Assembly (NCBI GenBank): GCA_020724465.1
Contig: DYGX01000001.1
Span: 1 to 64,000 of the forward strand
Direction of reading: 5' to 3'
From: Thermoflexus sp.
GTDB taxonomy: Bacteria; Chloroflexota; Anaerolineae; Aggregatilineales; Aggregatilineaceae
DNA length: 64,000 nt
The position numbers and the translations under genes are program-made. The notes under the pieces are model-generated. The model saw only the letters and a list, made by a program, of their open reading frames with translations, was not told the DNA's origin and did no database searches. Positions 1 through 64,000 of this stretch are shown here, piece by piece (positions within the stretch are counted from its first letter, which is position 1; every line of letters starts with the position of its first letter).

Positions 1-42
1 GGGGGGTAGCCCCCTGGGAGAGTAGGTCGTCGCCAACCCCCC
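1..42 (+). rRNA. rrf: 5S ribosomal RNA, 3' end (partial)
   Basis: The first ~42 bases contain the conserved 3' segment of bacterial 5S rRNA, with the hallmark CTGGGAGAGTAGGTCGTCGCC at about 14-34, followed by a C-rich tail that would form the 3' strand of helix I. The 5' part lies outside the window, so the fold cannot be checked and the exact 3' end (40-43) is uncertain. It indicates that an rRNA operon ends just upstream of the nuo operon. Confidence 0.8.
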
Positions 43-129
43 ACCGCGCTGTTGCTTTCGTAGCCCCTTCTGGCACAAGGCCAGCATCCATACTCTGCCC
101 GTTTCTGTTATTTTGGTCCCAAAAGAATT

Positions 130-158
130 TTGACACCTCTCCGGCTTTATGCTAACCT
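130..158 (+). promoter_or_regulatory. Promoter of the nuo operon
   Basis: A consensus -35 TTGACA (130-135) is followed after 17 bases by TAACCT (153-158), preceded by TG at 150-151 as an extended -10. Transcription would start near 165, about 60 bases before the preferred nuoA start. The strong -35 compensates for the weak -10. It lies between the 5S rRNA end and nuoA. Confidence 0.55.
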
Positions 159-224
159 CATACAAGCTTGTTCTATTTAGAACAATTACTCCCTAACCAG
201 CCTCGTAGGGTGGAGGTTTCACCA

Positions 225-581
225 GTGCTATCCGAATACGCCCCCATCGCCGCTTTGCTCGTCATTTCGGTAGGCATGGGAATCCTGATTTTATTCATCT
301 CGCGCATATTCGGACCATTCCGGCCCACAGCACGCAAACTGGCTCCATACGAGAGCGGTATGGAACCCTTTGGACCCGCAATCCGCCGCATTCCTGTCAA
401 ATTCTATCGGGTTGCGGTCCTTTTCATTCTGTTCGACATCGAAGTAATCTTTTTCTTGCCGTGGGCGGTCGTCTTTCGAGACCTCGGCTCGTATGGCCTG
501 GTCACCATGGGGGTCTTCTTCTTTGTCCTGACCGTCGGTTTCATATACGAGTGGAAGGTCGGAGGCCTTGAATGGGAGTAA
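225..581 (+). CDS. nuoA: NADH-quinone oxidoreductase subunit A
   Basis: Membrane subunit of proton-pumping complex I; it helps form the quinone-site region at the junction of membrane and peripheral arms. The 118-residue product has three predicted membrane helices (about residues 5-28, 60-80, 88-108) and the family signature YESGMEP followed by [14 protein letters not shown]. The reading frame is open back to a TTG at 168, but GTG 225 is preferred: GGAGG (212-216) sits 8 bases upstream, the length matches the usual 118-120, and the putative transcription start near 165 leaves no leader for TTG 168. It is the first gene of the nuo operon and overlaps nuoB by 10 bases. Confidence 0.93.
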
Positions 582-1054
582 CACAGAAGCTTGGAGACAT
601 GGGGGTTGTTACCCTTCGGCTCGAAGATGCGGTCAACTGGGCGCGGACGCGCGCTATGTGGCCGATGCTTTTCGGCCTGGCATGCTGCGCTATCGAGATG
701 ATGAGCGCCCAGGCGTCGAACTATGATATGTCCCGCTTCGGGATGGAATTGATGCGGCCCAGCCCTCGCCAGAGCGATCTGATGATTGTGGCTGGCCGGG
801 TCTCTCGCAAAATGGCTCCGGTTCTGCGCCAGCTATACGATCAGATGCCTGAACCGAAATGGGTGCTGAGCATGGGCGACTGCGCCTCGTGTGGCGGCAT
901 CTTCAACAACTACGCGATCGTGCAGGGCGTGGATGAAATCGTCCCTGTTGATGTGTATGTCGCTGGCTGTCCCCCTCGGCCGGAGCAGTTGATTCACGGT
1001 ATCCTGACGCTCCACGAGCGTGTCAAGCACGAGCGGATTACCGACTGGGCCTGA
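572..1054 (+). CDS. nuoB: NADH-quinone oxidoreductase subunit B (N2 cluster)
   Basis: Carries the terminal [4Fe-4S] cluster N2 that passes electrons to quinone. In the 160-residue product the four ligands are visible as adjacent Cys38-Cys39 plus Cys104 and Cys133, with the spacing of the family. The motif GCPPRPE around residue 133 is canonical. It starts at ATG 572 inside the end of nuoA, which suggests translational coupling. No lesion is visible, and the length is normal for NuoB without the extra N-terminal segment of the E. coli protein. Confidence 0.96.
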
Positions 1055-1117
1055 GTTGCTGGTGCGCCGCGCCCGCGTTGCCCTAGACGGTTAAGAGAGT
1101 GATCCGGTGGAAACCTG

Positions 1118-1636
1118 ATGACGATACTCGATGCAGTCAAATCGATAGAGACGGCATTGCCCGATGCTTTCGAGCGCGCGTATGAGTTTCGCGGCGACAT
1201 CACGGTGGTCGTCAACCCGGCCCACATTGTTGAGGTCTGCCGCTACTGCCGCGACACAGACGGACTGCACTTTGATATGTGTTCCGGTGTGACGGCGATC
1301 GATTACTATCCCGACGAACCGCGTTTCGCGCTGGTGTACCACCTCTACTCCATGCGCCACAATATGTCTCTTGAGCTGAAGGTATACCTCGCCGGCGATG
1401 AGCCGGTCGTCGACAGCGTCACCGGTGTGTACCCTTCCGCCAACTGGTTTGAGCGCGAAGCATACGACATGTTCGGGATTCACTTCAACAACCATCCCGA
1501 TCTGCGCCGAATTCTGATGCCGGACGACTGGGAAGGCCATCCGCTGCGCAAGGACTACCCGCTCGGCTACGAGACCGTGCAGTTCTCGTTCAACTTCGAC
1601 GAAGTGAACAAACACAAGCCCTACGCCAAGGAATAG
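1118..1636 (+). CDS. nuoC: NADH-quinone oxidoreductase subunit C (30 kDa)
   Basis: Peripheral-arm subunit that packs against NuoD and NuoB; it has no cofactor. The 172-residue protein has the family signature WFEREAYDMFGI, HPDLRRILMPDDWEGHPLRKD near its C-terminal third (split here for length: WFEREAYDMFGI then HPDLRRILMPD). NuoC and NuoD are separate genes here, unlike the fused NuoCD of E. coli. It starts at ATG 1118, 63 bases after nuoB, with GGTGG-rich sequence upstream rather than a strong ribosome-binding site. Confidence 0.95.
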   Translation: MTILDAVKSIETALPDAFERAYEFRGDITVVVNPAHIVEVCRYCRDTDGLHFDMCSGVTAIDYYPDEPRFALVYHLYSMRHNMSLELKVYLAGDEPVVDSVTGVYPSANWFEREAYDMFGIHFNNHPDLRRILMPDDWEGHPLRKDYPLGYETVQFSFNFDEVNKHKPYAKE

Positions 1637-1660
1637 GTCACGGGAGTGGAGCGAGGCACA

Positions 1661-2902
1661 ATGACCAGGTTAGAAGACAGCCAGTGGCAGGGCGATCTCG
1701 AGCAAATCAAGGGGCTGGTCACCGAGCGGGCACTCCGTGGCGAGACCATGGTCCTGAACATGGGCCCGCAGCATCCGAGCACGCACGGTGTGCTGCGGTT
1801 GCTGCTTGAGCTGGATGGCGAAGAGATCGTGAGCTGCGCGCCGGACATCGGCTACCTGCACACCGGCATTGAGAAGAACATGGAAGCCAAGCGGTACGAG
1901 CAGGCCATCACGATGACGGACCGCACCGATTACCTCAATAATATGGGGAACAATCTGGTGTTCTGTCTCGCGATGGAGAAGCTGTTCGACCTGGACGTTC
2001 CCCCGCGTGCCCAGTACCTGCGTGTGCTGCTGGCCGAATTGCAGCGCATCAACAGCCACCTCGTCTGGCTGGGTACACACGCGCTCGACCTGGGCGCGCT
2101 GAGCATGATGCTCTACTGCTTCCGCGAGCGCGAGCGCATCCTCGATATTTTCGAGATGCTTTCCGGTCAGCGGATGATGACGACCTACATTCGCCCCGGC
2201 GGCGTCTGGCGCGATACTGTACCTGAGTTCGAGCCGGCCGTTCGCGACTTCCTGTCGTACTTCCCTGCCCGCATCGACGAGTACGAGCGTATCCTGACCG
2301 AGAACCCGTTGTGGCGGGACCGCACGCAAGGCATCGGATTCATCTCCGCCGAGGATGCGATCCGATACGGCTGCAGCGGCCCGACCCTGCGCGGATCGGG
2401 CGTCAACTGGGACATCCGCAAAGCGATCCCGTACAGCAGCTACGAGGACTTCGAGTTTGATGTCCCGCTCGGTCAGCACGGCGATGTGTATGACCGCTAT
2501 ATGGTGCGGATCGAAGAAATGCGGCAGAGCGTCCGCATCATTCAACAGGCTATCGACCGCCTGCCGGATGGGCCGTTCCGGTCGAACAACCGGAAGTATG
2601 TCCCGCCGCCGCGCTCCGTGCTGGGTCACAGCATGGAAGCCGTCATCCACCACTTCAAGCTGTGGACGGAAGGCTTCCGTCCGCCGAAGGGCGAGGTCTA
2701 CGTGCGGGTGGAAAGCCCGCGAGGCGAGCTGGGCTGCTATCTGGTCAGCGATGGCGGGCCGCGGCCCTGGCGCGTGCACTTCCGCACGCCGAGCTTCATG
2801 CATCTGAGCGTTCTGCCACACTTGACCAAGGGGCATCTGATCGCGGACGTGGTGGGGATCATCGGCAGCATCGACATCGTGCTGGGCGACTGCGACCGCT
2901 AA
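1661..2902 (+). CDS. nuoD: NADH-quinone oxidoreductase subunit D (49 kDa)
   Basis: Forms most of the quinone-binding cavity with NuoB and descends from the [NiFe]-hydrogenase large subunit. Visible signatures include NMGPQHPSTHGVLRL near the N-terminus, IGYLHTGIEK, and the C-terminal GIIGSIDIVLGDCDR. The frame is open from GTG 1646, but ATG 1661 with GAGG at 1653-1656 is more likely, giving 413 residues, close to the family length. It follows nuoC by about 25 bases. Confidence 0.95.
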   Translation: MTRLEDSQWQGDLEQIKGLVTERALRGETMVLNMGPQHPSTHGVLRLLLELDGEEIVSCAPDIGYLHTGIEKNMEAKRYEQAITMTDRTDYLNNMGNNLVFCLAMEKLFDLDVPPRAQYLRVLLAELQRINSHLVWLGTHALDLGALSMMLYCFRERERILDIFEMLSGQRMMTTYIRPGGVWRDTVPEFEPAVRDFLSYFPARIDEYERILTENPLWRDRTQGIGFISAEDAIRYGCSGPTLRGSGVNWDIRKAIPYSSYEDFEFDVPLGQHGDVYDRYMVRIEEMRQSVRIIQQAIDRLPDGPFRSNNRKYVPPPRSVLGHSMEAVIHHFKLWTEGFRPPKGEVYVRVESPRGELGCYLVSDGGPRPWRVHFRTPSFMHLSVLPHLTKGHLIADVVGIIGSIDIVLGDCDR

Positions 2903-2943
2903 CCGCGTCTGGACTGCAAACAGGCTGAATCGGGAGTAGGGCT

Positions 2944-3435
2944 GTGCTGGCCGAAAAGTACGCCGACCGTATCGAAAAGATCTTCTCGAAATATCCGGAC
3001 AAGCGCTCTGCCATCATGGATCTGCTGTATCTGGCCCAGGAAGAGTACGGCTGGCTCAGCGGAGATGCGCTTGAGGAAGTGGCCGCGCTGGTGGATGTCG
3101 ACCCGACGCAGGCGCACTCCATCGCCGGCTTTTACACCATGTACTCGGAAAAACCGAAGGGCAAGTACTGGTTCCAGGTCTGTACCGACCTGCCGTGTGC
3201 CCTGCGGGGAGCAGACGACTTCTATCAGGCGCTGTGCGAGTATCTCGGCGTCGAGGATGGCGGCACGACCGAGGACGGCCTCTTTACCGTCGAACAGGTG
3301 ATGTGTCTGGCAGCCTGCGATCGCGCGCCGATGATGCAGTGCAATTTCCACTATCACGAGAACCTGGACCTGGATAAGGTCAAGGCGCTGGTGGAGCAGC
3401 TCAGGCAGGAAGCCGCTGCGGCTCAGGGGGAGTAA
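2944..3435 (+). CDS. nuoE: NADH-quinone oxidoreductase subunit E (24 kDa, N1a)
   Basis: Thioredoxin-like [2Fe-2S] subunit of the NADH dehydrogenase module. Ligands are Cys80, Cys85, Cys121 and Cys125 in the expected CX4C...CX3C arrangement; 163 residues is normal. It starts at GTG 2944 behind GGGAGTAGGG (2931-2940). Its TAA stop shares one base with the ATG of the acetyltransferase gene that follows, so the two are probably translationally coupled. Confidence 0.95.
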   Translation: MLAEKYADRIEKIFSKYPDKRSAIMDLLYLAQEEYGWLSGDALEEVAALVDVDPTQAHSIAGFYTMYSEKPKGKYWFQVCTDLPCALRGADDFYQALCEYLGVEDGGTTEDGLFTVEQVMCLAACDRAPMMQCNFHYHENLDLDKVKALVEQLRQEAAAAQGE

Positions 3436-3875
3436 TGGAAGCCGGTTTCCAGGTGGTTCACCTGGGCGCCGAGGATTATGACGCCATCGTCGCGCTGTGG
3501 CAGGCTGCCGGTCTGCCGTACAAGCCTACGGGACGCGACAGCCGCGCACAGTTCGCCACACAGATGGCGAGCGGCCTGCAGCAGGCGATCGGCGTGCGCG
3601 CCGGGGAGCAACTCGTCGGCGTGGTGCTCGTGACACATGACAGCCGCAAAGGCTGGATCAATCGCCTGGCCGTCCATCCCGATTTCCGCCGGCGGGGCGT
3701 CGCGCGCCTGCTGATTGCTGAGGCGGAGCGCGTGCTGCGCGACGAAGGACTTCAGATATTTGCCGCCCTGGTCGAAGGGTGGAACGAGGCCAGTTTGGCA
3801 TTCTTTGCAGCGGCTGGCTACAGTGCGCATCCCGACATCCGGTACTTTACCAAACGCGATGATGCTGGGGTGTAA
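3435..3875 (+). CDS. GNAT-family N-acetyltransferase inside the nuo operon
   Basis: A 146-residue single-domain acetyltransferase. The acetyl-CoA-binding motif A is clear: INRLAVHPDFRRRGVARLL at about residues 75-93, with the RRRGVA pyrophosphate loop, and a C-terminal SLAFFAAAGY motif B. The substrate cannot be told; free amino compounds or protein N-termini or lysines are all possible. Its ATG overlaps the nuoE stop (TAATG at 3433-3437), and nuoF follows 38 bases later, so it is embedded in the complex I transcript. It is not a known complex I subunit. A role in modifying complex I is speculation from position only. Confidence 0.85.
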   Translation: MEAGFQVVHLGAEDYDAIVALWQAAGLPYKPTGRDSRAQFATQMASGLQQAIGVRAGEQLVGVVLVTHDSRKGWINRLAVHPDFRRRGVARLLIAEAERVLRDEGLQIFAALVEGWNEASLAFFAAAGYSAHPDIRYFTKRDDAGV

Positions 3876-3913
3876 CCGGCGGCAGGCGCGGTAGCAAAAG
3901 ATGGGACAAGAAC

Positions 3914-5275
3914 ATGGAACACATTTTGCTGCGAGACCTTGACATCCCGGACATCCGGAATTTCGACGTCTATGTGGCGAACGGGGGCTATGAAGGGCTG
4001 AAGAAGGCTGTTCGCGAGCACACGCCTGAAGAAGTGATCCAGATCGTCCTAGAGTCAAATCTGCGCGGGCGAGGCGGGGCGGGGTTCCCGACCGGCCGCA
4101 AATGGAGCTTCATTCCTAAGGACGCCCCGATCAAGTACGTGGTGGTTAACGCGGACGAGAGCGAGCCGGGGACGTTCAAGGACCGGCAGATCCTCGAAAA
4201 GAATCCGCACCAGTTGATCGAAGGCGCCATGATCGCCGCCTACGCCATCCAGGCAACCGCCGTCTACATCTACTGCCGCGGCGAGTTCTGGGATCTGGCG
4301 CACGCGCTCGAAGAGGAAATCGAGGCGGCGCGCCAGGCGAATCTGGTCGGCGATGACGTTTTGGGCAGCGGGTGGAACTGCCCGGTGTATGTGCATCTCG
4401 GCGCGGGAGCGTATATCTGCGGCGAGGAAAGCGCGCTACTCAACAGTCTGCAGGGTTTGCTCGGCCAGCCGCGCGTCCGGCCCCCGTTCCCGGCGCAGCC
4501 TGGCGGCGGCCTGTATTATGCGCCGACCGTCGTCAACAATGTCGAGACGCTCGCCAACGTGCCCTGGATCATCCTGAACGGCGCGGCAGCGTACAAGGCT
4601 ATCGGCACGCCCGAAAGCTCCGGCGTCAAGATCTTCTGCCTCAGCGGGCACGTCGCCCGCCCGGGCAATTACGAACTGCCGTTCGGGATCACCTTCCGCG
4701 AGCTGATCTTCGAGCACGGTGGGGGAATTCCCAATGGCAAGAAGCTGAAGGCCATTTTGCCGTCCGGAGCCAGCGGGCCGGTGCTACCCGCGACAGGCGA
4801 AGTGCTTGATGCGCCGCTGACGTATGAGAGTGTTGCGGCTCTGGGCAGCACGCTGGGATCGGCGTCCTTCATTTTGATGGACGAAGATACCGATATGGTC
4901 TGGGCGGCGGCCAAGATGACGCACTTTTTCAAGCACGAAAGCTGCGGCAAGTGCACGCCCTGCCGCGAGGGAACCTATTGGCTGGAGCGCATTTACCGGC
5001 GGCTGCTGCGCGGCGAGGGCACGATGCGCGATCTGGAGCTGCTCAAGAGCATCCCGCGCAATATGCAGGGCGGCGTGACGCTGTGCGCGCTGGGCGAGTT
5101 CGCCGCAAACCCGGTGCTGTCGACCGTCCAGCACTTCTATGCGGAATACGAAGAATACGTGCGCCACGCTGAAGCCACGCGCGAAGCCCGGCAGGCTGCC
5201 GAACAGATGCACGACTATACGCTTGGCGAAGCTGGCGAGCTGCCCGAAGCCGTTGGGCAGGGGGGTGTGCGGTGA
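3914..5275 (+). CDS. nuoF: NADH-quinone oxidoreductase subunit F (51 kDa; NADH, FMN, N3)
   Basis: Oxidises NADH through FMN and the [4Fe-4S] cluster N3. The 453-residue protein has the FMN/NADH loop GRGGAGFPTGRKW at about residues 52-64, GAGAYICGEESALL near 165, and the cluster ligands ESCGKCTPCREGT with Cys344, Cys347, Cys350 and Cys391. The C-terminus extends about 25 residues beyond the conserved core. Its last four bases overlap the GTG of the next small ORF. Confidence 0.96.
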   Translation: MEHILLRDLDIPDIRNFDVYVANGGYEGLKKAVREHTPEEVIQIVLESNLRGRGGAGFPTGRKWSFIPKDAPIKYVVVNADESEPGTFKDRQILEKNPHQLIEGAMIAAYAIQATAVYIYCRGEFWDLAHALEEEIEAARQANLVGDDVLGSGWNCPVYVHLGAGAYICGEESALLNSLQGLLGQPRVRPPFPAQPGGGLYYAPTVVNNVETLANVPWIILNGAAAYKAIGTPESSGVKIFCLSGHVARPGNYELPFGITFRELIFEHGGGIPNGKKLKAILPSGASGPVLPATGEVLDAPLTYESVAALGSTLGSASFILMDEDTDMVWAAAKMTHFFKHESCGKCTPCREGTYWLERIYRRLLRGEGTMRDLELLKSIPRNMQGGVTLCALGEFAANPVLSTVQHFYAEYEEYVRHAEATREARQAAEQMHDYTLGEAGELPEAVGQGGVR

Positions 5276-5577
5276 TCGACTTGGTGGCAGACGCGGATAT
5301 GCCCGACGGCGCTCTGTTGCTAAGCGAGACGATCTCGCGGGCGCCTGACGAGCCGGTCAACTACATTTTGCGCGGCGAGATATGGCTGAGCGTCGGTGAC
5401 ACCGGGCGCGCCGCTGCCGACTTCCTGAAAGCGCGGGAGCTGGCCGAGCGCCGTTGGGCAAGCAGCGCGTGGGGATATCTCGACCAGGCCTATCGTGACC
5501 GTGCCGAAGCGGGACTTGCCGCGTGCGGCTCCTCGGGCGCACGCCAGCGCGAACCGGAACAATCTTTGAGGCTCTGA
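5272..5577 (+). CDS. Small TPR-like hypothetical protein between nuoF and nuoG
   Basis: A 101-residue acidic soluble protein starting at GTG 5272, with a GTGA overlap of the nuoF stop. Residues about 15-70 read like one to two helix-turn-helix TPR units (ALLLSETISRAPDEP, NYILRGEIWLSVGDTGRAA, ADFLKARELAERR), ending in a low-complexity tail. It has no membrane segment, Cys cluster or signal peptide. It could be a complex I assembly or accessory factor by position, but that is only inferred. The overlap and nuoG spacing of 16 bases support it being translated. Confidence 0.6.
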   Translation: MIDLVADADMPDGALLLSETISRAPDEPVNYILRGEIWLSVGDTGRAAADFLKARELAERRWASSAWGYLDQAYRDRAEAGLAACGSSGARQREPEQSLRL

Positions 5578-5593
5578 TCTGCTGAGGAGCAAC

Positions 5594-8173
5594 ATGACCG
5601 AAACTGTAACGTTCTATATCGATGGTCAGGCCTATCAGGTAGCAAAGGGTACGAATCTGGTCGATGCGGCCAAGATGCACGACATCGACATCCCTGTGTT
5701 TTGTTATCATCCCAAGCTCAAACCGGTCGGCATGTGCCGCATGTGCCTAGTTGAGCTGGGATCGCTGTCGGTCAACCGCGAAACCGGCGAGGTCGAACGC
5801 GACGAGCACGGCGAGCCGGTCTTCCGCTGGTTCCCGCGCCTGCAGACGGCGTGTACCCAGGTTGTGACCGACGGGCTGGCGGTCCGCACGACGACCGAGG
5901 CAGTCGTTCAGGGGCGCAACAGCATCCTGGAGTTTCTGCTGACCAGCCACCCGCTGGACTGCCCGGTGTGCGACAAGGGCGGCGAATGCCCGCTCCAGAA
6001 CTTGACCATGGGCTACGGCCCTGGCGAGTCGCGCTTCCTGATCGATGACAAGATCCGGCTGGACAAACACGTCCCGCTCGGCGAATTGATCTATCTGGAC
6101 CGCGAGCGCTGCATTCAGTGCGCGCGCTGCACGCGTTTCTGCGACGAGATCGTCGGCGACGACGTGCTGGCGTTCCACGAGCGCGGTCGCCGGCTGCAGA
6201 TCGTGACGATCAGCGATCCGCCCTTCGACACCAAATTCAGCGGCAACACGACCGACATCTGCCCTGTGGGGGCGCTGACAACGGCCGATTTCCGCTTTGG
6301 CGCGCGCCCGTGGGAGCTGCAAGAGGAAGCTACCATCTGCCCGCACTGCCCGGTTGGTTGCAACCTGAGCGCAGGCACGCGGCTGGACCGCGACGCAGGC
6401 GGCAAGAAGATCATCAAGCGCATCATGCCGCGCCAGAACGAGTGGGTCAACGAGATCTGGATCTGCGACAAGGGCCGCTTCGGGCACCATCACACGCGTG
6501 CCGAGGGCCGGCTGGAACAGCCGATGTTGAAGCAGAACGGCGCCTGGGTGCCGATCGACTGGCCGGCAGCCTATGATCTGGTTGCGGCGAAACTCAGGCA
6601 GTATGGGGATTCGCTCGGCGTGCTGGCCGGTCCGTCGCTGTCGAATGAGGACCTGTGGGAGCTGCGCAAACTGGCCGGCCTGGTTGCTTCCGAGCCGAAG
6701 CTAGGCGTCTGGCCGGCGGCGATGACCGGCGGCGACCTGGTTGCTCAGGTCGGAGTTGGCAGCGGGACGATGCTGCGGGCAGTCGGCCCGGAGACGGCGA
6801 TCCTGGTCATCGCGTCCGATTTCGAAGAAGAAGCCCCGATCTGGTGGCTGCAGGTCAAGCAGGCGGCGGATCGAGGTGCAGCGGTTGTTGTTGCGAACGC
6901 CCGCCCGACCAAGCTGGATCGCTATGCCCGCGCCGTTGTGAGATATCGCTACGGCGAAGCGGTCAGCGTGCTCAACGGCTTCGCGGCCCAGGCGCTGAAA
7001 GACAAGAGCCTGACGGGCAAGCTCTCGGAATCGCGCGTCGCCGGGCTGTCGCAGCTTCGGGCGGCGCTGAAGGGGGTTAAGCCGGCCTTTGGGGACGCGG
7101 GCCGCATGCTGCTGAGCGCCGAGAACCTGATCATCTTCGCCGGGGGCGAGGGGCTGTCGGTGGCGCAGCACCGCGAGCTGATGCAGGCTGCGGCCAATCT
7201 CCTGATCCTGACCGGGCGTGCCGGACGGGCGAACAGCGGCCTGGTCGCGGTGTGGCCGGGCGCGAATATGCAGGGCGCCTACGATCTCGGTTACTCGGCA
7301 GAAGCGACACAGGCGCTCCTGGACACGCCGCCCCGGATGTGGATCATCGGTGCGGCGAACCCGGTGGCCGAAGATGCCCGCGCAGCACGGGCCATCACCG
7401 GGGCCGAGTTTGTTGTTGCGACGTCGCTTTTCATGACGCCCACGTCCGAAGCAGCCGATCTGGTTCTGCCGCGCCAGAGCTTCGCCGAGCGTGAGGGGAC
7501 GTTTACAAACGGGATGCGGCGCGTGCAGCGTTTCTACACCGTCCAGGGAATCATCGGTGACTCACTGCCGGACTGGAAGATCTTCGCGGCCATTGGCGAA
7601 CGCCTGAACGGTCCGAAGGCGCGCATCTCGGCCGGGGCGGTCATGAAGGACATCACAGCGCACGTGCCGGCCTATGCCCAGGCCAGCTATCCGCGCCTGG
7701 CGCAGGTCGAGCGGCAGTTCCCGCTGGTGGGCGGCGACGACCTCTACTATGGCGGGACGGCCTACTTCAACCTGTCCGGGTTGGGGCTTGCGATCCCGCC
7801 TGTGGCTGAAGATGGATCGGCCCAACTTGAGGTGCGCCCGGTAACGGTGGATGCGCCGGCCAGCACCGACGCCGACCTGTCCCTGATCCCGGTGCGGGTG
7901 CTGTACGACCGCGATGTGCTGTTCGAACCGAGCCGCTTGATGCACCACCGCGTACCCCCACCATCTGTCGAGCTGAATCAGGCTGATGCCGAGCGGCTGG
8001 GGATCGCCGATGGGGATCGCGTCGCGGTTGAAGGAGACGGGTATCAAATCACGGCGACGGCTCGGGTGGATGGGCGCGCGCCCGCCGGGTATGCTCTGCT
8101 GCCCGTGCGGCTGTCGAGCACGCCGGCGCCAACCACACCGGCCGCCTGTACCGTGCGGAAAATCGGGGAGTAG
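5594..8173 (+). CDS. nuoG: NADH-quinone oxidoreductase subunit G (75 kDa)
   Basis: The largest Fe-S subunit of the electron-input module. The 859-residue protein has an N-terminal [2Fe-2S] ferredoxin domain (Cys37, 48, 51, 87), a His-Cys3 site (His119, Cys123, 126, 132), a [4Fe-4S] site (Cys173, 176, 179, 223), and a further CPHCPVGC site (Cys249, 252, 256, 291) that matches the extra N7 cluster found in some bacteria. It ends in a molybdopterin-oxidoreductase-type domain that is expected to be non-catalytic. ATG 5594 follows GAGGAG at 5584-5589. Confidence 0.95.
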   Translation: MTETVTFYIDGQAYQVAKGTNLVDAAKMHDIDIPVFCYHPKLKPVGMCRMCLVELGSLSVNRETGEVERDEHGEPVFRWFPRLQTACTQVVTDGLAVRTTTEAVVQGRNSILEFLLTSHPLDCPVCDKGGECPLQNLTMGYGPGESRFLIDDKIRLDKHVPLGELIYLDRERCIQCARCTRFCDEIVGDDVLAFHERGRRLQIVTISDPPFDTKFSGNTTDICPVGALTTADFRFGARPWELQEEATICPHCPVGCNLSAGTRLDRDAGGKKIIKRIMPRQNEWVNEIWICDKGRFGHHHTRAEGRLEQPMLKQNGAWVPIDWPAAYDLVAAKLRQYGDSLGVLAGPSLSNEDLWELRKLAGLVASEPKLGVWPAAMTGGDLVAQVGVGSGTMLRAVGPETAILVIASDFEEEAPIWWLQVKQAADRGAAVVVANARPTKLDRYARAVVRYRYGEAVSVLNGFAAQALKDKSLTGKLSESRVAGLSQLRAALKGVKPAFGDAGRMLLSAENLIIFAGGEGLSVAQHRELMQAAANLLILTGRAGRANSGLVAVWPGANMQGAYDLGYSAEATQALLDTPPRMWIIGAANPVAEDARAARAITGAEFVVATSLFMTPTSEAADLVLPRQSFAEREGTFTNGMRRVQRFYTVQGIIGDSLPDWKIFAAIGERLNGPKARISAGAVMKDITAHVPAYAQASYPRLAQVERQFPLVGGDDLYYGGTAYFNLSGLGLAIPPVAEDGSAQLEVRPVTVDAPASTDADLSLIPVRVLYDRDVLFEPSRLMHHRVPPPSVELNQADAERLGIADGDRVAVEGDGYQITATARVDGRAPAGYALLPVRLSSTPAPTTPAACTVRKIGE

Positions 8174-8180
8174 TCCGGCG

Positions 8181-9416
8181 ATGTTTGGACCAGGTGAATC
8201 CAGCACCATCATCGAGTGCACTGCGAACACAACGTGCACCACACTCCACGCGATCGGCACCAGCTTGCTGCTGTTTATCGTGCTGCTGACCGGGTTTGCC
8301 TATATGACCCTGTGGGAGCGGCGGCTGATTGCATGGTTCCAGGCGCGTATCGGTCCGAATCGGGCGGGTCCGGCCGGACTACTCCAGCCGGTGGCCGACG
8401 GCATCAAGCTGATCTTCAAGGAAGACGTCACCCCGCGCAACGCCGAGCGCGTGATCTTCTGGCTCGCGCCGTTGATCAAGATGGTGCCAACCATTCTGGT
8501 GGTGGCGGTTATTCCCTTCGGTCCGCCGATCACCGTGCCCTGGTTCGACGGCAAATGGTACCGGATGACTCAGGGCCTTACCGACCCAAACATCGGCGTG
8601 TTGTGGATTCTCGGCATCACCAGCATTGGGATCTACGGGATCGTGCTGGCCGGCTGGGCGAGCAACAACAAATACGCCGTCCTGGGCGGGCTGCGCTCGT
8701 CGGCGCAGATGATTAGCTACGAGCTGAGCATGGGGCTGGCGGTGGTCGTGCCGGTGCTGCTGGCCGGGTCGATGCGCGTGGGCGATATCATCAACGCGCA
8801 GAACAATCCGCCGATCCTGGGCTGGTATGTCTTCCAAAACCCGCTGGCGGCGGCGATTCTGTTTATCGCGCTGCTGGCGGAAGTCAACCGGGCGCCGTTC
8901 GACATGCCTGAAGCCGAGCAGGAGCTAACCGCGGGCTATCACACCGAGTACAGCGGAATGAAGTTCGCGCTGTTCTACCTGGCGGAATACATCGGCATGA
9001 TCACGGTGAGCCTGATCGGCGCGGCGTTTTATCTCGGCGGCTATCATTTCATCTGGGTTGATCGCTTCCCCTTGCTGGGGCCGCTGGTGTTCGCGGTCAA
9101 AGTCTTCCTGCTGCTGTCGGGCATGGTGTGGATCCGGGCAACGCTGCCGCGCATCCGCTACGACCGCCTGATGATGCTGGGCTGGAAGGTGATGCTGCCG
9201 CTGGCGATGGCGGCTGTTGCCTGGACGGCGGTGGCAGTCTTCCTGGCGGAGCAGGTCGGCAAGGAGTTGACGGCGGTCTTCGCGATCATCGCGCTGGTGA
9301 TTTTCTTTGCCGGCGCCCAGTGGTGGCTCAGCCGGGCGGGGCGCAAAACGCCGCTGGAGCCTGGCGCGGGCCGCATAGAAACCGTCTCGCTTTCCGAACA
9401 GGCCCGGGGCCGCTAG
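8181..9416 (+). CDS. nuoH: NADH-quinone oxidoreductase subunit H
   Basis: Polytopic membrane subunit forming the quinone entry tunnel and the E-channel link to the pumping arm. Signatures: WERRLIAWFQARIGPNRAGP near residue 50, and AEVNRAPFDMPEAEQEL followed by AGYHTEYSGMKFALFYLAEY. The start is ATG 8181, 7 bases after the nuoG stop; the frame is open far upstream through nuoG, but that part is not NuoH-like. At 411 residues it is longer than E. coli NuoH, with an extra loop (about residues 120-140) and a C-terminal helix and tail. Confidence 0.95.
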   Translation: MFGPGESSTIIECTANTTCTTLHAIGTSLLLFIVLLTGFAYMTLWERRLIAWFQARIGPNRAGPAGLLQPVADGIKLIFKEDVTPRNAERVIFWLAPLIKMVPTILVVAVIPFGPPITVPWFDGKWYRMTQGLTDPNIGVLWILGITSIGIYGIVLAGWASNNKYAVLGGLRSSAQMISYELSMGLAVVVPVLLAGSMRVGDIINAQNNPPILGWYVFQNPLAAAILFIALLAEVNRAPFDMPEAEQELTAGYHTEYSGMKFALFYLAEYIGMITVSLIGAAFYLGGYHFIWVDRFPLLGPLVFAVKVFLLLSGMVWIRATLPRIRYDRLMMLGWKVMLPLAMAAVAWTAVAVFLAEQVGKELTAVFAIIALVIFFAGAQWWLSRAGRKTPLEPGAGRIETVSLSEQARGR

Positions 9417-9491
9417 CCGCTGCGCTAGAAGCATGTTTCGGGCGCATGACAAGGCAGACATCACTGGTGTAATCGATAGGGCGAGTGGCTG

Positions 9492-9986
9492 ATGAACCTG
9501 CTACGTGGTTTTGCAACGACGCTGAAGTATCTGTTTGAAGACAAGGTCACCGTTCAATATCCGGAAGAGGAGCGGCCCGTCCGCGAGCGCTTCAAGGGGC
9601 GCCATGCGCTCAAGCGCTATGATAACGGCCTGGAGAAATGCATCGGTTGCGCGCTGTGCGCAGCGGCGTGCCCGGCGGACGCGATCTGGGTGGAGGCGGC
9701 GGAGAACACCGACGAGGAGCGCTACAGCCCAGGCGAGCGCTATGCCAAGACATACGAGATCAACATGATGCGCTGCATCTTCTGCGGGTATTGCGAGGAC
9801 GCGTGCCCGACGGAAGCGATTGTCCTTGAGCACGAGTACCGGCTGACGTTTTCCGACCGGCGTGACTCGATCTACACCAAGGAAATGCTGATCGATCCGC
9901 CGCCGCCAGGCGTGCCCGGCACGCCGCAGCAGACCGAGCCGGGGCGCTACACGCGCTCGATCCCGGAGATGAAGGACCCGCTATAA
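9492..9986 (+). CDS. nuoI: NADH-quinone oxidoreductase subunit I (N6a/N6b)
   Basis: A 164-residue 8Fe ferredoxin-like subunit that relays electrons toward N2. Both CX2CX2CX3CP sets are intact: Cys50, 53, 56, 60 and Cys95, 98, 101, 105. A hydrophilic tail of about 45 residues follows the second cluster. ATG 9492 follows a 75-base gap after nuoH that contains no recognisable gene. Confidence 0.95.
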   Translation: MNLLRGFATTLKYLFEDKVTVQYPEEERPVRERFKGRHALKRYDNGLEKCIGCALCAAACPADAIWVEAAENTDEERYSPGERYAKTYEINMMRCIFCGYCEDACPTEAIVLEHEYRLTFSDRRDSIYTKEMLIDPPPPGVPGTPQQTEPGRYTRSIPEMKDPL

Positions 9987-10013
9987 GGGTTGCGCTGTCT
10001 GGGAGGCGAGTGC

Positions 10014-10042
10014 TTGGCGTGCCGATCGACTTGCGCTACACT
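10014..10042 (+). promoter_or_regulatory. Possible internal promoter ahead of nuoJ
   Basis: TTGGCG (10014-10019) and TACACT (10037-10042) are separated by 17 bases within the 109-base nuoI-nuoJ gap. This could provide extra transcription of the membrane-arm genes nuoJKLMN. It is a sequence match only; read-through from the upstream promoter is also likely. Confidence 0.4.
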
Positions 10043-10095
10043 GCACGCAGCCGACGCCAGATGTTGACCGGTCGTACTGACAGGACGGCACTTCA

Positions 10096-11301
10096 ATGGA
10101 ATTGACGCTTTTCATCATTGTAGGGGCGATAGCGGTCGTGACCGCTGTGATGATGCTGATCAGCGAGAACGCCGTGCACAGCGCGCTGTTTCTGGTGCTG
10201 AACTTCGCGTGCATCGCCTTTTTCTTCCTGATGCTCAGCGGCGCTTTTCTCGCGATGGTGCAGATCACCGTATACGCCGGGGCGATCATGGTTCTGTTCC
10301 TGTTTGTGATCATGCTCCTGGGTGCCGAGCGGCTGCGCCCGGAGCAGAACCCGCGCTTTCCGTGGATGGTCCCGGCGGCAATCGCGCTGGCGTTGATCTT
10401 TCTGGTCACGGTCAGCCTGGCGATCATCCGCGGTGAGGTTGGCGCGAGCAGCCGCCAGATCGAGCAGCCGTATGTGCGCGCGGTCAACGCGGTGGATCAG
10501 CTTGAGGCGGTGGATGTCTACCTGGACGGCGCGCTGATCGCCGAGAACCTGGCGTACGGTGAAGCCAGCGCCTTCACGCCGTGGGAGCGCGGCCGCTATG
10601 ACATCACGCTCTATCCGGCGGGGGCTGAGGAGCCGCTGGCGACGGCGAAAGTCGATCTCAACCGAGGCGAGGCGATCTCGTTCACGGCGCTGGGCACGCG
10701 GGCTGATCCACTGCTGGTGGTGGCGGATGAAGACCTGCGCGGCACAGACCGCTCGGATGCGCTCCGCGTCACGGTCGTGAACGGCGTGCGCTCGGTCGAG
10801 CGGATCGACGTCGTGCGCGGGACCGATCCGGTCGCCAGCGAGATCCTGATCGACGATCTGCCATATGGCGCGGCGTCGCGGCCGGTGCTCATCACCGGCG
10901 GCACCACCGATCTCAGCGTGTTCTCGGACGGCGTCCGGCGCGACCGTCTGATGACGTTTTCCGACCGCACACTGACGCCCGAGCAGGGTCACCTGTGGGT
11001 CTTCACCACGCGGGCGCGGCCCGACAACTCGTTTGACAACGTCTTTCTGTCGCTCGAGAGCAACGCTTTGCCCTCGTTTGGCGGCCCGACGTCCATCGGC
11101 CTGACGCTGTTTGCGCGCTATATCCTGCCCATGCAAATGGTGGCCGTGGTGCTGTTGGTCGCCATGATCGGCACGATTATTTTCACCCGTGACATGCTGG
11201 CTCCGCGCCGCGTGTTTGTGCGGCGCCTGGCCAACCCGCCTGCCGAGCTGCAGGCGCCGATTGCGCCCGAAGCTGCCAGCCGCAGCAGTCTTGAGGGATA
11301 G
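10096..11301 (+). CDS. nuoJ: NADH-quinone oxidoreductase subunit J with a large DUF4397-like insertion
   Basis: Membrane subunit of complex I, but 401 residues instead of the usual ~165-200. Helices 1-4 are at about residues 4-22, 27-48, 54-76 and 90-111; TM3 has the expected [19 protein letters not shown]. The fifth helix is at about 338-364 ([18 protein letters not shown]), followed by an Arg-rich tail. Between TM4 and TM5, residues ~125-320 form a soluble insertion resembling two tandem DUF4397 modules: [22 protein letters not shown] (about 137-158, split by the family pattern VDVYxDG...LxYGxAS) and a second copy with DDLPYGAAS. Positive-inside reasoning places the insertion outside the cytoplasm. 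Reading frame is uninterrupted. Confidence 0.93.
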
Positions 11302-11306
11302 GCCCG

Positions 11307-11621
11307 ATGGAACCACCGGAAGTCGCAACCGAGCTGTATGTGCTGTTGAGCGCGATTCTCTTTATTCTGGGAACGCTGGGCGTGCTGCTGCGTCGCAACG
11401 CGATCCTAATCTTCATGTCGGTTGAGTTGATGCTGAACGCGGCCAATCTGGCGCTCGCGGCGTTTGCCCGCCAATGGGGGACTCTGGATGGGCAACTGCT
11501 GGTCTTCTTCGTGATGACCATCGCGGCGGCTGAGGTGGCAGTCGGTCTGGCGTTGATAGTCGCCATCTTCCGGACGAAGAAGAGCACGGACATCGACGAT
11601 CTGCACTTGTTCAAGAACTAA
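11307..11621 (+). CDS. nuoK: NADH-quinone oxidoreductase subunit K
   Basis: A 104-residue three-helix membrane subunit carrying conserved glutamates for proton transfer ([11 protein letters not shown] around residues 37-47 and a second Glu in the third helix, [16 protein letters not shown]). Length is normal for the family. It starts at ATG 11307, five bases after nuoJ, indicating tight coupling. Confidence 0.95.
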
Positions 11622-11623
11622 CC

Positions 11624-11683
11624 TGGGGTGACGCGCCGCGCGGCGATTCGCTCGCGCCGCGCGCCGGTCGGGTTCACACCCCA
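11624..11683 (+). other. Large GC-rich stem-loop between nuoK and nuoL
   Basis: TGGGGTG (11624-11630) can pair with CACCCCA (11677-11683), enclosing a strong inner hairpin of GCGCGGCG (11638-11645) with CGCCGCGC (11655-11662). No run of T follows, so it is not a standard intrinsic terminator. It may be an mRNA processing or stability element that sets relative subunit levels. The AAGGGG ribosome-binding site of nuoL lies just downstream at 11688-11693. Confidence 0.55.
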
Positions 11684-11698
11684 CTCTAAGGGGCGCGC

Positions 11699-13996
11699 AT
11701 GGAAAACTTCTACAATCTTGTCCCGCTGATTGTGATCATCCCGGCTATCGGACTGCTGATCAACCTGTTTGCCGGCAAGTATCTGGGCGAGAAGGGGGTC
11801 GGCATTGTGGCGGTCGGGGCCAGCACCGGTGCGTTTCTGGTCTCGGTGCTGCTGTGGATCGCCCTGGTCGATACCGGCTTCGAGGCTGCGGTGGTTAACA
11901 TGCCGTTGCTGGACGGGTGGATCCGCATTCCCTCAGCCGGGGTCGAGATCCCCTGGCAGTTCCGGGTCGACACGCTCAGCGTCACGATGATGCTGGTGGT
12001 GACGGGCGTTGGTACGCTGATTCACCTGTACGCCGTCGGCTATATGCACGGAGACGAGCGCTTCCCGCGCTTCTTCGTGTACATGAACCTGTTTCTGGTC
12101 TTCATGCTCACCCTTGTCTCCGGCAACAACTTCCTGATGATGTTTGTCGGCTGGGAAGGCGTGGGTCTGTGCTCGTACCTGCTAATCGGCTTCTGGTTCG
12201 ACAAGCCCGGCGGCGAAGGCTGGCGCAACAGCGACGCGGCGCGTAAGGCGTTTATCGTGAACCGGGTGGGCGACTTCGGCCTGGTGCTGGGCGTGCTGAT
12301 CACGTTCTGGACGTTTGGCACGCTCGATTATTACAGGCCGCACGAGGAACCGCTGCATGTGGCGGCGCATGGCGCCGAAGAGTCTGCTCCGGTCTTCGCG
12401 CCTGATGTGCCGGAAGCCGAAGCAGTGGAACACGCTCCGAGCGGCCCGCTCGGCGTGTTCAACCAGGCGCATCTGTGGCTGGAAGAGGGTGGCCATCGGG
12501 TCGATTTTGGCCTGTTTTCAATGAGCTTTGAGGCCACGCTGACGGTGATCACGTTGCTGTTCTTGCTCGGTGCGACGGGCAAGAGCGCGCAGATCCCGCT
12601 TTTCGTCTGGCTGCCCGACGCCATGGCCGGCCCGACCCCGGTCAGCGCGCTCATTCACGCGGCGACGATGGTGACCGCCGGCGTGTACATGATGGTCCGC
12701 TCGAACGTGTTCTTTCACGCGTCCGACACGACCTCGTTCGTCGTGACGCTGATCGGCGCGACCACGGCGCTGATGGCCGGGTTCATCGCCATGGGGCAGT
12801 GGGACATCAAGAAGGTGCTGGCCTACAGCACGGTCAGCCAGCTTGGCTTCATGGTGGCCGCGGTGGGAGTGGGAGCCTATGCCGCGGCGATGTTCCATCT
12901 GGTGACTCACGCGTTCTTCAAGGCGCTGCTGTTCCTCGGCTCCGGGTCTGTGATTCACGGTGTGGAGCACGGGCACCATCACGTGGCGCACGCGCATGGG
13001 GACGAGCATCACGCCGAACCGTTTGACCCGCAGGACATCCGCAATATGGGCGGCCTGCGCCACCGCATGCCGGTGACGTACTGGACCTACCTGATCGGGA
13101 TGCTGGCGCTGGCGGGCGTGATCCCGTTTGCCGGCTTCTGGTCCAAGGACGAGATTCTGCTCGATACGCTCAAGCTTGGGACAGAGCAGGGCCGCCTGGA
13201 CGGCTATGTCGGCTTCGTGCTTCTGCTTGTCGCGGCTGTGTTCACAGCCTTCTATATGACCCGCCAAGTGGCGCTGGTTTTCTGGGGAGCGCCGCGCACC
13301 GAAGCCGCCGCGCACGCCAGCGAGTCATCCCCAACAATGACCGTGCCGCTGGTGATTCTCGCCGTGCTGAGCGTGATTGGCGGGTTCATGAACATCCCGG
13401 ACGGCTTCCCGGTGCTTGGATCGCTGTTCGGCGTGCACGAGCTGACAAGCTGGCTGGAGCACAGTGTCGTCTACGCGCACGCGGGGAGCTTCAATTTCCT
13501 GCTGGCTACTGCTGCTGTGCTGCTGGCCCTGGCGGCGATCTACGCTGGCCGGCTGGTTTATAACGACCGCGTGCTGCGCACATTGCGCCTCGATCCGCTG
13601 GAAGCTGATCCGCGCACCAGCCGGGCCTTTGCGCTGGCAAACGCCAAACTGTATTGGGATGAGTTCTACTTCAAGTACATTGTCTATCCGTTTCGGGACG
13701 CGGCCCACTGGCTTGCCGATCGCCTGGACTGGGCGTTCTGGCACGACTTTGTGCACAACGAGGTCATCTACGGCACATTCCAACGGGCGACGCGCGTCCT
13801 TACTGAGCCAGTCGACCGCGGCCTGATCGACCGCGCTTTCAACGCGATCGGTGAGGCGATTCGAGCGGCCGCGGCGCGGCTGCGCACCATCCAGACGGGC
13901 TATGTGCGCACCTATGCCCTGAGCGTGCTGTTCGGCGCGCTGCTGGTGATGTTCATTATCCTGCTTCCCGTGATCCGCGAATTGCTGGGAATGTGA
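11699..13996 (+). CDS. nuoL: NADH-quinone oxidoreductase subunit L
   Basis: Distal antiporter-like proton-pumping subunit. The 765-residue protein contains the Mrp-family core with GKSAQIPLFVWLPDAMAGPT and HAATMVTAGVYM, and ends with the long lateral helix and a final membrane helix (YALSVLFGALLVMFIILLPV). Compared with the ~613-residue E. coli protein it has an acidic insertion at about residues 218-250 and a His-rich insertion at about 421-441 (HGHHHVAHAHGDEHH), both in loops. These may be unstructured or metal-binding; nothing else in the sequence settles this. Confidence 0.94.
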   Translation: MENFYNLVPLIVIIPAIGLLINLFAGKYLGEKGVGIVAVGASTGAFLVSVLLWIALVDTGFEAAVVNMPLLDGWIRIPSAGVEIPWQFRVDTLSVTMMLVVTGVGTLIHLYAVGYMHGDERFPRFFVYMNLFLVFMLTLVSGNNFLMMFVGWEGVGLCSYLLIGFWFDKPGGEGWRNSDAARKAFIVNRVGDFGLVLGVLITFWTFGTLDYYRPHEEPLHVAAHGAEESAPVFAPDVPEAEAVEHAPSGPLGVFNQAHLWLEEGGHRVDFGLFSMSFEATLTVITLLFLLGATGKSAQIPLFVWLPDAMAGPTPVSALIHAATMVTAGVYMMVRSNVFFHASDTTSFVVTLIGATTALMAGFIAMGQWDIKKVLAYSTVSQLGFMVAAVGVGAYAAAMFHLVTHAFFKALLFLGSGSVIHGVEHGHHHVAHAHGDEHHAEPFDPQDIRNMGGLRHRMPVTYWTYLIGMLALAGVIPFAGFWSKDEILLDTLKLGTEQGRLDGYVGFVLLLVAAVFTAFYMTRQVALVFWGAPRTEAAAHASESSPTMTVPLVILAVLSVIGGFMNIPDGFPVLGSLFGVHELTSWLEHSVVYAHAGSFNFLLATAAVLLALAAIYAGRLVYNDRVLRTLRLDPLEADPRTSRAFALANAKLYWDEFYFKYIVYPFRDAAHWLADRLDWAFWHDFVHNEVIYGTFQRATRVLTEPVDRGLIDRAFNAIGEAIRAAAARLRTIQTGYVRTYALSVLFGALLVMFIILLPVIRELLGM

Positions 13997-14014
13997 CAGA
14001 CAAGGATCGAACCT

Positions 14015-15538
14015 ATGGAAGACATCTCGCTGGTCACTGTCGTGTTCATGCTTCCGCTGGTGGGCGTGCTCCCGCTGCTGTTTGTGCGCTCGCTGTCGGA
14101 GCACACCATGAAGTGGCTCACGCTGACAGTATCCCTCGTCACATTTGGCCTGTCCCTTCTGCTACTCTACAACTTCGATACCCGGGTGGCGGGGCTGCAG
14201 ATGGTGCAGAAGTGGGACTGGATCTCCAGCGACAGCTTCACAATCCGCTATTATGTGGGAGTGGACGGGATCAGCATCTGGCTGGTGCTGCTGACGACGT
14301 TTATCATGCCGATTTCGATCCTCGCGTCGTTTGAGCCGATCAAGGACCGCGTGCGCCTGTATTACATCTTCATGCTGCTGATGGAATGGGCGATGATCGG
14401 CGTGTTCGTAGCGCAGGATCTGTTCCTGTTCTACGTCTTCTGGGAAGTCACGCTGATCCCGATGTACTTCCTGATCGGTATCTGGGGCAGCGAAGACCGT
14501 ATCTACGCCGCCATTAAGTTCTTCCTGTACACGATGGCGGGCAGCCTGCTGATGCTGCTGGCGATCCTGTGGCTGGGCAACGAAGCCGGGACCTTCAGCC
14601 TGCCGGAGATCTTCGCCAAGCTGAACAGCGGCGAGCTGTCCTTCAGCCCCAGCACCGAACGCTGGCTCTTCCTGGCGTTTGCGATCGCGTTCGCGATCAA
14701 GGTCCCGATGTGGCCGCTGCACTCGTGGCTGCCCGATGCGCACGTGCAGGCACCCACGGCCGGGTCGGTGATTCTGGCGGGTGTGCTGCTGAAGATGGGA
14801 ACGTACGGTTTTGTGCGCTTCAATCTGCCGCTGTTCCCCGAAGCGAGCGAGACGTTCGCCCCGTATATCGCGCTGCTGGCCGTCATTGGCATCATCTACG
14901 GCGCGTGGGTGAGCTACGGGCAGGACAACGTCAAGAAGCTGGTGGCCTATTCGTCCATCAGCCACCTCGGCTTTGTGATGCTGGGGATCTTCGCGCTGAA
15001 CAGCAGCGGTATCCAGGGCGGCATTCTGCAGATGGTCAATCACGGGATCAGCACCGGCGGCTTGTTTTTGATGGTCGGGATGCTGTATGAGCGGCGGCAC
15101 ACCAAGATGATGAACGCGTTTGGGGGCATCTGGCGCGCCATGCCGCTGTTCAGCGGGCTGAGCCTGGTGATCGTGCTCTCCAGCATGGGGCTGCCGGGTC
15201 TCAACGGGTTTGTGGGCGAGTTCACGATTCTGCTCGGCTCGGCCGGCTCGCAGGTGTTGAGCCTGTGGTTCACGGTCGCCGCAGCGGTCGGGATCATTCT
15301 GGCCGCCGTCTACATGCTCTATATGTTCAATACGGTCTACATGGGCGAGCTGGACAAAGAGGAAAACAAGCGGCTGCCCGATCTCAACTGGCAGGAGCTG
15401 TGGTCGCTGATTCCGATTGTCATCATGGTTTTCGCGATCGGGTTGCAGGCGGGCTTCTTCTTCAACTACATGGACAGCTCGGTGCGCGACCTCGTGCAAT
15501 ATCTGGGTGACACGATCACAGCCGCGGCTGGACGATAG
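14015..15538 (+). CDS. nuoM: NADH-quinone oxidoreductase subunit M
   Basis: Second antiporter-like proton-pumping subunit, 507 residues with about 14 membrane helices. Visible signatures: FYVFWEVTLIPMYFLIGIWG with the pumping Glu near residue 140, VPMWPLHSWLPDAHVQAPT, and HLGFVMLGIFALN. It starts at ATG 14015, 18 bases after nuoL, and is followed by nuoN after 13 bases. Confidence 0.95.
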   Translation: MEDISLVTVVFMLPLVGVLPLLFVRSLSEHTMKWLTLTVSLVTFGLSLLLLYNFDTRVAGLQMVQKWDWISSDSFTIRYYVGVDGISIWLVLLTTFIMPISILASFEPIKDRVRLYYIFMLLMEWAMIGVFVAQDLFLFYVFWEVTLIPMYFLIGIWGSEDRIYAAIKFFLYTMAGSLLMLLAILWLGNEAGTFSLPEIFAKLNSGELSFSPSTERWLFLAFAIAFAIKVPMWPLHSWLPDAHVQAPTAGSVILAGVLLKMGTYGFVRFNLPLFPEASETFAPYIALLAVIGIIYGAWVSYGQDNVKKLVAYSSISHLGFVMLGIFALNSSGIQGGILQMVNHGISTGGLFLMVGMLYERRHTKMMNAFGGIWRAMPLFSGLSLVIVLSSMGLPGLNGFVGEFTILLGSAGSQVLSLWFTVAAAVGIILAAVYMLYMFNTVYMGELDKEENKRLPDLNWQELWSLIPIVIMVFAIGLQAGFFFNYMDSSVRDLVQYLGDTITAAAGR

Positions 15539-15551
15539 GCGGTGACCTGCG

Positions 15552-17066
15552 ATGTTCGAAGTCCCTAGTCTCAGCGATCTGAACGTCGGCGCGACTCTGC
15601 CGGTGACCCTGCTGGCGCTGGGCGCGTGCGTGCTGCTGGTCGTTGATCTGTTCATCCCGCGCGAGCGCAAATCCATCACGGCGTGGCTCACGGCGATTGG
15701 CATCGGCGTGTCGCTGGTGTTCTCGCTGCTGTCCCTGAGCGGCGCGGTCGAGTTCGGCAGCGGCGAGCTGGCTTTCTCGGATATGTATCGGGCCGACCGG
15801 CTGACCGATACGATCAACGTCGCGGCCCTGATCACGGCGCTGCTGGGTGTGATGGTCGCCTATGACTATCTGGAGCGTACCCGGCTACAGCGTGGCGAGT
15901 ACTATATCCTGCTGATGTTCAGCGCCGCCGGCGCGATGTTGATGGGCGCGGCTAACGACCTGGTAATCGTGTTCATCGCGCTCGAACTGCTCTCGATTCC
16001 GCTGTATATCCTCAGCGGGTTCCGCCGGCCGCAAGAGGCCTCGGAAGAGAGCGCGATGAAGTATTTCCTGCTGGGCGCGTTTGCGTCGGGCTTTCTGATC
16101 TACGGAATCGCGCTGATCTACGGGGCGACCGGGACAACCAACCTGCCCGAAGTATGGGATGCGGTTGCCGGCGTGGTCGCGGAGGATTCGGCGGCGAAGT
16201 TCCTGGTGATGATCGGTGCCGGACTGGTGCTGGCCGGGCTGGGGTTCAAGGTGGCGGCGGTGCCGTTCCACATGTGGACTCCCGACGTCTACCAGGGCGC
16301 GCCGACGCCGGTGGTCGCGTACATGAGCGTGGCGGCCAAGATCGGCGGTTTCGCGGCGCTGGTGCGTGTCTTTGGGATGGGACTGTCGACCTTTGTGCTG
16401 GAGAGCGGTGCCCCTGCTGCCTGGCAGGACACGATCTGGCTGGTCGCTGTGTTGACGATGCTGCTCGGCAATGTCGTCGCCATCGTCCAGAGCGATCTCA
16501 AGCGGCTGCTGGCGTATTCGACCATCGCGCACGCCGGATACATTTTGATCGCGGTGGCGGCAGCCGGCACGGCCGGCCTGGAAGACACCGCGGCGCAGGC
16601 CGTCGTGATCTACCTGATCGCGTATGCGTTCACCAACGCGGGAGCGTTTGCGGTCATCACGGCGATGGAGAAGGACGATGCGAGCAACACCAGCCTCGAC
16701 GCGCTGCGCGGTCTGGCGTCGCGCTGCCCGTGGCTGGCCGCTGCGATGGCGGTGTTTATGCTGAGCCTGACCGGCATTCCGCTGACGGCCGGTTTCGTCG
16801 GCAAGTGGTTTGTGTTCAAGGTGGCGCTGCAGGCCGATCTGGTTGCGGCGGCAGTGGTCGGCGTGCTGACCAGCGCCGTTTCGGCGTACTACTACCTGCG
16901 CGTGGTGTGGATGATGTACTTCGAAGAAGGCGAAGGCGACGCCGCGACGCCGCCCGCGCTGGCCTGGGCGATCGGGGTGGCAGCGGTCGGCACATTGGTG
17001 CTGGGCGCGCTGCCGTACCTGCTGTCGGACATGGCGCGCGAGATTACGCTGGCGTTCGGCGGCTGA
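15552..17066 (+). CDS. nuoN: NADH-quinone oxidoreductase subunit N
   Basis: Third antiporter-like proton-pumping subunit, 504 residues, last gene of the operon. Signatures: VFIALELLSIPLYILSGFRR with the key Glu, EESAMKYFLLGAFASGFLIYG, VPFHMWTPDVYQGAPTPV, and LAYSTIAHAGYILI. No hairpin followed by T residues is visible after the stop; the next gene starts 33 bases on with its own ribosome-binding site. Confidence 0.95.
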   Translation: MFEVPSLSDLNVGATLPVTLLALGACVLLVVDLFIPRERKSITAWLTAIGIGVSLVFSLLSLSGAVEFGSGELAFSDMYRADRLTDTINVAALITALLGVMVAYDYLERTRLQRGEYYILLMFSAAGAMLMGAANDLVIVFIALELLSIPLYILSGFRRPQEASEESAMKYFLLGAFASGFLIYGIALIYGATGTTNLPEVWDAVAGVVAEDSAAKFLVMIGAGLVLAGLGFKVAAVPFHMWTPDVYQGAPTPVVAYMSVAAKIGGFAALVRVFGMGLSTFVLESGAPAAWQDTIWLVAVLTMLLGNVVAIVQSDLKRLLAYSTIAHAGYILIAVAAAGTAGLEDTAAQAVVIYLIAYAFTNAGAFAVITAMEKDDASNTSLDALRGLASRCPWLAAAMAVFMLSLTGIPLTAGFVGKWFVFKVALQADLVAAAVVGVLTSAVSAYYYLRVVWMMYFEEGEGDAATPPALAWAIGVAAVGTLVLGALPYLLSDMAREITLAFGG

Positions 17067-17099
17067 GCGCACCCGGCAACGGCGTAGGGAGGCAGCCGC

Positions 17100-18017
17100 A
17101 TGGTTGCCTCTTTTCGTGCGCGAGAGCAAGCGGCTCGGCGGGTTGTCCGGCCTGTCGGTGAGCGTTTTGCGCGCAGGGGTGTATTAGTGGTAAGCCGAAT
17201 GAACGGTATAGGATGGCGCGAGATGGAGCCAGGTACGGGACAGGGTGAGCAGGGGATTCCGGAAGTTCCCCTCGACGAATACGGCGAGCGGTATTTTCGG
17301 AGCTATAACTATGCCGACCGGCCGCTCGGCCGGTTCAGCATGTACTGGTTTGCCCGCCGCTATTACGCGGCGCTGGTCCGGCGCTATGCGCCGCCGGGCG
17401 ACAATCGCAAACTGCTGGAGCTGGGTTGCGGGCTGGGGCACCTGCTGGGGTTGCTGCAAGACGATTTTGCATGCGTGGGGATCGATATTGCCGAATACAG
17501 CATCGAGCAGTTGCGGCGCAACGCGCCGCGCGCTGTGGGCCGCGTGATGAGCGCCGCCGACCTGTCGCCGTTTGCGGATGGGGAGTTCAGCGCAGTGGTT
17601 GCGCTTCACCTTGTCGAGCACTTGCCCGATCCGCCGGACACGATGCGTCAGGTGAGCCGTATTTTGCAGCCGGGCGGGCTGCTGCTGCTCGCCACTCCTA
17701 ACCCGAACTACAGCCTGCGGCGCTTTAAGGACCCACGGACCGACGCGATCGGGAAGGACCCTACGCATATCAATGTGCATCCGCCGAAGCGCTGGCGTGC
17801 CTGGGTCGAAGAGCACGATTTCCGGGTTCTGCGTCACTTCGGCGACGGCCTGTGGGATGTGCCGTACCTGCCGGCGATCCCCAAGGCCGTGCAGTTCGGC
17901 TTGTTTGGGTTGCCGGCGCTGGTTCAGGTGATGACGCGCACGACGTTCACTCCCCTGAGCCTGGGTGTGAATCAGATCCTGATCGCGCGGAAGGTGACTG
18001 TGACGGGAGAAAGTTAG
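17100..18017 (+). CDS. Class I SAM-dependent methyltransferase
   Basis: A 305-residue Methyltransf_11-type protein. The SAM-binding motif LELGCGLGHLLGLL lies at about residues 105-118, followed by GIDIAEYSIEQL (motif II), ALHLVEHLPDP (motif IV region), and ILQPGGLLLLATPNP (post-motif). Such enzymes methylate small molecules, lipids or quinones; the substrate is unknown. ATG 17100 is chosen because AGGGAGG sits at 17086-17092. The first ~60 residues are Arg-rich and unlike the family, so an internal start near 17200-17223 remains possible. Its stop is one base before the SDR gene. Confidence 0.8.
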   Translation: MVASFRAREQAARRVVRPVGERFARRGVLVVSRMNGIGWREMEPGTGQGEQGIPEVPLDEYGERYFRSYNYADRPLGRFSMYWFARRYYAALVRRYAPPGDNRKLLELGCGLGHLLGLLQDDFACVGIDIAEYSIEQLRRNAPRAVGRVMSAADLSPFADGEFSAVVALHLVEHLPDPPDTMRQVSRILQPGGLLLLATPNPNYSLRRFKDPRTDAIGKDPTHINVHPPKRWRAWVEEHDFRVLRHFGDGLWDVPYLPAIPKAVQFGLFGLPALVQVMTRTTFTPLSLGVNQILIARKVTVTGES

Positions 18018-18018
18018 C

Positions 18019-18933
18019 ATGCGATTGGGCCGAGGCCTCGCTGTTGGTGGGTTGGTCGCGGGGGGATTGTACTGGCTGGCGCGCTACTTACGGCCTCAAC
18101 ATTCGACGTTGATCCTGCAGGACAAGGTAGTGCTGATCACCGGCGCGTCGACGGGGATTGGGCGCGCGCTGGCGTTTGCCTTCGCGCGGCGCGGCGCGCG
18201 GGTTGTGCTGGCCGCACGCAGCGCTGCGCGCCTGGAAGCGGTCCGGCGCGAGATCGAGCCGTATACCGGCGACGTGCTCGTGTGTCCGGCCGATCTCACG
18301 GATGAAACACAGCTTCAGTCTGTGGTTGATCGCACGCTGGAGCGTTTTGGGCGCGTCGACGTGCTGGTGAACAACGCCGGATACTGGCAGGGCGGGCGCC
18401 TGGTCGATCTTGACCCGGCGCGGATGGAGCAGGTTGTGCGGCTGAATCTGTGGGCGACCATGCGCCTGACCCAGTTGGTGCTGCCTACCATGCTGGCTCA
18501 ACACAGCGGCTACATTATGAACGTCGCCTCCGGTTTTGGCCGAGTGGCTGTGCCGATGGTCTCCACCTATGTTGCTACCAAGTTTGGCGTTGCGGGCTTC
18601 TCCGATTCGCTGCGCCGGGAACTGGGCGGCAGCGGCGTGCGCGTTACTCTGGTGCTTCCGGCCTGGACCAATACGGATTTTGTGCCGCCCGAGCGCGCCG
18701 AGGTGCTCCAGCGCTACGGGTTCCACATCGATAGCCCGGACGAGGTGGCGGAGCGTGCTATCGCGGCGCTCGTCGCCGGGCGCCACGAGGTTATTCTTGG
18801 AGGGCCGATCGCCCTGCTGGGTATATTTGTCGAACGCTACGTGCCGTTCCTGATGCGCCTGTACTGGCGGATCTTCATGACGCAGGAATGGCAGGATGCG
18901 ATGAGTGTGCCGGGCGGTGACGAAGCGCGTTAG
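18019..18933 (+). CDS. Membrane-anchored short-chain dehydrogenase/reductase
   Basis: A 304-residue classical SDR. It has the cofactor motif GASTGIG (42-48), NNAG (118-121), and the catalytic Ser171, Tyr184 and Lys188 (YVATK). An N-terminal hydrophobic stretch (about 5-20) and a hydrophobic C-terminal region around 258-285 suggest membrane association, as in DHRS7-like and lipid-acting SDRs. It follows the methyltransferase by one base, so both may act in one lipid or secondary pathway. Substrate unknown. Confidence 0.85.
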   Translation: MRLGRGLAVGGLVAGGLYWLARYLRPQHSTLILQDKVVLITGASTGIGRALAFAFARRGARVVLAARSAARLEAVRREIEPYTGDVLVCPADLTDETQLQSVVDRTLERFGRVDVLVNNAGYWQGGRLVDLDPARMEQVVRLNLWATMRLTQLVLPTMLAQHSGYIMNVASGFGRVAVPMVSTYVATKFGVAGFSDSLRRELGGSGVRVTLVLPAWTNTDFVPPERAEVLQRYGFHIDSPDEVAERAIAALVAGRHEVILGGPIALLGIFVERYVPFLMRLYWRIFMTQEWQDAMSVPGGDEAR

Positions 18934-18937
18934 CGCG

Positions 18938-19453
18938 CTACCTACGGCGGGGTAGGCGGCCCGTCCGCCAGGCGTCGAGCATCGTGCGGGTGCTGTCAAA
19001 GGCCAGCTCTGGCAGCGGGTCGTCCTTGCCAAACCATCCAAGCGCCTCGACGTCGTCCAGCGGGTGCGGCGTGCCGTCGATGATGCGCCCGGCATAGATG
19101 ATCACAATCGACGCGCCGAATTCGGTTGCCCCGCCCTGCACATCGAGCAGTCCGGTGATGGCGACCGTCAGCCCGGTTTCTTCGCGCACCTCGCGCGCAG
19201 CGGCTTCGGCGGGATGCTCTCCGTAGTCGATGTAGCCTGCGGGCAGCGCCCATTTGCCGCGCTCAGGATTGACTGCCCGGCGGACCAGAAGCACCTTGCC
19301 CTCATGCTCGACGAACACCACGGCGGCCACTTTGGGGTCGTCAAAGTGGATATATCCACACGCCGGGCAGGTGCGCCGCATCTTGCCGAAACGCTCCGCC
19401 TCGATCAGCGGCGCGCCGCATACCTGGCAGAAGTTCACTGGGGGACGCTGCAT
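18938..19453 (-). CDS. Nudix hydrolase with N-terminal zinc ribbon
   Basis: A 171-residue protein with a CX2C...CX2C zinc ribbon at about residues 9-35 (FCQVCG, TCPACG) followed by a Nudix domain. The Nudix box reads GYIDYGEHPAEAAAREVREE plus TGL at about residues 72-94, with all catalytic acids. The architecture resembles NudC/NADH pyrophosphatase relatives and ADP-ribose pyrophosphatases, but substrate cannot be fixed. ATG 19453 overlaps the anti-sigma stop by one base (TGATG), so it is translationally coupled to it. The upstream extension in the frame lies inside the anti-sigma gene and is rejected. Confidence 0.88.
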   Translation of the reverse strand: MQRPPVNFCQVCGAPLIEAERFGKMRRTCPACGYIHFDDPKVAAVVFVEHEGKVLLVRRAVNPERGKWALPAGYIDYGEHPAEAAAREVREETGLTVAITGLLDVQGGATEFGASIVIIYAGRIIDGTPHPLDDVEALGWFGKDDPLPELAFDSTRTMLDAWRTGRLPRRR

Positions 19454-20433
19454 CACAACCCTGCCTGACGCCGGCCGATGACCAGCAGCGCCAGCGAGAG
19501 CGCCAACCCGGCGGCCCCGACGCCGATCAACCACCATCCCGGTTCGTCTCGCGAAGCCGCGATGCGCTCGGCTTCGTCCCTGTCGAGACCCGGCTCAAAA
19601 GCCTCGGCGGTAGGTGTGGGCGGTGGCGTCGTGCTGGCAACCGGCGACCCGGTGGGGCTGAACGCGAAACGGTCGCGACCGGCCCCGGCGGAATCTTCCG
19701 CATCTTCCTCGGCGGTCTGACCGGCAGCCACCTCACCACCAAACGCTTCGGGCGCGGGAACGCCCTCGCCGAAGAGTGCCTCGGGTGGTATCGAATCGGG
19801 CGAGAGTGTGATCGGGAACTCATCCGCCAGGCCGCCCGCAAACGTCTCTGCTTCAGCGCCGCGCGCCGAGGTCATGGGCGCGGAAAGCTGGGGAGCGGCC
19901 AGCGGCGCGGGGGGCGGCTCTACCGGAGCTTCGGGCGGCGCAATGGCGATCTCGGCAGCGCCATCCGCTCCGGCGGTGGGGAGTGAAATCGGCTCAGGCG
20001 AGGCAAGGGTGGGGGTGGGCAGAATCGCCGCCGCTTCACCTGTCGGCGCGGATGCGTCCGGCTCAGCCAGCTTTTGTGCGGGCTGGCGCTCGCCTGATCC
20101 CAACAGCAGACCCAGCGCGATCAGAATGACCGACGCCGCCATGCCCAGCGCACCGGACCACCGGAGCGCTGCCGCGAAACCGAGCCGCTGCCACCATCCC
20201 GCGCGACGGCCGTAAACAGCAGGATCAAGCGTAAAGTCACGCGGCGCTTTCAGCGGGGGAAGTGCGTGCAGCAGGCGAACGGTCGCGCGCAGCTCGTCCA
20301 GCGTGCGGCGCAGATCGCTCTCGGCGGCCAGCCGCTGCTCCAACGCAGCACGATCGGTCTCGCTCAGCTCGCCGTCGAGATAGGCAGAGAGCAGTTCCAG
20401 ATCGCGCTCAGAGAGGGTCGGATGGGTGGACAT
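19453..20433 (-). CDS. Anti-sigma factor with two membrane segments and a Pro/Ala-rich external region
   Basis: A 326-residue protein partner of the adjacent ECF sigma factor. Residues ~10-55 form an anti-sigma zinc-finger-type helical domain (LLSAYLDGELSETDRAALEQ) but lack the HX3CX2C zinc residues. One membrane helix is at about 93-113 and a second at about 298-320, with ~185 low-complexity residues rich in Pro, Ala and acidic residues between them. This would place the linker outside the cell as a possible sensor or proteolysis target. It lies 38 bases downstream of the sigma gene. Confidence 0.8.
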   Translation of the reverse strand: MSTHPTLSERDLELLSAYLDGELSETDRAALEQRLAAESDLRRTLDELRATVRLLHALPPLKAPRDFTLDPAVYGRRAGWWQRLGFAAALRWSGALGMAASVILIALGLLLGSGERQPAQKLAEPDASAPTGEAAAILPTPTLASPEPISLPTAGADGAAEIAIAPPEAPVEPPPAPLAAPQLSAPMTSARGAEAETFAGGLADEFPITLSPDSIPPEALFGEGVPAPEAFGGEVAAGQTAEEDAEDSAGAGRDRFAFSPTGSPVASTTPPPTPTAEAFEPGLDRDEAERIAASRDEPGWWLIGVGAAGLALSLALLVIGRRQAGL

Positions 20434-20471
20434 CGTTCGGCAAAATCCCGCGTGCGCAGCGGCACAGACAA

Positions 20472-21074
20472 TCAGCGTTCTTCATCCAACAGACGATACT
20501 CCGCCGGCAAAAGTTCCCCTATGCCGCGCAGACAGTCGCGCAGGCGGCCCCGCGCCCGGCTCAAGCGCGACTTGACCGTTCCAACCGGCAGCGCCGTGAT
20601 CGTGGCGATCTCGGCATAGGGATATTCCTCCACATCAGCCAGCACAGCAATCACACGCTGCTCTTCGGGCAGGGCGCCGAGGCAGTCCTGAATGGCGGCA
20701 TTAAGCTCGGCCTGCTGCACGGCCGCTTCGGGTGTGACCGGGGACGCCGACAGGCCCAACATCTCCGGCTCAAAGCCATCTTCGGTCAGGCGGTCCAGTG
20801 ACGCAGCCGGGCGGCGCTTGGCCCGCCGCAGCTCATCGTAACACGCGTTGGTCACGATGCGCAGCAGCCAGGGTTTGAAGTGCTCGCCCCGGAACTGGTG
20901 CAGCTTCCGGAACGCGGCGATGAAGGCTTCCTGAGTGACGTCGCTGGCCGATGCTGCGTTCCCGGTGATGCGGTAGGCAACGGTATAGACCAGGTCCTGA
21001 TAGCGCAGCACCAGCCGGTTGAATGCCTCAACGTCACCGCGCCGCGCGGCTGTGATGAGCGTGTCCTCGTCCAT
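20472..21074 (-). CDS. ECF-type RNA polymerase sigma factor
   Basis: A 200-residue sigma-70 family protein with only regions 2 and 4. Region 2 reads FNRLVLRYQDLVYTVAYRIT then DVTQEAFIAAFRKLHQF at about residues 18-63; region 4 reads ALPEEQRVIAVLADVEEY then YAEIATITALPVGTVKSRLS at about 134-172. It is the first gene of a three-gene minus-strand unit with the anti-sigma factor and Nudix hydrolase, divergent from tRNA-Leu. Its regulon is unknown. Confidence 0.92.
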   Translation of the reverse strand: MDEDTLITAARRGDVEAFNRLVLRYQDLVYTVAYRITGNAASASDVTQEAFIAAFRKLHQFRGEHFKPWLLRIVTNACYDELRRAKRRPAASLDRLTEDGFEPEMLGLSASPVTPEAAVQQAELNAAIQDCLGALPEEQRVIAVLADVEEYPYAEIATITALPVGTVKSRLSRARGRLRDCLRGIGELLPAEYRLLDEER

Positions 21075-21080
21075 GCGTCC

Positions 21081-21109
21081 TGTATCTGTTCTACGCGGCA
21101 GAACGTCAA
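21081..21109 (-). promoter_or_regulatory. Promoter of the ECF sigma operon
   Basis: On the minus strand TTGACG (21109-21104) is followed after 17 bases by GATACA (21086-21081), just upstream of the sigma start at 21074. The leader would be nearly absent, so the assignment is tentative; the gene may instead use an ECF-type promoter that cannot be recognised here. The -35 lies back to back with the tRNA promoter. Confidence 0.35.
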
Positions 21110-21116
21110 ATGCGCA

Positions 21117-21145
21117 TTGACGGAAGCCTCAAAAATCACTATACT
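21117..21145 (+). promoter_or_regulatory. Promoter of tRNA-Leu
   Basis: TTGACG (21117-21122), 17 bases, then TATACT (21140-21145). The predicted start near 21152 leaves a very short leader to the tRNA at 21160. It is a near-consensus housekeeping promoter. Confidence 0.75.
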
Positions 21146-21159
21146 ACCAGTCGCAACCA

Positions 21160-21244
<85 letters not shown>

Positions 21245-21252
21245 AGGCATTC

Positions 21253-21285
21253 AAAAGCCGGGTCGCTTGGCGCGCCCGGCTTTTT
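21253..21285 (+). terminator. Intrinsic terminator after tRNA-Leu
   Basis: AAAAGCCGGG (21253-21262) pairs with CCCGGCTTTT (21275-21284), with the T run at 21281-21285. It ends the single-gene tRNA transcript. Confidence 0.85.
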
Positions 21286-21376
21286 GGCTGGGCTTGTGCA
21301 GATCAGTATTTGTGCGATCCGCGCGCTTCAGATTATAACAGGTGCTGTTCCCGAGATCGAGAAAGCTGGCCGGGTT

Positions 21377-21772
21377 ATGTCAAAGCAATCCCTTGGCTCG
21401 CTGTTAATCGGCATGCTGATCGGCGTCGCTGTGGGGGTTTACCTGGGCTGGGTGCAGTTCCCCGTCGAGTACACCAACAGCTCGATGCAGGCTCTGGCGC
21501 CGCGCTATCAGGACGAGTATACGGTCATGGTGTCGGAAGGTTTCCTGGTCGACCGCGACATCAATGCGGCGTTGCAGCGCCTGGCCGTGCTTGGGAAGGA
21601 AAACACACCGGACTACGTGCAGGACCTGACCGAGCGCTACATCAGCCAGAGCAACTTCCCGGCCATACCGAGCATGGTTGCCCTATCCGAGGCGATGGGG
21701 CGCCTGACCCCGCTGATGGAAGTGTACCGGCTTCCCCCGGCTCCCACCCCCACGCCGTTCCCGGCACAGTGA
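21377..21772 (+). CDS. Membrane-anchored conserved hypothetical protein (paralogue of the next gene)
   Basis: A 131-residue protein with one N-terminal membrane helix (about residues 7-26, LGSLLIGMLIGVAVGVYLGW), an external helical domain, and a Pro/Thr tail (PPAPTPTPFP). It aligns by eye with the N-terminal ~85 residues of the following gene: a membrane anchor, an aromatic-W..P..E..N segment, and an ALQRLAVL/AFDRLRAV helix. Function unknown. ATG 21377 is chosen over the open upstream frame because that would run into the tRNA terminator. Its stop overlaps a possible GTG start of the next gene. Confidence 0.7.
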   Translation: MSKQSLGSLLIGMLIGVAVGVYLGWVQFPVEYTNSSMQALAPRYQDEYTVMVSEGFLVDRDINAALQRLAVLGKENTPDYVQDLTERYISQSNFPAIPSMVALSEAMGRLTPLMEVYRLPPAPTPTPFPAQ

Positions 21773-21777
21773 CAGCT

Positions 21778-22665
21778 ATGGCGCGTTCCCCTCGTGCTCG
21801 TAATGGCATCCGGTGGCTGGCCCTGCTCATTGGGCTGGTGCTGGGGATCGGTGCTGGGCTGTTATACACGTGGGAGATCGACCCGGTCATCGAACTCAAT
21901 ACGGCGCCCTGGCAGTTGAACCCGGCGGCGCGCGAAAACTACGTCATCGCGATCGCGCTGAGTTACGCGCGCAACCAGGACTTGACGCTGGCTTTTGACC
22001 GCCTGCGTGCCGTCGCGCCGGATCGGAATGTCTGGCAGCTTGTCGCCGATATTGCCTGCGAGCGCCACCGCTCGATCCAGATTGCCAGCAACAGCGACAT
22101 CATTGTGATGCGGGCGCTTGAGCAGCTCTATCGCTCTCAGGGTGCCACTGGCTGCGCTGACGGGCAATACCCCACGCCTGCCCCGATTGTGTTCATGACC
22201 CCGACTCCCACTTCGACCCCGATCGTGCCGGTTGGTCCGCAGGCCACGAAGACCCCGACCCCGGACCTGCCAACACCGACCGTGCCACCGCCGGTTGCGA
22301 CCACGCCACCGACGTCGGATCGCTTCATTCTGGCGCGCGTTCAGAGCTTCTGCGACGCGCAACTCGACGGTGTGATCGAGGTGCGCGTCTTCGATGCGCG
22401 CGGGCAAGGGCTGCGCGGGGTGCCAGTGCAGATCTCGTGGGGCGGGGGGCAACGGGAGCAGTTCTACACCGGGCTGAAACCGGGCCGCGAACCGGGATAT
22501 GCTGATTTTCTGATGGAGCGCGGGCGCTCGTACCAGGTCAGCGTCCCCGGCTTGGTTTCCGAGCCGCGCAGCATCGAGGCGATCCCCTGCGAGGCGCAGC
22601 GCGACGGCCAGACGGTGACCGTCACCACTTCGTACTGGATTAACTTCCAGCAGCAGGCGAACTGA
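21778..22665 (+). CDS. Membrane-anchored hypothetical protein with Pro/Thr linker and Ig-like C-terminal domain
   Basis: A 295-residue protein: membrane helix at about 12-33, a helical external domain to about 125 homologous to the preceding gene, a Pro/Thr-rich linker of about 55 residues (PTPTSTPIVP and similar), then a beta-rich domain (about 190-285) with GVIEVRVFDARGQGLRGVPV, like carboxypeptidase-regulatory or Ig-like folds, containing two Cys that could form a disulfide. Probably an exported, cell-surface protein; function unknown. An alternative GTG start at 21769 adds three residues. The frame stays open upstream across the tRNA, which is not coding. Confidence 0.75.
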   Translation: MARSPRARNGIRWLALLIGLVLGIGAGLLYTWEIDPVIELNTAPWQLNPAARENYVIAIALSYARNQDLTLAFDRLRAVAPDRNVWQLVADIACERHRSIQIASNSDIIVMRALEQLYRSQGATGCADGQYPTPAPIVFMTPTPTSTPIVPVGPQATKTPTPDLPTPTVPPPVATTPPTSDRFILARVQSFCDAQLDGVIEVRVFDARGQGLRGVPVQISWGGGQREQFYTGLKPGREPGYADFLMERGRSYQVSVPGLVSEPRSIEAIPCEAQRDGQTVTVTTSYWINFQQQAN

Positions 22666-22684
22666 TCTGGGCTGAGGACGCACA

Positions 22685-22711
22685 GGGCGGCACCAATTAG
22701 AGGCACCGCCC
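22685..22711. terminator. Possible bidirectional terminator hairpin between convergent genes
   Basis: GGGCGG (22685-22690) pairs with CCGCCC (22706-22711), with a further CC/GG pair inside. It lies between a plus-strand and a minus-strand gene that converge. The T content after the stem is low on both strands, so efficiency is uncertain. Confidence 0.35.
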
Positions 22712-22741
22712 GTGTTTGCACCGCTCCGCGCGCGAAATCGC

Positions 22742-24439
22742 TCAGCCGGGCTGAGCCGTCGTGTCGATCACCCACAGATCGTAGCGCGCGGGGCCAACCG
22801 GGTTAACCTGTGTCAGCCATGGCTGCTGGAGCCAGGCGCGCGTCATAACATAGAGCGGCGCGACCGGAAAGCTGCCCTGTGGACCAAAGAACACCGCTTC
22901 GGCCTGAGCCAGCAGCGCCGCCCGTGCTGAGTCCTCGGATGCGACAGCGGCGCGATCCAGCAGCTCGTCGACCGGGCCGCACTCGCGACCCGGCTGGATG
23001 TAGCCGTAACGGCAGTGAAGCGCGTCGTTGATCCACGCCATGCCGTCGGGGTAATCCGCATTCCAGGTGGCGATCCAGATGTGCGACCGCGTGACCTTCT
23101 CCACATCATACGTGTTGTGGCTCAGCTCAATGAGCAGTGTGCGCGGCAGTGGGCGCACTTCGAAAAGCTGCGCGCTGCAGCCCAGGTGATCGGCCCACTG
23201 CTGAATCACCGCCTCGCCGAGTCGCGTCCAGATCTCGGCCTCATCCGGCACGAGCACCAGCAGCTTTTCGGGAATACCTGCGCAGTTTTCATAGCCGGCC
23301 TCCGCCAGAGCCTGCCGGGCACGTGCCGGGTCAAATACATACCCCTCGAATTCGGGCTGGGCGACGTTGCCGGGCGGCGTGAACTGCGTCAACGCCTGCG
23401 CGTGGTCCCCGAAAAGCTGGCGAACCAGCGCCTCGCGATCCAGCGCGAGCGCAAGCGCCCGGCGGCCTGCCTCGCTATCGACGACCGCGCGGTCGTGCGA
23501 GAATCCGAGCATCAGCACGGGCGCATCCGGGGCGACGCGGACGAGATCCGGTGTGCTCCCCTGCGCCTGCTCCAGTTGATCCCCATCCAGCGCCACCCAG
23601 TCGTAAGCGGCGCGCTGGGCAGGGGTGGCACTGAAGCTGATTTCAATTTCGGCTATGTTGCCGGGCAACGGCTCCGGCCAGTAAGGGTTGCGGACCAGGG
23701 TCATGCGGGATGCCGATCGCTCGCGCACGGCGAACGGCCCGTTGGTCATCAGCGGGACGCTGGCTGCCCATTCGCCCGAGTCGGCGATGGCTTCACGCGG
23801 AACAGGCCGGTAGTCACGCGTGCTGGTGAGCGTCAGGAAATAGCTGGTTGGGAAGAGCAGATCAATTTCGAGCGTGGTTGGGCCGGTGGCGCGGACGCCG
23901 ATCTCCCGCGCGATAAACAGGTCGTTGACCACTTCTGGAAAGGCCCGCGCGACAGTCTGACAGCCCCGGATTGCCATCAGATTCGCCGTCAGGGGCGAGG
24001 GGCGCAGCGGGTCGCACGCGCGCTGAATGGCGTACACAAAGTCGCCCGCCACAACCGGACGCACCGCCACGACGGCGTCCTGCGCGTCGTCGTAGCGTAC
24101 CCAGGCGATGTCCTGGCGAAGCTCAAAGGTCCACGTCAGCCCGTCCGGACTGACGCTCCAGGACTCGGCGAGCGCCGGCTCGATCGTTTGCGTTTCGGGG
24201 TTGAAGCGGGTCAACCCGACGTAGAGATTTTCAACCAGATCGCGCGCGGCATGGTCAAAGCGCGATACGAGAATCGGATCAAGGGTGGCGGGCGCCTGCA
24301 TGGCGAGCCGCAGGGTCGCTCCCGAATCGCTCTGGAGTGGGGGGGCGGCAAGCCCGGCCAGCGGGTTGTTGAACAGCAGCACGACGCTCAAAGTCAGGAC
24401 AGCCACAACCGGTCGAACCAGCAGAGACAGACGCTGCAT
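22742..24439 (-). CDS. ABC-type peptide/nickel solute-binding protein (SBP_bac_5 family)
   Basis: A 565-residue extracytoplasmic binding protein of the OppA/DppA type, which captures oligopeptides or other solutes for an ABC importer. An N-terminal signal peptide (about 1-32, hydrophobic LTLSVVLLFNNPLAGLA) is followed by the family pattern LDPILVSRFDHAARDLVENL, then PALAESWSVSPDGLTWTFEL, characteristic of cluster C binding proteins. ATG 24439 has GAGGA upstream. No permease or ATPase genes lie nearby, so it is an orphan here. No lipobox Cys is visible after the signal. Confidence 0.88.
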   Translation of the reverse strand: MQRLSLLVRPVVAVLTLSVVLLFNNPLAGLAAPPLQSDSGATLRLAMQAPATLDPILVSRFDHAARDLVENLYVGLTRFNPETQTIEPALAESWSVSPDGLTWTFELRQDIAWVRYDDAQDAVVAVRPVVAGDFVYAIQRACDPLRPSPLTANLMAIRGCQTVARAFPEVVNDLFIAREIGVRATGPTTLEIDLLFPTSYFLTLTSTRDYRPVPREAIADSGEWAASVPLMTNGPFAVRERSASRMTLVRNPYWPEPLPGNIAEIEISFSATPAQRAAYDWVALDGDQLEQAQGSTPDLVRVAPDAPVLMLGFSHDRAVVDSEAGRRALALALDREALVRQLFGDHAQALTQFTPPGNVAQPEFEGYVFDPARARQALAEAGYENCAGIPEKLLVLVPDEAEIWTRLGEAVIQQWADHLGCSAQLFEVRPLPRTLLIELSHNTYDVEKVTRSHIWIATWNADYPDGMAWINDALHCRYGYIQPGRECGPVDELLDRAAVASEDSARAALLAQAEAVFFGPQGSFPVAPLYVMTRAWLQQPWLTQVNPVGPARYDLWVIDTTAQPG

Positions 24440-24694
24440 CGGGTTTCCTCGCAAGTACACGATCACGATGAATCACAGGACTGCGGCAAAAGCGCGGCTA
24501 TTGTAGCGCAAGACCGGGGCGATTACCCAACGGCCACCCGGCGCTTAGCTCGTCACGCCGCAAAGAGGTTCGCGCCAAACATTAGCAGCGCCCCGGCCGC
24601 GTCGACCAGCACGAACACGAGCGCTCGCGCAGGCGCTCCCCGTCGCCGGGCGTGCCGCCCAATCGGGCGAGCGGACACGTCGCGCTGGCGCGAG
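24440..24694. other. Intergenic stretch with no assigned gene
   Basis: About 255 bases between two minus-strand genes. A TACAAT element on the minus strand near 24505-24500 could be the -10 of the binding-protein promoter, but no good -35 is spaced to it. A minus-strand frame ending at 24553 encodes a hydrophobic stretch (LVFVLVDAAGALLMFGANLF) that could be the shifted C-terminus of the upstream gene. No RNA gene is apparent. Confidence 0.4.
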
Positions 24695-25978
24695 TCATCC
24701 TGAAGCGCGCTCGCTTGCGCCCAGACCGTCGCCGCTGCCGTGTGCCAGGAACAGGCGCGGCTGCGCTCTGAAGAGGCCGGTCCAGGCCGCCGTCCACCGG
24801 CTGGTGTCCAGGACCAGCAGCGCGAGCGCCGGGGGATGGGGTAAGTGCGCCTGGATCGGCCAATACGCATCGGCAACACCGTCGCGAAACCGGACGATCA
24901 CCGGCTGCCAGCCCACGGGAGTCCACCGGCTGGTCACGGCGAGCGCCGTATCCTGCTGACCCGCTGTGAACGCCAGGCCGTGAAGGTCGGCCGCGCCGTG
25001 GTTGCCGCGCAAAGCAAGCCACGAGCCGTGTGGTGCGTTCTGTGTGTCCCCCGGATCCCACTCCGGAATCTGGATGACGCTGGCTTGCGGCGCGCTGTCT
25101 TCGCGAGCCTCAAGGTTGAGTGCCAGCACGTGCGCGGTCTCGCGATCCGGGTTGGCGCTGCCGGCGGTTGTCCAGGCGACATACGCGGTCGTCGCGTCGA
25201 AGCCGAGCGCCAGCGAGCCACGCAGAGCCGTTGCCGGGACGCCGAGGGGCGTGCGAGCCACCAGTGACGGCGAGGTGCCGTCGCCCTGGCGCATCATCAC
25301 TTCCACCACCGGCGCGCCGGTTGGGGCTGCCGTCACGGCTGCAATCCACAGACGGCCCCGTCGATCTGCGGCGGCGGCGAACTGGCTGACTCCGGTGCGC
25401 AGCGCCGCCGGAGTGGGAAACGGCCGGCCTGCGGCGTCGATCGGCGCGGCCAGGAGTTCCCCGCTAAACGCGTCAATCCACAGGATCTCGGTGCCACCAT
25501 CCGGCCCTGGAACGAGCGCAAAGGAGTCCGGCCGCGCCGCGCCGATGTCGATCGGCCCGCGCAGGAGTTTGTGCTGGCTGTCGACCAGTGCAGTGCGCAG
25601 CCGGCCACCCGCTTCGAGCCAGGCGAGGTGAAGTTGAGCGGCGGCGCCCGGGGCGGCCCGCCATTGCAGAGGAGCGATGTTGGTCAGGAGCGTGCGCGCG
25701 CTGCCACTGGCGTCGTCTTCCAGCGAGGTGTAGGCGAGCGCGCCGCGCTCTGAGCCAGGCTGCCACACCAATCCTGCCTCGCCGCTGCCCCATCGGACCA
25801 GGGCGGGAGCCGCCAGCGACGCGGCAGGTCCCGCATCGTGCACACCACCCGAGTGATCTGCGTCCCTCGCGCGCAAGGCGGCTAGCCAGACGGCGCCGGC
25901 TGCGACCAGGGCGATAAGAGCGATCAACCAGATGCTGAAGCGCGCTCGCTGCACGAGAGCATCCTCTGTTGTGGACAT
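24695..25978 (-). CDS. Signal-anchored exported protein, possibly beta-propeller
   Basis: A 427-residue protein of unknown function. The N-terminus has a membrane anchor at about 15-36 (FSIWLIALIALVAAGAVWLA). The rest is beta-rich with repeated blocks of the type LVWQPGSERGALAYT, LHLAWLEAGGRLRTALVD, ILWIDAFSGELLAAPIDAAG and LWIAAVTAAPT, suggesting a propeller-like fold outside the membrane. ATG 25978 is preferred over the upstream ATG 25993. The C-terminus ends abruptly in low-complexity sequence; a frameshift near 24700-24760 would join it to a hydrophobic tail. Confidence 0.65.
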   Translation of the reverse strand: MSTTEDALVQRARFSIWLIALIALVAAGAVWLAALRARDADHSGGVHDAGPAASLAAPALVRWGSGEAGLVWQPGSERGALAYTSLEDDASGSARTLLTNIAPLQWRAAPGAAAQLHLAWLEAGGRLRTALVDSQHKLLRGPIDIGAARPDSFALVPGPDGGTEILWIDAFSGELLAAPIDAAGRPFPTPAALRTGVSQFAAAADRRGRLWIAAVTAAPTGAPVVEVMMRQGDGTSPSLVARTPLGVPATALRGSLALGFDATTAYVAWTTAGSANPDRETAHVLALNLEAREDSAPQASVIQIPEWDPGDTQNAPHGSWLALRGNHGAADLHGLAFTAGQQDTALAVTSRWTPVGWQPVIVRFRDGVADAYWPIQAHLPHPPALALLVLDTSRWTAAWTGLFRAQPRLFLAHGSGDGLGASERASG

Positions 25979-26010
25979 CACCGCTCGCGCCACTCGTTGG
26001 CCGGGTGCAG

Positions 26011-26022
26011 TGCTGCTATAAT
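26011..26022 (+). promoter_or_regulatory. Extended -10 element ahead of the FHA gene
   Basis: A consensus TATAAT (26017-26022) is preceded by TG at 26014-26015. No good -35 lies 16-18 bases upstream, as is usual for extended -10 promoters. It is 44 bases before the FHA start. Confidence 0.5.
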
Positions 26023-26065
26023 CCGGTGAAATTGATCAGCGCCGCTATTCGGAAAGAGACTCGCC

Positions 26066-26548
26066 ATGGCCGCTAACAAGCTGACCCGTGCCGCCCGGCC
26101 TGAAACCCACTTTCTGCGCGCGGGTCGCCCAGCCCAGCAGCCGCCGTCCGGCTCCGAGCGGGCGAACCAGACGGCACCGTTGCCGGCGCCGTGGCGGGTA
26201 TTATTCCAGATCGGCGGGCAGAATCAAACCACAGTCGGGCTGGAAGTCAAAGACCAACTGCTTCTCGGCCGCACCGATCCGCTGACCGACACCCGGCCCG
26301 ATCTCGATCTGACTCCCTATGGCGGCCAGCCGGCAGGTGTTTCGCGCCGGCATGTGCTCATCGTTCGCGACGAGCAGAACCAGGCGCTGTATGTCGAAGA
26401 CCTCAACAGCACGAACGGGACGCGGATCAACGGCTTCTGGCTTGATCCGGGGCGCCGCTACCGGCTGCGCGACGGCGATCAGCTTGAGCTGGGCGACCTG
26501 TTGATTGTGCTGCGTTTCGTGCGCTCGCCGTATCCCGCCGCCCACTGA
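26066..26548 (+). CDS. FHA-domain protein
   Basis: A 160-residue cytoplasmic protein with a disordered N-terminal ~45 residues and a forkhead-associated domain at about 65-150, a phosphothreonine-peptide-binding fold. Conserved FHA elements are visible: LLLGRTDP, VSRRHVLIV and DLNSTNGTRINGFWL, then GDQLELGDLLIVLRF. It probably reads Ser/Thr phosphorylation in signalling, but no kinase gene is nearby. It converges with the next minus-strand gene across a 12-base gap. Confidence 0.88.
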   Translation: MAANKLTRAARPETHFLRAGRPAQQPPSGSERANQTAPLPAPWRVLFQIGGQNQTTVGLEVKDQLLLGRTDPLTDTRPDLDLTPYGGQPAGVSRRHVLIVRDEQNQALYVEDLNSTNGTRINGFWLDPGRRYRLRDGDQLELGDLLIVLRFVRSPYPAAH

Positions 26549-26560
26549 AGACCACACTGC

Positions 26561-27406
26561 TTACAGCTCCAGGCGCATCTCGATCTGACGGAAGTTGACC
26601 GTGTAGCCGAGCGCTTCGAAGGCCGGCAGCACCGGGTCATTATCGGCTACGTTGTAAGAGCTGGCGTGAGCGCCCGGATAGGTGCGGTGCAGCGCGGCCA
26701 GCAGGCACGCGGCGGAGCGCGCTGCATCTTTGCCCGGCGCGGCGGCCAGGTCGATCAACCGCAGCGCACTGGAGTCGGCGTAGCCGAGTGCGTAGCTTTG
26801 TAGGCCGTCTTCGCCGTTCAGCGTCCATGAGTGCAGACTGGTCGCCATCGCCCGCAACGAGCTTCTGGCGCGCTGCCAGCAGTTGGGCACGGGATGGAAC
26901 GCATCGTACTGGTCGAGCACGGACATGGCGTCCATTTCCCCGAGCGGGCACTGCGGCAGAATATCCGGCACGCGATCCGGCGTGCGCTCCAGGACGAGCA
27001 GGAAGCGGCGGTTCTCGAACCCCAACGCCCGATACAGCGCCTGCGCGCCCCGGTTCGCCTCGATGACTTCGAGGTCCAGGCGGCGCAGCGCGCGCGCCCG
27101 CGCCTGCCCGATAAGATGCTCCATCATTGCCCGGCCGATGCCCTGACGCCTGCGACCAGGGATGACACCCATGCCCCCAATCCAGCCATCTTGCCCACGA
27201 ATGCCGAGCAGGCCGGTACCGACGATGCGCCCTGCATCGACGGCAGCAACCGACGCATCCGGATCAATATCATCACGCTCGAACAGGGCGCGAAAGGCGG
27301 GGACGCTCATTGAAATTGCCACGTAATAATCGGAATAGGCCAGGTTAAATGCTTGCGTGAATTCCGCGAAATCGACCGCGGAGATCGGGAGTAATTCGAC
27401 GGTCAT
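26561..27406 (-). CDS. GNAT-family N-acetyltransferase
   Basis: A 281-residue protein with a full GNAT domain in its first ~150 residues: GGMGVIPGRRRQGIGRAMME is motif A, followed by EVIEANRGAQALYRALGFE. The C-terminal ~130 residues look like a second, degenerate acetyltransferase half. Substrate unknown. ATG 27406 is chosen because AGGGGG lies 7 bases upstream on the minus strand, over the frame start at 27427. It is divergent from the PspC operon. Confidence 0.82.
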   Translation of the reverse strand: MTVELLPISAVDFAEFTQAFNLAYSDYYVAISMSVPAFRALFERDDIDPDASVAAVDAGRIVGTGLLGIRGQDGWIGGMGVIPGRRRQGIGRAMMEHLIGQARARALRRLDLEVIEANRGAQALYRALGFENRRFLLVLERTPDRVPDILPQCPLGEMDAMSVLDQYDAFHPVPNCWQRARSSLRAMATSLHSWTLNGEDGLQSYALGYADSSALRLIDLAAAPGKDAARSAACLLAALHRTYPGAHASSYNVADNDPVLPAFEALGYTVNFRQIEMRLEL

Positions 27407-27484
27407 GCAAAGCCCCCTGAGCATCATGTGTCAAACCCGCATTTTCGCATGGGTGCGGCTGCCGTGCAATGGGGCGGGGAGTAG

Positions 27485-27512
27485 TTGCATCCACGCCCAG
27501 AACGGGTATAGT
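27485..27512 (+). promoter_or_regulatory. Promoter of the PspC/LiaF-like operon
   Basis: TTGCAT (27485-27490), 16 bases, then TATAGT (27507-27512), 40 bases before the pspC-like start. Confidence 0.5.
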
Positions 27513-27552
27513 GTCGTATGAGTCGGCTGCTTGCAAGAAGGACGGGACAGGC

Positions 27553-27960
27553 ATGAGGGCACAGCGGCTGTCGCGAAGCCTGACAGATCGCGTCGTGGGT
27601 GGCGTGTGCGGGGGCTTCGCGCAACTAATCGGTATCAATGCCTGGTGGGTGCGCGTGATCTTTGCGGTGCTGGGCGTCTTCACCGCCGGGACCGGCCTGC
27701 TTCTGTACCTGGCGCTGTGGCTGATCCTGCCACCGCAGCGTCTGGCCTCGCTGTCCACCGGCCACGATCACGTCTATGCCCGCTCGCTCAGCATGGAAAC
27801 GGTCGTCGTGATCGGCCTGGCCGTGATCGGCATGGGGCTGATTGTGCTTGCACGCAACCTGGGGCTGTTGCAGGTTGGCAGCGGTGATGTGTTTGCGCCG
27901 CTGGTCGTGATTGTGTTCGGGCTGGTGTTTCTCGTGAAGCAGGTACGGAGGACGGCATGA
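27553..27960 (+). CDS. PspC-domain membrane protein
   Basis: A 135-residue protein. Residues ~4-60 form a PspC domain (LSRSLTDRVVGGVCGGFAQL, with the membrane helix VIFAVLGVFTAGTGLLLYLALWLILPP), the family that senses or signals envelope stress. Two more hydrophobic segments follow at about 78-98 and 112-128. ATG 27553 begins the conserved PspC motif; the longer frame from 27469 overlaps the promoter. It ends with an ATGA overlap with the next gene. Confidence 0.85.
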   Translation: MRAQRLSRSLTDRVVGGVCGGFAQLIGINAWWVRVIFAVLGVFTAGTGLLLYLALWLILPPQRLASLSTGHDHVYARSLSMETVVVIGLAVIGMGLIVLARNLGLLQVGSGDVFAPLVVIVFGLVFLVKQVRRTA

Positions 27961-28898
27961 CGATTGCCCGGCGCAACCTCTTGTGGCCCCTGCTCATCGC
28001 GGCGCTGGGCGTCGCCTGGCTCCTGATCGCAGTGGACGCCATTCCCGACGCGGTCGGCGACCTGCTGGTGCGTGCCTGGCCGGCGCTGTTGATCCTGATC
28101 GGCCTGGACGCGCTGCTCGGACGGCGCCGGGTGGTGCTGGGCGGGCGCAGCGTGTCGCTCAGCGGGGTGAGCTTCGCCGTGGTTTTGGCGCTGGTTGGCG
28201 CCGTGATCTGGCTGGCCTATCAGAAGCAGGCCGATACGCTGCGCACCGATCAGACGCAGAGCTTCAGCCAGCCGCTGCCGGACGATATCGGCCAGGTTGA
28301 GGTGATCGCGGCGCTCCAGCGCACGGCGGTCTCGGTTGGCCCTGGCGATCCGGCGGCGCGCACGCTTGCCGCGGACCACACCGGCAGCCGCGACAGCGTC
28401 GTGAGCATGACCTGGGAGACGAGCGCGGGGACCGGAACGCTTACCATTACGGAGTCTGCGGGAGACGCCATCCCGCGCCTGGAAAGCTACGGCCGCGCCG
28501 CGCTGGACGTGAGGCTGCCGCAGGACGCGTCCATCAGCCTTCTCCGCTTTGCCTCTACGGCGGGTGGCGGCACGCTGGATCTCGAAACGCTGCGCGTGGA
28601 GCGCGTTGAGGCGAATCTGGCGGGCGGATCGCTGGTTCTCACGTTGCCCTCGGAAGGGGCGCTCAGCGGGCGGTTGCAGGTTGCGGGCGGGGATATCGAA
28701 CTGCGCGTCCCGCCCGGGGTGGCGCTGACGGTCAGCCTGGCAGAAGATAGCGGAGAGCCGGTCTACGTCTACGACGAATTCAAGTACGACCTGCTGCGAG
28801 ACGGTACGCTCAAACAAGAGAACACAGAGGAATTCCAGGCGGGCCTCACCATCTGGCTGCGCAGCGGGGCAACGCTGCGCGTGACCGATTTGCCATGA
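27957..28898 (+). CDS. LiaI/LiaF-like membrane protein with C-terminal adhesin-like beta domain
   Basis: A 313-residue protein with two or three N-terminal helices (about 8-26, 38-55, 68-87) resembling LiaF/LiaI-type transmembrane modules. A beta-rich domain of about 200 residues follows, with repeated patterns such as GGGTLDLETLRVERVEANLA and GGSLVLTLPSEGALSGRL, like the DUF4097/toast-rack putative adhesins often found with PspC. It probably acts in envelope-stress response; the partner is the upstream PspC protein, with which it overlaps by four bases. No two-component genes are adjacent. Confidence 0.75.
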   Translation: MTIARRNLLWPLLIAALGVAWLLIAVDAIPDAVGDLLVRAWPALLILIGLDALLGRRRVVLGGRSVSLSGVSFAVVLALVGAVIWLAYQKQADTLRTDQTQSFSQPLPDDIGQVEVIAALQRTAVSVGPGDPAARTLAADHTGSRDSVVSMTWETSAGTGTLTITESAGDAIPRLESYGRAALDVRLPQDASISLLRFASTAGGGTLDLETLRVERVEANLAGGSLVLTLPSEGALSGRLQVAGGDIELRVPPGVALTVSLAEDSGEPVYVYDEFKYDLLRDGTLKQENTEEFQAGLTIWLRSGATLRVTDLP

Positions 28899-29815
28899 GC
28901 CATCCTGCGCTCGACGGCTGGGCGGTCGAACTGGCGCCCTATCCGCTCTTCGCGGTCGATCTGGTTGCCGCCGGAGACTCTGTGATCGCTGCCTGGATCA
29001 CGGAGCGTGATGCTGTGGTGTTCAATGCCAACGGGGTCTATCTCGGCCCCGTTTCGGTTCCCCCCTTCGCCGGGCAGCCCGGCGGGGCAGGCTGGACCGG
29101 GCTGCTTGAGGGGCTGCAAGTGCTGGCAGGCGTTTATTTGCCGGTGGCGACACTGCCGAACGGTACACTGCGCGTCTCGGCGGATGGGCGCTTGCAGGTA
29201 TGGCACGGGGCGGATGACCGGCTTGTGCTGGTGGACGACGCCGCAATCGAACTCGAGCGCGAAGGGAGCGCGCCGCTGGTGGCCGTTGGTCTAGATCGAG
29301 AACTGGGGACGCTGGTGGCGCTTGACCGGTCAGCGCATGTGCATGTGTACCAGCAGTCGGTCTATGTGGGCGCGTTCCTGCTGGCGCTTGAGCTTGGGGC
29401 GCACGTGCAGCTTCTGGTGCCGGACGGGGCGAGCCATTTCTTCCTGGTCGAGCCGCTGGGTGTCCATGTCGTCGGCCTGAATGGAGACGTGCTGGCATCC
29501 TCAACGGGTCTGCCGGCTGCTGCTGCGGCAGCCTGCGATCCATCGGGACGTGTCTTGGTGACGGCCGGGCGCGACCGCCCCTGGCTGCGCGTGTATGACG
29601 ATCGTCTCAACGAGCTGGGCGGCGGCGATATGGCGCAGTTGGTTGCGGGGTTGCGCGTAGCGAGCGGCCGTCTGCCGTCTGCCCTTGCTGACACACCTGC
29701 ACATGCCGTCGCCCTGGCCGCGGATGGGTCGCTGGCGCTGGCGGTGGCAGGCTGGTTGTGCCTGACCTGGCTGGATGTTTTGGACGCCTGGCCGCGCCCG
29801 CGGCGGTTGCTGTAA
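28895..29815 (+). CDS. Hypothetical protein, possible WD/propeller-like repeats
   Basis: A 306-residue soluble protein with no signal peptide. Its beta-rich repeats, such as LVAVGLDRELGTLVALDRSA, VHVVGLNGDVLASSTGLP and VLVTAGRDRPWLRVYDDRL, are compatible with a beta-propeller. It overlaps the LiaF-like gene by four bases (ATGA), so it is the third gene of that operon. Function unknown; position suggests a cytoplasmic partner of the PspC system. Confidence 0.6.
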   Translation: MSHPALDGWAVELAPYPLFAVDLVAAGDSVIAAWITERDAVVFNANGVYLGPVSVPPFAGQPGGAGWTGLLEGLQVLAGVYLPVATLPNGTLRVSADGRLQVWHGADDRLVLVDDAAIELEREGSAPLVAVGLDRELGTLVALDRSAHVHVYQQSVYVGAFLLALELGAHVQLLVPDGASHFFLVEPLGVHVVGLNGDVLASSTGLPAAAAAACDPSGRVLVTAGRDRPWLRVYDDRLNELGGGDMAQLVAGLRVASGRLPSALADTPAHAVALAADGSLALAVAGWLCLTWLDVLDAWPRPRRLL

Positions 29816-29831
29816 ACGTTTGCGGCAGCGG

Positions 29832-29860
29832 TTGACTTTGCTGTCTACATCTCCTATACT
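29832..29860 (+). promoter_or_regulatory. Strong promoter ahead of a terminator-containing leader
   Basis: TTGACT (29832-29837), 17 bases, TATACT (29855-29860). Transcription should start near 29867 and meet the terminator-like hairpin at 29924-29957 before the SWIM gene. Confidence 0.75.
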
Positions 29861-29866
29861 GGCATA

Positions 29867-29957
29867 AACTGAGGTTGCCCGCTTATGAGCCGTTTGCGCC
29901 ACATAGTTGTGTTGGGAACCCGCAAAAGCACGCTGGGGATGATCCAGTGTGCTTTTT
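29867..29957 (+). ncRNA. Candidate small RNA or attenuator leader
   Basis: About 90 bases lie between a strong promoter and an intrinsic-terminator hairpin, with the SWIM gene beyond. The segment contains a 27-codon reading frame (29885-29968, ATG to TGA) that runs through the hairpin and could be a leader peptide. It may be an independent small RNA or a transcription-attenuation leader for the SWIM gene. It does not match the 4.5S, 6S or T-box signatures I know. Existence as a discrete RNA is inferred only from the flanking signals. Confidence 0.45.
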
Positions 29958-29958
29958 T
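29924..29958 (+). terminator. Intrinsic terminator or attenuator in front of the SWIM gene
   Basis: AAAAGCACGCTGG (29924-29936) pairs with CCAGTGTGCTTTT (29944-29956) with one G-T wobble, a 7-base loop and a T run at 29953-29958. Confidence 0.8.
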
Positions 29959-30013
29959 GCTGTTTTGACTCGCTCGTTGTGTTGTGTCAGCCGTTGACCA
30001 GAGGAGGTTCGAC

Positions 30014-30262
30014 ATGGATTATGGGATGATCGGCAAGATCGAGAAGGCGAAGCGCTACGCCGAAGAACGCGACCGCATCAAGTTCACCTCGTTCAGCGTA
30101 ACCATTCAGGGTGAAAACAACGCGCATGTCGTGACGTTTGACGATAATCAGTGGAATTGTGATTGCAGTTTCTTCAAGACGCGCGGCGTTTGCAGCCACT
30201 CGATGGCTCTCGAGCGTGTGCTGGCCGGTATGTTGCCCGAATCTGCACCGGCCAGCGGCTAA
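30014..30262 (+). CDS. Stand-alone SWIM zinc-finger protein
   Basis: An 82-residue protein with the SWIM zinc signature CX(1)CX(8)CXH: Cys49, Cys51, Cys60 and His62. SWIM fingers bind DNA or proteins and are usually part of larger ATPases or MuDR/FAR1-like proteins; a whole protein of this size is minimal. An N-terminal charged helix (about 7-22) precedes a short beta section. ATG 30014 follows GAGGAGG at 30001-30007, an excellent site. The gene sits behind a promoter and terminator-like leader and has its own downstream terminator. Target unknown. Confidence 0.85.
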   Translation: MDYGMIGKIEKAKRYAEERDRIKFTSFSVTIQGENNAHVVTFDDNQWNCDCSFFKTRGVCSHSMALERVLAGMLPESAPASG

Positions 30263-30297
30263 CAGGCTGGCTCGAGCATCCCAGTTCGCTTTCGGCA

Positions 30298-30332
30298 CGA
30301 GCGGGCGAAAAGGAGATCGCCCGCTCGTTGTT
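30298..30332 (+). terminator. Terminator after the SWIM gene
   Basis: A perfect 11-base stem, CGAGCGGGCGA (30298-30308) with TCGCCCGCTCG (30317-30327), an 8-base loop, then TTGTTTG. The T run is imperfect. Confidence 0.7.
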
Positions 30333-30410
30333 TGCAGGAGTAGGGAAAAGCGCGCCTGCGCGTGTAGTGTAAGGTGCGGCGCAGGCGGCCGTGCGCGGCT
30401 CGCGGCTTTC

Positions 30411-30419
30411 TGCTAGAAT
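30411..30419 (+). promoter_or_regulatory. Extended -10 element ahead of the flippase-like gene
   Basis: TG (30411-30412) followed by TAGAAT (30414-30419). The -35 position is weak. It overlaps ATG 30418, arguing that translation starts further downstream at TTG 30454. Confidence 0.4.
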
Positions 30420-30453
30420 GCGCCTGGGTGGGATTGTCGAGGCGAGGTATCGA

Positions 30454-31521
30454 TTGGGCACGCAGCAAACGAGAGGACAGGCCCGGCGCTGGCTGACGCT
30501 GATGGTGGGGCTAATTGTCAGCGCTGTTTTCCTGTATATCGGACTGCGCGGCCTCAAGCTGTCCGAAGTCTGGGCCGACGTGCGCTCGGCGCGTGTCGGC
30601 TGGATTGTGCCTGGGGTCGCGATCTACTTCCTCGCCGTGTGGGGCCGCACATGGCGCTGGCACTATCTGCTACGGACGCTCAAGCCGATCTCGCTGCAGC
30701 GCCTGTTTCCGGTGGTTGTCATCGGCTACATGGGCAACAACGTCTACCCATTTCGCGCGGGCGAGGTCATTCGCGCCTACGTGCTGCGCCGCAACGAAGG
30801 TGTTCAGATCGCGGCCAGCCTGGCGACGATCGTTGTGGAGCGCGTCTTCGACGGTCTGGTGATGTTGCTGTTTGTGTTTGTCGCGCTGCCGTTCGCAGAC
30901 TTCCACCAAACTTGGCTGCGCGACGTCGTGCTCTACGCGACCCTCTTTTTCTGGGGCGCCTTTCTCGCCTTTCTGGCGATGGCGCTGCGCCCGGCACGAA
31001 TGCGGCAAATCTACGTGTGGGCTTTCGAGCGTTTTCTGCCCCGGCGGTTCGGTGCGGGGGGGATCCGGCTGGCCGATCACTTCATGCTCGGCCTGGAGAA
31101 TCTGCGCAGCCCGCGCGATCTGCTGATGATACTGGTGACCTCGGTTTTCATCTGGCTGACGGAAACCACCAAGTACTGGTTTGTGATGCACGCTTTCGAC
31201 TTTGAGGTCAGCTTCTTCGCCCTGATGGTTATGACGGCAGTGGTCAACCTGGCGACCACGCTGCCTTCCTCACCCGGCTATGTGGGAACGTTCGACACGC
31301 CCGGCATCAAGACGCTGACGGCCTACGGCGTTCCGGAGTCGATTGCGGCGTCGTACACGCTGGTGCTGCATGCGGCGCTGTGGTTGCCGATCACACTGCT
31401 GGGATTTGTGTATCTGTACCGCGAGGGGCTGAGCTGGCGCGACTTCCGCCGCGCCCAAGAGGTCACCGCGGTGTCGACCAGCGCGGATCCACCTGTGGCA
31501 GAGCAGGAGGTGATCGCTTGA
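30454..31521 (+). CDS. Lysylphosphatidylglycerol synthase TM-region/flippase-like membrane protein (UPF0104)
   Basis: A 355-residue polytopic protein with about eight membrane helices. The LPG_synthase_TM signature is visible: GRTWRWHYLLRTLKPISLQR, NNVYPFRAGEVIRAYVLRR, ATIVVERVFDGLVMLLFVFV, and PSSPGYVGTFDTP near the C-terminus. Members flip or transfer lipids and lipid-linked sugars. TTG 30454 is preferred: GGCGAGG (30441-30447) lies 6 bases upstream, while the longer frame from 30391 overlaps the -10 element. It overlaps the FAD oxidoreductase gene by four bases. Confidence 0.85.
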   Translation: MGTQQTRGQARRWLTLMVGLIVSAVFLYIGLRGLKLSEVWADVRSARVGWIVPGVAIYFLAVWGRTWRWHYLLRTLKPISLQRLFPVVVIGYMGNNVYPFRAGEVIRAYVLRRNEGVQIAASLATIVVERVFDGLVMLLFVFVALPFADFHQTWLRDVVLYATLFFWGAFLAFLAMALRPARMRQIYVWAFERFLPRRFGAGGIRLADHFMLGLENLRSPRDLLMILVTSVFIWLTETTKYWFVMHAFDFEVSFFALMVMTAVVNLATTLPSSPGYVGTFDTPGIKTLTAYGVPESIAASYTLVLHAALWLPITLLGFVYLYREGLSWRDFRRAQEVTAVSTSADPPVAEQEVIA

Positions 31522-32846
31522 CCGGACGACGCGTGGCCGTGATCGGGGCCGGAGCCGCGGGCCTGGCGGCCGCATATGACCTGACGCAGGCGGGGTATAC
31601 GGTCGATATCTTTGAGGCCGGCGCCGAGGTCGGCGGGCTGGCGGCGGGGTTTCGCGACGAAGGGTGGGACTGGACGCTTGAGAAGTTCTATCACCACTGG
31701 TTCGCGAACGACGATGCGGTATTCGGCCTGATTAAGGAACTGGGCGCCTGGGACAAAGTGCTTCTGCCACGCCCGATCACGTCCCTGTGGCTCAACGGGC
31801 GCATCTTCCAGATGGACCACCCCAACATCGTCGTTGCGAACCTGCGCCTGCCGATCTCGTGGCCGGCGAAGATCCGCTATGGGCTGGCGGGGTTGTACCT
31901 GAAGCTGACCAGGCGCTGGCAGCCGATGGAGCGCGTCACCGCGGACGCGTGGCTGCGGCGGTGGATGGGCGCTGAAGCATATCAAACGCTCTGGCGGTCG
32001 CTGCTGATTGGCAAGTTCGGCGCCTATTATGATAAAGTGAACATGGCGTGGTTTTGGGCACGGGTATATAAACGCACGCCGCGCCTGGGGACCTTTGAGG
32101 GCGGTTTTCAAGCTTTTCTCAACCTGCTGGCGGAACGTGTTCGCCAGCAAGGGGGTGCGATCCATCTCAAGGCTCCGGTGTCGGGCGTCCGCCCACTGGA
32201 AGGCGGCGGCTTTGCCGTGGCGATCGGGGATGAGACGCGCGAGTTCGATGCTGTCATCTGCACATCCGCGCCGCAGATTCTGCGCCGGCTGGCACCCGAT
32301 TTGCCGGAACCGTATGCGGCCAAGCTGGATAATCTGAAGCATATGGGCGCGGTGGTTGTGATTCTGGCGCTGAAGCATCAGCTTCTGACGGACGGCACTT
32401 ACTGGCTGAGCCTGCCAGCGGATCAGCCCGATAAGACACGGGCCGAGTTCCCATTTCTGGCGCTGGTGGAGCATACCAACTACATGGATCGGGCGCATTA
32501 TGGCGGCGATCACCTGGTATACTGCGGCGATTATGCCCCTCCCGATCACGAGTACTTCGATCTCAGCGACGAGGAGCTAATCGCTCGCTTTACCAGCGTT
32601 CTCCAGACGTTCAACCCGGAGTTTTCACCGGAATGGATCCGCAAGACGTGGGTGTTCCGCACGCGGTACGCGCAGCCCGTGCCGTTTGTGAACCAGTCGC
32701 AAGCGCTGCCGGACATGCGCACGCCGCTGCGCGGGCTGTACCTGGCGAGCATGAGCCAGGTTTATCCCTGGGATCGCGGGACGAATTACGCCGTTGAAAT
32801 GGGGCGGCACGTGGCCGCGCTGTTGCGCGAGGATTTTCCACAATAG
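31518..32846 (+). CDS. FAD-dependent oxidoreductase (protoporphyrinogen oxidase/amine oxidase-like)
   Basis: A 442-residue flavoprotein. The dinucleotide-binding motif VIGAGAAGLAAAYDL is at residues 9-22 with acidic Glu33 (FEAG), followed by EVGGLAAGF. The C-terminal FAD motif is LRGLYLASMSQVYPWDRGTN (about 406-425). Similar proteins occur in cell-surface polysaccharide and lipid clusters as UDP-galactopyranose-mutase-like or polyprenyl-modifying enzymes; the exact substrate is unknown. It starts at TTG 31518, with AGGAGG at 31505-31510, and is coupled to the preceding gene (TTGA overlap). Confidence 0.85.
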   Translation: MTGRRVAVIGAGAAGLAAAYDLTQAGYTVDIFEAGAEVGGLAAGFRDEGWDWTLEKFYHHWFANDDAVFGLIKELGAWDKVLLPRPITSLWLNGRIFQMDHPNIVVANLRLPISWPAKIRYGLAGLYLKLTRRWQPMERVTADAWLRRWMGAEAYQTLWRSLLIGKFGAYYDKVNMAWFWARVYKRTPRLGTFEGGFQAFLNLLAERVRQQGGAIHLKAPVSGVRPLEGGGFAVAIGDETREFDAVICTSAPQILRRLAPDLPEPYAAKLDNLKHMGAVVVILALKHQLLTDGTYWLSLPADQPDKTRAEFPFLALVEHTNYMDRAHYGGDHLVYCGDYAPPDHEYFDLSDEELIARFTSVLQTFNPEFSPEWIRKTWVFRTRYAQPVPFVNQSQALPDMRTPLRGLYLASMSQVYPWDRGTNYAVEMGRHVAALLREDFPQ

Positions 32847-32930
32847 CGGCAGTTGTCAATGAGCACGCCCAAACAAGTCACATCTGTTCTGTGAGCTGCA
32901 TACGAGTCAAGCAAGGGGTAGAAAGCGCAC

Positions 32931-34250
32931 ATGAAAAACATCACCGTCGTCGGGGTCGGGTACGTCGGTCTGGTGACCGCGGTCTGCTTTGCAGACCTGG
33001 GGAACCGCGTCGTGGCGCTCGACATCAACGAAGAGCGCATCGAGAATCTCAAGAAAGGGATCATGCCTATCTACGAGCCGGGCCTGGCCGAGGTGGCGGC
33101 GCGTAACGTCAAGGCCAAGCGCCTGTTTTTCACGACGTCGTATAAGGAGGCGCTGGCGGACGCCGAGTTCGTTTTCATCGCCGTCGGCACCCCCGAAGGT
33201 GTTGATGGCGAGGCGGATTTGCAGTACGTGCGCATGGCAGCCGAATCCATCGCCCAGAACATGGATCACCCGCTGATCATCATCAACAAGTCGACTGTGC
33301 CGGTCGGGACGGGCGACTGGGTGGCGGATATCGTCCGTCAGAAGCAGCCCGAACCCATCGATTTTTCGGTGGTAAGCTGCCCGGAGTTCTTGCGTGAAGG
33401 CTCGGCGCTGTCGGACTTTCTCAACCCAGACCGCACGGTGCTTGGATCGGAAGATATGGAGGCCGCCGAGCGGGTGGCGCAGCTTCACCTGCCGCTGCGT
33501 GCGCCGATTGTGGTCACGGATCTGCGCACCGCAGAGATGATCAAGTATGCCTCGAACGCGTTTCTGGCGACCCGCATCAGTTTCATCAACGAGATTGCCA
33601 ACATCTGCGAGGCGTTGGGCGCCGATGTCAAAGAAGTGGCGCGGGGGATGGGCTACGACAAGCGCATCGGCCACCACTTTCTGGAAGCGGGTGTTGGATA
33701 TGGCGGCTCGTGCTTCCCCAAGGACGTTAAGGCACTGGCCTATATGGCGCAGGTGCATGGCAAGCATCCGCAGCTTCTGCATGCCGTGATGGAGATCAAC
33801 GCCTACCAGCGCAAGCACGTCATCCTAAAGGTCCACGAGCTGCTGGATGGCGTCAAGGACAAGACCATCGCGCTGCTGGGGCTGGCTTTCAAGCAGGATA
33901 CCGACGATATGCGCGAGGCCCCCTCGCTGACCATCGCCGAATACCTGCACGAGCGCGGGGCACACGTGCGCGGCTATGATCCGGTCGCGATGGACGCGGC
34001 CAAACGCCTGATGCCGTATGTAGAAATGTGCGGTGATGCGTACGAGCTGGCGACCGGAGCCGATGCCCTGATCACGCTGACACCCTGGAACGAGTTCAAG
34101 CAGCTCGACATGGAGCGGATCAAGTCTTTGATGCGCACTCCGGCGCTGGTCGACGGGCGCAATCTCTATGATCCGGCGCTGATGCACCGCATCGGCTTCG
34201 CCTATCGGGGCATTGGGCGCGGGTACAACGGGGCAGGCGAAAAGGCCTAG
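32931..34250 (+). CDS. ugd: UDP-glucose 6-dehydrogenase
   Basis: Oxidises UDP-glucose to UDP-glucuronate with two NAD, feeding surface-polysaccharide synthesis. The 439-residue protein has the N-terminal Rossmann motif [13 protein letters not shown] (6-18), the [10 protein letters not shown] motif, the NPEFLREG-type PEFLREGSA element, and the catalytic Cys261 in GGSCFPKD. The C-terminal domain has [17 protein letters not shown]. Length and motifs are those of a complete enzyme. It sits 84 bases after the FAD oxidoreductase gene and may be cotranscribed. Homologues include GDP-mannose and UDP-ManNAc dehydrogenases, but the motifs favour UDP-glucose. Confidence 0.9.
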
Positions 34251-34286
34251 CGGCGCCCTCCACGCTTTTGATATGAATCGCGTTTC

Positions 34287-34317
34287 AGCAGGGATGCCAG
34301 CACCGGGCATCCCTGCT
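34287..34317 (+). terminator. Strong hairpin after ugd
   Basis: A perfect 12-base stem, AGCAGGGATGCC (34287-34298) with GGCATCCCTGCT (34306-34317), and a 7-base loop. It is followed by AAACTT, not a T run, so it may act as an mRNA 3'-end or processing structure. Confidence 0.5.
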
Positions 34318-34355
34318 AAACTTACCAGGGACGTACAGTATGCTAAGGGAACCGA

Positions 34356-35660
34356 ATGACCGGGCGGACGACTCAGGTAACGCGCTACGTTTTGGATAAT
34401 GGGCTGACGATTCTGCTCAAGGAAGTGCATACGGCTCCTGTGGCGAGCTGGTGGGTGCTCTATCGCGTGGGTAGCCGCAACGAGCGCACCGGCCAGACGG
34501 GGATATCGCACTGGGTCGAGCACATGCTGTTCAAAGGCACGCCGCGCTTTCCGGCAGGGACGCTGGATGAGGCTATCGAGCGCGTGGGCGGCGTCTGGAA
34601 TGCGCAGACATCGTTCGACTACACAGCCTATTTCGAGACGCTGCCCGCCCAGCATATCGGCCTTGCACTGGAGATCGAGGCAGATCGTATGCAGAACGCG
34701 CTCTTTGACCCTGCAGAGGTCGAAGCCGAGCGCACCGTCATCATCTCTGAGCGCCAGGGATCGGAGAACTCGCCCACCTTCTGGCTGCACGAGGAAACGC
34801 GGGCGGCGGCGTTCCGGGTGCACCCGTATCACCACCCAATCATCGGCGACATGGCGGACCTGCACACCATCACGCGCGACGAGCTATACGCGCACTACCA
34901 GACGTACTACGCGCCCAACAACGCTGTCGCGGTGGCAGTGGGCGCTTTCGATTCAGCGGAGCTGCTCAGGCAAATCGAGACGCTGTATAGCGCTATCCCT
35001 CGCCGCCCCGATCCACCCCCGGTTACGCGCACGGAACCGCCGCAGCAGGGCGAGCGCACGGTCCGCGTGGAGCGGCCGGGCAACGCCAGCTACATTTACC
35101 TGGCCTACCGCGCCCCCGAGGCGGCGCATCCGGACTGGATTCGCCTCGCCGTGGTGGATAGCATCCTGGCGGGCGCCAGCGCGCCGGGCGGCGACAGCAT
35201 CGGCAACCGGACCTCGCGGCTGTACCGCGCCCTGGTCGAGACCGAGCTGGCTGCTGGCGTCGGTGGGGGTCTGTACCCGTCGGTGGATCCCTATCTGTTC
35301 AGCATTATGGTGACCGTTCGCGATGGCCGGACGCCCGAAGAGGTTCAGGACGCGCTGGACAGAGAGATCGCGCGCGTGAGTGCCGGCGAGGTCTCTCAGG
35401 CGGAGCTGGACAAAGCCAAGAAGCAGGCCAGGGCGCTGTTTGCCTACGGCACGGAAAGCGTCACTGGCCAGGCATTCTGGCTGGCGTTTGCCGAGAACTT
35501 CGCCGGCTATTCGTGGTACGAAGACTATCTGAGCCGGTTGGACGCGGTGACACTTGACGAAGTGCAGGACGCGGCAGCGAGGTACCTGCGGCGCTCGCAG
35601 CGGACTGTGGGGTGGTTCATTCCTGTGGACGAAGGCGACCCGCCCAGGAGTGCCTCATGA
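34356..35660 (+). CDS. M16-family zinc metallopeptidase, catalytic subunit
   Basis: A 434-residue pitrilysin/processing-peptidase-like protein. The inverted zinc motif HWVEH (His52, Glu55, His56) is present, with a likely third ligand near Glu132 (ERTVIISE). The C-terminal half contains the conserved SRLYRALVETELAAGVG region (split at TSRLYRALVE). It is probably a soluble cytoplasmic or cell-associated peptidase. It overlaps the next M16 gene by four bases (ATGA), matching the usual pairing of active and inactive M16 subunits. Confidence 0.9.
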   Translation: MTGRTTQVTRYVLDNGLTILLKEVHTAPVASWWVLYRVGSRNERTGQTGISHWVEHMLFKGTPRFPAGTLDEAIERVGGVWNAQTSFDYTAYFETLPAQHIGLALEIEADRMQNALFDPAEVEAERTVIISERQGSENSPTFWLHEETRAAAFRVHPYHHPIIGDMADLHTITRDELYAHYQTYYAPNNAVAVAVGAFDSAELLRQIETLYSAIPRRPDPPPVTRTEPPQQGERTVRVERPGNASYIYLAYRAPEAAHPDWIRLAVVDSILAGASAPGGDSIGNRTSRLYRALVETELAAGVGGGLYPSVDPYLFSIMVTVRDGRTPEEVQDALDREIARVSAGEVSQAELDKAKKQARALFAYGTESVTGQAFWLAFAENFAGYSWYEDYLSRLDAVTLDEVQDAAARYLRRSQRTVGWFIPVDEGDPPRSAS

Positions 35661-36955
35661 ACGTCGCCACTCTGCCCGGCCCTCACGACATCGCGCGGCG
35701 TGTGCTCCCCAACGGCATCGCGGCCCTGGCGCGCGAAAATCCCCACGCGCCATCTGTTGTCATCACCGGCTTGCTGAATGCCGGCAGCATCTTCGACCCG
35801 CCGGACCGCGCAGGGCTGGCGGCGTTTGCTGCCGCTGCGCTGCTGCGCGGGACGTTTCAGCGCGATTTCGCCGCTATCCACGAACTGCTGGAAAGCAACG
35901 GCGCCAGCCTGACCATTGGCGGCGGATTGCACAGCGCCAGCTTCAGCGGAAAAAGCCTGGCCGAGGATCTCCCACTGCTGCTCGATCTGCTCAGCGACAG
36001 CCTACGCAACCCATCGTTTGAGCCGGCTCAGGTGGAGCGCCTGCGCGGGGAGATCGTCACCGGCCTGAAAATCCGCGAACAGGACACGCGCTATGTCGCC
36101 GGTCGGGCGTTCCGCGCGCTGGCCTATTCAGATGGGCATCCTTACGGCCGCCCGATGGGCGGGACGCCGGAGAGCGTTGCAGCTATAACGCGGGACGACC
36201 TGGTGGCCTTCCACCGGCAGCATTACGATCCACGCGGGATGATCGTGGTTGTTGTGGGCGCGGTCGCACCGGAGGAGGCGCTCGACGCGGTGGAGCGCGC
36301 GCTGGCGGATTGGACCGCGGATGCCGCACCCGCTCCGCTGCCGGTGCCGGGCGCGCCCCGCCTGGACCGAACCCGAACCGAGTTTGTCGCGATGCCCGGT
36401 AAATCGCAGGCCGACCTTGTGCTGGGCGTGCCCGGACCGTCGCGGCTCGCCCCGGAGTGGCACGCCGCGAATCTGGCGAATCATATTCTCGGCGTCTTTG
36501 GCATGTACGGTCGCATCGGCGCTGAAGTCCGCGAGCGGCGCGGGCTGGCCTACTACAGCTACAGCCGCCTGGATGGCGGGCCTGGTCCTGGGCCGTGGCG
36601 CGTAATCGCCGGCGTGAATCCGGCGCACGTCGAGCAGACGATCGCCGCTATTCGCGCGGAGATTCGCCGGTTCCTCGATGCCGGTCCCACAAGTCAGGAG
36701 CTGGTCGATAGCAAGGCCTATTTCATCGGGCGCCTGCCGCTTCAGCTTGAGGACAACGAAGGTATCGCCGGGGCGATTCTGTCGATGGAACGCTATGGCC
36801 TGGGGCTGGACTATCTGCAACGCTACGCGAGCCTGATCGACGCCGTGTCGGAAGCGGACGTTCTGGATGCGGCGCGCCGCTATCTGGACCCAGACCGCTA
36901 CGCGCTGGCTGTCGCCGGACCGGCGCTGCCCGGCGATGGGGAAGAGGGGGTCTGA
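35657..36955 (+). CDS. M16-family peptidase-like protein, non-catalytic subunit
   Basis: A 432-residue homologue of the preceding gene. The position of the zinc motif reads DRAGLAAFAAAALLRG, lacking both His and the Glu, so it should not be catalytic. The conserved C-terminal glycine-rich loop and RRGLAYYSYS element (Arg/Tyr pair) are retained, as in the non-catalytic subunit of heterodimeric M16B enzymes, which helps bind substrate. It starts at ATG 35657, overlapping the first subunit, and shares one base with acpS. A longer frame from 35612 is rejected. Confidence 0.88.
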   Translation: MNVATLPGPHDIARRVLPNGIAALARENPHAPSVVITGLLNAGSIFDPPDRAGLAAFAAAALLRGTFQRDFAAIHELLESNGASLTIGGGLHSASFSGKSLAEDLPLLLDLLSDSLRNPSFEPAQVERLRGEIVTGLKIREQDTRYVAGRAFRALAYSDGHPYGRPMGGTPESVAAITRDDLVAFHRQHYDPRGMIVVVVGAVAPEEALDAVERALADWTADAAPAPLPVPGAPRLDRTRTEFVAMPGKSQADLVLGVPGPSRLAPEWHAANLANHILGVFGMYGRIGAEVRERRGLAYYSYSRLDGGPGPGPWRVIAGVNPAHVEQTIAAIRAEIRRFLDAGPTSQELVDSKAYFIGRLPLQLEDNEGIAGAILSMERYGLGLDYLQRYASLIDAVSEADVLDAARRYLDPDRYALAVAGPALPGDGEEGV

Positions 36956-37329
36956 TGCGGATCGGGGTGGATCTGATCGAGGTTGAGCGGGTGGAGCGGG
37001 CTATGGCGCGCCACGGCGATCGCTTTTTCCGGCGATTCTTCACCGAGCGCGAGCGCCGCCAGAGCGGCGAGATTCCGGCCCGCCTGGCGGCGCGGTTCGC
37101 CGCCAAGGAAGCCGCCGCAAAGGCGCTCGGCTGCGGGATCGGGACGGTGCGCTGGGTGGAGATCGAGATCGACTCCGAAGACAACGGGCGTCCGCGCCTG
37201 ATTCTGCACGGAGCGGCGCGCGAGCGCGCGGCGGCGCTTGGGCTGGAGCAGTGGGAAGTGAGCCTGAGCCACACGCACCAACACGCGATCGCGTTTGTGG
37301 TGGCGCTGCCGGGATCGCCGCACATCTAG
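36955..37329 (+). CDS. acpS: Holo-[acyl-carrier-protein] synthase
   Basis: Transfers 4'-phosphopantetheine from CoA to acyl carrier protein. The 124-residue protein has the AcpS signatures GVDLIEVERVE (Asp6, magnesium ligand) and RFAAKEAAAKAL (Glu52), plus the C-terminal VSLSHTHQHAIAFVV. Normal length. The ATG shares one base with the stop of the M16 gene (TGATG), so it is coupled to it. Confidence 0.93.
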   Translation: MRIGVDLIEVERVERAMARHGDRFFRRFFTERERRQSGEIPARLAARFAAKEAAAKALGCGIGTVRWVEIEIDSEDNGRPRLILHGAARERAAALGLEQWEVSLSHTHQHAIAFVVALPGSPHI

Positions 37330-37388
37330 TTGGCACCTCGCCCTTGGCGCGTTATAGTTCAGGTAGGATCGACAATTTCATAGGCACC

Positions 37389-37515
37389 GCTTCAGGTGAT
37401 CGCAGGCCCGGATGCCGCGATCCGAAGGGGGGAAGCCGGTCTAAGTCCGGCGCTGTCCCGCAACTGTAGTGCGGGCGCGTGGTGCGCTCGCAGAGCCAGG
37501 TTACCCGCCTGAAGC
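37389..37515 (+). other. Cobalamin riboswitch aptamer
   Basis: The P1 helix is GCTTCAGG (37389-37396) with CCTGAAGC (37508-37515). The conserved core GGAAGCCGGTCTAAGTCCGG (about 37432-37451), CGCTGTCCCGCAACTGT (about 37451-37467) and the B12 box AGAGCCAGGTTACCCGCC (about 37493-37510) are all present. The segment between the ACTGT core and the B12 box is only about 25 bases, much shorter than in large class-I aptamers, so this is a compact, class-II-like cobalamin riboswitch. It senses B12 and should repress the downstream gene through the terminator at 37578. Confidence 0.92.
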
Positions 37516-37636
37516 CAGATACGGGGAACATCTCTCGTGGATTGGAGGTGGCGTATGCTGTGGGAATCGTAGACATCGCGCCTTCGCCAGAAGGCGCTTT
37601 TCTTGTTTGGGCATCAGTTGTGTAAAGGAGCACATC
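37516..37636 (+). other. Riboswitch expression platform and leader
   Basis: Bases between the aptamer and the start codon carry the kissing-loop region expected downstream of the aptamer, an intrinsic terminator (37578-37608) and the ribosome-binding site AAGGAG (37625-37630). No other gene is visible in 37330-37636. Confidence 0.7.
37578..37608 (+). terminator. Riboswitch-controlled intrinsic terminator
   Basis: GCGCCTTC (37578-37585), loop GCCA, GAAGGCGC (37590-37597), then TTTTCTTGTTT. It lies 62 bases after the aptamer and 29 before the start codon, the usual place for a transcription-attenuation platform. Confidence 0.85.
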
Positions 37637-38578
37637 ATGGTAAAGCGGCTTGTGGCAGTTCTGATGGCTGTGGTTATGTCTGTTTCCGCGGGGGCGGGCG
37701 CGCTGGCTCAGGAACCGGCTGACGCTCTGAGCGCCGCGGTGGACTATCTGGTGACGATCCAGAACGATGACGGCGGTTTCTCGAACGGCTTTGCGCCGGA
37801 AAGCGATCTGGGCACGACCGCCGATGTGGTGGTGGCGCTTGTGGCGGCGGGCGAGGACCCGAACGAACTTCGCTCGGCGGATGGGCAGACCCCGCTGGAC
37901 CATCTTAGCGTGCAGCTTGACGCAGGCGTGGCCGAGAGCGCCGGACAGCTCGCCAAGATCGTAACGGCGGTTGTGGCCGCCGGCCAGGACCCGCGCGACT
38001 TCGCAGGGCACAATCTGGTCGATGAACTGCTCGCGTTGCAGGATGAGGAAGGCGTGTTCGGCATGGGAGCGTTCGAGCACTGCCTGAGCCTGATCGCGCT
38101 GCAGAACGCCGGCGAAACGCGGCCCGCAGGGGCGGTCGAAGCACTGGTGGCCGCCCAGAACGAAGACGGCGGCTGGGGTTTTGTCGCCGGCGAAGCGTCG
38201 GACACGAACACAACCGGGCTGTGCTTGCAGGCGCTCGCGCTTGAGGACGCGCCGGATGCCGTTGAAGCGGCGCTGGCCTATCTGGCCGGAATTCAGAATG
38301 AGGACGGCGGCTGGCCGTATCAGAACCCGAGCGACTTCGGCACAACGAGCGACGCCAGCTCAACGGCGCTCGTCATTCAGGCGCTGGCCGCGCTGGGCGA
38401 GGACCTGGAAGCGTGGAACGCCCCGGATGCATTCCTGCTGAGCCTGCAAGAACCCAGCGGCGCGTTTCGCTATCAGAGCGAGGTTCTGGGCGGTAACGTG
38501 CTGGCGACGGTGGCAGCGATTCCGGCGCTGGCGCTTGTTCCGCTCAACCATTGGGTGCCGGTGCCTGTCGCTGAGTGA
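37637..38578 (+). CDS. Secreted prenyltransferase/squalene-oxidase-type repeat protein under cobalamin control
   Basis: A 313-residue protein with a cleavable Sec signal (about residues 1-24, ALA cleavage site) and no lipobox or C-terminal anchor. The mature part is built from about six repeats of ~45 residues, each with a motif like IQNDDGGFSNG, LQDEEGVFGMG, QNEDGGWGFV, IQNEDGGWPYQ and LQEPSGAFRYQ, typical of the alpha/alpha-barrel (terpene cyclase/prenyltransferase repeat) fold. It lacks the catalytic acid motif of squalene cyclases as far as I can see. The same fold forms the alpha domain of eukaryotic cobalamin carriers. Its own B12 riboswitch strongly suggests a role in cobalamin capture. 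ATG 37637 follows AAGGAG. Confidence 0.9.
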   Translation: MVKRLVAVLMAVVMSVSAGAGALAQEPADALSAAVDYLVTIQNDDGGFSNGFAPESDLGTTADVVVALVAAGEDPNELRSADGQTPLDHLSVQLDAGVAESAGQLAKIVTAVVAAGQDPRDFAGHNLVDELLALQDEEGVFGMGAFEHCLSLIALQNAGETRPAGAVEALVAAQNEDGGWGFVAGEASDTNTTGLCLQALALEDAPDAVEAALAYLAGIQNEDGGWPYQNPSDFGTTSDASSTALVIQALAALGEDLEAWNAPDAFLLSLQEPSGAFRYQSEVLGGNVLATVAAIPALALVPLNHWVPVPVAE

Positions 38579-38602
38579 TCCGGGCGGTTGGGTCCGGACT
38601 GG

Positions 38603-38634
38603 GCGGGGTGCGCCGGGCGCGCCCCGCTTTTTTT
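38603..38634 (+). terminator. Intrinsic terminator after the B12-regulated gene
   Basis: A 10-base stem (GCGGGGTGCG 38603-38612 with CGCGCCCCGC 38618-38627) with a 5-base loop and seven T residues (38628-38634). The gene is therefore a single-gene transcription unit. Confidence 0.9.
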
Positions 38635-38737
38635 GATCGCAGGCGGGTCACATAACCAACTTGTGGCCGAACTGCCCCATCGCTACAATGGTGTCAAAGT
38701 GTTTGCGTTTCGTTTTTCACGAGATAGGACTTTAGGC

Positions 38738-39790
38738 ATGTCTCCAACTATTCCCGATCGGATGAAGGCCGTCATCAAACCTGCGCGTGAGCCCGGCCTG
38801 GCTCTGGTTGACCTGCCTGTTCCGAACATTCAGCCCGGCGAAGTGTTGGTGCGCGTGCGCGCCGCCTCAATTTGCGGCACCGACCTGCACATCTACCGCT
38901 GGGATGAGTGGGCACAGGGCCGGATCAAGCCTCCGCTCGTCGTTGGGCACGAGATTACCGGCGAGGTCGCCGCGGTCGCGCCGGATGTGACGAGCTTGAA
39001 GGTGGGCGATTTCGTTTCGCTGGAAAGCCATGTTGTCTGCAACGAGTGTTTTTACTGCCGGACCGGGCGCGAGCATATCTGTGAGAACACCCAGATCATC
39101 GGCGTGGACCGGGACGGCGGGTTCGCGGAGTATATTGCTATTCCGGCGCAGAACGCGTGGCCGAATCCATCCACGCTGCCGCTGCGGATCGCGGTGCTCG
39201 AAGAGAACTTCGGGAACGCAGTACACACGGCGATGGCGCAGGACGTGTCGGCCAAATACGTGCTTGTCACCGGCTGCGGCCCGGTGGGTATCATGGCGAT
39301 CGCGGTGGCGAAGGCCGCCGGCGCGCGCAAGGTCTTCGCGACGGATATCAGCGATTACCGGCTGGCAATGGCAGCACGAGCCGGGGCAGACCTGACGATC
39401 AACGTGGCGGAAGTCGATGCGATTTCGGCCATCCTCGAAGCGACGTGCCATGAGGGCGTCGACGTGCTGCTGGAGATGTCGGGCGCGCCGAGCGCGATCG
39501 ATCAGGGCTTTGAGCTGCTCAAGCCAGGGGGCGAGGCGGCTCTACTTGGTTTGACCCCCGGCCCGTTCACGTTTGATCTCAACCGCCACATCGTTTTCAA
39601 GGGCGCGGTGGTGCGCGGGATTGTAGGGCGCCGACTGTGGGACACGTGGTACCAGATTCGCGGGCTGATTGAAAGCGGAGCGGTCGACCTGAGCGGGATT
39701 GTGACGCACGAGTTCGCGCTCGAAGACTTCGATGAAGCGTATCGCGTCTTCATGAGCGGCGAGAGCGGCAAGATCATGTTCCATCTGTGA
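38738..39790 (+). CDS. tdh: L-threonine 3-dehydrogenase
   Basis: Zinc-dependent medium-chain dehydrogenase that oxidises L-threonine to 2-amino-3-ketobutyrate with NAD. In the 350-residue product the catalytic zinc residues Cys46, His71 and Glu72 and the structural-zinc cysteines Cys101, 104, 107 and 115 are visible. The Rossmann motif is GCGPVGIMAIAVAK near residue 180. CGTDLHIYRWDEWAQ is characteristic of Tdh rather than sorbitol dehydrogenase. No kbl partner is adjacent. ATG 38738 is chosen; the longer frame from 38588 overlaps the terminator. Confidence 0.88.
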   Translation: MSPTIPDRMKAVIKPAREPGLALVDLPVPNIQPGEVLVRVRAASICGTDLHIYRWDEWAQGRIKPPLVVGHEITGEVAAVAPDVTSLKVGDFVSLESHVVCNECFYCRTGREHICENTQIIGVDRDGGFAEYIAIPAQNAWPNPSTLPLRIAVLEENFGNAVHTAMAQDVSAKYVLVTGCGPVGIMAIAVAKAAGARKVFATDISDYRLAMAARAGADLTINVAEVDAISAILEATCHEGVDVLLEMSGAPSAIDQGFELLKPGGEAALLGLTPGPFTFDLNRHIVFKGAVVRGIVGRRLWDTWYQIRGLIESGAVDLSGIVTHEFALEDFDEAYRVFMSGESGKIMFHL

Positions 39791-39814
39791 GGGCGTAACC
39801 CGCCCAGTGCTGCC

Positions 39815-40588
39815 CTAATCCTCGAAGAGCGCGCGCCGCACGCGCTCTTCGACGTGCTCGTCCAGGCGCCGATACCAGGGGTGATCCGGTTCCAGCCCAA
39901 GGAAATAGTCACGCACGAAGATAAAACGGGTGGGCGAGGTATCCCACAGGTAAGTGGCAGGCTGCGACTGATCGAGTGGCCACAACCAGGCGCGCTCGTC
40001 GCGCACTGAGTGGACAAAATAGCGCACCATCTCGGCCAGGTCCTCTGCGGGGTTGGTGCTCACGTCGCGCGAATCGACCGGCAGGGTCTCCCAGGCGCCG
40101 GGCCGTGGCAGGCGCCCCTGCTGACGCGGATGGCGCCATTCGCCATCCACCAGCCGCCAATCGAAGCCCGGCCGTGTACAGAACAGTTTTTCATAGGGCC
40201 AGCCGCGATACTCGTTGGATGCATGGGTGGCTTCGTGCAGAAAGATGCGATATAGGACCGACGTATCGCGCCCTGGATCGCCGATCCGTAGCCAGCCGTG
40301 GCCGAACCCGCCTTCTCCGTGCGCTGTGTCCAGCCAGACGCGGAGTGGGTGGCTCCGGAACGGCTCATAGAAGCGCGGCCCAAGCTGGCGGAGCGTGTCT
40401 TCCAGAAGCGCCAGCTCGCCCTCGCGCCAGGGCCGGGCGGCTGCCTGCGTTTCTGGGCCGACTGCGTGCACGCCGTACACGCTGGCGAGGCGGGCCGCGC
40501 GCTCCGATACCGGCTGCGACGGCGCAGCCGATGCCCCGCGCCACAGCCGGGCAATTTTCTGCCAGATTGACTCCGAGTCCATACTCAT
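39815..40588 (-). CDS. Putative zinc metallopeptidase-like protein (HEATH motif)
   Basis: A 257-residue soluble protein of unknown family. It has a zincin motif FLHEATH (His118, Glu119, His122) preceded by a hydrophobic strand, and a downstream acidic motif NPAEDLAEMVRYFVHS that could supply the third zinc ligand as in gluzincins. No signal peptide is visible from the chosen start (ATG 40588), so it may be cytoplasmic. The longer frame from 40675 is less likely. It converges with tdh and is divergent from the UspA-DUF389 gene. Confidence 0.65.
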   Translation of the reverse strand: MSMDSESIWQKIARLWRGASAAPSQPVSERAARLASVYGVHAVGPETQAAARPWREGELALLEDTLRQLGPRFYEPFRSHPLRVWLDTAHGEGGFGHGWLRIGDPGRDTSVLYRIFLHEATHASNEYRGWPYEKLFCTRPGFDWRLVDGEWRHPRQQGRLPRPGAWETLPVDSRDVSTNPAEDLAEMVRYFVHSVRDERAWLWPLDQSQPATYLWDTSPTRFIFVRDYFLGLEPDHPWYRRLDEHVEERVRRALFED

Positions 40589-40704
40589 CCTGCCGCCTCT
40601 TCCGGTATTTCGCTCATGGCCGCGCGCCCTCCGGCCTATCGCCAGATCATAAGCCGTCTGCACCAGTTCTGCCATGTCGTTTGTGTACGCGCTGCTGTGC
40701 CGAA

Positions 40705-40732
40705 TTGCGCCAATTGGTCAAACCCATACAAT
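40705..40732 (+). promoter_or_regulatory. Promoter of the UspA-DUF389 gene
   Basis: TTGCGC (40705-40710), 16 bases, TACAAT (40727-40732), 28 bases before the start codon. Confidence 0.5.
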
Positions 40733-40760
40733 CCAGGTGTGAACAGACGAGGGTGTCGCG

Positions 40761-42578
40761 ATGCCTGATCTCTTATCCGGTTCTGCCGCCATTCGTGCGA
40801 AGCGTGTCCTGGTGCCGGTCGCCAATCCCAATACGGCGCTCGGCCTGCTTCACCTGGCCTGGAATCTGTGCGATCACGAGGACGGGCGGGTGCTTGCGTT
40901 GTATGTGGCGACGGGCAATGCGGAAGTGGACGAAGATGCCGTCGAAGAGCTGTCGGCGATCGTGGCAGAGGCCAGCAGCGAGGGTATCCCCGTTGAGTTG
41001 CTGACGCGCAGCGCGCCGACTGTGGCGCGTGGAATTCTCGATGCCGCCGGCGAGCAGGGCGTCTCCCTGATTGTGTTGGGGTATGAGGCGCCGGAGCGCG
41101 GCAAGGCGACTGTCAGCCCGGTCATCGAATCGGTCGCCCGGACGACGCCGGTTGATCTGGTCGTGTTTCGCGGTTCGAAGCGCGGCCCGCTGCAACTCGA
41201 AGATGTCAAGCGCGTCATTATGCCGCTTGATGGGAGCGACAATTCGCGCGTGGCGGCCCGGTTGGGCCTTGCGCTGGCGCAGGCTTACGACGCCGAGCCA
41301 ATTGCCATTTATGTCCAGCCCGACCGAAATCTGCCCGGCTGGCACGGCATGGCCCGCATCGAAGCTTCGCTGGCCAAGGTGGATCCGGAAGCGGCGCGCG
41401 CGGTTCAGCGGCAGGTCGTCCATGCGCGCGATGTCGTGCAGGGGCTGCGGGCGCGTGTTGAGCCAGAGGATCTGGTTGTCATCGGGTTTTCGCAGCAAAG
41501 CTCTCTGGACCGCTGGATCTTCGGCGATATTGTGCAGCGAACCCTGGCTCAGATGCCCGGCCCGGTGGTGGTGACCAAGCAGGCCATCGCCGACGAGTCG
41601 AATGGCGTCGAGCGGCTCCGGCGTCGTCTCCTTGCGCAGTTCTCGCCGCGCCTGACCCCGGCCGAGCGAACGGAAGTCCTGCGTCAGGCCGCCGAGATGA
41701 GCCTGCGAAGCACCAATTTCTACGTGTTGATGGTGCTGTCCTCGTTGCTGGCCAGCCTCGGCTTGCTGCAAAACAGCACCGCGGTCATCATCGGCGCGAT
41801 GCTGGTCGCGCCGCTCATGTCTCCGCTGATGGCGTTTGCTGTGGGACTGCTGCAGGGGCAGCTTGTTTTGATGCGGGACGCGCTGTTGACCCTGGTGGTG
41901 GGGGTCGGAATCGGCCTGCTGGTGGCGCTGGGGCTGGGCCTGGTGTTTCCAATTGAGGTGGCGACGACCGAGATGATGGCGCGCGGCGAACCATCGCTGC
42001 TGGACATGGGAGTTGCGCTGGCGTCGGGGGCAGTCGGCGCCTTTGGGATGGCGCGCAAGGATATCCCGGCCGCGCTGGCAGGCGTGGCAATCGCAGCGGC
42101 GCTGGTGCCGCCGCTGTGCACGGTCGGGCTTGCTCTGGCCTTTGGCGATTCGATGCTGGCAGCCGGGGCCGCCTTGCTGTTCGCAACGAACATTGTTAGC
42201 ATCAGCCTGGCCGGCGCGGCGGTGTTTGTATGGGTGGGGATCCATCCCCCACGCCACGTGGAGACAATGCGCAACTGGGCGATCTCTGTGCTCGTGCTGG
42301 TGCTGCTAGCCGTACCGCTGGTGCGGACGTTTGTCGACGTGGTGCGCCTGGAGCAGCAGACGAGCACTGCGCGCCGTGTGCTGGCCGAGCAATTCGACCC
42401 AGGCGAAGTGCTTGAAGTCCGGCTGACAGCAGGCGATCCGTACGAGGTCCGGGCGACGATCCGTAGTGTGGAATGGACCACCTCGCTCGATGTCCGCGAG
42501 GCACAGGATGCGCTGCGTGAGGCATTGGGCCACGAGGTCGCGTTGGAGATCACCAACCTGCGGGCCATCAAGCCGTGA
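40761..42578 (+). CDS. UspA-UspA-DUF389 fusion membrane protein
   Basis: A 605-residue protein with two tandem universal-stress-protein domains (about 13-135 and 147-278; the second carries VIMPLDGSDNSRVAARLGLA and VVIGFSQQSSLDRWIFGDIV), then a DUF389 membrane domain at about 305-505 with six or so helices (NSTAVIIGAMLVAPLMSPLM, ALAGVAIAAALVPPLCTVGL) and a C-terminal soluble segment. Usp domains often bind ATP or c-di-AMP-like nucleotides; DUF389 proteins are uncharacterised putative transporters or channels. The fusion suggests nucleotide-gated membrane transport, which is inference. Confidence 0.85.
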   Translation: MPDLLSGSAAIRAKRVLVPVANPNTALGLLHLAWNLCDHEDGRVLALYVATGNAEVDEDAVEELSAIVAEASSEGIPVELLTRSAPTVARGILDAAGEQGVSLIVLGYEAPERGKATVSPVIESVARTTPVDLVVFRGSKRGPLQLEDVKRVIMPLDGSDNSRVAARLGLALAQAYDAEPIAIYVQPDRNLPGWHGMARIEASLAKVDPEAARAVQRQVVHARDVVQGLRARVEPEDLVVIGFSQQSSLDRWIFGDIVQRTLAQMPGPVVVTKQAIADESNGVERLRRRLLAQFSPRLTPAERTEVLRQAAEMSLRSTNFYVLMVLSSLLASLGLLQNSTAVIIGAMLVAPLMSPLMAFAVGLLQGQLVLMRDALLTLVVGVGIGLLVALGLGLVFPIEVATTEMMARGEPSLLDMGVALASGAVGAFGMARKDIPAALAGVAIAAALVPPLCTVGLALAFGDSMLAAGAALLFATNIVSISLAGAAVFVWVGIHPPRHVETMRNWAISVLVLVLLAVPLVRTFVDVVRLEQQTSTARRVLAEQFDPGEVLEVRLTAGDPYEVRATIRSVEWTTSLDVREAQDALREALGHEVALEITNLRAIKP

Positions 42579-42603
42579 CGCGGCACACCCGACCGGAGCA
42601 GTC

Positions 42604-44109
42604 ATGTCGTTTATTCGCGCTCTGACCATCGAACGCCTGACAACGGTCATCCTGTTTCTTCTCCTCTTTGCTATGGCCGTGCGTGTCCCCACCGACACGG
42701 ATACCTGGTGGCATCTTCGCAGCGGCCAGTGGATTGTGGATGAGCGCGCGGTGCCGCGCAGCGACCCGTTCTCGCACACGCGCGCCGGCGCGCCGTGGAT
42801 CGATCACAGTTGGGGAGCGCAGGTGGTTCTGTATGGCGCGTACCGGCTGTTCGGCGGGATGGGGGGCATCGGCGACAGCGGCAACATCGGGCTGGCTCTG
42901 TACACGGCGGTGCTGGCGACGGCGGGGATGGCTCTGGTGTACCGCATGTGCGAGGGAACGGCCTATCTGCGCGCGTTTGTGGTTGTGCTTGGGGCGGCAG
43001 CAGCGGCGGTGTTCTGGTCGCCACGCCCGCAGATGTTCTCGTTCTTCCTGGGCGCGCTGGTGCTGTATCTGCTGCATCGCTTCCGGCGCGAGCGCACCGA
43101 CCGCCTGTGGGCCATCCCGCTGCTGATCGCGCTGTGGGTGAACCTGCACGGCGGTTATGCCATCGGGTTTATCTTCCTGATCGGGACGTTGATCGGCGAG
43201 AGCATCGCAGCGGCGCTCGATCCGGGCGATCCGGGCACCGCTGGCTGGAAGAGCGTGCGCAGGCTGGCAGCCGTGACTGGCGTCTCGCTGCTGGCCGTGC
43301 TGCTGAACCCCTATGGATGGCACATGCTGGCCTATCCGTTTCGCACGGTGGGCATTGGTGCGCTGCAGGATTTCATCCAGGAATGGGCCTCGCCCGACTT
43401 CCACCAGCGGCAGGTATGGCCGTTTGGCATGTTACTGATTGCCGTGCTGGCATCGGCTGGGCTGGGCGTGCGACGCATGGCCTGGACCGATCTGGTGCTG
43501 GTCTGCGGGACGGCGCTTATGGCACTTATGGCCGGGCGCAACATTGCCGTCTTTGCGATTGTGGCCGCACCGGTTCTCTCGCAGAACCTCGACACCTGGC
43601 TGGATCAGCGCGGATGGCAGATCCGGCCCTTGCGGCGGGTCCGCGGGACGCAGCTTGTGGTGAACTGGGCGCTGCTGGCGGTGGTCGCGCTCGGCACGGC
43701 GGCCAAGATCGCGTATACGTTGAGTCCCGAGACGATGCGCCGCGCGCAGGCGGAAACGCTCCCCGTTGAGCTGGCCGGACATCTGCGGACAGCCCCGCCA
43801 GCGGGCCGGATGTTCAACAGCTACAACTGGGGCGGCTATTTGATGTTCGCCGCGCCGGACGTGCCGGTGTATGTCGACGGGCGGACCGACCTGTATGACG
43901 ACGCGTTTCTGCGGGGATATCTTGAGATCGTCCTGGTGCGCGACGGCTGGGCCGAGGCCCTCGAACAGCAGCAGCTTGACGTGATCGCCATCGAGGGCAA
44001 CAGCGTGCTGGCACAGATGCTCCGAACTCGTCCGGAGATATGGCACGAGCGGCGGTTTGATGCGGGCCGGTCGGCGCTGTTTGTGCGGGGTGATTCGAGC
44101 GGTGAGTGA
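42604..44109 (+). CDS. Polytopic membrane protein, GT-C glycosyltransferase-like
   Basis: A 501-residue protein with about 10 membrane helices. The first external loop carries PTDTDTWWHLRSGQWIVDER and PRSDPFSHTRAGAPWIDHSW, a D-x-D-WWHLR pattern found in bacterial GT-C-like membrane proteins. The C-terminal soluble domain has NSYNWGGYLMFAAPDVPVYV then DGRTDLYDD. Probably transfers a sugar from a polyprenyl carrier on the outer face of the membrane, but no activity is assigned. ATG 42604 begins after the DUF389 gene; the longer frame from 42466 is inside it. It overlaps the next gene by 8 bases. Confidence 0.72.
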   Translation: MSFIRALTIERLTTVILFLLLFAMAVRVPTDTDTWWHLRSGQWIVDERAVPRSDPFSHTRAGAPWIDHSWGAQVVLYGAYRLFGGMGGIGDSGNIGLALYTAVLATAGMALVYRMCEGTAYLRAFVVVLGAAAAAVFWSPRPQMFSFFLGALVLYLLHRFRRERTDRLWAIPLLIALWVNLHGGYAIGFIFLIGTLIGESIAAALDPGDPGTAGWKSVRRLAAVTGVSLLAVLLNPYGWHMLAYPFRTVGIGALQDFIQEWASPDFHQRQVWPFGMLLIAVLASAGLGVRRMAWTDLVLVCGTALMALMAGRNIAVFAIVAAPVLSQNLDTWLDQRGWQIRPLRRVRGTQLVVNWALLAVVALGTAAKIAYTLSPETMRRAQAETLPVELAGHLRTAPPAGRMFNSYNWGGYLMFAAPDVPVYVDGRTDLYDDAFLRGYLEIVLVRDGWAEALEQQQLDVIAIEGNSVLAQMLRTRPEIWHERRFDAGRSALFVRGDSSGE

Positions 44110-45421
44110 TCGAGTGGCGGCATCCAGGGGCGGGGTCGGCGCGCTGCTCGCTGACTTCCGGCTGCTGATCTATCTGTTCGTTGGTTTGCGGCTGATGCTT
44201 GCGATGGTGTATCAGCCGTACATGTTTGAGCGCTACGACGCTGACGGGCTGTACAGCCCGGTGGAGCGCGGTTTGAGCGCTTTCGGTGACTTCAGTTACT
44301 ACTTCCAGCTTGCTCGTCTCAGCGATGACGGGACCCTGCCTTTTCGCGATTATTGGTTTGAGTTCCCGCCCGTGTGGCCCGCGCTGTTCATCGGCCTGTA
44401 CAGACTTCTCGCGCTGCGCGGACCGGTCGACTATACCGTTTGGGCGACGGCGCTCGGATTGCTCTTGTTGCTGGTCGATGTCGGGAATCTGATTGTGCTG
44501 CACCGGATCGCACGCATTCTGCATGGCGAGCAGACGGCGCTCGGCATCGCCTGGGTGTACGCGCTGCTTGCGGCTCCGCTGATCTTTGTGTGGTGGACAT
44601 TTGAGGCGCTGGTCGCGTTTGCGCTCTTGAGCGCGGTCCTGGCCCTGGTGAGCGACCGGCTGACACGCTCGGCAGGTGCCGCGATCGTGGGCACACTTAC
44701 AAAGTACGTCCCGGTGCTGATCGTGCCGGCTGTCTGGCGCTTCTATCCCTGGCGCCAGGCGTTGCGCTACACGCTGATTGTTCTTGTCATGGTGGCTATA
44801 GCTCTGGCACTCCTGGTCGCCTGGAGCGGCGAGCTGGGGCTGGCATCCCTGACCGCGCAGTTCAATAAAGCGTCCTATCAGAGCGTGTGGGCTTTGCTCG
44901 ATGGCAACTATCGCACTGGTAACTTTGTCAGCCCGGAGATGCGGCGTGATCCTGCCACAGCGCGCCTTGTACTCGGTAATCCGCCAGTGATCCCCATGTG
45001 GGCGCGGCTGATACCGTTTGTGGCGTTCGGCGGGTATGTCTTCGTGCGCCCGATGCGGCGCGATGCTCAAGGGGTAGTCGCTTTTGTTTCGCTGACCGTC
45101 ACGCTCTTTTTTTTGTGGGCGCAAGGGTGGAGTCCGCAGTGGAACGTGACGCTGGTGCCGCTGATTCTGCTGAGCTTCCCCACGCGGAACGGTGTGCTGG
45201 CATGCTTGCTGCTCGGTGGAGTGAGCTTTCTCGAATACCCGGTGCTGTTCATGCAGACAGGGGAGGCCGGGGGCGAGATCGCCGGGGCGCTGCTGCTGCC
45301 GTATGTGGCGGCGATCCTGATGCGAACCGGTCTGCTGGTCGGTGTGTCCGTCGCGCTGTACCGGCGCCTGCTCGAGTCATCCGGACAGGCGATGCGGGTG
45401 GCACGACAGGACGCGCTGTGA
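44102..45421 (+). CDS. Polytopic membrane protein, GT87/DUF2029-like
   Basis: A 439-residue membrane protein with about 10-11 helices. The N-terminal external loop has the motif LPFRDYWFEFPPVWPALF, similar to the (E)YPP motif of GT87 mannosyltransferases. GTG 44102 overlaps the stop of the upstream gene; the longer frame from 44057 lies within it. Function is probably polyprenyl-sugar-dependent glycosyl transfer, inferred from fold and neighbours. Confidence 0.7.
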   Translation: MSDRVAASRGGVGALLADFRLLIYLFVGLRLMLAMVYQPYMFERYDADGLYSPVERGLSAFGDFSYYFQLARLSDDGTLPFRDYWFEFPPVWPALFIGLYRLLALRGPVDYTVWATALGLLLLLVDVGNLIVLHRIARILHGEQTALGIAWVYALLAAPLIFVWWTFEALVAFALLSAVLALVSDRLTRSAGAAIVGTLTKYVPVLIVPAVWRFYPWRQALRYTLIVLVMVAIALALLVAWSGELGLASLTAQFNKASYQSVWALLDGNYRTGNFVSPEMRRDPATARLVLGNPPVIPMWARLIPFVAFGGYVFVRPMRRDAQGVVAFVSLTVTLFFLWAQGWSPQWNVTLVPLILLSFPTRNGVLACLLLGGVSFLEYPVLFMQTGEAGGEIAGALLLPYVAAILMRTGLLVGVSVALYRRLLESSGQAMRVARQDAL

Positions 45422-45500
45422 TTCGAACAGCGGCCCACCTCGCTTCGTGTAGTCATTTAAATCAGAAAACACCAACTCACCCACCAGAAAGCTCACGCCC

Positions 45501-47108
45501 ATGACCCTACCTCAGCGAAGCCCCTGCCGCCTACCAAACATAAACGTGCCGAACAATACCCTCCTACACGCGTGGGTCTTCGCCTTCGCGCTCGGGGCAG
45601 GCGTCTTCCTCGCGGCGCTCATCAAGCAGCCGGGCTACACCGACGCCTACTACTACTTCAACGCCGCACACCGCCTGGTAACCGGCGCCGGACTGACCGA
45701 CCCATACCTCTGGCATTATCTCAACCCGCCCAACCACCTACCCGCACCTGCTCACAGCTACTGGATGCCGCTCCAATCTCTGCTGGCCGCTGCCGCAATG
45801 AAGCTCTTCGGGCCGTCGTTTGGCGCGGCTCAGATCCCATCCGTCCTGTGTTTTGCCGCGCTTGTCACGGCCACATTCTCGCTCGGCAATTACCTGGGAG
45901 GCCGCCGCCATGCGTGCATCGCTGCCTTGCTCGTGCTGTTCAGCGGCTTCTACGTGCCCGTCTGGACAACGACCGACACCTTCGCGACATACGGGCTGGC
46001 CGGGAGTCTGTCGCTTGCCGCCGCGGGCCTCGGGCGCCAGCGCCGTTCCCCGTGGTGGTTCCTGATCGCGGGTGCCCTGGCCGGGCTAGGACATCTGGCA
46101 CGGGCGGATGGACTGCTGCTGATTCTGATCGCCGCGCTCGCCGCACTGCTGCCGGGAGAACGCGCTCCCTGGCGCAGCCGCGCAGCATGGATCCTCGCTG
46201 CCGTACTCGGCTATCTGGCCGTGATGGGGCCCTGGTTTGCCCGCAACTTGTCCGAGCTAGGCACACCGCTACCGGCTGCCGGCGCCGCGGCGATCTGGTT
46301 GCGCGGGTATGAGGAGTTGGTACACTACCCCGCGCAGCCCTCGTTTCACGCGTTTGCCGAGTGGGGAATGGATAATATCCTCGCCTCGCGCTGGCTGGCA
46401 CTGCGCAACAACCTGGCGACCTTTATTGCTGCCGAAACCTGGGTGATTCTCAGCCCGTTTGTGCTGGTCGGATTATGGCAACTTCGGCGCCGCGCGCTGA
46501 TCCAGGTCGTGATCCTCTACGCGATCGCGCTGCACCTGGTGATGACGCTGGTGTTTGCCTATCCGGGCTATCGGGGCGGGTTGTTCCACTCCGCCAGCGC
46601 CTTGCTCCCGTACTGGGCAGTGGCCGGAGTCCTTGGACTGGATCGCGCCATTGAGGCGGCGGCTCGCCGCCGCGGGTGGCCGTTCCAGCAGGCCCGGCGC
46701 GTGTTTAGCACGGCGCTGGTGGTACTGGCTGCCGCACTGTCGCTGTACATTCTCGTCGCGCGCGTGCCGGCGCTGAACAACAATGCGACTTTTTACCGGA
46801 CTCTGGCCGCGGACTTACCATCTGATGCCCGGCTGATCGCGAACGATCCGGCGGCGCTGTATTACCATACCGGCCTGGGCGGCGTGGTGCTGCCCGACGC
46901 ACCGCCGGAGCGAGTGCTCGATCTCAGCGCGCGCTATGGTGTGGACTATCTGGTGCTGGATGAGAACCGGACCGAGACGTTTGCCGCGCTGTATCGCCAC
47001 GAGGTGACGTATCCTTTCCTGCGCCTGCATCGCGTGTACTTGCATCCGCAGCATGGGACTGAGGTTCAGGTGTATGCGATCGTTTACCCTGAGGGACGCG
47101 AACCATGA
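45501..47108 (+). CDS. Polytopic membrane protein, GT39/ArnT-like glycosyltransferase
   Basis: A 535-residue membrane protein with about 11 helices and a C-terminal soluble domain. The loop after TM1 contains GYTDAYYYFNAAHRLVTGAG with the acidic residue expected of GT-C enzymes, and the TM7-proximal ARNLSELGTPLP element. Probably a lipid-linked sugar transferase; substrate unknown. The first ~900 bases are C-rich on the coding strand and differ from neighbouring genes. It overlaps the next gene by four bases (ATGA). Confidence 0.75.
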   Translation: MTLPQRSPCRLPNINVPNNTLLHAWVFAFALGAGVFLAALIKQPGYTDAYYYFNAAHRLVTGAGLTDPYLWHYLNPPNHLPAPAHSYWMPLQSLLAAAAMKLFGPSFGAAQIPSVLCFAALVTATFSLGNYLGGRRHACIAALLVLFSGFYVPVWTTTDTFATYGLAGSLSLAAAGLGRQRRSPWWFLIAGALAGLGHLARADGLLLILIAALAALLPGERAPWRSRAAWILAAVLGYLAVMGPWFARNLSELGTPLPAAGAAAIWLRGYEELVHYPAQPSFHAFAEWGMDNILASRWLALRNNLATFIAAETWVILSPFVLVGLWQLRRRALIQVVILYAIALHLVMTLVFAYPGYRGGLFHSASALLPYWAVAGVLGLDRAIEAAARRRGWPFQQARRVFSTALVVLAAALSLYILVARVPALNNNATFYRTLAADLPSDARLIANDPAALYYHTGLGGVVLPDAPPERVLDLSARYGVDYLVLDENRTETFAALYRHEVTYPFLRLHRVYLHPQHGTEVQVYAIVYPEGREP

Positions 47109-48676
47109 GCCACAGCCGGCGGTTGACCCGTGAGGACTATCTGATCGGCGCGGCGGCAGTGGCCGGCGTCTTGCTCTATGTTGCCGCCGCATCCCGTGAC
47201 GGAGCAGGCTTTCCGCTCGACGATTCATGGATTCACCAGACCTACGCGCGCAATCTCGCCCGGCACGGCGAGTGGGCGTTTTACCCCGGCGAATCGAGCA
47301 CTGCTTCGACCTCACCGCTGTACACGCTGCTTCTTGCGGTCGGGTATCTGCTCCGGCTGCCACACCTGGCCTGGACATACACCCTCGGCGCGCTCACGCT
47401 GGCAGCCGCAGGCTGGGTCAACGCGCGTCTGGCGTCGAGACTGTTTTCGGGCGTGCCCAACGCGGGCCTGTGGACCGGGTTGATGACCGTGTGCGCCTGG
47501 CACCTGATCTGGGCGGCGGCGTCGGGCATGGAAACGATGCTGTTTGCGCTGCTGGCCCTAATCGTCATCGGCCTGACCTGGCGCGAGCAAGATATGCTCC
47601 GCGCCGGCGCGTCCGGTGCCCGCCCGGGGTTTCTGCGTGGTCTGTTGCTGGGCGTCGCCGGGGCTGCATTGACGCTGACGCGGCCAGAGGGTCTCGCGCT
47701 GGTTGGGCTGGCCGGCATTGCCGGCAGCGCAGCCTATGTGGAGCAGGGGGACAGGCGCGCGTCCCGTTGGATGGCATGGGGGATGGGAGTCGCGTTGGGT
47801 TGGGTGGTCGGCGTTGCACCCTATACCGTCTGGAACTATACGGTCAGCGGGGATATTCTGCCCAGCACAGCATCCGCCAAGCAAGCCGAGTACGCGGCAA
47901 CGCTGGCTTTGCCGCTCGCGCAGCGCATCTGGATGATGCTCAAGCCACTGACCGCCGGGGGGCAGATCGCGCTGCTGCCCGGCCTGCTTGCGGCGTTGTT
48001 TGTGCTGGCGCGGCGCAGCCGTCATCCCGCTGCGCTGATGGACTGGTTCCCGGCGATCTGGGCAATCGGGCATGTGGTGCTCTATGCGCTGCGTCTGCCC
48101 GCGCCATATCAGCATGGCCGCTACGTCCAGCCGGTGCTGCCTGTTGTGATATTGTACGGCGTGGGGGGAACCCTGTGGCTCGTCCAACAGGGGCAGCCCC
48201 GCTTTCTGACGCGTGTGCTCTCGCGCAGCCTGGCGCTAACGGTTGCGGCGGCGACTCTGGGCTTTGTGATCATCGGCGCGCGCGCCTACGCGAGCGACGT
48301 GCGGATCATCAATTCGGAAATGGTTGCGGCGGCGCAGTGGGTCGAACGCCACCTGCCCCCGTCGGAGCTGCTCGCCGCGCACGATATCGGCGCGCTGGGT
48401 TACTTCGCGCCGCGCCCGATCCTGGACCTGGCGGGTTTGCTCACACCCGAGGTGGTGCCGATCATTCGCGATCACGAGGCGCTCATGAGGCTGATGTGCA
48501 TCCGTTCGGCCCACTATCTGATGGTGATGCCCGATCAGCGGCCAGCGCCAGCAGGCGATCCTCGCCTGGGTGGGCCACCGATCTTCGAGACAGGCGCGCC
48601 CTATGCCCCGGCGGCAGGCGGCGGGAACATGGCCGTCTACGCGCTCGACTGGGCCGGAGGGTGCGCGGCTCAATGA
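47105..48676 (+). CDS. Polytopic membrane protein, GT-C glycosyltransferase-like
   Basis: A 523-residue membrane protein of about 10 helices with an external loop FPLDDSWIHQTYARNLARHG then FYPGESSTASTSPLYTLLLA, a pattern conserved in GT-C-like proteins. The C-terminal soluble region has HDIGALGYFAPRPILDLAGL and LTPEV. It is the last of four consecutive membrane glycosyltransferase-like genes, coupled to the preceding one. The target may be a surface glycan or a glycoprotein, perhaps the Tad pilus downstream, but this is speculative. Confidence 0.75.
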   Translation: MSHSRRLTREDYLIGAAAVAGVLLYVAAASRDGAGFPLDDSWIHQTYARNLARHGEWAFYPGESSTASTSPLYTLLLAVGYLLRLPHLAWTYTLGALTLAAAGWVNARLASRLFSGVPNAGLWTGLMTVCAWHLIWAAASGMETMLFALLALIVIGLTWREQDMLRAGASGARPGFLRGLLLGVAGAALTLTRPEGLALVGLAGIAGSAAYVEQGDRRASRWMAWGMGVALGWVVGVAPYTVWNYTVSGDILPSTASAKQAEYAATLALPLAQRIWMMLKPLTAGGQIALLPGLLAALFVLARRSRHPAALMDWFPAIWAIGHVVLYALRLPAPYQHGRYVQPVLPVVILYGVGGTLWLVQQGQPRFLTRVLSRSLALTVAAATLGFVIIGARAYASDVRIINSEMVAAAQWVERHLPPSELLAAHDIGALGYFAPRPILDLAGLLTPEVVPIIRDHEALMRLMCIRSAHYLMVMPDQRPAPAGDPRLGGPPIFETGAPYAPAAGGGNMAVYALDWAGGCAAQ

Positions 48677-48822
48677 GGGTGGCGCTGCCCGTCTTGCTGG
48701 CGGTTTCGCACGGATGGTATTATACTGCGCGCGTGAAGGGAAATTCACGGATTTTTCATGAAGATGCGCCTGTAGCGCGCATATTCTCCATGGAGCAAGC
48801 GCCTGTGCACCAAGGGATGGCG

Positions 48823-49512
48823 ATGATTCGGATCGCGCTGGTTGACGATCACCCCGTGTTCCGCCAGGGTCTATACAATCTTCTGGCCGCCGAGCCGGAT
48901 ATGGTCGTGGTCGGCGAAGGCGCAAGCGGCGAGGAGGCTCTCCAGCTGGTTCATGAGACGGAGCCCGACGTATTGGTGCTGGACATCAACCTGCCCGGCA
49001 TGAACGGGCTGCAGGTTGCCAACCGGTTGAAGTCGGAGCACGCTCACACAGCCGTTGTGTTCTTGACGGCGTACGATGATATGGAGCAGGTTCTCCACGC
49101 CATGCGCTCAGGGGGAGCGGCGTATTGCCCGAAAGACGTGGAACCCGAGCGCCTGGTGTCGATTATTCGGGCCGTTGCCGAGGGTTATTACGTGGTCGGC
49201 GAGCACACCTTTGATGGCGAGACGCTGCGCATGTGGTTGGACGCCGGAGTCGAAGCGGCCACCGGGCCGTACATGGTCGATCCGGGCGAGCATTTCGTGC
49301 CGCTCAGCCCGCGCGAAATGGAGATCCTGCAATACGTTACGCACGGGAAGAGCAACAAAGAGATCGCGCAGCTTCTGGCGATCAGCCACCAAACCGTGAA
49401 AAACCATATGACGTCGATTCTCAAGAAGCTCGACGTGCGCGATCGCACTCAGGCAGCCGTCTATGCCCTGCGGAGAGGGTGGGTGCGGCCGCGCGCGCCC
49501 GATGATGAGTAG
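48823..49512 (+). CDS. NarL/FixJ-family response regulator
   Basis: A 229-residue DNA-binding regulator. The receiver domain has Asp8-Asp9, phospho-acceptor Asp54 (VLDINLPGMNG), Thr82 and Lys104, all intact. The C-terminal LuxR-type HTH (about 165-225) has LSPREMEILQYVTHGKSNKE then IAQLLAISHQTVKNHMTSIL. ATG 48823 is chosen because AAGGG lies at 48812-48816; ATGs at 48790 and 48817 are alternatives. A plausible promoter is TTGCTG (48694) with TATTAT (48718). The histidine kinase gene follows 47 bases later, forming a two-component pair. Confidence 0.9.
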   Translation: MIRIALVDDHPVFRQGLYNLLAAEPDMVVVGEGASGEEALQLVHETEPDVLVLDINLPGMNGLQVANRLKSEHAHTAVVFLTAYDDMEQVLHAMRSGGAAYCPKDVEPERLVSIIRAVAEGYYVVGEHTFDGETLRMWLDAGVEAATGPYMVDPGEHFVPLSPREMEILQYVTHGKSNKEIAQLLAISHQTVKNHMTSILKKLDVRDRTQAAVYALRRGWVRPRAPDDE

Positions 49513-49559
49513 GGGACGGAGCCGCCACAGGATCGGGCTTAGCAGAGGGTAGGCAACGC

Positions 49560-50639
49560 ATGGCGCATGAGATCATAACGTCCAAAGAGGAAGTGCTGCG
49601 CGGGTTCCGCGAGGAATACGAACGGCTGCGCGCCCGCGTGCGCGAAAACCAGCAGCTGATCGAGCAAAGCCAGCTCGAAGTCGAGCGGCTGCGCGAGCGC
49701 AACGTCGCCATCAGCGCGCAGATGCGGCGCATCGAAGCCAACTTCGATACTATTCCGCGTGCGGATATCAAAGCGGCGTACGACGACGCGCGAGACGCGC
49801 AGACCCGCCTGCTGACGATGCAAGGCCAGCTTGAGAAGCTGAAGGGCAACCAGGAAGAACTGGAATACTTTGAGCGCCTGTTGGGAAAGCTGTTGAACCT
49901 GGTGCAGGGCATCGCGCCCGACCGGCTGGCTGCGCCGGTATCTGGCGGCACCGATCTCAGCGGAGAAGGTGGAAATCTATCTACACAGGCGATCGTGCGC
50001 ATTGTTGAGGCGCAGGAGGCTGAGCGCCAGCGCCTGGCCCGGCAGATGCACGATGGTCCGGCGCAGTCGCTGACGAATTTCATCTTGCAGGCGGAAATCT
50101 GCCAGCGCCTGTTCGACCGCAATCCGGACCGCGCCGGCGAGGAACTGAAGAACCTGAAGGCTACGGCGACAGCGACCTTTCAAAAGGTTCGCGATTTCAT
50201 ATTCGACCTGCGGCCCATGATGCTCGACGACCTGGGTCTGGTGCCCACCATCCGCCGGTATGTTGAGGCGTATCAGGAGAAGACGGGCATCCGCACGCAG
50301 TTGAGCATTCTCGGCGATGAGCGCCGCCTGCCCGGGCATATCGAGGTGATGATGTTCCGCTCGGTGCAGAGCATCATGGGAGCGGCGCGCGACCACCTCG
50401 CCGCCAAAACCATCAGCATTGTGCTGGATGTCGGTCCGGAGCGGCTGAAAGCGACCGTTGAGCACGACGGACGGGGATTCGACCCCGAAGACGTGCTGGC
50501 AGGCGATCCTCACACCGAGGATGTGTTCGGCCTGCGGACCCTGCGCGAGCGGATCGGGCTGGTCGGCGGCAGCTTTGAAGTGACCAGCAGCGAAGACGAG
50601 ATCAGCCGCTATGTGATTGTGCTGCCGGCAGCCGGTTAG
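49560..50639 (+). CDS. Cytoplasmic DegS-like sensor histidine kinase with a degenerate N box
   Basis: A 359-residue protein without membrane segments. Residues ~8-115 form a long coiled coil. The HisKA_3 dimerisation domain has RLARQMHDGPAQSL with phospho-acceptor His164, and FDLRPMMLDDLGL. In the ATPase domain the G1 motif HDGRGFDP (Asp303) and G2 motif FGLRTLRERIGLVGG (about 323-337) are present. The N box, normally RxVQExxxNAxxHA, reads RSVQSIMGAARDHLAA (267-282): the Glu and the metal-binding Asn are replaced. It is likely the partner of the response regulator just upstream and precedes the Tad genes. Confidence 0.87.
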   Translation: MAHEIITSKEEVLRGFREEYERLRARVRENQQLIEQSQLEVERLRERNVAISAQMRRIEANFDTIPRADIKAAYDDARDAQTRLLTMQGQLEKLKGNQEELEYFERLLGKLLNLVQGIAPDRLAAPVSGGTDLSGEGGNLSTQAIVRIVEAQEAERQRLARQMHDGPAQSLTNFILQAEICQRLFDRNPDRAGEELKNLKATATATFQKVRDFIFDLRPMMLDDLGLVPTIRRYVEAYQEKTGIRTQLSILGDERRLPGHIEVMMFRSVQSIMGAARDHLAAKTISIVLDVGPERLKATVEHDGRGFDPEDVLAGDPHTEDVFGLRTLRERIGLVGGSFEVTSSEDEISRYVIVLPAAG

Positions 50640-50680
50640 GCAGGTGTAATTGCGTCATTACGAAGATGCTGGAAGTCCTT

Positions 50681-50728
50681 CGAGGGTAGCAATTAGCTGG
50701 CGCCTTGCTACCCTCGTTCGTTTTTTAT
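50681..50728 (+). terminator. Intrinsic terminator after the histidine kinase
   Basis: A 12-base stem, CGAGGGTAGCAA (50681-50692) with TTGCTACCCTCG (50705-50716), followed by TTCGTTTTTTAT. It separates the two-component pair from the Tad operon. Confidence 0.88.
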
Positions 50729-50751
50729 AACACTTGGGACTTTAGGGCTGT

Positions 50752-50779
50752 TTGCGCGAATTTCGCATCAGACTACACT
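50752..50779 (+). promoter_or_regulatory. Promoter of the Tad operon
   Basis: TTGCGC (50752-50757), 16 bases, TACACT (50774-50779), 74 bases before cpaB. The -35 and spacer resemble the promoter at 40705-40732. Confidence 0.5.
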
Positions 50780-50853
50780 TAGGTGAGAACTGCATTCGAG
50801 TGTCCGCAATTGCCTAGTGGCCCACCGGCGCCCACGCTTTGGGAGGGATAGCG

Positions 50854-52047
50854 ATGCGAGGTCGAGTCCTGGTCTTGATCGGTGCGATCATCCTGCTCGT
50901 TGTGTTGGTGATCGTCGTGTTCTTCGTGCTTCCGCCAGAAGAGCAAGAAGCACAACCCGAAACCCCCGGCGCTGCGCAGGTTGGGGGCGAAGTGGGAACC
51001 GGACAGCAAGGTGAGGGGGAACCGATTGTCCGGAACATGGTGAACATCGTGATCGCGATTCAGGACCTGCCTCGCGGTCTGACTATCCCCGCCGACGGCG
51101 TCGCGATCCAGCCCTGGCCCGAGGACGCGCTGCCCGAAACGGGCAACTACTTTGTTGACGTGAATGAAGTCATCGGGCGCATCGCGCGCACGGATATTTT
51201 CCGCGGGTCGCCTGTGTTGGGGCGGCAGGTGGTCGACAACCTGTATGAGATCGCCCAGACTGGCTCGGATGCAGCGGCGCTGATGGCCGGGCTTCCCGCC
51301 GATCGACCCTGGGTGGCGGTGTCGGTGCCGCTAGACCCGACGGGGATCGGGCAGGTGGCCTATGGCTTGCAGCCGGGCGATTACGTCGATGTCATCATGT
51401 CGTTCCTGTTTGTCGATGTGGACGAGGGCTTCCAGACCCGGCTACCCAACACCATTTCCGTCATCACCCGTGCCGAGACGGGCGAAATGGTGATCGGTGC
51501 GCCGCGCCAGGGACGGGTTGAGGCCAGCACGCTCTCGCCCGAAGGCGTGCTGGTCGGGCCGAGCGAGACGGCACAGCGCCCCCGGCTGGTGACGCAGCGA
51601 ACCATCGCCGATGCGTGGGTGGTGCATGTCGGCTACTTCCCGCCAGGTGGAAACATCGTGGGCGCAACGCCTACGCCGATCGCGGTCGAACCGCCTCCGC
51701 CGGCCCCAGGAGAAGTTCAGCAGGGGGTTCCGCCGACAGCGGCGCCGACCATGACGCCGTTTGCGCCGACGATCATCACCCTGGCCGTCACGCCTCAAGA
51801 CGCACTGGCGCTGGTGTGGGCGATCGACGCGCAGATCCCGATCACATTGGCCCTGCGCGCCGCGGGCGACCGGACCATCACGCAAACCGAAGCGGTCTCG
51901 TTGCAGTATATGATCCAGAACTTTAACATCACCCAGCCGGCGGCTTTGCCCTTCTCGTTGGAGCCGCCCATTCGCAGTGTGCGCCGGTATAATATCGGTA
52001 CGCTCTCGACCTTGATCGCGGAAGGGCAGCAGGGCGCCGCTGAGTAG
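50854..52047 (+). CDS. cpaB: Flp/Tad pilus assembly protein CpaB (RcpC)
   Basis: A 397-residue membrane-anchored protein of the Tad secretion system. An N-terminal helix (about 4-27, VLVLIGAIILLVVLVIVVFF) is followed by an SAF domain (VNIVIAIQDLPRGLTIPADG and the DIFRGSPVLGRQVV element) and a VAVSVPLDPTGIGQVAYGLQ segment typical of CpaB. A Pro/Thr-rich stretch lies near residues 275-315. ATG 50854 is chosen, with GGGAGGG at 50841-50847. It is the first gene of the cpaB-tadZ-tadA-tadB-tadC cluster. Confidence 0.88.
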   Translation: MRGRVLVLIGAIILLVVLVIVVFFVLPPEEQEAQPETPGAAQVGGEVGTGQQGEGEPIVRNMVNIVIAIQDLPRGLTIPADGVAIQPWPEDALPETGNYFVDVNEVIGRIARTDIFRGSPVLGRQVVDNLYEIAQTGSDAAALMAGLPADRPWVAVSVPLDPTGIGQVAYGLQPGDYVDVIMSFLFVDVDEGFQTRLPNTISVITRAETGEMVIGAPRQGRVEASTLSPEGVLVGPSETAQRPRLVTQRTIADAWVVHVGYFPPGGNIVGATPTPIAVEPPPPAPGEVQQGVPPTAAPTMTPFAPTIITLAVTPQDALALVWAIDAQIPITLALRAAGDRTITQTEAVSLQYMIQNFNITQPAALPFSLEPPIRSVRRYNIGTLSTLIAEGQQGAAE

Positions 52048-52075
52048 CACGGTGCATCTATCCGTCCCGAACGAA

Positions 52076-52119
52076 GCCGGAGAACACACCGCTTTGGCCA
52101 ACAAGGTGTGCTCTCCGGC
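52076..52119 (+). other. Intercistronic hairpin between cpaB and tadZ
   Basis: GCCGGAGAACACACC (52076-52090) pairs with GGTGTGCTCTCCGGC (52105-52119) with a single internal mismatch and a 14-base loop. There is no T run, so it is probably an mRNA stability or processing element in the 151-base gap. Confidence 0.6.
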
Positions 52120-52198
52120 CACTTAGGCACAGGCGGAGCGACAGCGTGATTCTGCGCAAGCGGATCCCTTAGCGTATCCAGACACCAGAAGGCAGCAT

Positions 52199-53524
52199 GT
52201 GATGAGTAGTGGAACGCCACGTGAAGTTATCAAGGTCCTGATTGTTGATGACATTCCCGACACGCGCGAGAACATCCGCAAGCTGCTCGCGTTTGAGGCC
52301 GATATTCAGGTTGTCGGAATGGCCGGGACCGGGCGCGAGGCGGTGCGTCTTGCGACCGAAACTCGACCCGACGTCGTGTTGATGGACATTAACATGCCGG
52401 ACATGGACGGGATCACGGCGACCAAGGCGATCAGCACCGCCGTGCGCACCGCTGCCGTGGTGATCATGTCCGTGCAGAGCGAGCCGGGATATTTGCGCCA
52501 GGCCATGCTGGCAGGCGCCCGCGATTACCTTACCAAGCCGATCGCCAGCGAGGAGCTGTACGCCACCATCCGGCGCGTGTACGAGCGGAATGAGCCGATC
52601 CGCCAGCAGGAAGCGATGCTTGGTGCAGCAGCCGTCGGGCACGTGGAGACCGCGCAGCGGCCCGTTGCCGCCAAGCAAGTCGGGGCAGGACATGTGATCG
52701 TGGTCTACAGCCCGCAGGGCGGCGCCGGCGTCACCACGATCGCGACCAACATCGCGGCGGCGCTGATCCGGCCCGAGACGCGCGTGCTGCTGATCGACTG
52801 CAACCTTCAGTTTGGCGATGTCGACGCTTTTTTGAATTTGCAGTCGCAGTCCAACATCTCGGACCTGACGAAAGTTGTCTCAGATCTCGATCAGGAGCTG
52901 ATTGACAACGTCCTGGTGACGCATGGCAGCGGGCTGAAAGTCCTGATGGCGCCGAGCCATCCTGAGGCAGCGTATGACATCACGACGGAGGCTGTCCGCC
53001 AGGTGATCGGCGCAGTGACCCCGCTGTACGACTACATTGTGATCGATACACCGGTGCAGTACGATGACCTGACTCTCAAGCTATTCGAGCTTGCGGAGAA
53101 GATCGTTCTCGTAGCCGTGCCGACGATTCCGTCGGTGCGCAACACGCGGAAAATGTTAGAGATTTTTGATAACGTAGAGAAGCCGCCCAAGTTATCAGAT
53201 AAAATTGTCTTTGTATTAAATCGCACCGTCAGCGAAAAGGAACGCGGCCGGGGGACGGTGCCAGCCGAGTCGATCGCAGCGCATCTGAAGAAAGACGTTG
53301 CCATGTCGATCCCGCTCGACGAACGCGCTGTGCTGACGTCGGTCAATCAAGGCGTCCCTCTGGTTGCCAAGCAGAAATCCCGCTCACCTGGACGAGAGCT
53401 GGCCGATCTGGCTGAGCTGCTGCGCAAGATGATCGAAACGGACGAACCGCCCGCGCAGCCTGCCGAGCAACAGATGCAGCGTTCCAAGAGTGGACTGCGG
53501 GCGCTTTTTGGCGGGACGGGGTAA
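52199..53524 (+). CDS. tadZ: TadZ/CpaE-like pilus localisation ATPase with intact receiver domain
   Basis: A 441-residue MinD/ParA-like protein that directs Tad pilus assembly to a cell site. An N-terminal receiver domain (about 11-125) has Asp17-Asp18, phospho-acceptor Asp63 (LMDINMPDMDG), Ser91 and Lys113. The ATPase domain (from about 162) has the deviant Walker A SPQGGAGVTTIATNIAAAL, then LLIDCNLQFGDVDAFLNL. Receiver domains of many TadZ proteins are degenerate; this one is complete. The start may be GTG 52199 (AAGG six bases upstream) or ATG 52202. Confidence 0.88.
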   Translation: MMSSGTPREVIKVLIVDDIPDTRENIRKLLAFEADIQVVGMAGTGREAVRLATETRPDVVLMDINMPDMDGITATKAISTAVRTAAVVIMSVQSEPGYLRQAMLAGARDYLTKPIASEELYATIRRVYERNEPIRQQEAMLGAAAVGHVETAQRPVAAKQVGAGHVIVVYSPQGGAGVTTIATNIAAALIRPETRVLLIDCNLQFGDVDAFLNLQSQSNISDLTKVVSDLDQELIDNVLVTHGSGLKVLMAPSHPEAAYDITTEAVRQVIGAVTPLYDYIVIDTPVQYDDLTLKLFELAEKIVLVAVPTIPSVRNTRKMLEIFDNVEKPPKLSDKIVFVLNRTVSEKERGRGTVPAESIAAHLKKDVAMSIPLDERAVLTSVNQGVPLVAKQKSRSPGRELADLAELLRKMIETDEPPAQPAEQQMQRSKSGLRALFGGTG

Positions 53525-53561
53525 GAAAATCCAGACGGGAAGGGTGTGAGGAGGCTGGGAT

Positions 53562-54965
53562 ATGTCGCTATTGAGACGCATCGAACGCGGTGGTCAGGGG
53601 CAGGAACCCGACCCCGCCGATCAGTCGAAGCTCGCTGCCATGCGCCGGCGGACGCCTGTGCCGCCGCCGTCAGGGTCATTGAGTGGCGTTCGTACCGAAC
53701 AGAACACGTATCTTGATCTCAAATCGCGGGTGCAAAACAAGCTTCTGGCAGAGCTGGACACCAGCGTCGATCCGCGCTCGCCAGAAGTTCGCGCTACGAT
53801 CGAGGAGCTGTTTTCCACGATCCTGGCCGAAGAAAGCATTGTATTGGGCCGCGCCGAGCGACAGCGGTTGTTCGAGGCCATTGTCGCGGAAATCCTTGGC
53901 TTTGGCCCGCTGGAGCCGCTGCTGGCCGAAGACAACATCACCGAGATCATGGTGAACGGCCCAAAGAACGTCTACATCGAGATTGCCGGCAATATCACGC
54001 GCTCGAATGTCAGCTTCGAAGACGAAGAGCATGTGCTGCGCGTGCTGGATCGCATTGTTGCTCCGCTTGGCCGCCGGATCGACGAAAGCTCGCCGACTGT
54101 GGACGCTCGCCTGCCCGATGGATCGCGCGTGAACGCCGTGATCCGCCCGATTGCCCTCTGCGGCCCAACCATCACGATCCGCAAGTTCTCCAAGCGCCCG
54201 TTCACCGTCGAAGACCTGATCCGGTTCGGCACGCTGACGCCCGAAGTGGCGGAGTTTCTGCGCGCCGCGGTGATCGCGCGCCTGAACATCGTCGTCTCCG
54301 GGGGTACGGGATCCGGAAAGACAACGCTGCTCAATGTGCTGTCGGGTTTCATTCCCAATGACGAGCGGATTATCACCATTGAGAACGCCGCCGAGCTTCA
54401 GCTCCGGCAAGAGCATGTCGTTTCCCTGGAAAGCCGCCCACCGAACATCGAGGGCCGGGGCGAGGTCAGCATCCGCGATCTGGTGGTGAACTCGCTCCGT
54501 ATGCGCCCGGACCGGATCGTTGTCGGCGAGTGCCGCGCGGGTGAGGCTCTGGACATGCTCCAGGCAATGAACACCGGGCACGAAGGCTCGCTAACCACCT
54601 GCCACTCTAACAGCCCGCGTGACACGCTGTCCCGCCTGGAAGTGATGTGCCTGATGGCTGGGATGGACTTGCCGGTGCGCGCCATTCGCGAGCAGGTCGC
54701 CTCGGCACTGGACCTGATCGTTCACCAAGAGCGCCTGCGCGATGGTACACGCAAGATCGTCAAGATCACCGAAATCCAGGGTATGGAAGGCGACGTGATC
54801 ACCATGTCCGATATCTTCGAGTTCGAGCAGGTGGGGCTGGAAGCGGGCAAGGTGATTGGCCGTATCCGGCCAACCGGCCTGCGCCCGAAGTTCATCGACC
54901 GCATCGAGGAAGCCGGAATCCACCTTCCGCCGTCGGTGTTTGGGATCGGCACGGCAAGGTATTAG
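53562..54965 (+). CDS. tadA: Tad pilus assembly ATPase TadA/CpaF
   Basis: A 467-residue type II/IV secretion ATPase that powers pilin export. It has the Walker A GGTGSGKTTLLNVLSG near residue 247, ENAAELQLRQEHVVSLESRP (Asp box), the Walker B region RPDRIVVGECRAGEALDMLQ, and a His box TGHEGSLTTCHSNS. The N-terminal region has EDNITEIMVNGPKNVYIE, typical of CpaF. Length is normal. It starts at ATG 53562 behind GAGGAGG. Confidence 0.94.
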   Translation: MSLLRRIERGGQGQEPDPADQSKLAAMRRRTPVPPPSGSLSGVRTEQNTYLDLKSRVQNKLLAELDTSVDPRSPEVRATIEELFSTILAEESIVLGRAERQRLFEAIVAEILGFGPLEPLLAEDNITEIMVNGPKNVYIEIAGNITRSNVSFEDEEHVLRVLDRIVAPLGRRIDESSPTVDARLPDGSRVNAVIRPIALCGPTITIRKFSKRPFTVEDLIRFGTLTPEVAEFLRAAVIARLNIVVSGGTGSGKTTLLNVLSGFIPNDERIITIENAAELQLRQEHVVSLESRPPNIEGRGEVSIRDLVVNSLRMRPDRIVVGECRAGEALDMLQAMNTGHEGSLTTCHSNSPRDTLSRLEVMCLMAGMDLPVRAIREQVASALDLIVHQERLRDGTRKIVKITEIQGMEGDVITMSDIFEFEQVGLEAGKVIGRIRPTGLRPKFIDRIEEAGIHLPPSVFGIGTARY

Positions 54966-54986
54966 CGCACGTGGTCGTGGCCTGTA

Positions 54987-55031
54987 CGCCGCGCTGCCAC
55001 GCAGCAGCGCCGCTGGATGAGCAGCGCGGCG
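54987..55031 (+). other. Intercistronic stem between tadA and tadB
   Basis: CGCCGCGCTG (54987-54996) can pair with CAGCGCGGCG (55022-55031). No T run follows. The 100-base gap holds no reading frame that looks coding. Confidence 0.4.
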
Positions 55032-55065
55032 GGCCAGCAGGTGGGAAAAGGGAGGCTGGCGCCAT

Positions 55066-56055
55066 ATGGCGACTGAACTGATTATTGCTGGCGCGGCCGG
55101 TTTGGTGGCGGTGGTCATCCTGATCATCGGGATCATCAGCATGCGGTCCGAGCGCCAGGAAGAGATCGAAGAGCGGCTCAACCGCTACACGTCCGAGTAC
55201 AGCAGCTTGCTGGCCGGCTATAGCGACGAGGTCAAGCCGGAAGAGGCGGCTGCCGAGGTCAGCCTGCTGACCCAACGGCTGGACCGCGCCCTGGCCGAGC
55301 GCGAGTTCGCCAAAAAGTGGCGCGTCCAGCTTGCGCGGGCCGACCTCAAGCTGACCGTGGCCGAGTATTTCGCGCTGCACATCATCTCCGGCATCGGGAC
55401 CTTCCTGATCGCGTGGTTCATCATCTTCGGGAACCCCATCGGCGGCGCGGTGATGGGGGTGGTGGGCCTGTTTTTCCCGCGCTTCTACGTTGCGCGCAAG
55501 CAGGGGCAGCGGCTGCGTGCCTTCGAAAACCAGCTCCCCGACACGATCTCGCTGTGGGTTAACGCGTTGCGCTCCGGGTATTCGGTGCTGCAGTCGATGG
55601 AGGCAATCGCCCGCGAATCACCGGAGCCAACCTCGACCGAATTCCGGCGGATTGTGCAAGAGGTTCAGTTGGGCATCCCGATGGAAGATGCCCTTGAGCA
55701 CTTGCTGAACAGGATGCCCAGTGATGACATGGACCTGGTCAACACCGCGGTGAACATTCAGCGCGAAGTCGGCGGCAACCTGGCGGAGATCCTGGAAGCG
55801 ATTGCCCACACGATCCGCGAGCGAATCAAGCTGAAGGGTGAGATTCGCGTGCTGACCGCGCAAGGACGCATCACCGGCTGGTTGATCTCGCTGCTGCCCA
55901 TCATTCTGACCCTGTTCCTGATGGTGGTTAGTCCGGGGTACATGGGAGGAATGGTTGAGAACCGCATGTGTGGCTGGCCGATGATGGGCCTCGGTCTGGG
56001 TATGATCGGAACGGGCGCTGCGATCATCCAGAAGATCGTGAGCATCGACTACTGA
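55066..56055 (+). CDS. tadB: Tad pilus inner-membrane protein TadB
   Basis: A 329-residue GspF-type platform protein of the pilus machine. Hydrophobic segments are at about 4-24, 105-123, 130-148 and 265-328. The T2SSF core ENQLPDTISLWVNALRSGYS then VQLGIPMEDALEHLLNRMPS is clear. It follows tadA after a 100-base gap and precedes tadC by 28 bases, the usual arrangement. Confidence 0.9.
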   Translation: MATELIIAGAAGLVAVVILIIGIISMRSERQEEIEERLNRYTSEYSSLLAGYSDEVKPEEAAAEVSLLTQRLDRALAEREFAKKWRVQLARADLKLTVAEYFALHIISGIGTFLIAWFIIFGNPIGGAVMGVVGLFFPRFYVARKQGQRLRAFENQLPDTISLWVNALRSGYSVLQSMEAIARESPEPTSTEFRRIVQEVQLGIPMEDALEHLLNRMPSDDMDLVNTAVNIQREVGGNLAEILEAIAHTIRERIKLKGEIRVLTAQGRITGWLISLLPIILTLFLMVVSPGYMGGMVENRMCGWPMMGLGLGMIGTGAAIIQKIVSIDY

Positions 56056-56083
56056 TGCCGGAGCCACCGGGATAGGAGCTACC

Positions 56084-57028
56084 ATGCCTGCGTTTGGAAT
56101 TCTGGGTCTTGTGATTGTCGCGGTCATCTTGGTGGTCGGCCTGATTGTGGTCGGGATGCGAGAAGATTCCGGCGTCGATCCGCTCCAGCGCCGCCTGGCC
56201 GAATACGGCGACCGCGAGCTGCCCGCCTCGCTTGAAGAGATCGAGCTGTCGCTCTCGATGCAGGAGCGCATCATCATTCCGATGTATCGGAGTCTGGCGC
56301 GCTTCGGTGCTCGCTTTACGCCGGAGAACCAGATCGAGGAGATCCGGCACCAGCTTGAGCTGGCCGGCAAAGCCCAGTCGATGGATCCTGCTACCTTCTT
56401 TGGCCAGCGGGTGGCGCTGACTCTGGCGATGGGCGGCGGGGCGTTTGTGCTTTTCTTTCTGGTCACCAACTGGGGACCGACGAAAAGTGTGCTGGGCGTG
56501 CTCGGCGGCATTCTGCTCGGCTACTACCTGCCCTTGCTGCAGCTCAAGAGCCAGATCAGCCGGCGCAAAGAGAACATCACCAAATCGCTCCCGGATGCGC
56601 TGGACCTGCTGACTATCTGTGTCGAGGCCGGGCTGGGGTTTGAGCAGGCTATGGGCAAGGTCTACGAAAAGTGGGACAACGATCTGGCGCTGGCGTTTGG
56701 ACGGGTGCTACAGGAAATCCAGCTTGGTAAGCGACGCAGCGAGGCCCTGCGCGATATGTCTCGCCGGATGGAAGTGCCCGATGTGACGAGCTTCGTCGCT
56801 GCCCTGATTCAGGCGGAGCAGCTTGGCGTGAGCATTGCGAAGATACTGCGTATTCAGGCCGACCAGATGCGCGTCAAGCGGCGCCAGCGCGCGCAGGAAA
56901 AAGCGCAGCAGGCGCCGGTCAAGATGATTGTGCCCCTGGTGTTCCTGATCTTTCCGTCGATCTGGATTGTGCTGCTTGGGCCATCAGTGATTATCATCCT
57001 TGAAGCGGGTATTCTAGGAGGATTTTAA
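56084..57028 (+). CDS. tadC: Tad pilus inner-membrane protein TadC
   Basis: A 314-residue GspF-domain membrane protein, the usual partner of TadB. Helices are at about 2-22, 104-125, 135-150 and 285-312. The T2SSF signature SLPDALDLLTICVEAGLGFE and RRMEVPDVTSFVAALIQAEQ followed by LGVSI is visible. It is the last recognisable Tad gene: no pilin, prepilin peptidase or TadE/G genes follow in this window. Confidence 0.9.
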   Translation: MPAFGILGLVIVAVILVVGLIVVGMREDSGVDPLQRRLAEYGDRELPASLEEIELSLSMQERIIIPMYRSLARFGARFTPENQIEEIRHQLELAGKAQSMDPATFFGQRVALTLAMGGGAFVLFFLVTNWGPTKSVLGVLGGILLGYYLPLLQLKSQISRRKENITKSLPDALDLLTICVEAGLGFEQAMGKVYEKWDNDLALAFGRVLQEIQLGKRRSEALRDMSRRMEVPDVTSFVAALIQAEQLGVSIAKILRIQADQMRVKRRQRAQEKAQQAPVKMIVPLVFLIFPSIWIVLLGPSVIIILEAGILGGF

Positions 57029-57088
57029 GGCAGCGACACCTGGGACGGCGTGGGTCTTGCACATCACGACACTGTTTCACAACACCGT

Positions 57089-57826
57089 ATGATATGGATT
57101 GAGCGGTGGGCCGAGGCGTCTCGCGCGCCGACGGTCACCAACCGTCTGAAGCTCCTGACACACCAGCTTGCAATGGGTGGACTGGATCTGTTGTTTCCGC
57201 CCCATTGCGTCGGCTGCGAACGAGTCGGGAGCTTTTTGTGTCCGCACTGCCTGGCGACGATCCAGGTGCCGGAGGAGCGCACATGCCCCGGCCTGGACGG
57301 CGTGTGCGTCGCGGCGGAATATGACGGCGTGGCCGGTGCGGCGATCCGCGCGTTGAAATACGACGGACAGACCCGCCTGGCCGAACCGTTGGGATTGCTG
57401 CTGGCGCACGCCCTCAGGCGGACGGATTGGCAGGTCGATCTGGTCGTCCCGGTGCCGCTGCATGATACACGATTGGCCGAACGGGGCTATAATCAGGCTA
57501 AGCTGATCAGTCTATATGCAGCCCGCGCTCTAGGGCTGAATGTGGAGCCTGGTGCTGTGCGGCGGGTGCGGAATACATCCAGTCAGGTCAATCTTAGCGC
57601 GCAGGAGCGGCGCGCCAATGTGAAAGGAGCGTTCGAATCGAATTCTGAGCTTGTGACTGGCCGGTCCATCCTTGTGGTAGACGATGTGTTGACAACCGGC
57701 GCAACCATCGCCGCCTGCGCCGAGGCCCTGCGGAACGCCGGGGCTAGCCGGGTGTATGGCGCGACCACCGCCGGCGCCGTGTTCTCCCCTGTCCCCGCTG
57801 CGGGTGATATTGGTTCGCCTGTGTGA
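57089..57826 (+). CDS. comF: ComF-family phosphoribosyltransferase-like protein
   Basis: A 245-residue protein. A single CX2C pair set (PHCVGC and LCPHC at about 35-58) is followed by a type I phosphoribosyltransferase domain with VVPVPLHDTRLAERGYNQAK and the PRPP loop ILVVDDVLTTGATIAACAEA near residue 205. ComF proteins aid DNA uptake. The second zinc-binding Cys pair usual after the first is missing; the sequence reads TCPGLDGVCVAAEYDG. ATG 57089 is chosen; GTG 57050 would add 13 residues. It is 60 bases after tadC. Confidence 0.85.
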   Translation: MIWIERWAEASRAPTVTNRLKLLTHQLAMGGLDLLFPPHCVGCERVGSFLCPHCLATIQVPEERTCPGLDGVCVAAEYDGVAGAAIRALKYDGQTRLAEPLGLLLAHALRRTDWQVDLVVPVPLHDTRLAERGYNQAKLISLYAARALGLNVEPGAVRRVRNTSSQVNLSAQERRANVKGAFESNSELVTGRSILVVDDVLTTGATIAACAEALRNAGASRVYGATTAGAVFSPVPAAGDIGSPV

Positions 57827-57857
57827 GGTAATTTGCAGCCGCTAGAAGGAGCAGGCT

Positions 57858-58439
57858 ATGGAACTCAAGATCCACGCTCGAAACGTTGATCTCACGCCTC
57901 GACTGCAGGAGCATGTAGAAAAGAAAGTCAACAAACTGGATCGCTACATGCCGAACATCCAAGACGTGCGGGTTGATCTCGCGATCGAGCGTCGTAAACA
58001 GGGGGTGGACCAGGCCATTGCACAGCTCACCCTGCGCAACACGCGCGGTGTGATTCTCCGTTCGGAAGATAAGAAGCAGCCGGATATCTATGCTGCCCTG
58101 GACGTCGCTTTGGACAAGATGTACCGGCAAATCCACCGGTACAAGGGGAAGCGCAAGCGCCGCGCGAGCCGCTATGCACCACAAGATGCCGAACTGGCCG
58201 TGATGGAGCCATTGCCCGGCGAGACGGTGGCCGAGGAGGAAGAGGAAGAGGAGAAGACGGCGATCGTCCGGCGCAAGGAAGTGCCGCTGGTTCCCATGAC
58301 CGAGGAAGAAGCGATCGACCAGATGGAGTTGTTGGGACACAACTTCTTCATCTTCTACAACGCGGAGACTGCGCGCATCGGTGTGCTCTACCGGCGCGAG
58401 GACGGGAATTACGGCGTGCTGGAACCTGTGGTCTCGTAG
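57858..58439 (+). CDS. hpf: Ribosome hibernation-promoting factor, long form
   Basis: A 193-residue HPF that dimerises 70S ribosomes into inactive 100S particles in stationary phase. The N-terminal S30AE domain (about 1-100) has MELKIHARNVDLTPRLQEHV then KVNKLDRYMP. An acidic linker with a run of Glu (about 126-133) leads to the C-terminal dimerisation domain (about 145-193: MTEEEAIDQMELLGHNFFIF). Length and domains are typical of the long form. AGAAGGAG precedes the start, and a terminator follows. Confidence 0.94.
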   Translation: MELKIHARNVDLTPRLQEHVEKKVNKLDRYMPNIQDVRVDLAIERRKQGVDQAIAQLTLRNTRGVILRSEDKKQPDIYAALDVALDKMYRQIHRYKGKRKRRASRYAPQDAELAVMEPLPGETVAEEEEEEEKTAIVRRKEVPLVPMTEEEAIDQMELLGHNFFIFYNAETARIGVLYRREDGNYGVLEPVVS

Positions 58440-58466
58440 ACGGCTGGCCTGCACCAGAGGGAGTCC

Positions 58467-58495
58467 GGCCGGGAGCACCTCGCTCCCGGCCTTTT
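58467..58495 (+). terminator. Intrinsic terminator after hpf
   Basis: A 10-base stem, GGCCGGGAGC (58467-58476) with GCTCCCGGCC (58482-58491), 5-base loop, then TTTTGT. Confidence 0.85.
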
Positions 58496-58513
58496 GTGTG
58501 GAAAGAGTCACAC

Positions 58514-59650
58514 ATGAGCTGCTTGAATTCCGGCGCGATCATTCTGAGCGCGGCAGGGCGCGCGAGCGCCCAGGAACAGCTTGTCGACCGTGCACTGCGG
58601 GCCAACACACTTGCCCTCGCGAAGCAATTGCGCGCGGTTGGGGTCGAGCACGTGGTGGTGGCCGGTCCGGACCTCGACTGGCTTTGTGGCGAGCGCGGCA
58701 TCACGCTGGATCGCGATTCCATGCCGTTCCACTTTGGCCGGCGTCTGGCCGGGCTAATCGCGCGCTACAGCATGGCGCCGGTTTTCTACTTCGGCGCGGG
58801 CAGCGCACCGCTCTTGCCTGCGGATGCCCTCGCGGACGCTCTGGCGCGGCTGCTCGCTGCCGAAGCGAGCGGGGCGCGCCGGGTTGTGACCAACAACCTG
58901 CACTCGTGTGATTGGCTGGGCCTGTCGCGCCCGAAGGATGCGCTGCCGGTCATCCAGGCAGCGCAGCGCGACAACGGGCTGGCCTGGTCGCTTCAAGAAG
59001 AAGGTGGCTATTCGATTGAGATCGCGCCCGGGCCGGATACGCCTGCCCAGCTTGACCTCGATACCCCCGCCGACCTGGCATTGGCTCGCGTGCACCCGGC
59101 CTGTCCCCCGGCGCTGCGCACCGCTCTGGATGATCCGATGCTCGATCGCATCCCGGTGGGCGATTTGGCGGATGTGCTCGCTGAGGACGGGTCACGCGTG
59201 GCCCTGGTGGGCCGGGTTGCACCGCCAGCCTGGCAGGCGCTGAGCCGGGCGACTCGCTGCTGGATCCGGGTGTATTCTGAGGAGCGCGGGATGGCGGCGA
59301 GCGAGCGCCTGGCGCGGGGCGAGGTGCGATCGCTGATCGCAACGCTGCTGCGCATGCTCGGGCCAGATCGGTTCTTTGCGGAGCTGGGCATGATGGCGGA
59401 CGCCGCGATCATCGACAGCCGCGTGTTGATGGCCGCCAGCGGTGCGTATCCCCCCGCCGCCGATCGCTTTGCGTCTGACCTGTTGCTTCCGGAGTGGATC
59501 GACGACCCGTGGCTGCGCGACTTCACCCGCGCGGCAGCGAACGCGGGCTATCCGGTGCTGCTTGGCGGGCACGGCGTTGTGTCCGGCGGGTTGTATGCGC
59601 TGGTCGATCTGGTGAAGGAGCGACGGCAGGCGAATCACGGCCCCCAATAG
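58514..59650 (+). CDS. Conserved hypothetical protein, possible nucleotidyltransferase-like fold
   Basis: A 378-residue soluble protein. The N-terminal part has an SAAGRASAQEQLVDRALRAN region, a VVVAGPDLDWL strand, and later the pattern QLDLDTPADLALARVHPACP (about 178-197), the LDIDTPEDL-like motif seen in MobA/CofC nucleotidyltransferases. The usual N-terminal GGxGxR nucleotide loop is missing, so catalytic activity as such is doubtful. The C-terminal half has no recognisable domain. Its stop overlaps the end of the convergent glycosyltransferase gene by 16 bases. Confidence 0.55.
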   Translation: MSCLNSGAIILSAAGRASAQEQLVDRALRANTLALAKQLRAVGVEHVVVAGPDLDWLCGERGITLDRDSMPFHFGRRLAGLIARYSMAPVFYFGAGSAPLLPADALADALARLLAAEASGARRVVTNNLHSCDWLGLSRPKDALPVIQAAQRDNGLAWSLQEEGGYSIEIAPGPDTPAQLDLDTPADLALARVHPACPPALRTALDDPMLDRIPVGDLADVLAEDGSRVALVGRVAPPAWQALSRATRCWIRVYSEERGMAASERLARGEVRSLIATLLRMLGPDRFFAELGMMADAAIIDSRVLMAASGAYPPAADRFASDLLLPEWIDDPWLRDFTRAAANAGYPVLLGGHGVVSGGLYALVDLVKERRQANHGPQ

Positions 59651-60387
59651 AGCCGCTGCAAGTGCCGGTATTTCTGGAACTCGTACCACGCCATGAGCAG
59701 GCTCAGCCGCAGGCCGTGCAGCCCGTCGCGATAGCCTTTGAGCGTGATGAAGCGCCAGATGAACTGACGTAGCGGCATAGTCACGAATTTGTGGGGACGG
59801 CTGCGGACCCCCTGCTGCTTGAGGATCATCGCGTCGTAGCGCACATAGCGTTTCTGCTTTTCGTGAAACTGCCGCACGGTGGCGTAGTTATAGTGAATAA
59901 ACGGTACGTCGAGGTAGCCCGGTTCGCCGTCGAGCAACACCAGCTCGTGCACCTGGCGCGCGGGATCGTAGCGCGCGTGCCCCCGGTGGAGCAAGCGCAT
60001 CTGGTAGTCGGGGTACCAGCCGGCGTGACGGGTCAGGCGCCCAAAGATGTAATTGTCGCGCGGGATCCAGTAGCCGTGGTGAGCCGGCTGCGCGAGCGTG
60101 GCACGGATTTCCTCGGCCTGAGCCGGGCTGGAACGCTCGTCTGCGTCGATGAAGAGAATCCAGTCCGCCTCTACTGCTTCTAGCGCGGCGTTTCGCTGGG
60201 ACGCATACCCTTCCCACGGATGCTGCAAGACCTCTGCCCCTGCCGCCTCGGCCAATGCAACCGTCTGGTCGTCGCTAAACGAATCAAACACGACAACCCG
60301 ATCGGTCCAGCGCACGCTCTCGATGCAGGCGGTGATGTGCGCTTCCTCGTTGCGGGTCAGGATGACGGCGGCCAGTGGAACGCTCAT
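59635..60387 (-). CDS. Family 2 glycosyltransferase (WaaE/KdtX-like)
   Basis: A 250-residue GT-A enzyme. It begins AAVILTRNEEAHITACIESV, has the nucleotide-sugar metal motif LFIDADERSSP (DxD-type Asp-Ala-Asp), and RDNYIFGRLTRHAGWYPDYQ then MRLLHRGHARY, as in the lipopolysaccharide-core GT2 enzymes related to WaaE. A C-terminal amphipathic region (LRQFIWRFITLKGYRDGLHG) suggests membrane contact. The acceptor is unknown. It follows a second GT2 gene by 18 bases. Confidence 0.9.
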   Translation of the reverse strand: MSVPLAAVILTRNEEAHITACIESVRWTDRVVVFDSFSDDQTVALAEAAGAEVLQHPWEGYASQRNAALEAVEADWILFIDADERSSPAQAEEIRATLAQPAHHGYWIPRDNYIFGRLTRHAGWYPDYQMRLLHRGHARYDPARQVHELVLLDGEPGYLDVPFIHYNYATVRQFHEKQKRYVRYDAMILKQQGVRSRPHKFVTMPLRQFIWRFITLKGYRDGLHGLRLSLLMAWYEFQKYRHLQRLYWGP

Positions 60388-60405
60388 GATCCCTCGTACA
60401 GTCTG

Positions 60406-61368
60406 CTACATGTGCTGCACGGTCCGATAGGCTTCGATCAACTCGTCCCGGCGGGCGGCGGTCAGCTCGCCGTTCTGAAAGGCGCGTTTTGCCGCTGCGA
60501 TCTGGCGCATCATGCCGATCCAGATAATCCAGCGCGCCACCCGGCGTTGAAACGCGGATCCGTACTTGTTGTACAGCCGGAGCCGGCTGCGCCAGAGGTT
60601 GATAACGCTCTGCGGGCGAACCAACGCGGTGCTTTGACCTGCGAGGTGGGTCACGTGCGCCGCCGGTACACAGTAGATCTCGTAGCCGGCAGCGCGGATG
60701 CGTCTGCTCCAGTCAATTTCCTCGCAGTACATGAAGAATCCCTCGTCGAAGAGGCCGGTGTCCAGGATGGCTTGCCGGTGCAGCATCATGGTCGCGCCCA
60801 GGGTGTGATCGACCGCGAAGGGCTTCCCTGCCTGATAGGCGGCGCGAGGATAGCGCCCATTAAGTGCGGTGTCATGCAGCCGGAGCGGGACGGGAAGAAG
60901 TTCGATCGCGAGCTGCGCCAGGCCCGGAAAGCGAAACGCGCTATGCTGGAACGAGCCGTCGGCGTAGGTCAGGCGCGCGCCCACCCCCCCCGCTTTGGGA
61001 AGGCTGAGCAGGGCATCGTAGAGCGCGCGGGTCGCGCCGGGGTGCGTGCGTGTGTCCGGGTTGAGCAGGTACACGGCCTGCGGCAGCTCGGCGGGCGGGC
61101 GGGGTCCGTCAGGATCGAAGCCAATGGTGCGCAGCGCCAGGTTGTTCGCGGCGGCGAAACCGAGATTGGTGCCGCATTCGATCACCTGCGCCTGTGGATA
61201 AAGGCGCCGGACGATGTCCGCCGTGCCATCGGTGGATGCGTTGTCCACCACCCAGACTTGCGCGTCGGGGCCGTGCGCAGCGAGGTCGGCGTACAGTGTG
61301 CGCAGCGCGTCGAGCGTCAAATCGCGCGTGTTCCAGGTGACGATAATCACAGCGAGGTCAGCAGGCAT
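60406..61368 (-). CDS. Family 2 glycosyltransferase (rhamnosyltransferase-like)
   Basis: A 320-residue GT2 enzyme. N-terminal motifs LAVIIVTWNTRDLTLDALRT and VWVVDNASTDGTADIV, NLGFAAANNLALR, and the DxD-like NPDTRTHPGA are visible; the ETFFMYCEEIDWSRR-type acceptor motif appears as EGFFMYCEEIDWSRRIRAAG (about 221-240). It resembles WbbL/GumK-type rhamnosyl- and glycosyltransferases. ATG 61368 is chosen over TTG 61383. It lies in a minus-strand run with another GT2 gene. Confidence 0.88.
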   Translation of the reverse strand: MPADLAVIIVTWNTRDLTLDALRTLYADLAAHGPDAQVWVVDNASTDGTADIVRRLYPQAQVIECGTNLGFAAANNLALRTIGFDPDGPRPPAELPQAVYLLNPDTRTHPGATRALYDALLSLPKAGGVGARLTYADGSFQHSAFRFPGLAQLAIELLPVPLRLHDTALNGRYPRAAYQAGKPFAVDHTLGATMMLHRQAILDTGLFDEGFFMYCEEIDWSRRIRAAGYEIYCVPAAHVTHLAGQSTALVRPQSVINLWRSRLRLYNKYGSAFQRRVARWIIWIGMMRQIAAAKRAFQNGELTAARRDELIEAYRTVQHM

Positions 61369-61383
61369 CAGCGGATGGCTCAA

Positions 61384-62493
61384 TTAGGGCGCATGGGCCA
61401 TGTCCCAGGCGGCGCCGTCCAGCCACGCACGCAGCGCAGCCAGGCTGGTCTGATCGACAGCGATCACCTCAGACGCACCAAACCACCGGTGCAGAACGGA
61501 CGGATTCTCTTCGAAATACGCACGCACTGCCGCGATCAGTTCCTGGCGGAGCGGCCGATCGTCCCCGGCGGGCAGCGCGGAGTCCGGCGCGGCAACCCAG
61601 ACGCCATAAGGCACGACGTAGCGAGGCAGCGCCAGCGGTTCGCCCGCGCTCTCGCTGGCCAGCAGCGCGTCGCCCCCGGCGATCAGCACCCGGACGCCTT
61701 CTTGCTCGCCGGGGCTGGTGTTGTCTTCTGCGGCCAGCTCGTCGAGCCGATCCTCAAGCGTCCCGGCGGCTAGCGCCAGGGCTGCGCACTCGCCGTCGAG
61801 CAGCGCGCGCAGGGCGGCCGTCTCGCTGTCGTAGGCGGGCAGCGGCGACATTTGCGCGAGCGGGTCGAAGCCTTCAGCCGCCAGCATCAGAGCAGCAAAG
61901 GCCCAGTCCTCGAGCTGCCCTTCGACGCGGCAGTAGCGTTCGCCGGCCAGATCAGCGGCTGACCGGATTCCGGCGGAGACGATCACGTCGTAGGCGATCC
62001 CGATCTTCACCTCACCCTCGTTTTCACGCAGCAGAACAAGCAGCGGTTCTGCGCCGCAGGCGCGGGCTGCCGCCACATAGGTGAAGGCATTGACCCAGGC
62101 GGTGACGGGTGCGCCGCTGCACAATGCGCGCAGGGCAGTTGCCTCGTCCATCCGCTGAACCTCAACTTCGATGTCGGGCGCCAGGTTTAGCGTCTCGCTG
62201 ACCGGTTGCAGGGCGTCGGCAACCGCCTGCGCCAGCGCCGACTGCGCGCTCCGCGTCATGCTGCCTGTCGCCGGGCCGGCCAGGCCAATCACCAGGGGGC
62301 GCTGCGCGCTGCCCAACAGCGCGGGCGGCTGATCGAGCGTGGGCAGAGGGGTTGAGCGCGGCGTGGGAGTCGGTGGGATCGGCGTCGGCGGACGCGGGGT
62401 AGGCGCTGCCGACTGCCCGCCGCTGCAAGACGCCGTCAGCAGTACGAGCGCGATCAGAATGACACCGAGATTCGATGGACGTTGCCGGTTAAT
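61384..62493 (-). CDS. Solute-binding lipoprotein (PhnD/SsuA-like fold), apparent AUU start
   Basis: A 369-residue lipoprotein with lipobox LTASC at about residues 18-22, then a Pro/Thr linker (PTPRPPTPIPPTPTP). The mature part looks like a type II periplasmic-binding domain: RPLVIGLAGPATGSMTRSAQ, ALCSGAPVTAWVNAFTYVAA, and YVVPYGVWVAAPDSALPAG, as in phosphonate-, sulfonate- or NMT1-type binding proteins. No ATG, GTG or TTG start follows the only perfect ribosome-binding site; AAGGGGGAGG (62509-62500) is six bases upstream of ATT 62493. ATG 62553 would add a 20-residue N-terminal extension. No ABC permease lies nearby. Confidence 0.75.
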   Translation of the reverse strand: MNRQRPSNLGVILIALVLLTASCSGGQSAAPTPRPPTPIPPTPTPRSTPLPTLDQPPALLGSAQRPLVIGLAGPATGSMTRSAQSALAQAVADALQPVSETLNLAPDIEVEVQRMDEATALRALCSGAPVTAWVNAFTYVAAARACGAEPLLVLLRENEGEVKIGIAYDVIVSAGIRSAADLAGERYCRVEGQLEDWAFAALMLAAEGFDPLAQMSPLPAYDSETAALRALLDGECAALALAAGTLEDRLDELAAEDNTSPGEQEGVRVLIAGGDALLASESAGEPLALPRYVVPYGVWVAAPDSALPAGDDRPLRQELIAAVRAYFEENPSVLHRWFGASEVIAVDQTSLAALRAWLDGAAWDMAHAP

Positions 62494-62534
62494 GGTGCAC
62501 CTCCCCCTTGCGCCAGCCTGCAACCTGCCAACAT

Positions 62535-62561
62535 GGTATAGCAGGTGAGGCACGGCGGCAA
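62535..62561 (-). promoter_or_regulatory. Possible promoter of the lipoprotein gene
   Basis: On the minus strand TTGCCG (62561-62556) and TATACC (62540-62535) are 15 bases apart. If used, transcription would start near 62528, downstream of ATG 62553, which supports an AUU start at 62493. The spacing is short, so confidence is low. Confidence 0.3.
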
Positions 62562-62568
62562 GCGTGCG

Positions 62569-63978
62569 CTAGTCCTGCCCTGCCACGTCCTCGATGGTCA
62601 GTGTGCCATCCGGCGGGATGAGCTGGATGGGCCGGCGGCCGACCTGAGGCTGCGTGACAGCCACATCCTCGTGAATCAGCCCGGCCCAGCATTCTTGCGG
62701 GTTGAGCGCGGGGATCAGCCGGGTCATCCGGACGGCACCCCACACCTCAGCACGCTGGCCGGGTAGGAGGTAGTAATAGGTGCGCCCGGTTACCTCATCT
62801 ACGACCGCCGTCAGCTCATCTTCGGGTCCGAGCGCCCAGCGCCAGGGGAAGTCGCTGAGCACCGTCTCGCAGTTGATGCCCACCCGCCAGGCTCCCGATT
62901 CGCGATAGGCTCCCATGCTCGTCATCAACTGATCGAACTGGTAGACTGTGCCGGGGAACGGGCCGGCGGTGCGAACCGGCGTTGTGCCGTAGTTGTAGAC
63001 GGTGACTTTGAAGACCAGCAAGTCGCCCTGGGACATGGTCAGGGTGGTCAGTTCGGATGTGATTTCCGGCGGCATTGGGATCTTGGCGCCCGGCGTGTCC
63101 TGGTCGGTGTAGTACGACTCGTCGTAAGGAGCAGTGGTGAAAACAACGGTCGCGCCGGTGGTCTGCGGCATGATCTCGACTTTGGGCAGGCCGCCGTCCT
63201 TTAAGGTGATCTGGCTCTCGCGGACGATCCGCTGGCCGACGTCATCCTGCGCTACGGCGAAAACGCGGTACGTCCCATCCGGTGGGGGCTGGAGATTTTG
63301 ATCGACCCCGCCGTCATAGTCAAACTCGTGACTGCCGGCCTCACCCGGCTCGCGCCCCGTTTCACGTTCGGGCAGATAGTAACGCTGGCCCTGCTCGTCT
63401 TCCAGGTACACGCGCAGCGTGGCGGCTTTCTCCAGATAGATATTTACGTTGACGCGGTCGCCGATGCCATCCTGGTTCGGCGTGAAGGTGCTGGGGCTGA
63501 TCTCGAACGCACTGATCACCGGCAGCGCCGTGTCGGCATCGGTAATGGTCAGCGTACCGGTAGCTTCGGCGCGCTCCGTATCTCCGGCTGCGGCGATGGT
63601 CCAGCGGTATTCACCGTTCGGGATCAGGCGCGTTTCGATTGTGCCGGGAATATCCTCGCCGGGGAGCGAATACCCGCCGACAATGCCGCTAAAGGCGACG
63701 CGGTAGTCGCCGGCGATGCGCGGCTCATCCTGGCGAAACACATAGCGTTCGCCCGCTTCGTTCTCCAGATAGATGCTGACCCTGGCAGGCCGCGAGAGCC
63801 GGTAACGGATGTGGGTGATATCGTCCTGTCCGTCGGCGTTGGGCGAGATCAGCGTGCTTTCGAAGGTCGCGTCGCGCAGCAGCGGGAGCGGCGGACGCAG
63901 CACCAGATAGCCCGCGGCTCCGGCCACGAGAACCGCTGCCAGCGCAGCGATAATGATAAGCGCGCGCGATAGCTGCAT
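62569..63978 (-). CDS. Membrane-anchored Ig-like (FlgD/gliding-type) repeat protein
   Basis: A 469-residue protein with an N-terminal anchor (about 6-27, ALIIIAALAAVLVAGAAGYLVL) and two or three extracellular Ig-like domains. Two repeats share the FlgD-like pattern: ISPNADGQDDITHIRYRL and FTPNQDGIGDRVNVNIYL, followed by PNGEYRWTIAAAGD and PDGTYRVFAVAQDD. The C-terminal ~200 residues, with QGDLLVFKVTVYNYGTTPVR, resemble a CARDB-like beta sandwich. Probably binds surface glycans or proteins. ATG 63978 follows GAGGAGGAG. Confidence 0.78.
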   Translation of the reverse strand: MQLSRALIIIAALAAVLVAGAAGYLVLRPPLPLLRDATFESTLISPNADGQDDITHIRYRLSRPARVSIYLENEAGERYVFRQDEPRIAGDYRVAFSGIVGGYSLPGEDIPGTIETRLIPNGEYRWTIAAAGDTERAEATGTLTITDADTALPVISAFEISPSTFTPNQDGIGDRVNVNIYLEKAATLRVYLEDEQGQRYYLPERETGREPGEAGSHEFDYDGGVDQNLQPPPDGTYRVFAVAQDDVGQRIVRESQITLKDGGLPKVEIMPQTTGATVVFTTAPYDESYYTDQDTPGAKIPMPPEITSELTTLTMSQGDLLVFKVTVYNYGTTPVRTAGPFPGTVYQFDQLMTSMGAYRESGAWRVGINCETVLSDFPWRWALGPEDELTAVVDEVTGRTYYYLLPGQRAEVWGAVRMTRLIPALNPQECWAGLIHEDVAVTQPQVGRRPIQLIPPDGTLTIEDVAGQD

Positions 63979-64000
63979 GGCGTCTCCTCCTCGCAACGGG

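Follow-up and report, generated by a model that had tools for sequence, protein, structure and literature searches.

Intrinsic factor and transcobalamin are usually regarded as animal inventions. Together with haptocorrin, these carriers join an α/α toroid (PF01122) to a β domain, and the system described here, which came to light in the window (the whole 64,000-nucleotide stretch of Thermoflexus sp. DNA that was analyzed), likewise comprises an exported α/α toroid and a β-grasp domain. The resemblance extends to the β fold, which a Chloroflexota β model matches specifically, and to α-β fusions among relatives. In contrast to the animal carriers, this system is bacterial, its α and β halves are separate genes with β fused to BtuF, its toroid protein (P0001) falls below the PF01122 cut-off, and its B12 binding is putative.

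A connection between bacterial and animal proteins was drawn by Burroughs et al. (2007) in an in silico study centered on low-GC Gram-positives and some archaea, which predicted B12 scavenging by bacterial transcobalamin-like SLBB β domains fused to toroids, and which proposed that animals acquired transcobalamin-like domains from bacteria (PMC1796856). These SLBB proteins (Pfam DUF4430) also combine an exported β-grasp domain with a toroid near CbiO/CbiQ-type transporters (PMC1796856). However, the β family described here has no Pfam model, the window's genome lacks DUF4430, and, as far as the available portion of the 2007 SLBB account goes, neither a split nor a β-BtuF fusion is among the features described (PMC1796856). 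A term search of the same text returned neither "Chloroflexi" nor "riboswitch," and we found no test in the literature of the proposed bacterial origin of the animal carriers.

Secreted or surface capture of B12 that feeds a transporter is also seen with BtuG, BtuH and DUF4465 proteins of Bacteroides, but these have other folds (an augmented β-jellyroll in DUF4465) and belong to outer-membrane systems (PMC6143338, PMC10404256, PMC13398666). Relative to the BtuFCD importer, P0002, the β-BtuF protein of the window's genome, differs by an added intrinsic-factor-type β domain at the BtuF N-terminus. The SCO2321 and SCO2322 families (NF053823 and NF040672) are matched by α and by the β domain of P0002, both below the curated cut-offs; these families carry no annotated function, and our literature search found no relevant paper on them. 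The initial annotation, made from the DNA alone, knew of no described example of such an architecture. Scavenging by a toroid with a transcobalamin-like domain had in fact been predicted in 2007, but we found no description of this α/β family, its split or the β-BtuF fusion in the open-licence literature. What is new is a β family outside Pfam that occurs in Chloroflexota, is riboswitch-controlled and split from α, and includes a β-BtuF fusion.

All features of the α unit lie on the plus strand of the window. A consensus scan placed a sigma-70-like promoter (TTGGCA-17-TATAGT, 10 of 12 matches) at 37330..37358, one such site being found against 0.2 expected in shuffles. Behind it is a full-length cobalamin riboswitch aptamer (RF00174, 37377..37526), whose cmscan match spans the whole model (positions 1-189) and scores 67.5 bits against a gathering score of 31.5, with an E-value of 1.7e-14 for the window. 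Direct reading and the RF00174 alignment agree on a perfect, 8-bp P1 helix, in which GCTTCAGG at 37389..37396 pairs with CCTGAAGC at 37508..37515, and on a B12 box, GAGCCAGGTTACC, at 37493..37505. The compact aptamer first noted by eye is thus present with a closed P1 and its B12 box, at a score above the curated threshold.

The intrinsic terminator that had been taken for the expression platform lies between the aptamer and the α gene at 37578..37607 and consists of GCGCCTTC-GCCA-GAAGGCGC (hairpin 37578-37597) and a T-rich tail. When the window's leader is aligned with eight from close relatives, nine in all, the aptamer, the terminator hairpin and a near-invariant block between them, ATCTCTCGTGGATTGGAGGTGG (37530..37551), are kept, and the surrounding sequence varies. 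The hairpin is retained with an altered stem sequence in most close relatives, and the ATCTCTCGTGGATTGGAGGTGG block probably belongs to the expression platform and pairs with the aptamer. Direct reading located a ribosome-binding site, AAAGGAG, at 37624..37630, with AGGAG at the equivalent position in most relatives.

The α gene itself (37637..38578), defined by its open reading frame, Pfam matches, structure model and homologues, encodes P0001, a 313-aa secreted α/α-toroid protein. Its N-terminus has a hydrophobic stretch ending in ALA-Q, which by eye is a putative signal peptide. A strong intrinsic terminator (38601..38634) follows, with a 13-pair stem that includes 10 G-C pairs (hairpin 38601-38629) and then T5. 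By eye, the unit is flanked by acpS on its upstream side and, past this terminator, by a zinc-type alcohol dehydrogenase-like gene, so α forms a single-gene unit, as the initial annotation had it: a lone gene with a signal peptide and α/α repeats, closed by a strong terminator. The Pfam matches of P0001 are squalene/hopene-cyclase and prenyltransferase toroid repeats. Against PF01122, the eukaryotic cobalamin-binding family, it reaches 11.4 bits, far below the cut-off of 25, and 17 of 44 α homologues match that model (E up to 0.1; best E 1.3e-6). Its best NCBIfam match is the SCO2321 family model NF053823, at 126.5 bits and below the equivalog cut-off of 300.

AlphaFold2 modeled P0001 as an α/α toroid (pLDDT 95.3, pTM 0.90). 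The nearest folds found with VIA-align are squalene-hopene and drimenyl cyclases, with Z about 25-26 and an rmsd of about 2.8-3.2 over 255-265 aligned residues. Transcobalamin is among the Foldseek matches of the model (E 4.8e-6), where terpene cyclases score higher, and is not among the best 50 VIA-align matches listed, all of which have Z above 21. The expected likeness to intrinsic-factor-type α domains held for the toroid fold and for the transcobalamin match, but the fold is not exclusive to such proteins and the cyclases are closer. Because the toroid is common to B12 binders and terpene cyclases, the fold does not decide function.

With squalene-hopene cyclases and drimenyl diphosphate synthase as its best Pfam and fold matches, α could be an exported enzyme of the terpene cyclase or prenyltransferase type whose regulation by B12 is incidental. 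However, none of the 44 aligned α homologues, P0001 included, has the DxDD motif of class II terpene cyclases; DTNT of P0001 aligns with DVDD of drimenyl diphosphate synthase, and where the cyclases have their general acid, 39 of the 44, P0001 among them, have Asn. A terpene-cyclase active site, which the initial annotation had named as evidence against B12 capture, is therefore not what we found. The protein also bears an export signal, and α is consistently paired with an intrinsic-factor-type β domain and vitamin transporters (see below). On the missing motif, the export and the context, we rejected the enzyme despite those matches and give it almost no credence.

The connection to B12 was examined across 400 Chloroflexota genomes, in which a cobalamin riboswitch was counted if it preceded α on the same strand by no more than 2 kb. 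The 88 α homologues in 78 of these genomes have a riboswitch within 2 kb in 70 cases and within 500 bp in 65, and the 70 α-linked riboswitches make up nearly half of the 150 cobalamin riboswitches in the 400 genomes. At a density of some 2 riboswitches in each 4-5 Mb genome, roughly 1 gene in 10,000 should have one within the 500 bp before it. The observed 65 of 88 is beyond chance, and we discarded coincidence as an explanation. A second collection was scanned with a narrower α alignment, the broad one being too divergent; cobalamin riboswitches were found upstream of α in an Anaerolinea MAG (L107, 91% identical), L108-L113, L115-L118 and Chloroflexus islandicus (L153), and none was seen upstream of α in L150 and L175.

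Several observations concern the wider range of α proteins. Five genomes of family f36 (Herpetosiphon-like) hold a second, more distant α paralogue (G034:C3, G078:C2, G102:C34, G110:C1:5773768-5774565 and G281:C9) with neither a riboswitch nor a β match nearby. Small genomes of 0.9-1.5 Mb (G298:C1, G138:C31, G057:C70 and G368:C1) contain α-like toroid genes in open frames of 373-892 aa, with no cobalamin riboswitch detected anywhere in them. Many α proteins (for example L067, L071, L072, L075, L080 and L083) have a C-terminal tail in which an LPxTG-like motif is followed by a hydrophobic stretch and basic residues; these tailed homologues look wall- or membrane-anchored, and P0001 and its closest relatives have no such tail.

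We applied a profile seeded from the β domain of P0002 to the α neighborhoods. A small secreted β domain lies directly behind α or is fused to it in 39 of 40 neighborhoods in other genomes, the sole exception being a locus cut by a contig end, and of the 80 loci in the second collection, 58 have a β gene close behind α or fused to it. Matches to the SCO2322 family model adjoin α genes in dozens of Chloroflexota genomes, and four loci (L086, L089, L092 and L176) encode α-α-β as a single polypeptide. In L107-L115, which are close relatives of P0001, α stands alone with no β adjoining. An ECF-type transporter comes after α-β in most of the neighborhoods read; a typical operon (L126) contains α, β, an ECF S component (PF12822), a CbiQ-type EcfT and a two-domain ECF ATPase. 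Homologues are thus associated both with B12 riboswitches (70 of 88) and with transport genes, mostly ECF transporters. Of the partners that the initial annotation had proposed to look for in related genomes, ECF transporters adjoin α-β, a BtuFCD-like set occurs apart from α in genera of the window's family (see below), and DUF4430 was seen neither in the window's genome nor among 38 β homologues. Two β proteins stand in tandem behind a single α gene in L102, L097, L104 and L179, where α is a single, double or triple toroid, which suggests that the α:β stoichiometry varies among loci.

The β proteins have no Pfam match. DUF4430 (PF14478) was found in none of 38 β homologues and nowhere in the window's genome, so we rejected the idea that the β domain is DUF4430. 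A PDB sequence search with the β profile gave solely low-complexity or insignificant matches, and structure prediction was therefore needed. The AlphaFold2 model of a β homologue of P0002 (242 aa; pLDDT mostly above 90 in the core) aligned with the β domains of haptocorrin, intrinsic factor and transcobalamin and with the bacterial structure 3u7z at Z 11.1-12.4 over 96-102 residues. The next rows have Z 5.9, and because of this fall we consider the fold assignment specific.

In the window's genome, the β domain is located on another contig, at the N-terminus of the 504-aa protein P0002, which ends in a BtuF-like periplasmic-binding domain and is encoded between btuC and btuD. A second cobalamin riboswitch (RF00174) precedes this operon. 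The initial annotation had allowed for a partner encoded elsewhere, and a β domain fused to BtuF in a separate riboswitch-controlled operon of the same genome fits that description. A β profile made without P0002 still found its β domain at E 5.4e-47, and the SCO2322 family model NF040672 matches this domain at 37 bits, against a curated cut-off of 85. The C-terminal domain matches Peripla_BP_2 (PF01497) at 95.9 bits, with FecCD and ABC genes adjoining, and P0002 scores 36.2 bits with the NCBIfam BtuF equivalog, below its cut-off of 234. Together with P0003 and P0004, this domain forms a Peripla_BP_2/FecCD/ABC set resembling BtuF, BtuC and BtuD.

The order btuC, beta-btuF, btuD is identical in five other genera of the family. 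A riboswitch was detected before the operon in four of them, the contig of the fifth beginning shortly before btuC, and all five have a solo α. None of the seven family members without α has the fusion (Fisher p 0.01-0.025 for co-occurrence, uncorrected for phylogeny). Of the ten other α loci of the family, nine have a riboswitch and one begins within the gene. Four α-bearing members (G400, G401, G402 and G410) have no β domain by profile search, and one of them, G402, is rated 99% complete, which speaks against a strict dependence of α on β. We discounted weak β-profile matches in G402, G407, G410 and G416, which align solely with the profile's Pro/Thr-rich linker region.

CbiC is a marker of de novo corrin-ring synthesis. 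It is absent from the window's genome, which therefore probably does not make the corrin ring de novo. This absence and the presence of four B12-binding-domain genes fit an organism that uses B12 and has to import corrinoids.

One reading of these data is that α diffuses freely and binds B12 by itself, and that β-BtuF binds independently, with no joint site. The solo α gene of the window and its closest relatives, which encodes no membrane anchor, would suit such a binder, as would the four α-bearing family members with no detectable β domain. However, a β gene directly follows α in nearly all other Chloroflexota, several genomes encode α-α-β as one protein, and the β-BtuF fusion is confined to α-bearing genomes, which makes a lone binder unlikely. 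Alternatively, α might aid uptake without touching the corrinoid, as a scaffold, surface attachment or docking site for the β-bearing protein. Toroid folds have many roles, and C-terminal anchors are present on many α homologues, but in known α-β proteins with the same two folds the toroid is half of the B12 site (PMC1796856), and we consider this role less probable still.

We instead judge it likely that α is one half of a split, secreted B12-capture system of the intrinsic-factor/transcobalamin type and that β-BtuF is its partner. Because a secreted α half occurs with a β half fused to a transporter binding protein, B12 capture is probably animal-like. When B12 is plentiful, the riboswitch would form the terminator and turn the α gene off; when it is scarce, the α/α-toroid protein would be made and exported. 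Outside the membrane, α would meet the intrinsic-factor/transcobalamin-type β-grasp domain of P0002, and the corrinoid, held between toroid and β domain, would move on to the BtuF domain fused to the latter and then be imported by BtuCD. The α unit and the btuC/beta-btuF/btuD operon would each be repressed by B12 through a riboswitch of their own, and in relatives the α/β pair would work with an ECF importer. We infer B12 binding, α-β contact and the hand-over to BtuF from the riboswitches, secretion-type N-termini, folds, neighborhoods, fusions and co-occurrence that we computed. Of the extracellular scavenging first suggested, "alone or with a partner," the sequence data favor the partnered version and make a protein working alone less likely. 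With somewhat less assurance, we favor the fuller proposal that the separately riboswitch-controlled halves, α and β-BtuF, form one corrinoid site that delivers directly to BtuCD, and that related Chloroflexota use the pair with an ECF importer, so that it is a portable capture module for two unrelated transporter types.

A widespread, B12-regulated bacterial family thus has both halves of such a carrier, as separate genes, fused, and attached to two transporter types. The Chloroflexota include cultured members such as Chloroflexus and Herpetosiphon. With both halves present in a phylum that has cultured members, B12 capture and the origin of the animal carriers become directly testable. Our results also suggest a function for proteins that databases name merely SCO2321/SCO2322 family or squalene-cyclase-like.

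Two further observations concern B12-related loci outside the window. A 21-kb contig of the same assembly (L005, G000:C7) carries two cobalamin riboswitches that are much stronger, at 2471-2679 and 9545-9742 (129.5 and 121.1 bits), and, by eye, metE-like, class I and class III ribonucleotide-reductase-like and LysR-like genes. It may be a contaminating contig, because style and score differ from those of the window's contig (genome contamination 4.3%). Finally, two genomes of the same order (G425 and G418; loci L193 and L194) each have two BtuF-type domains in tandem within a frame of about 600 aa; in one of the two genomes, the second copy contains an in-frame TAA.
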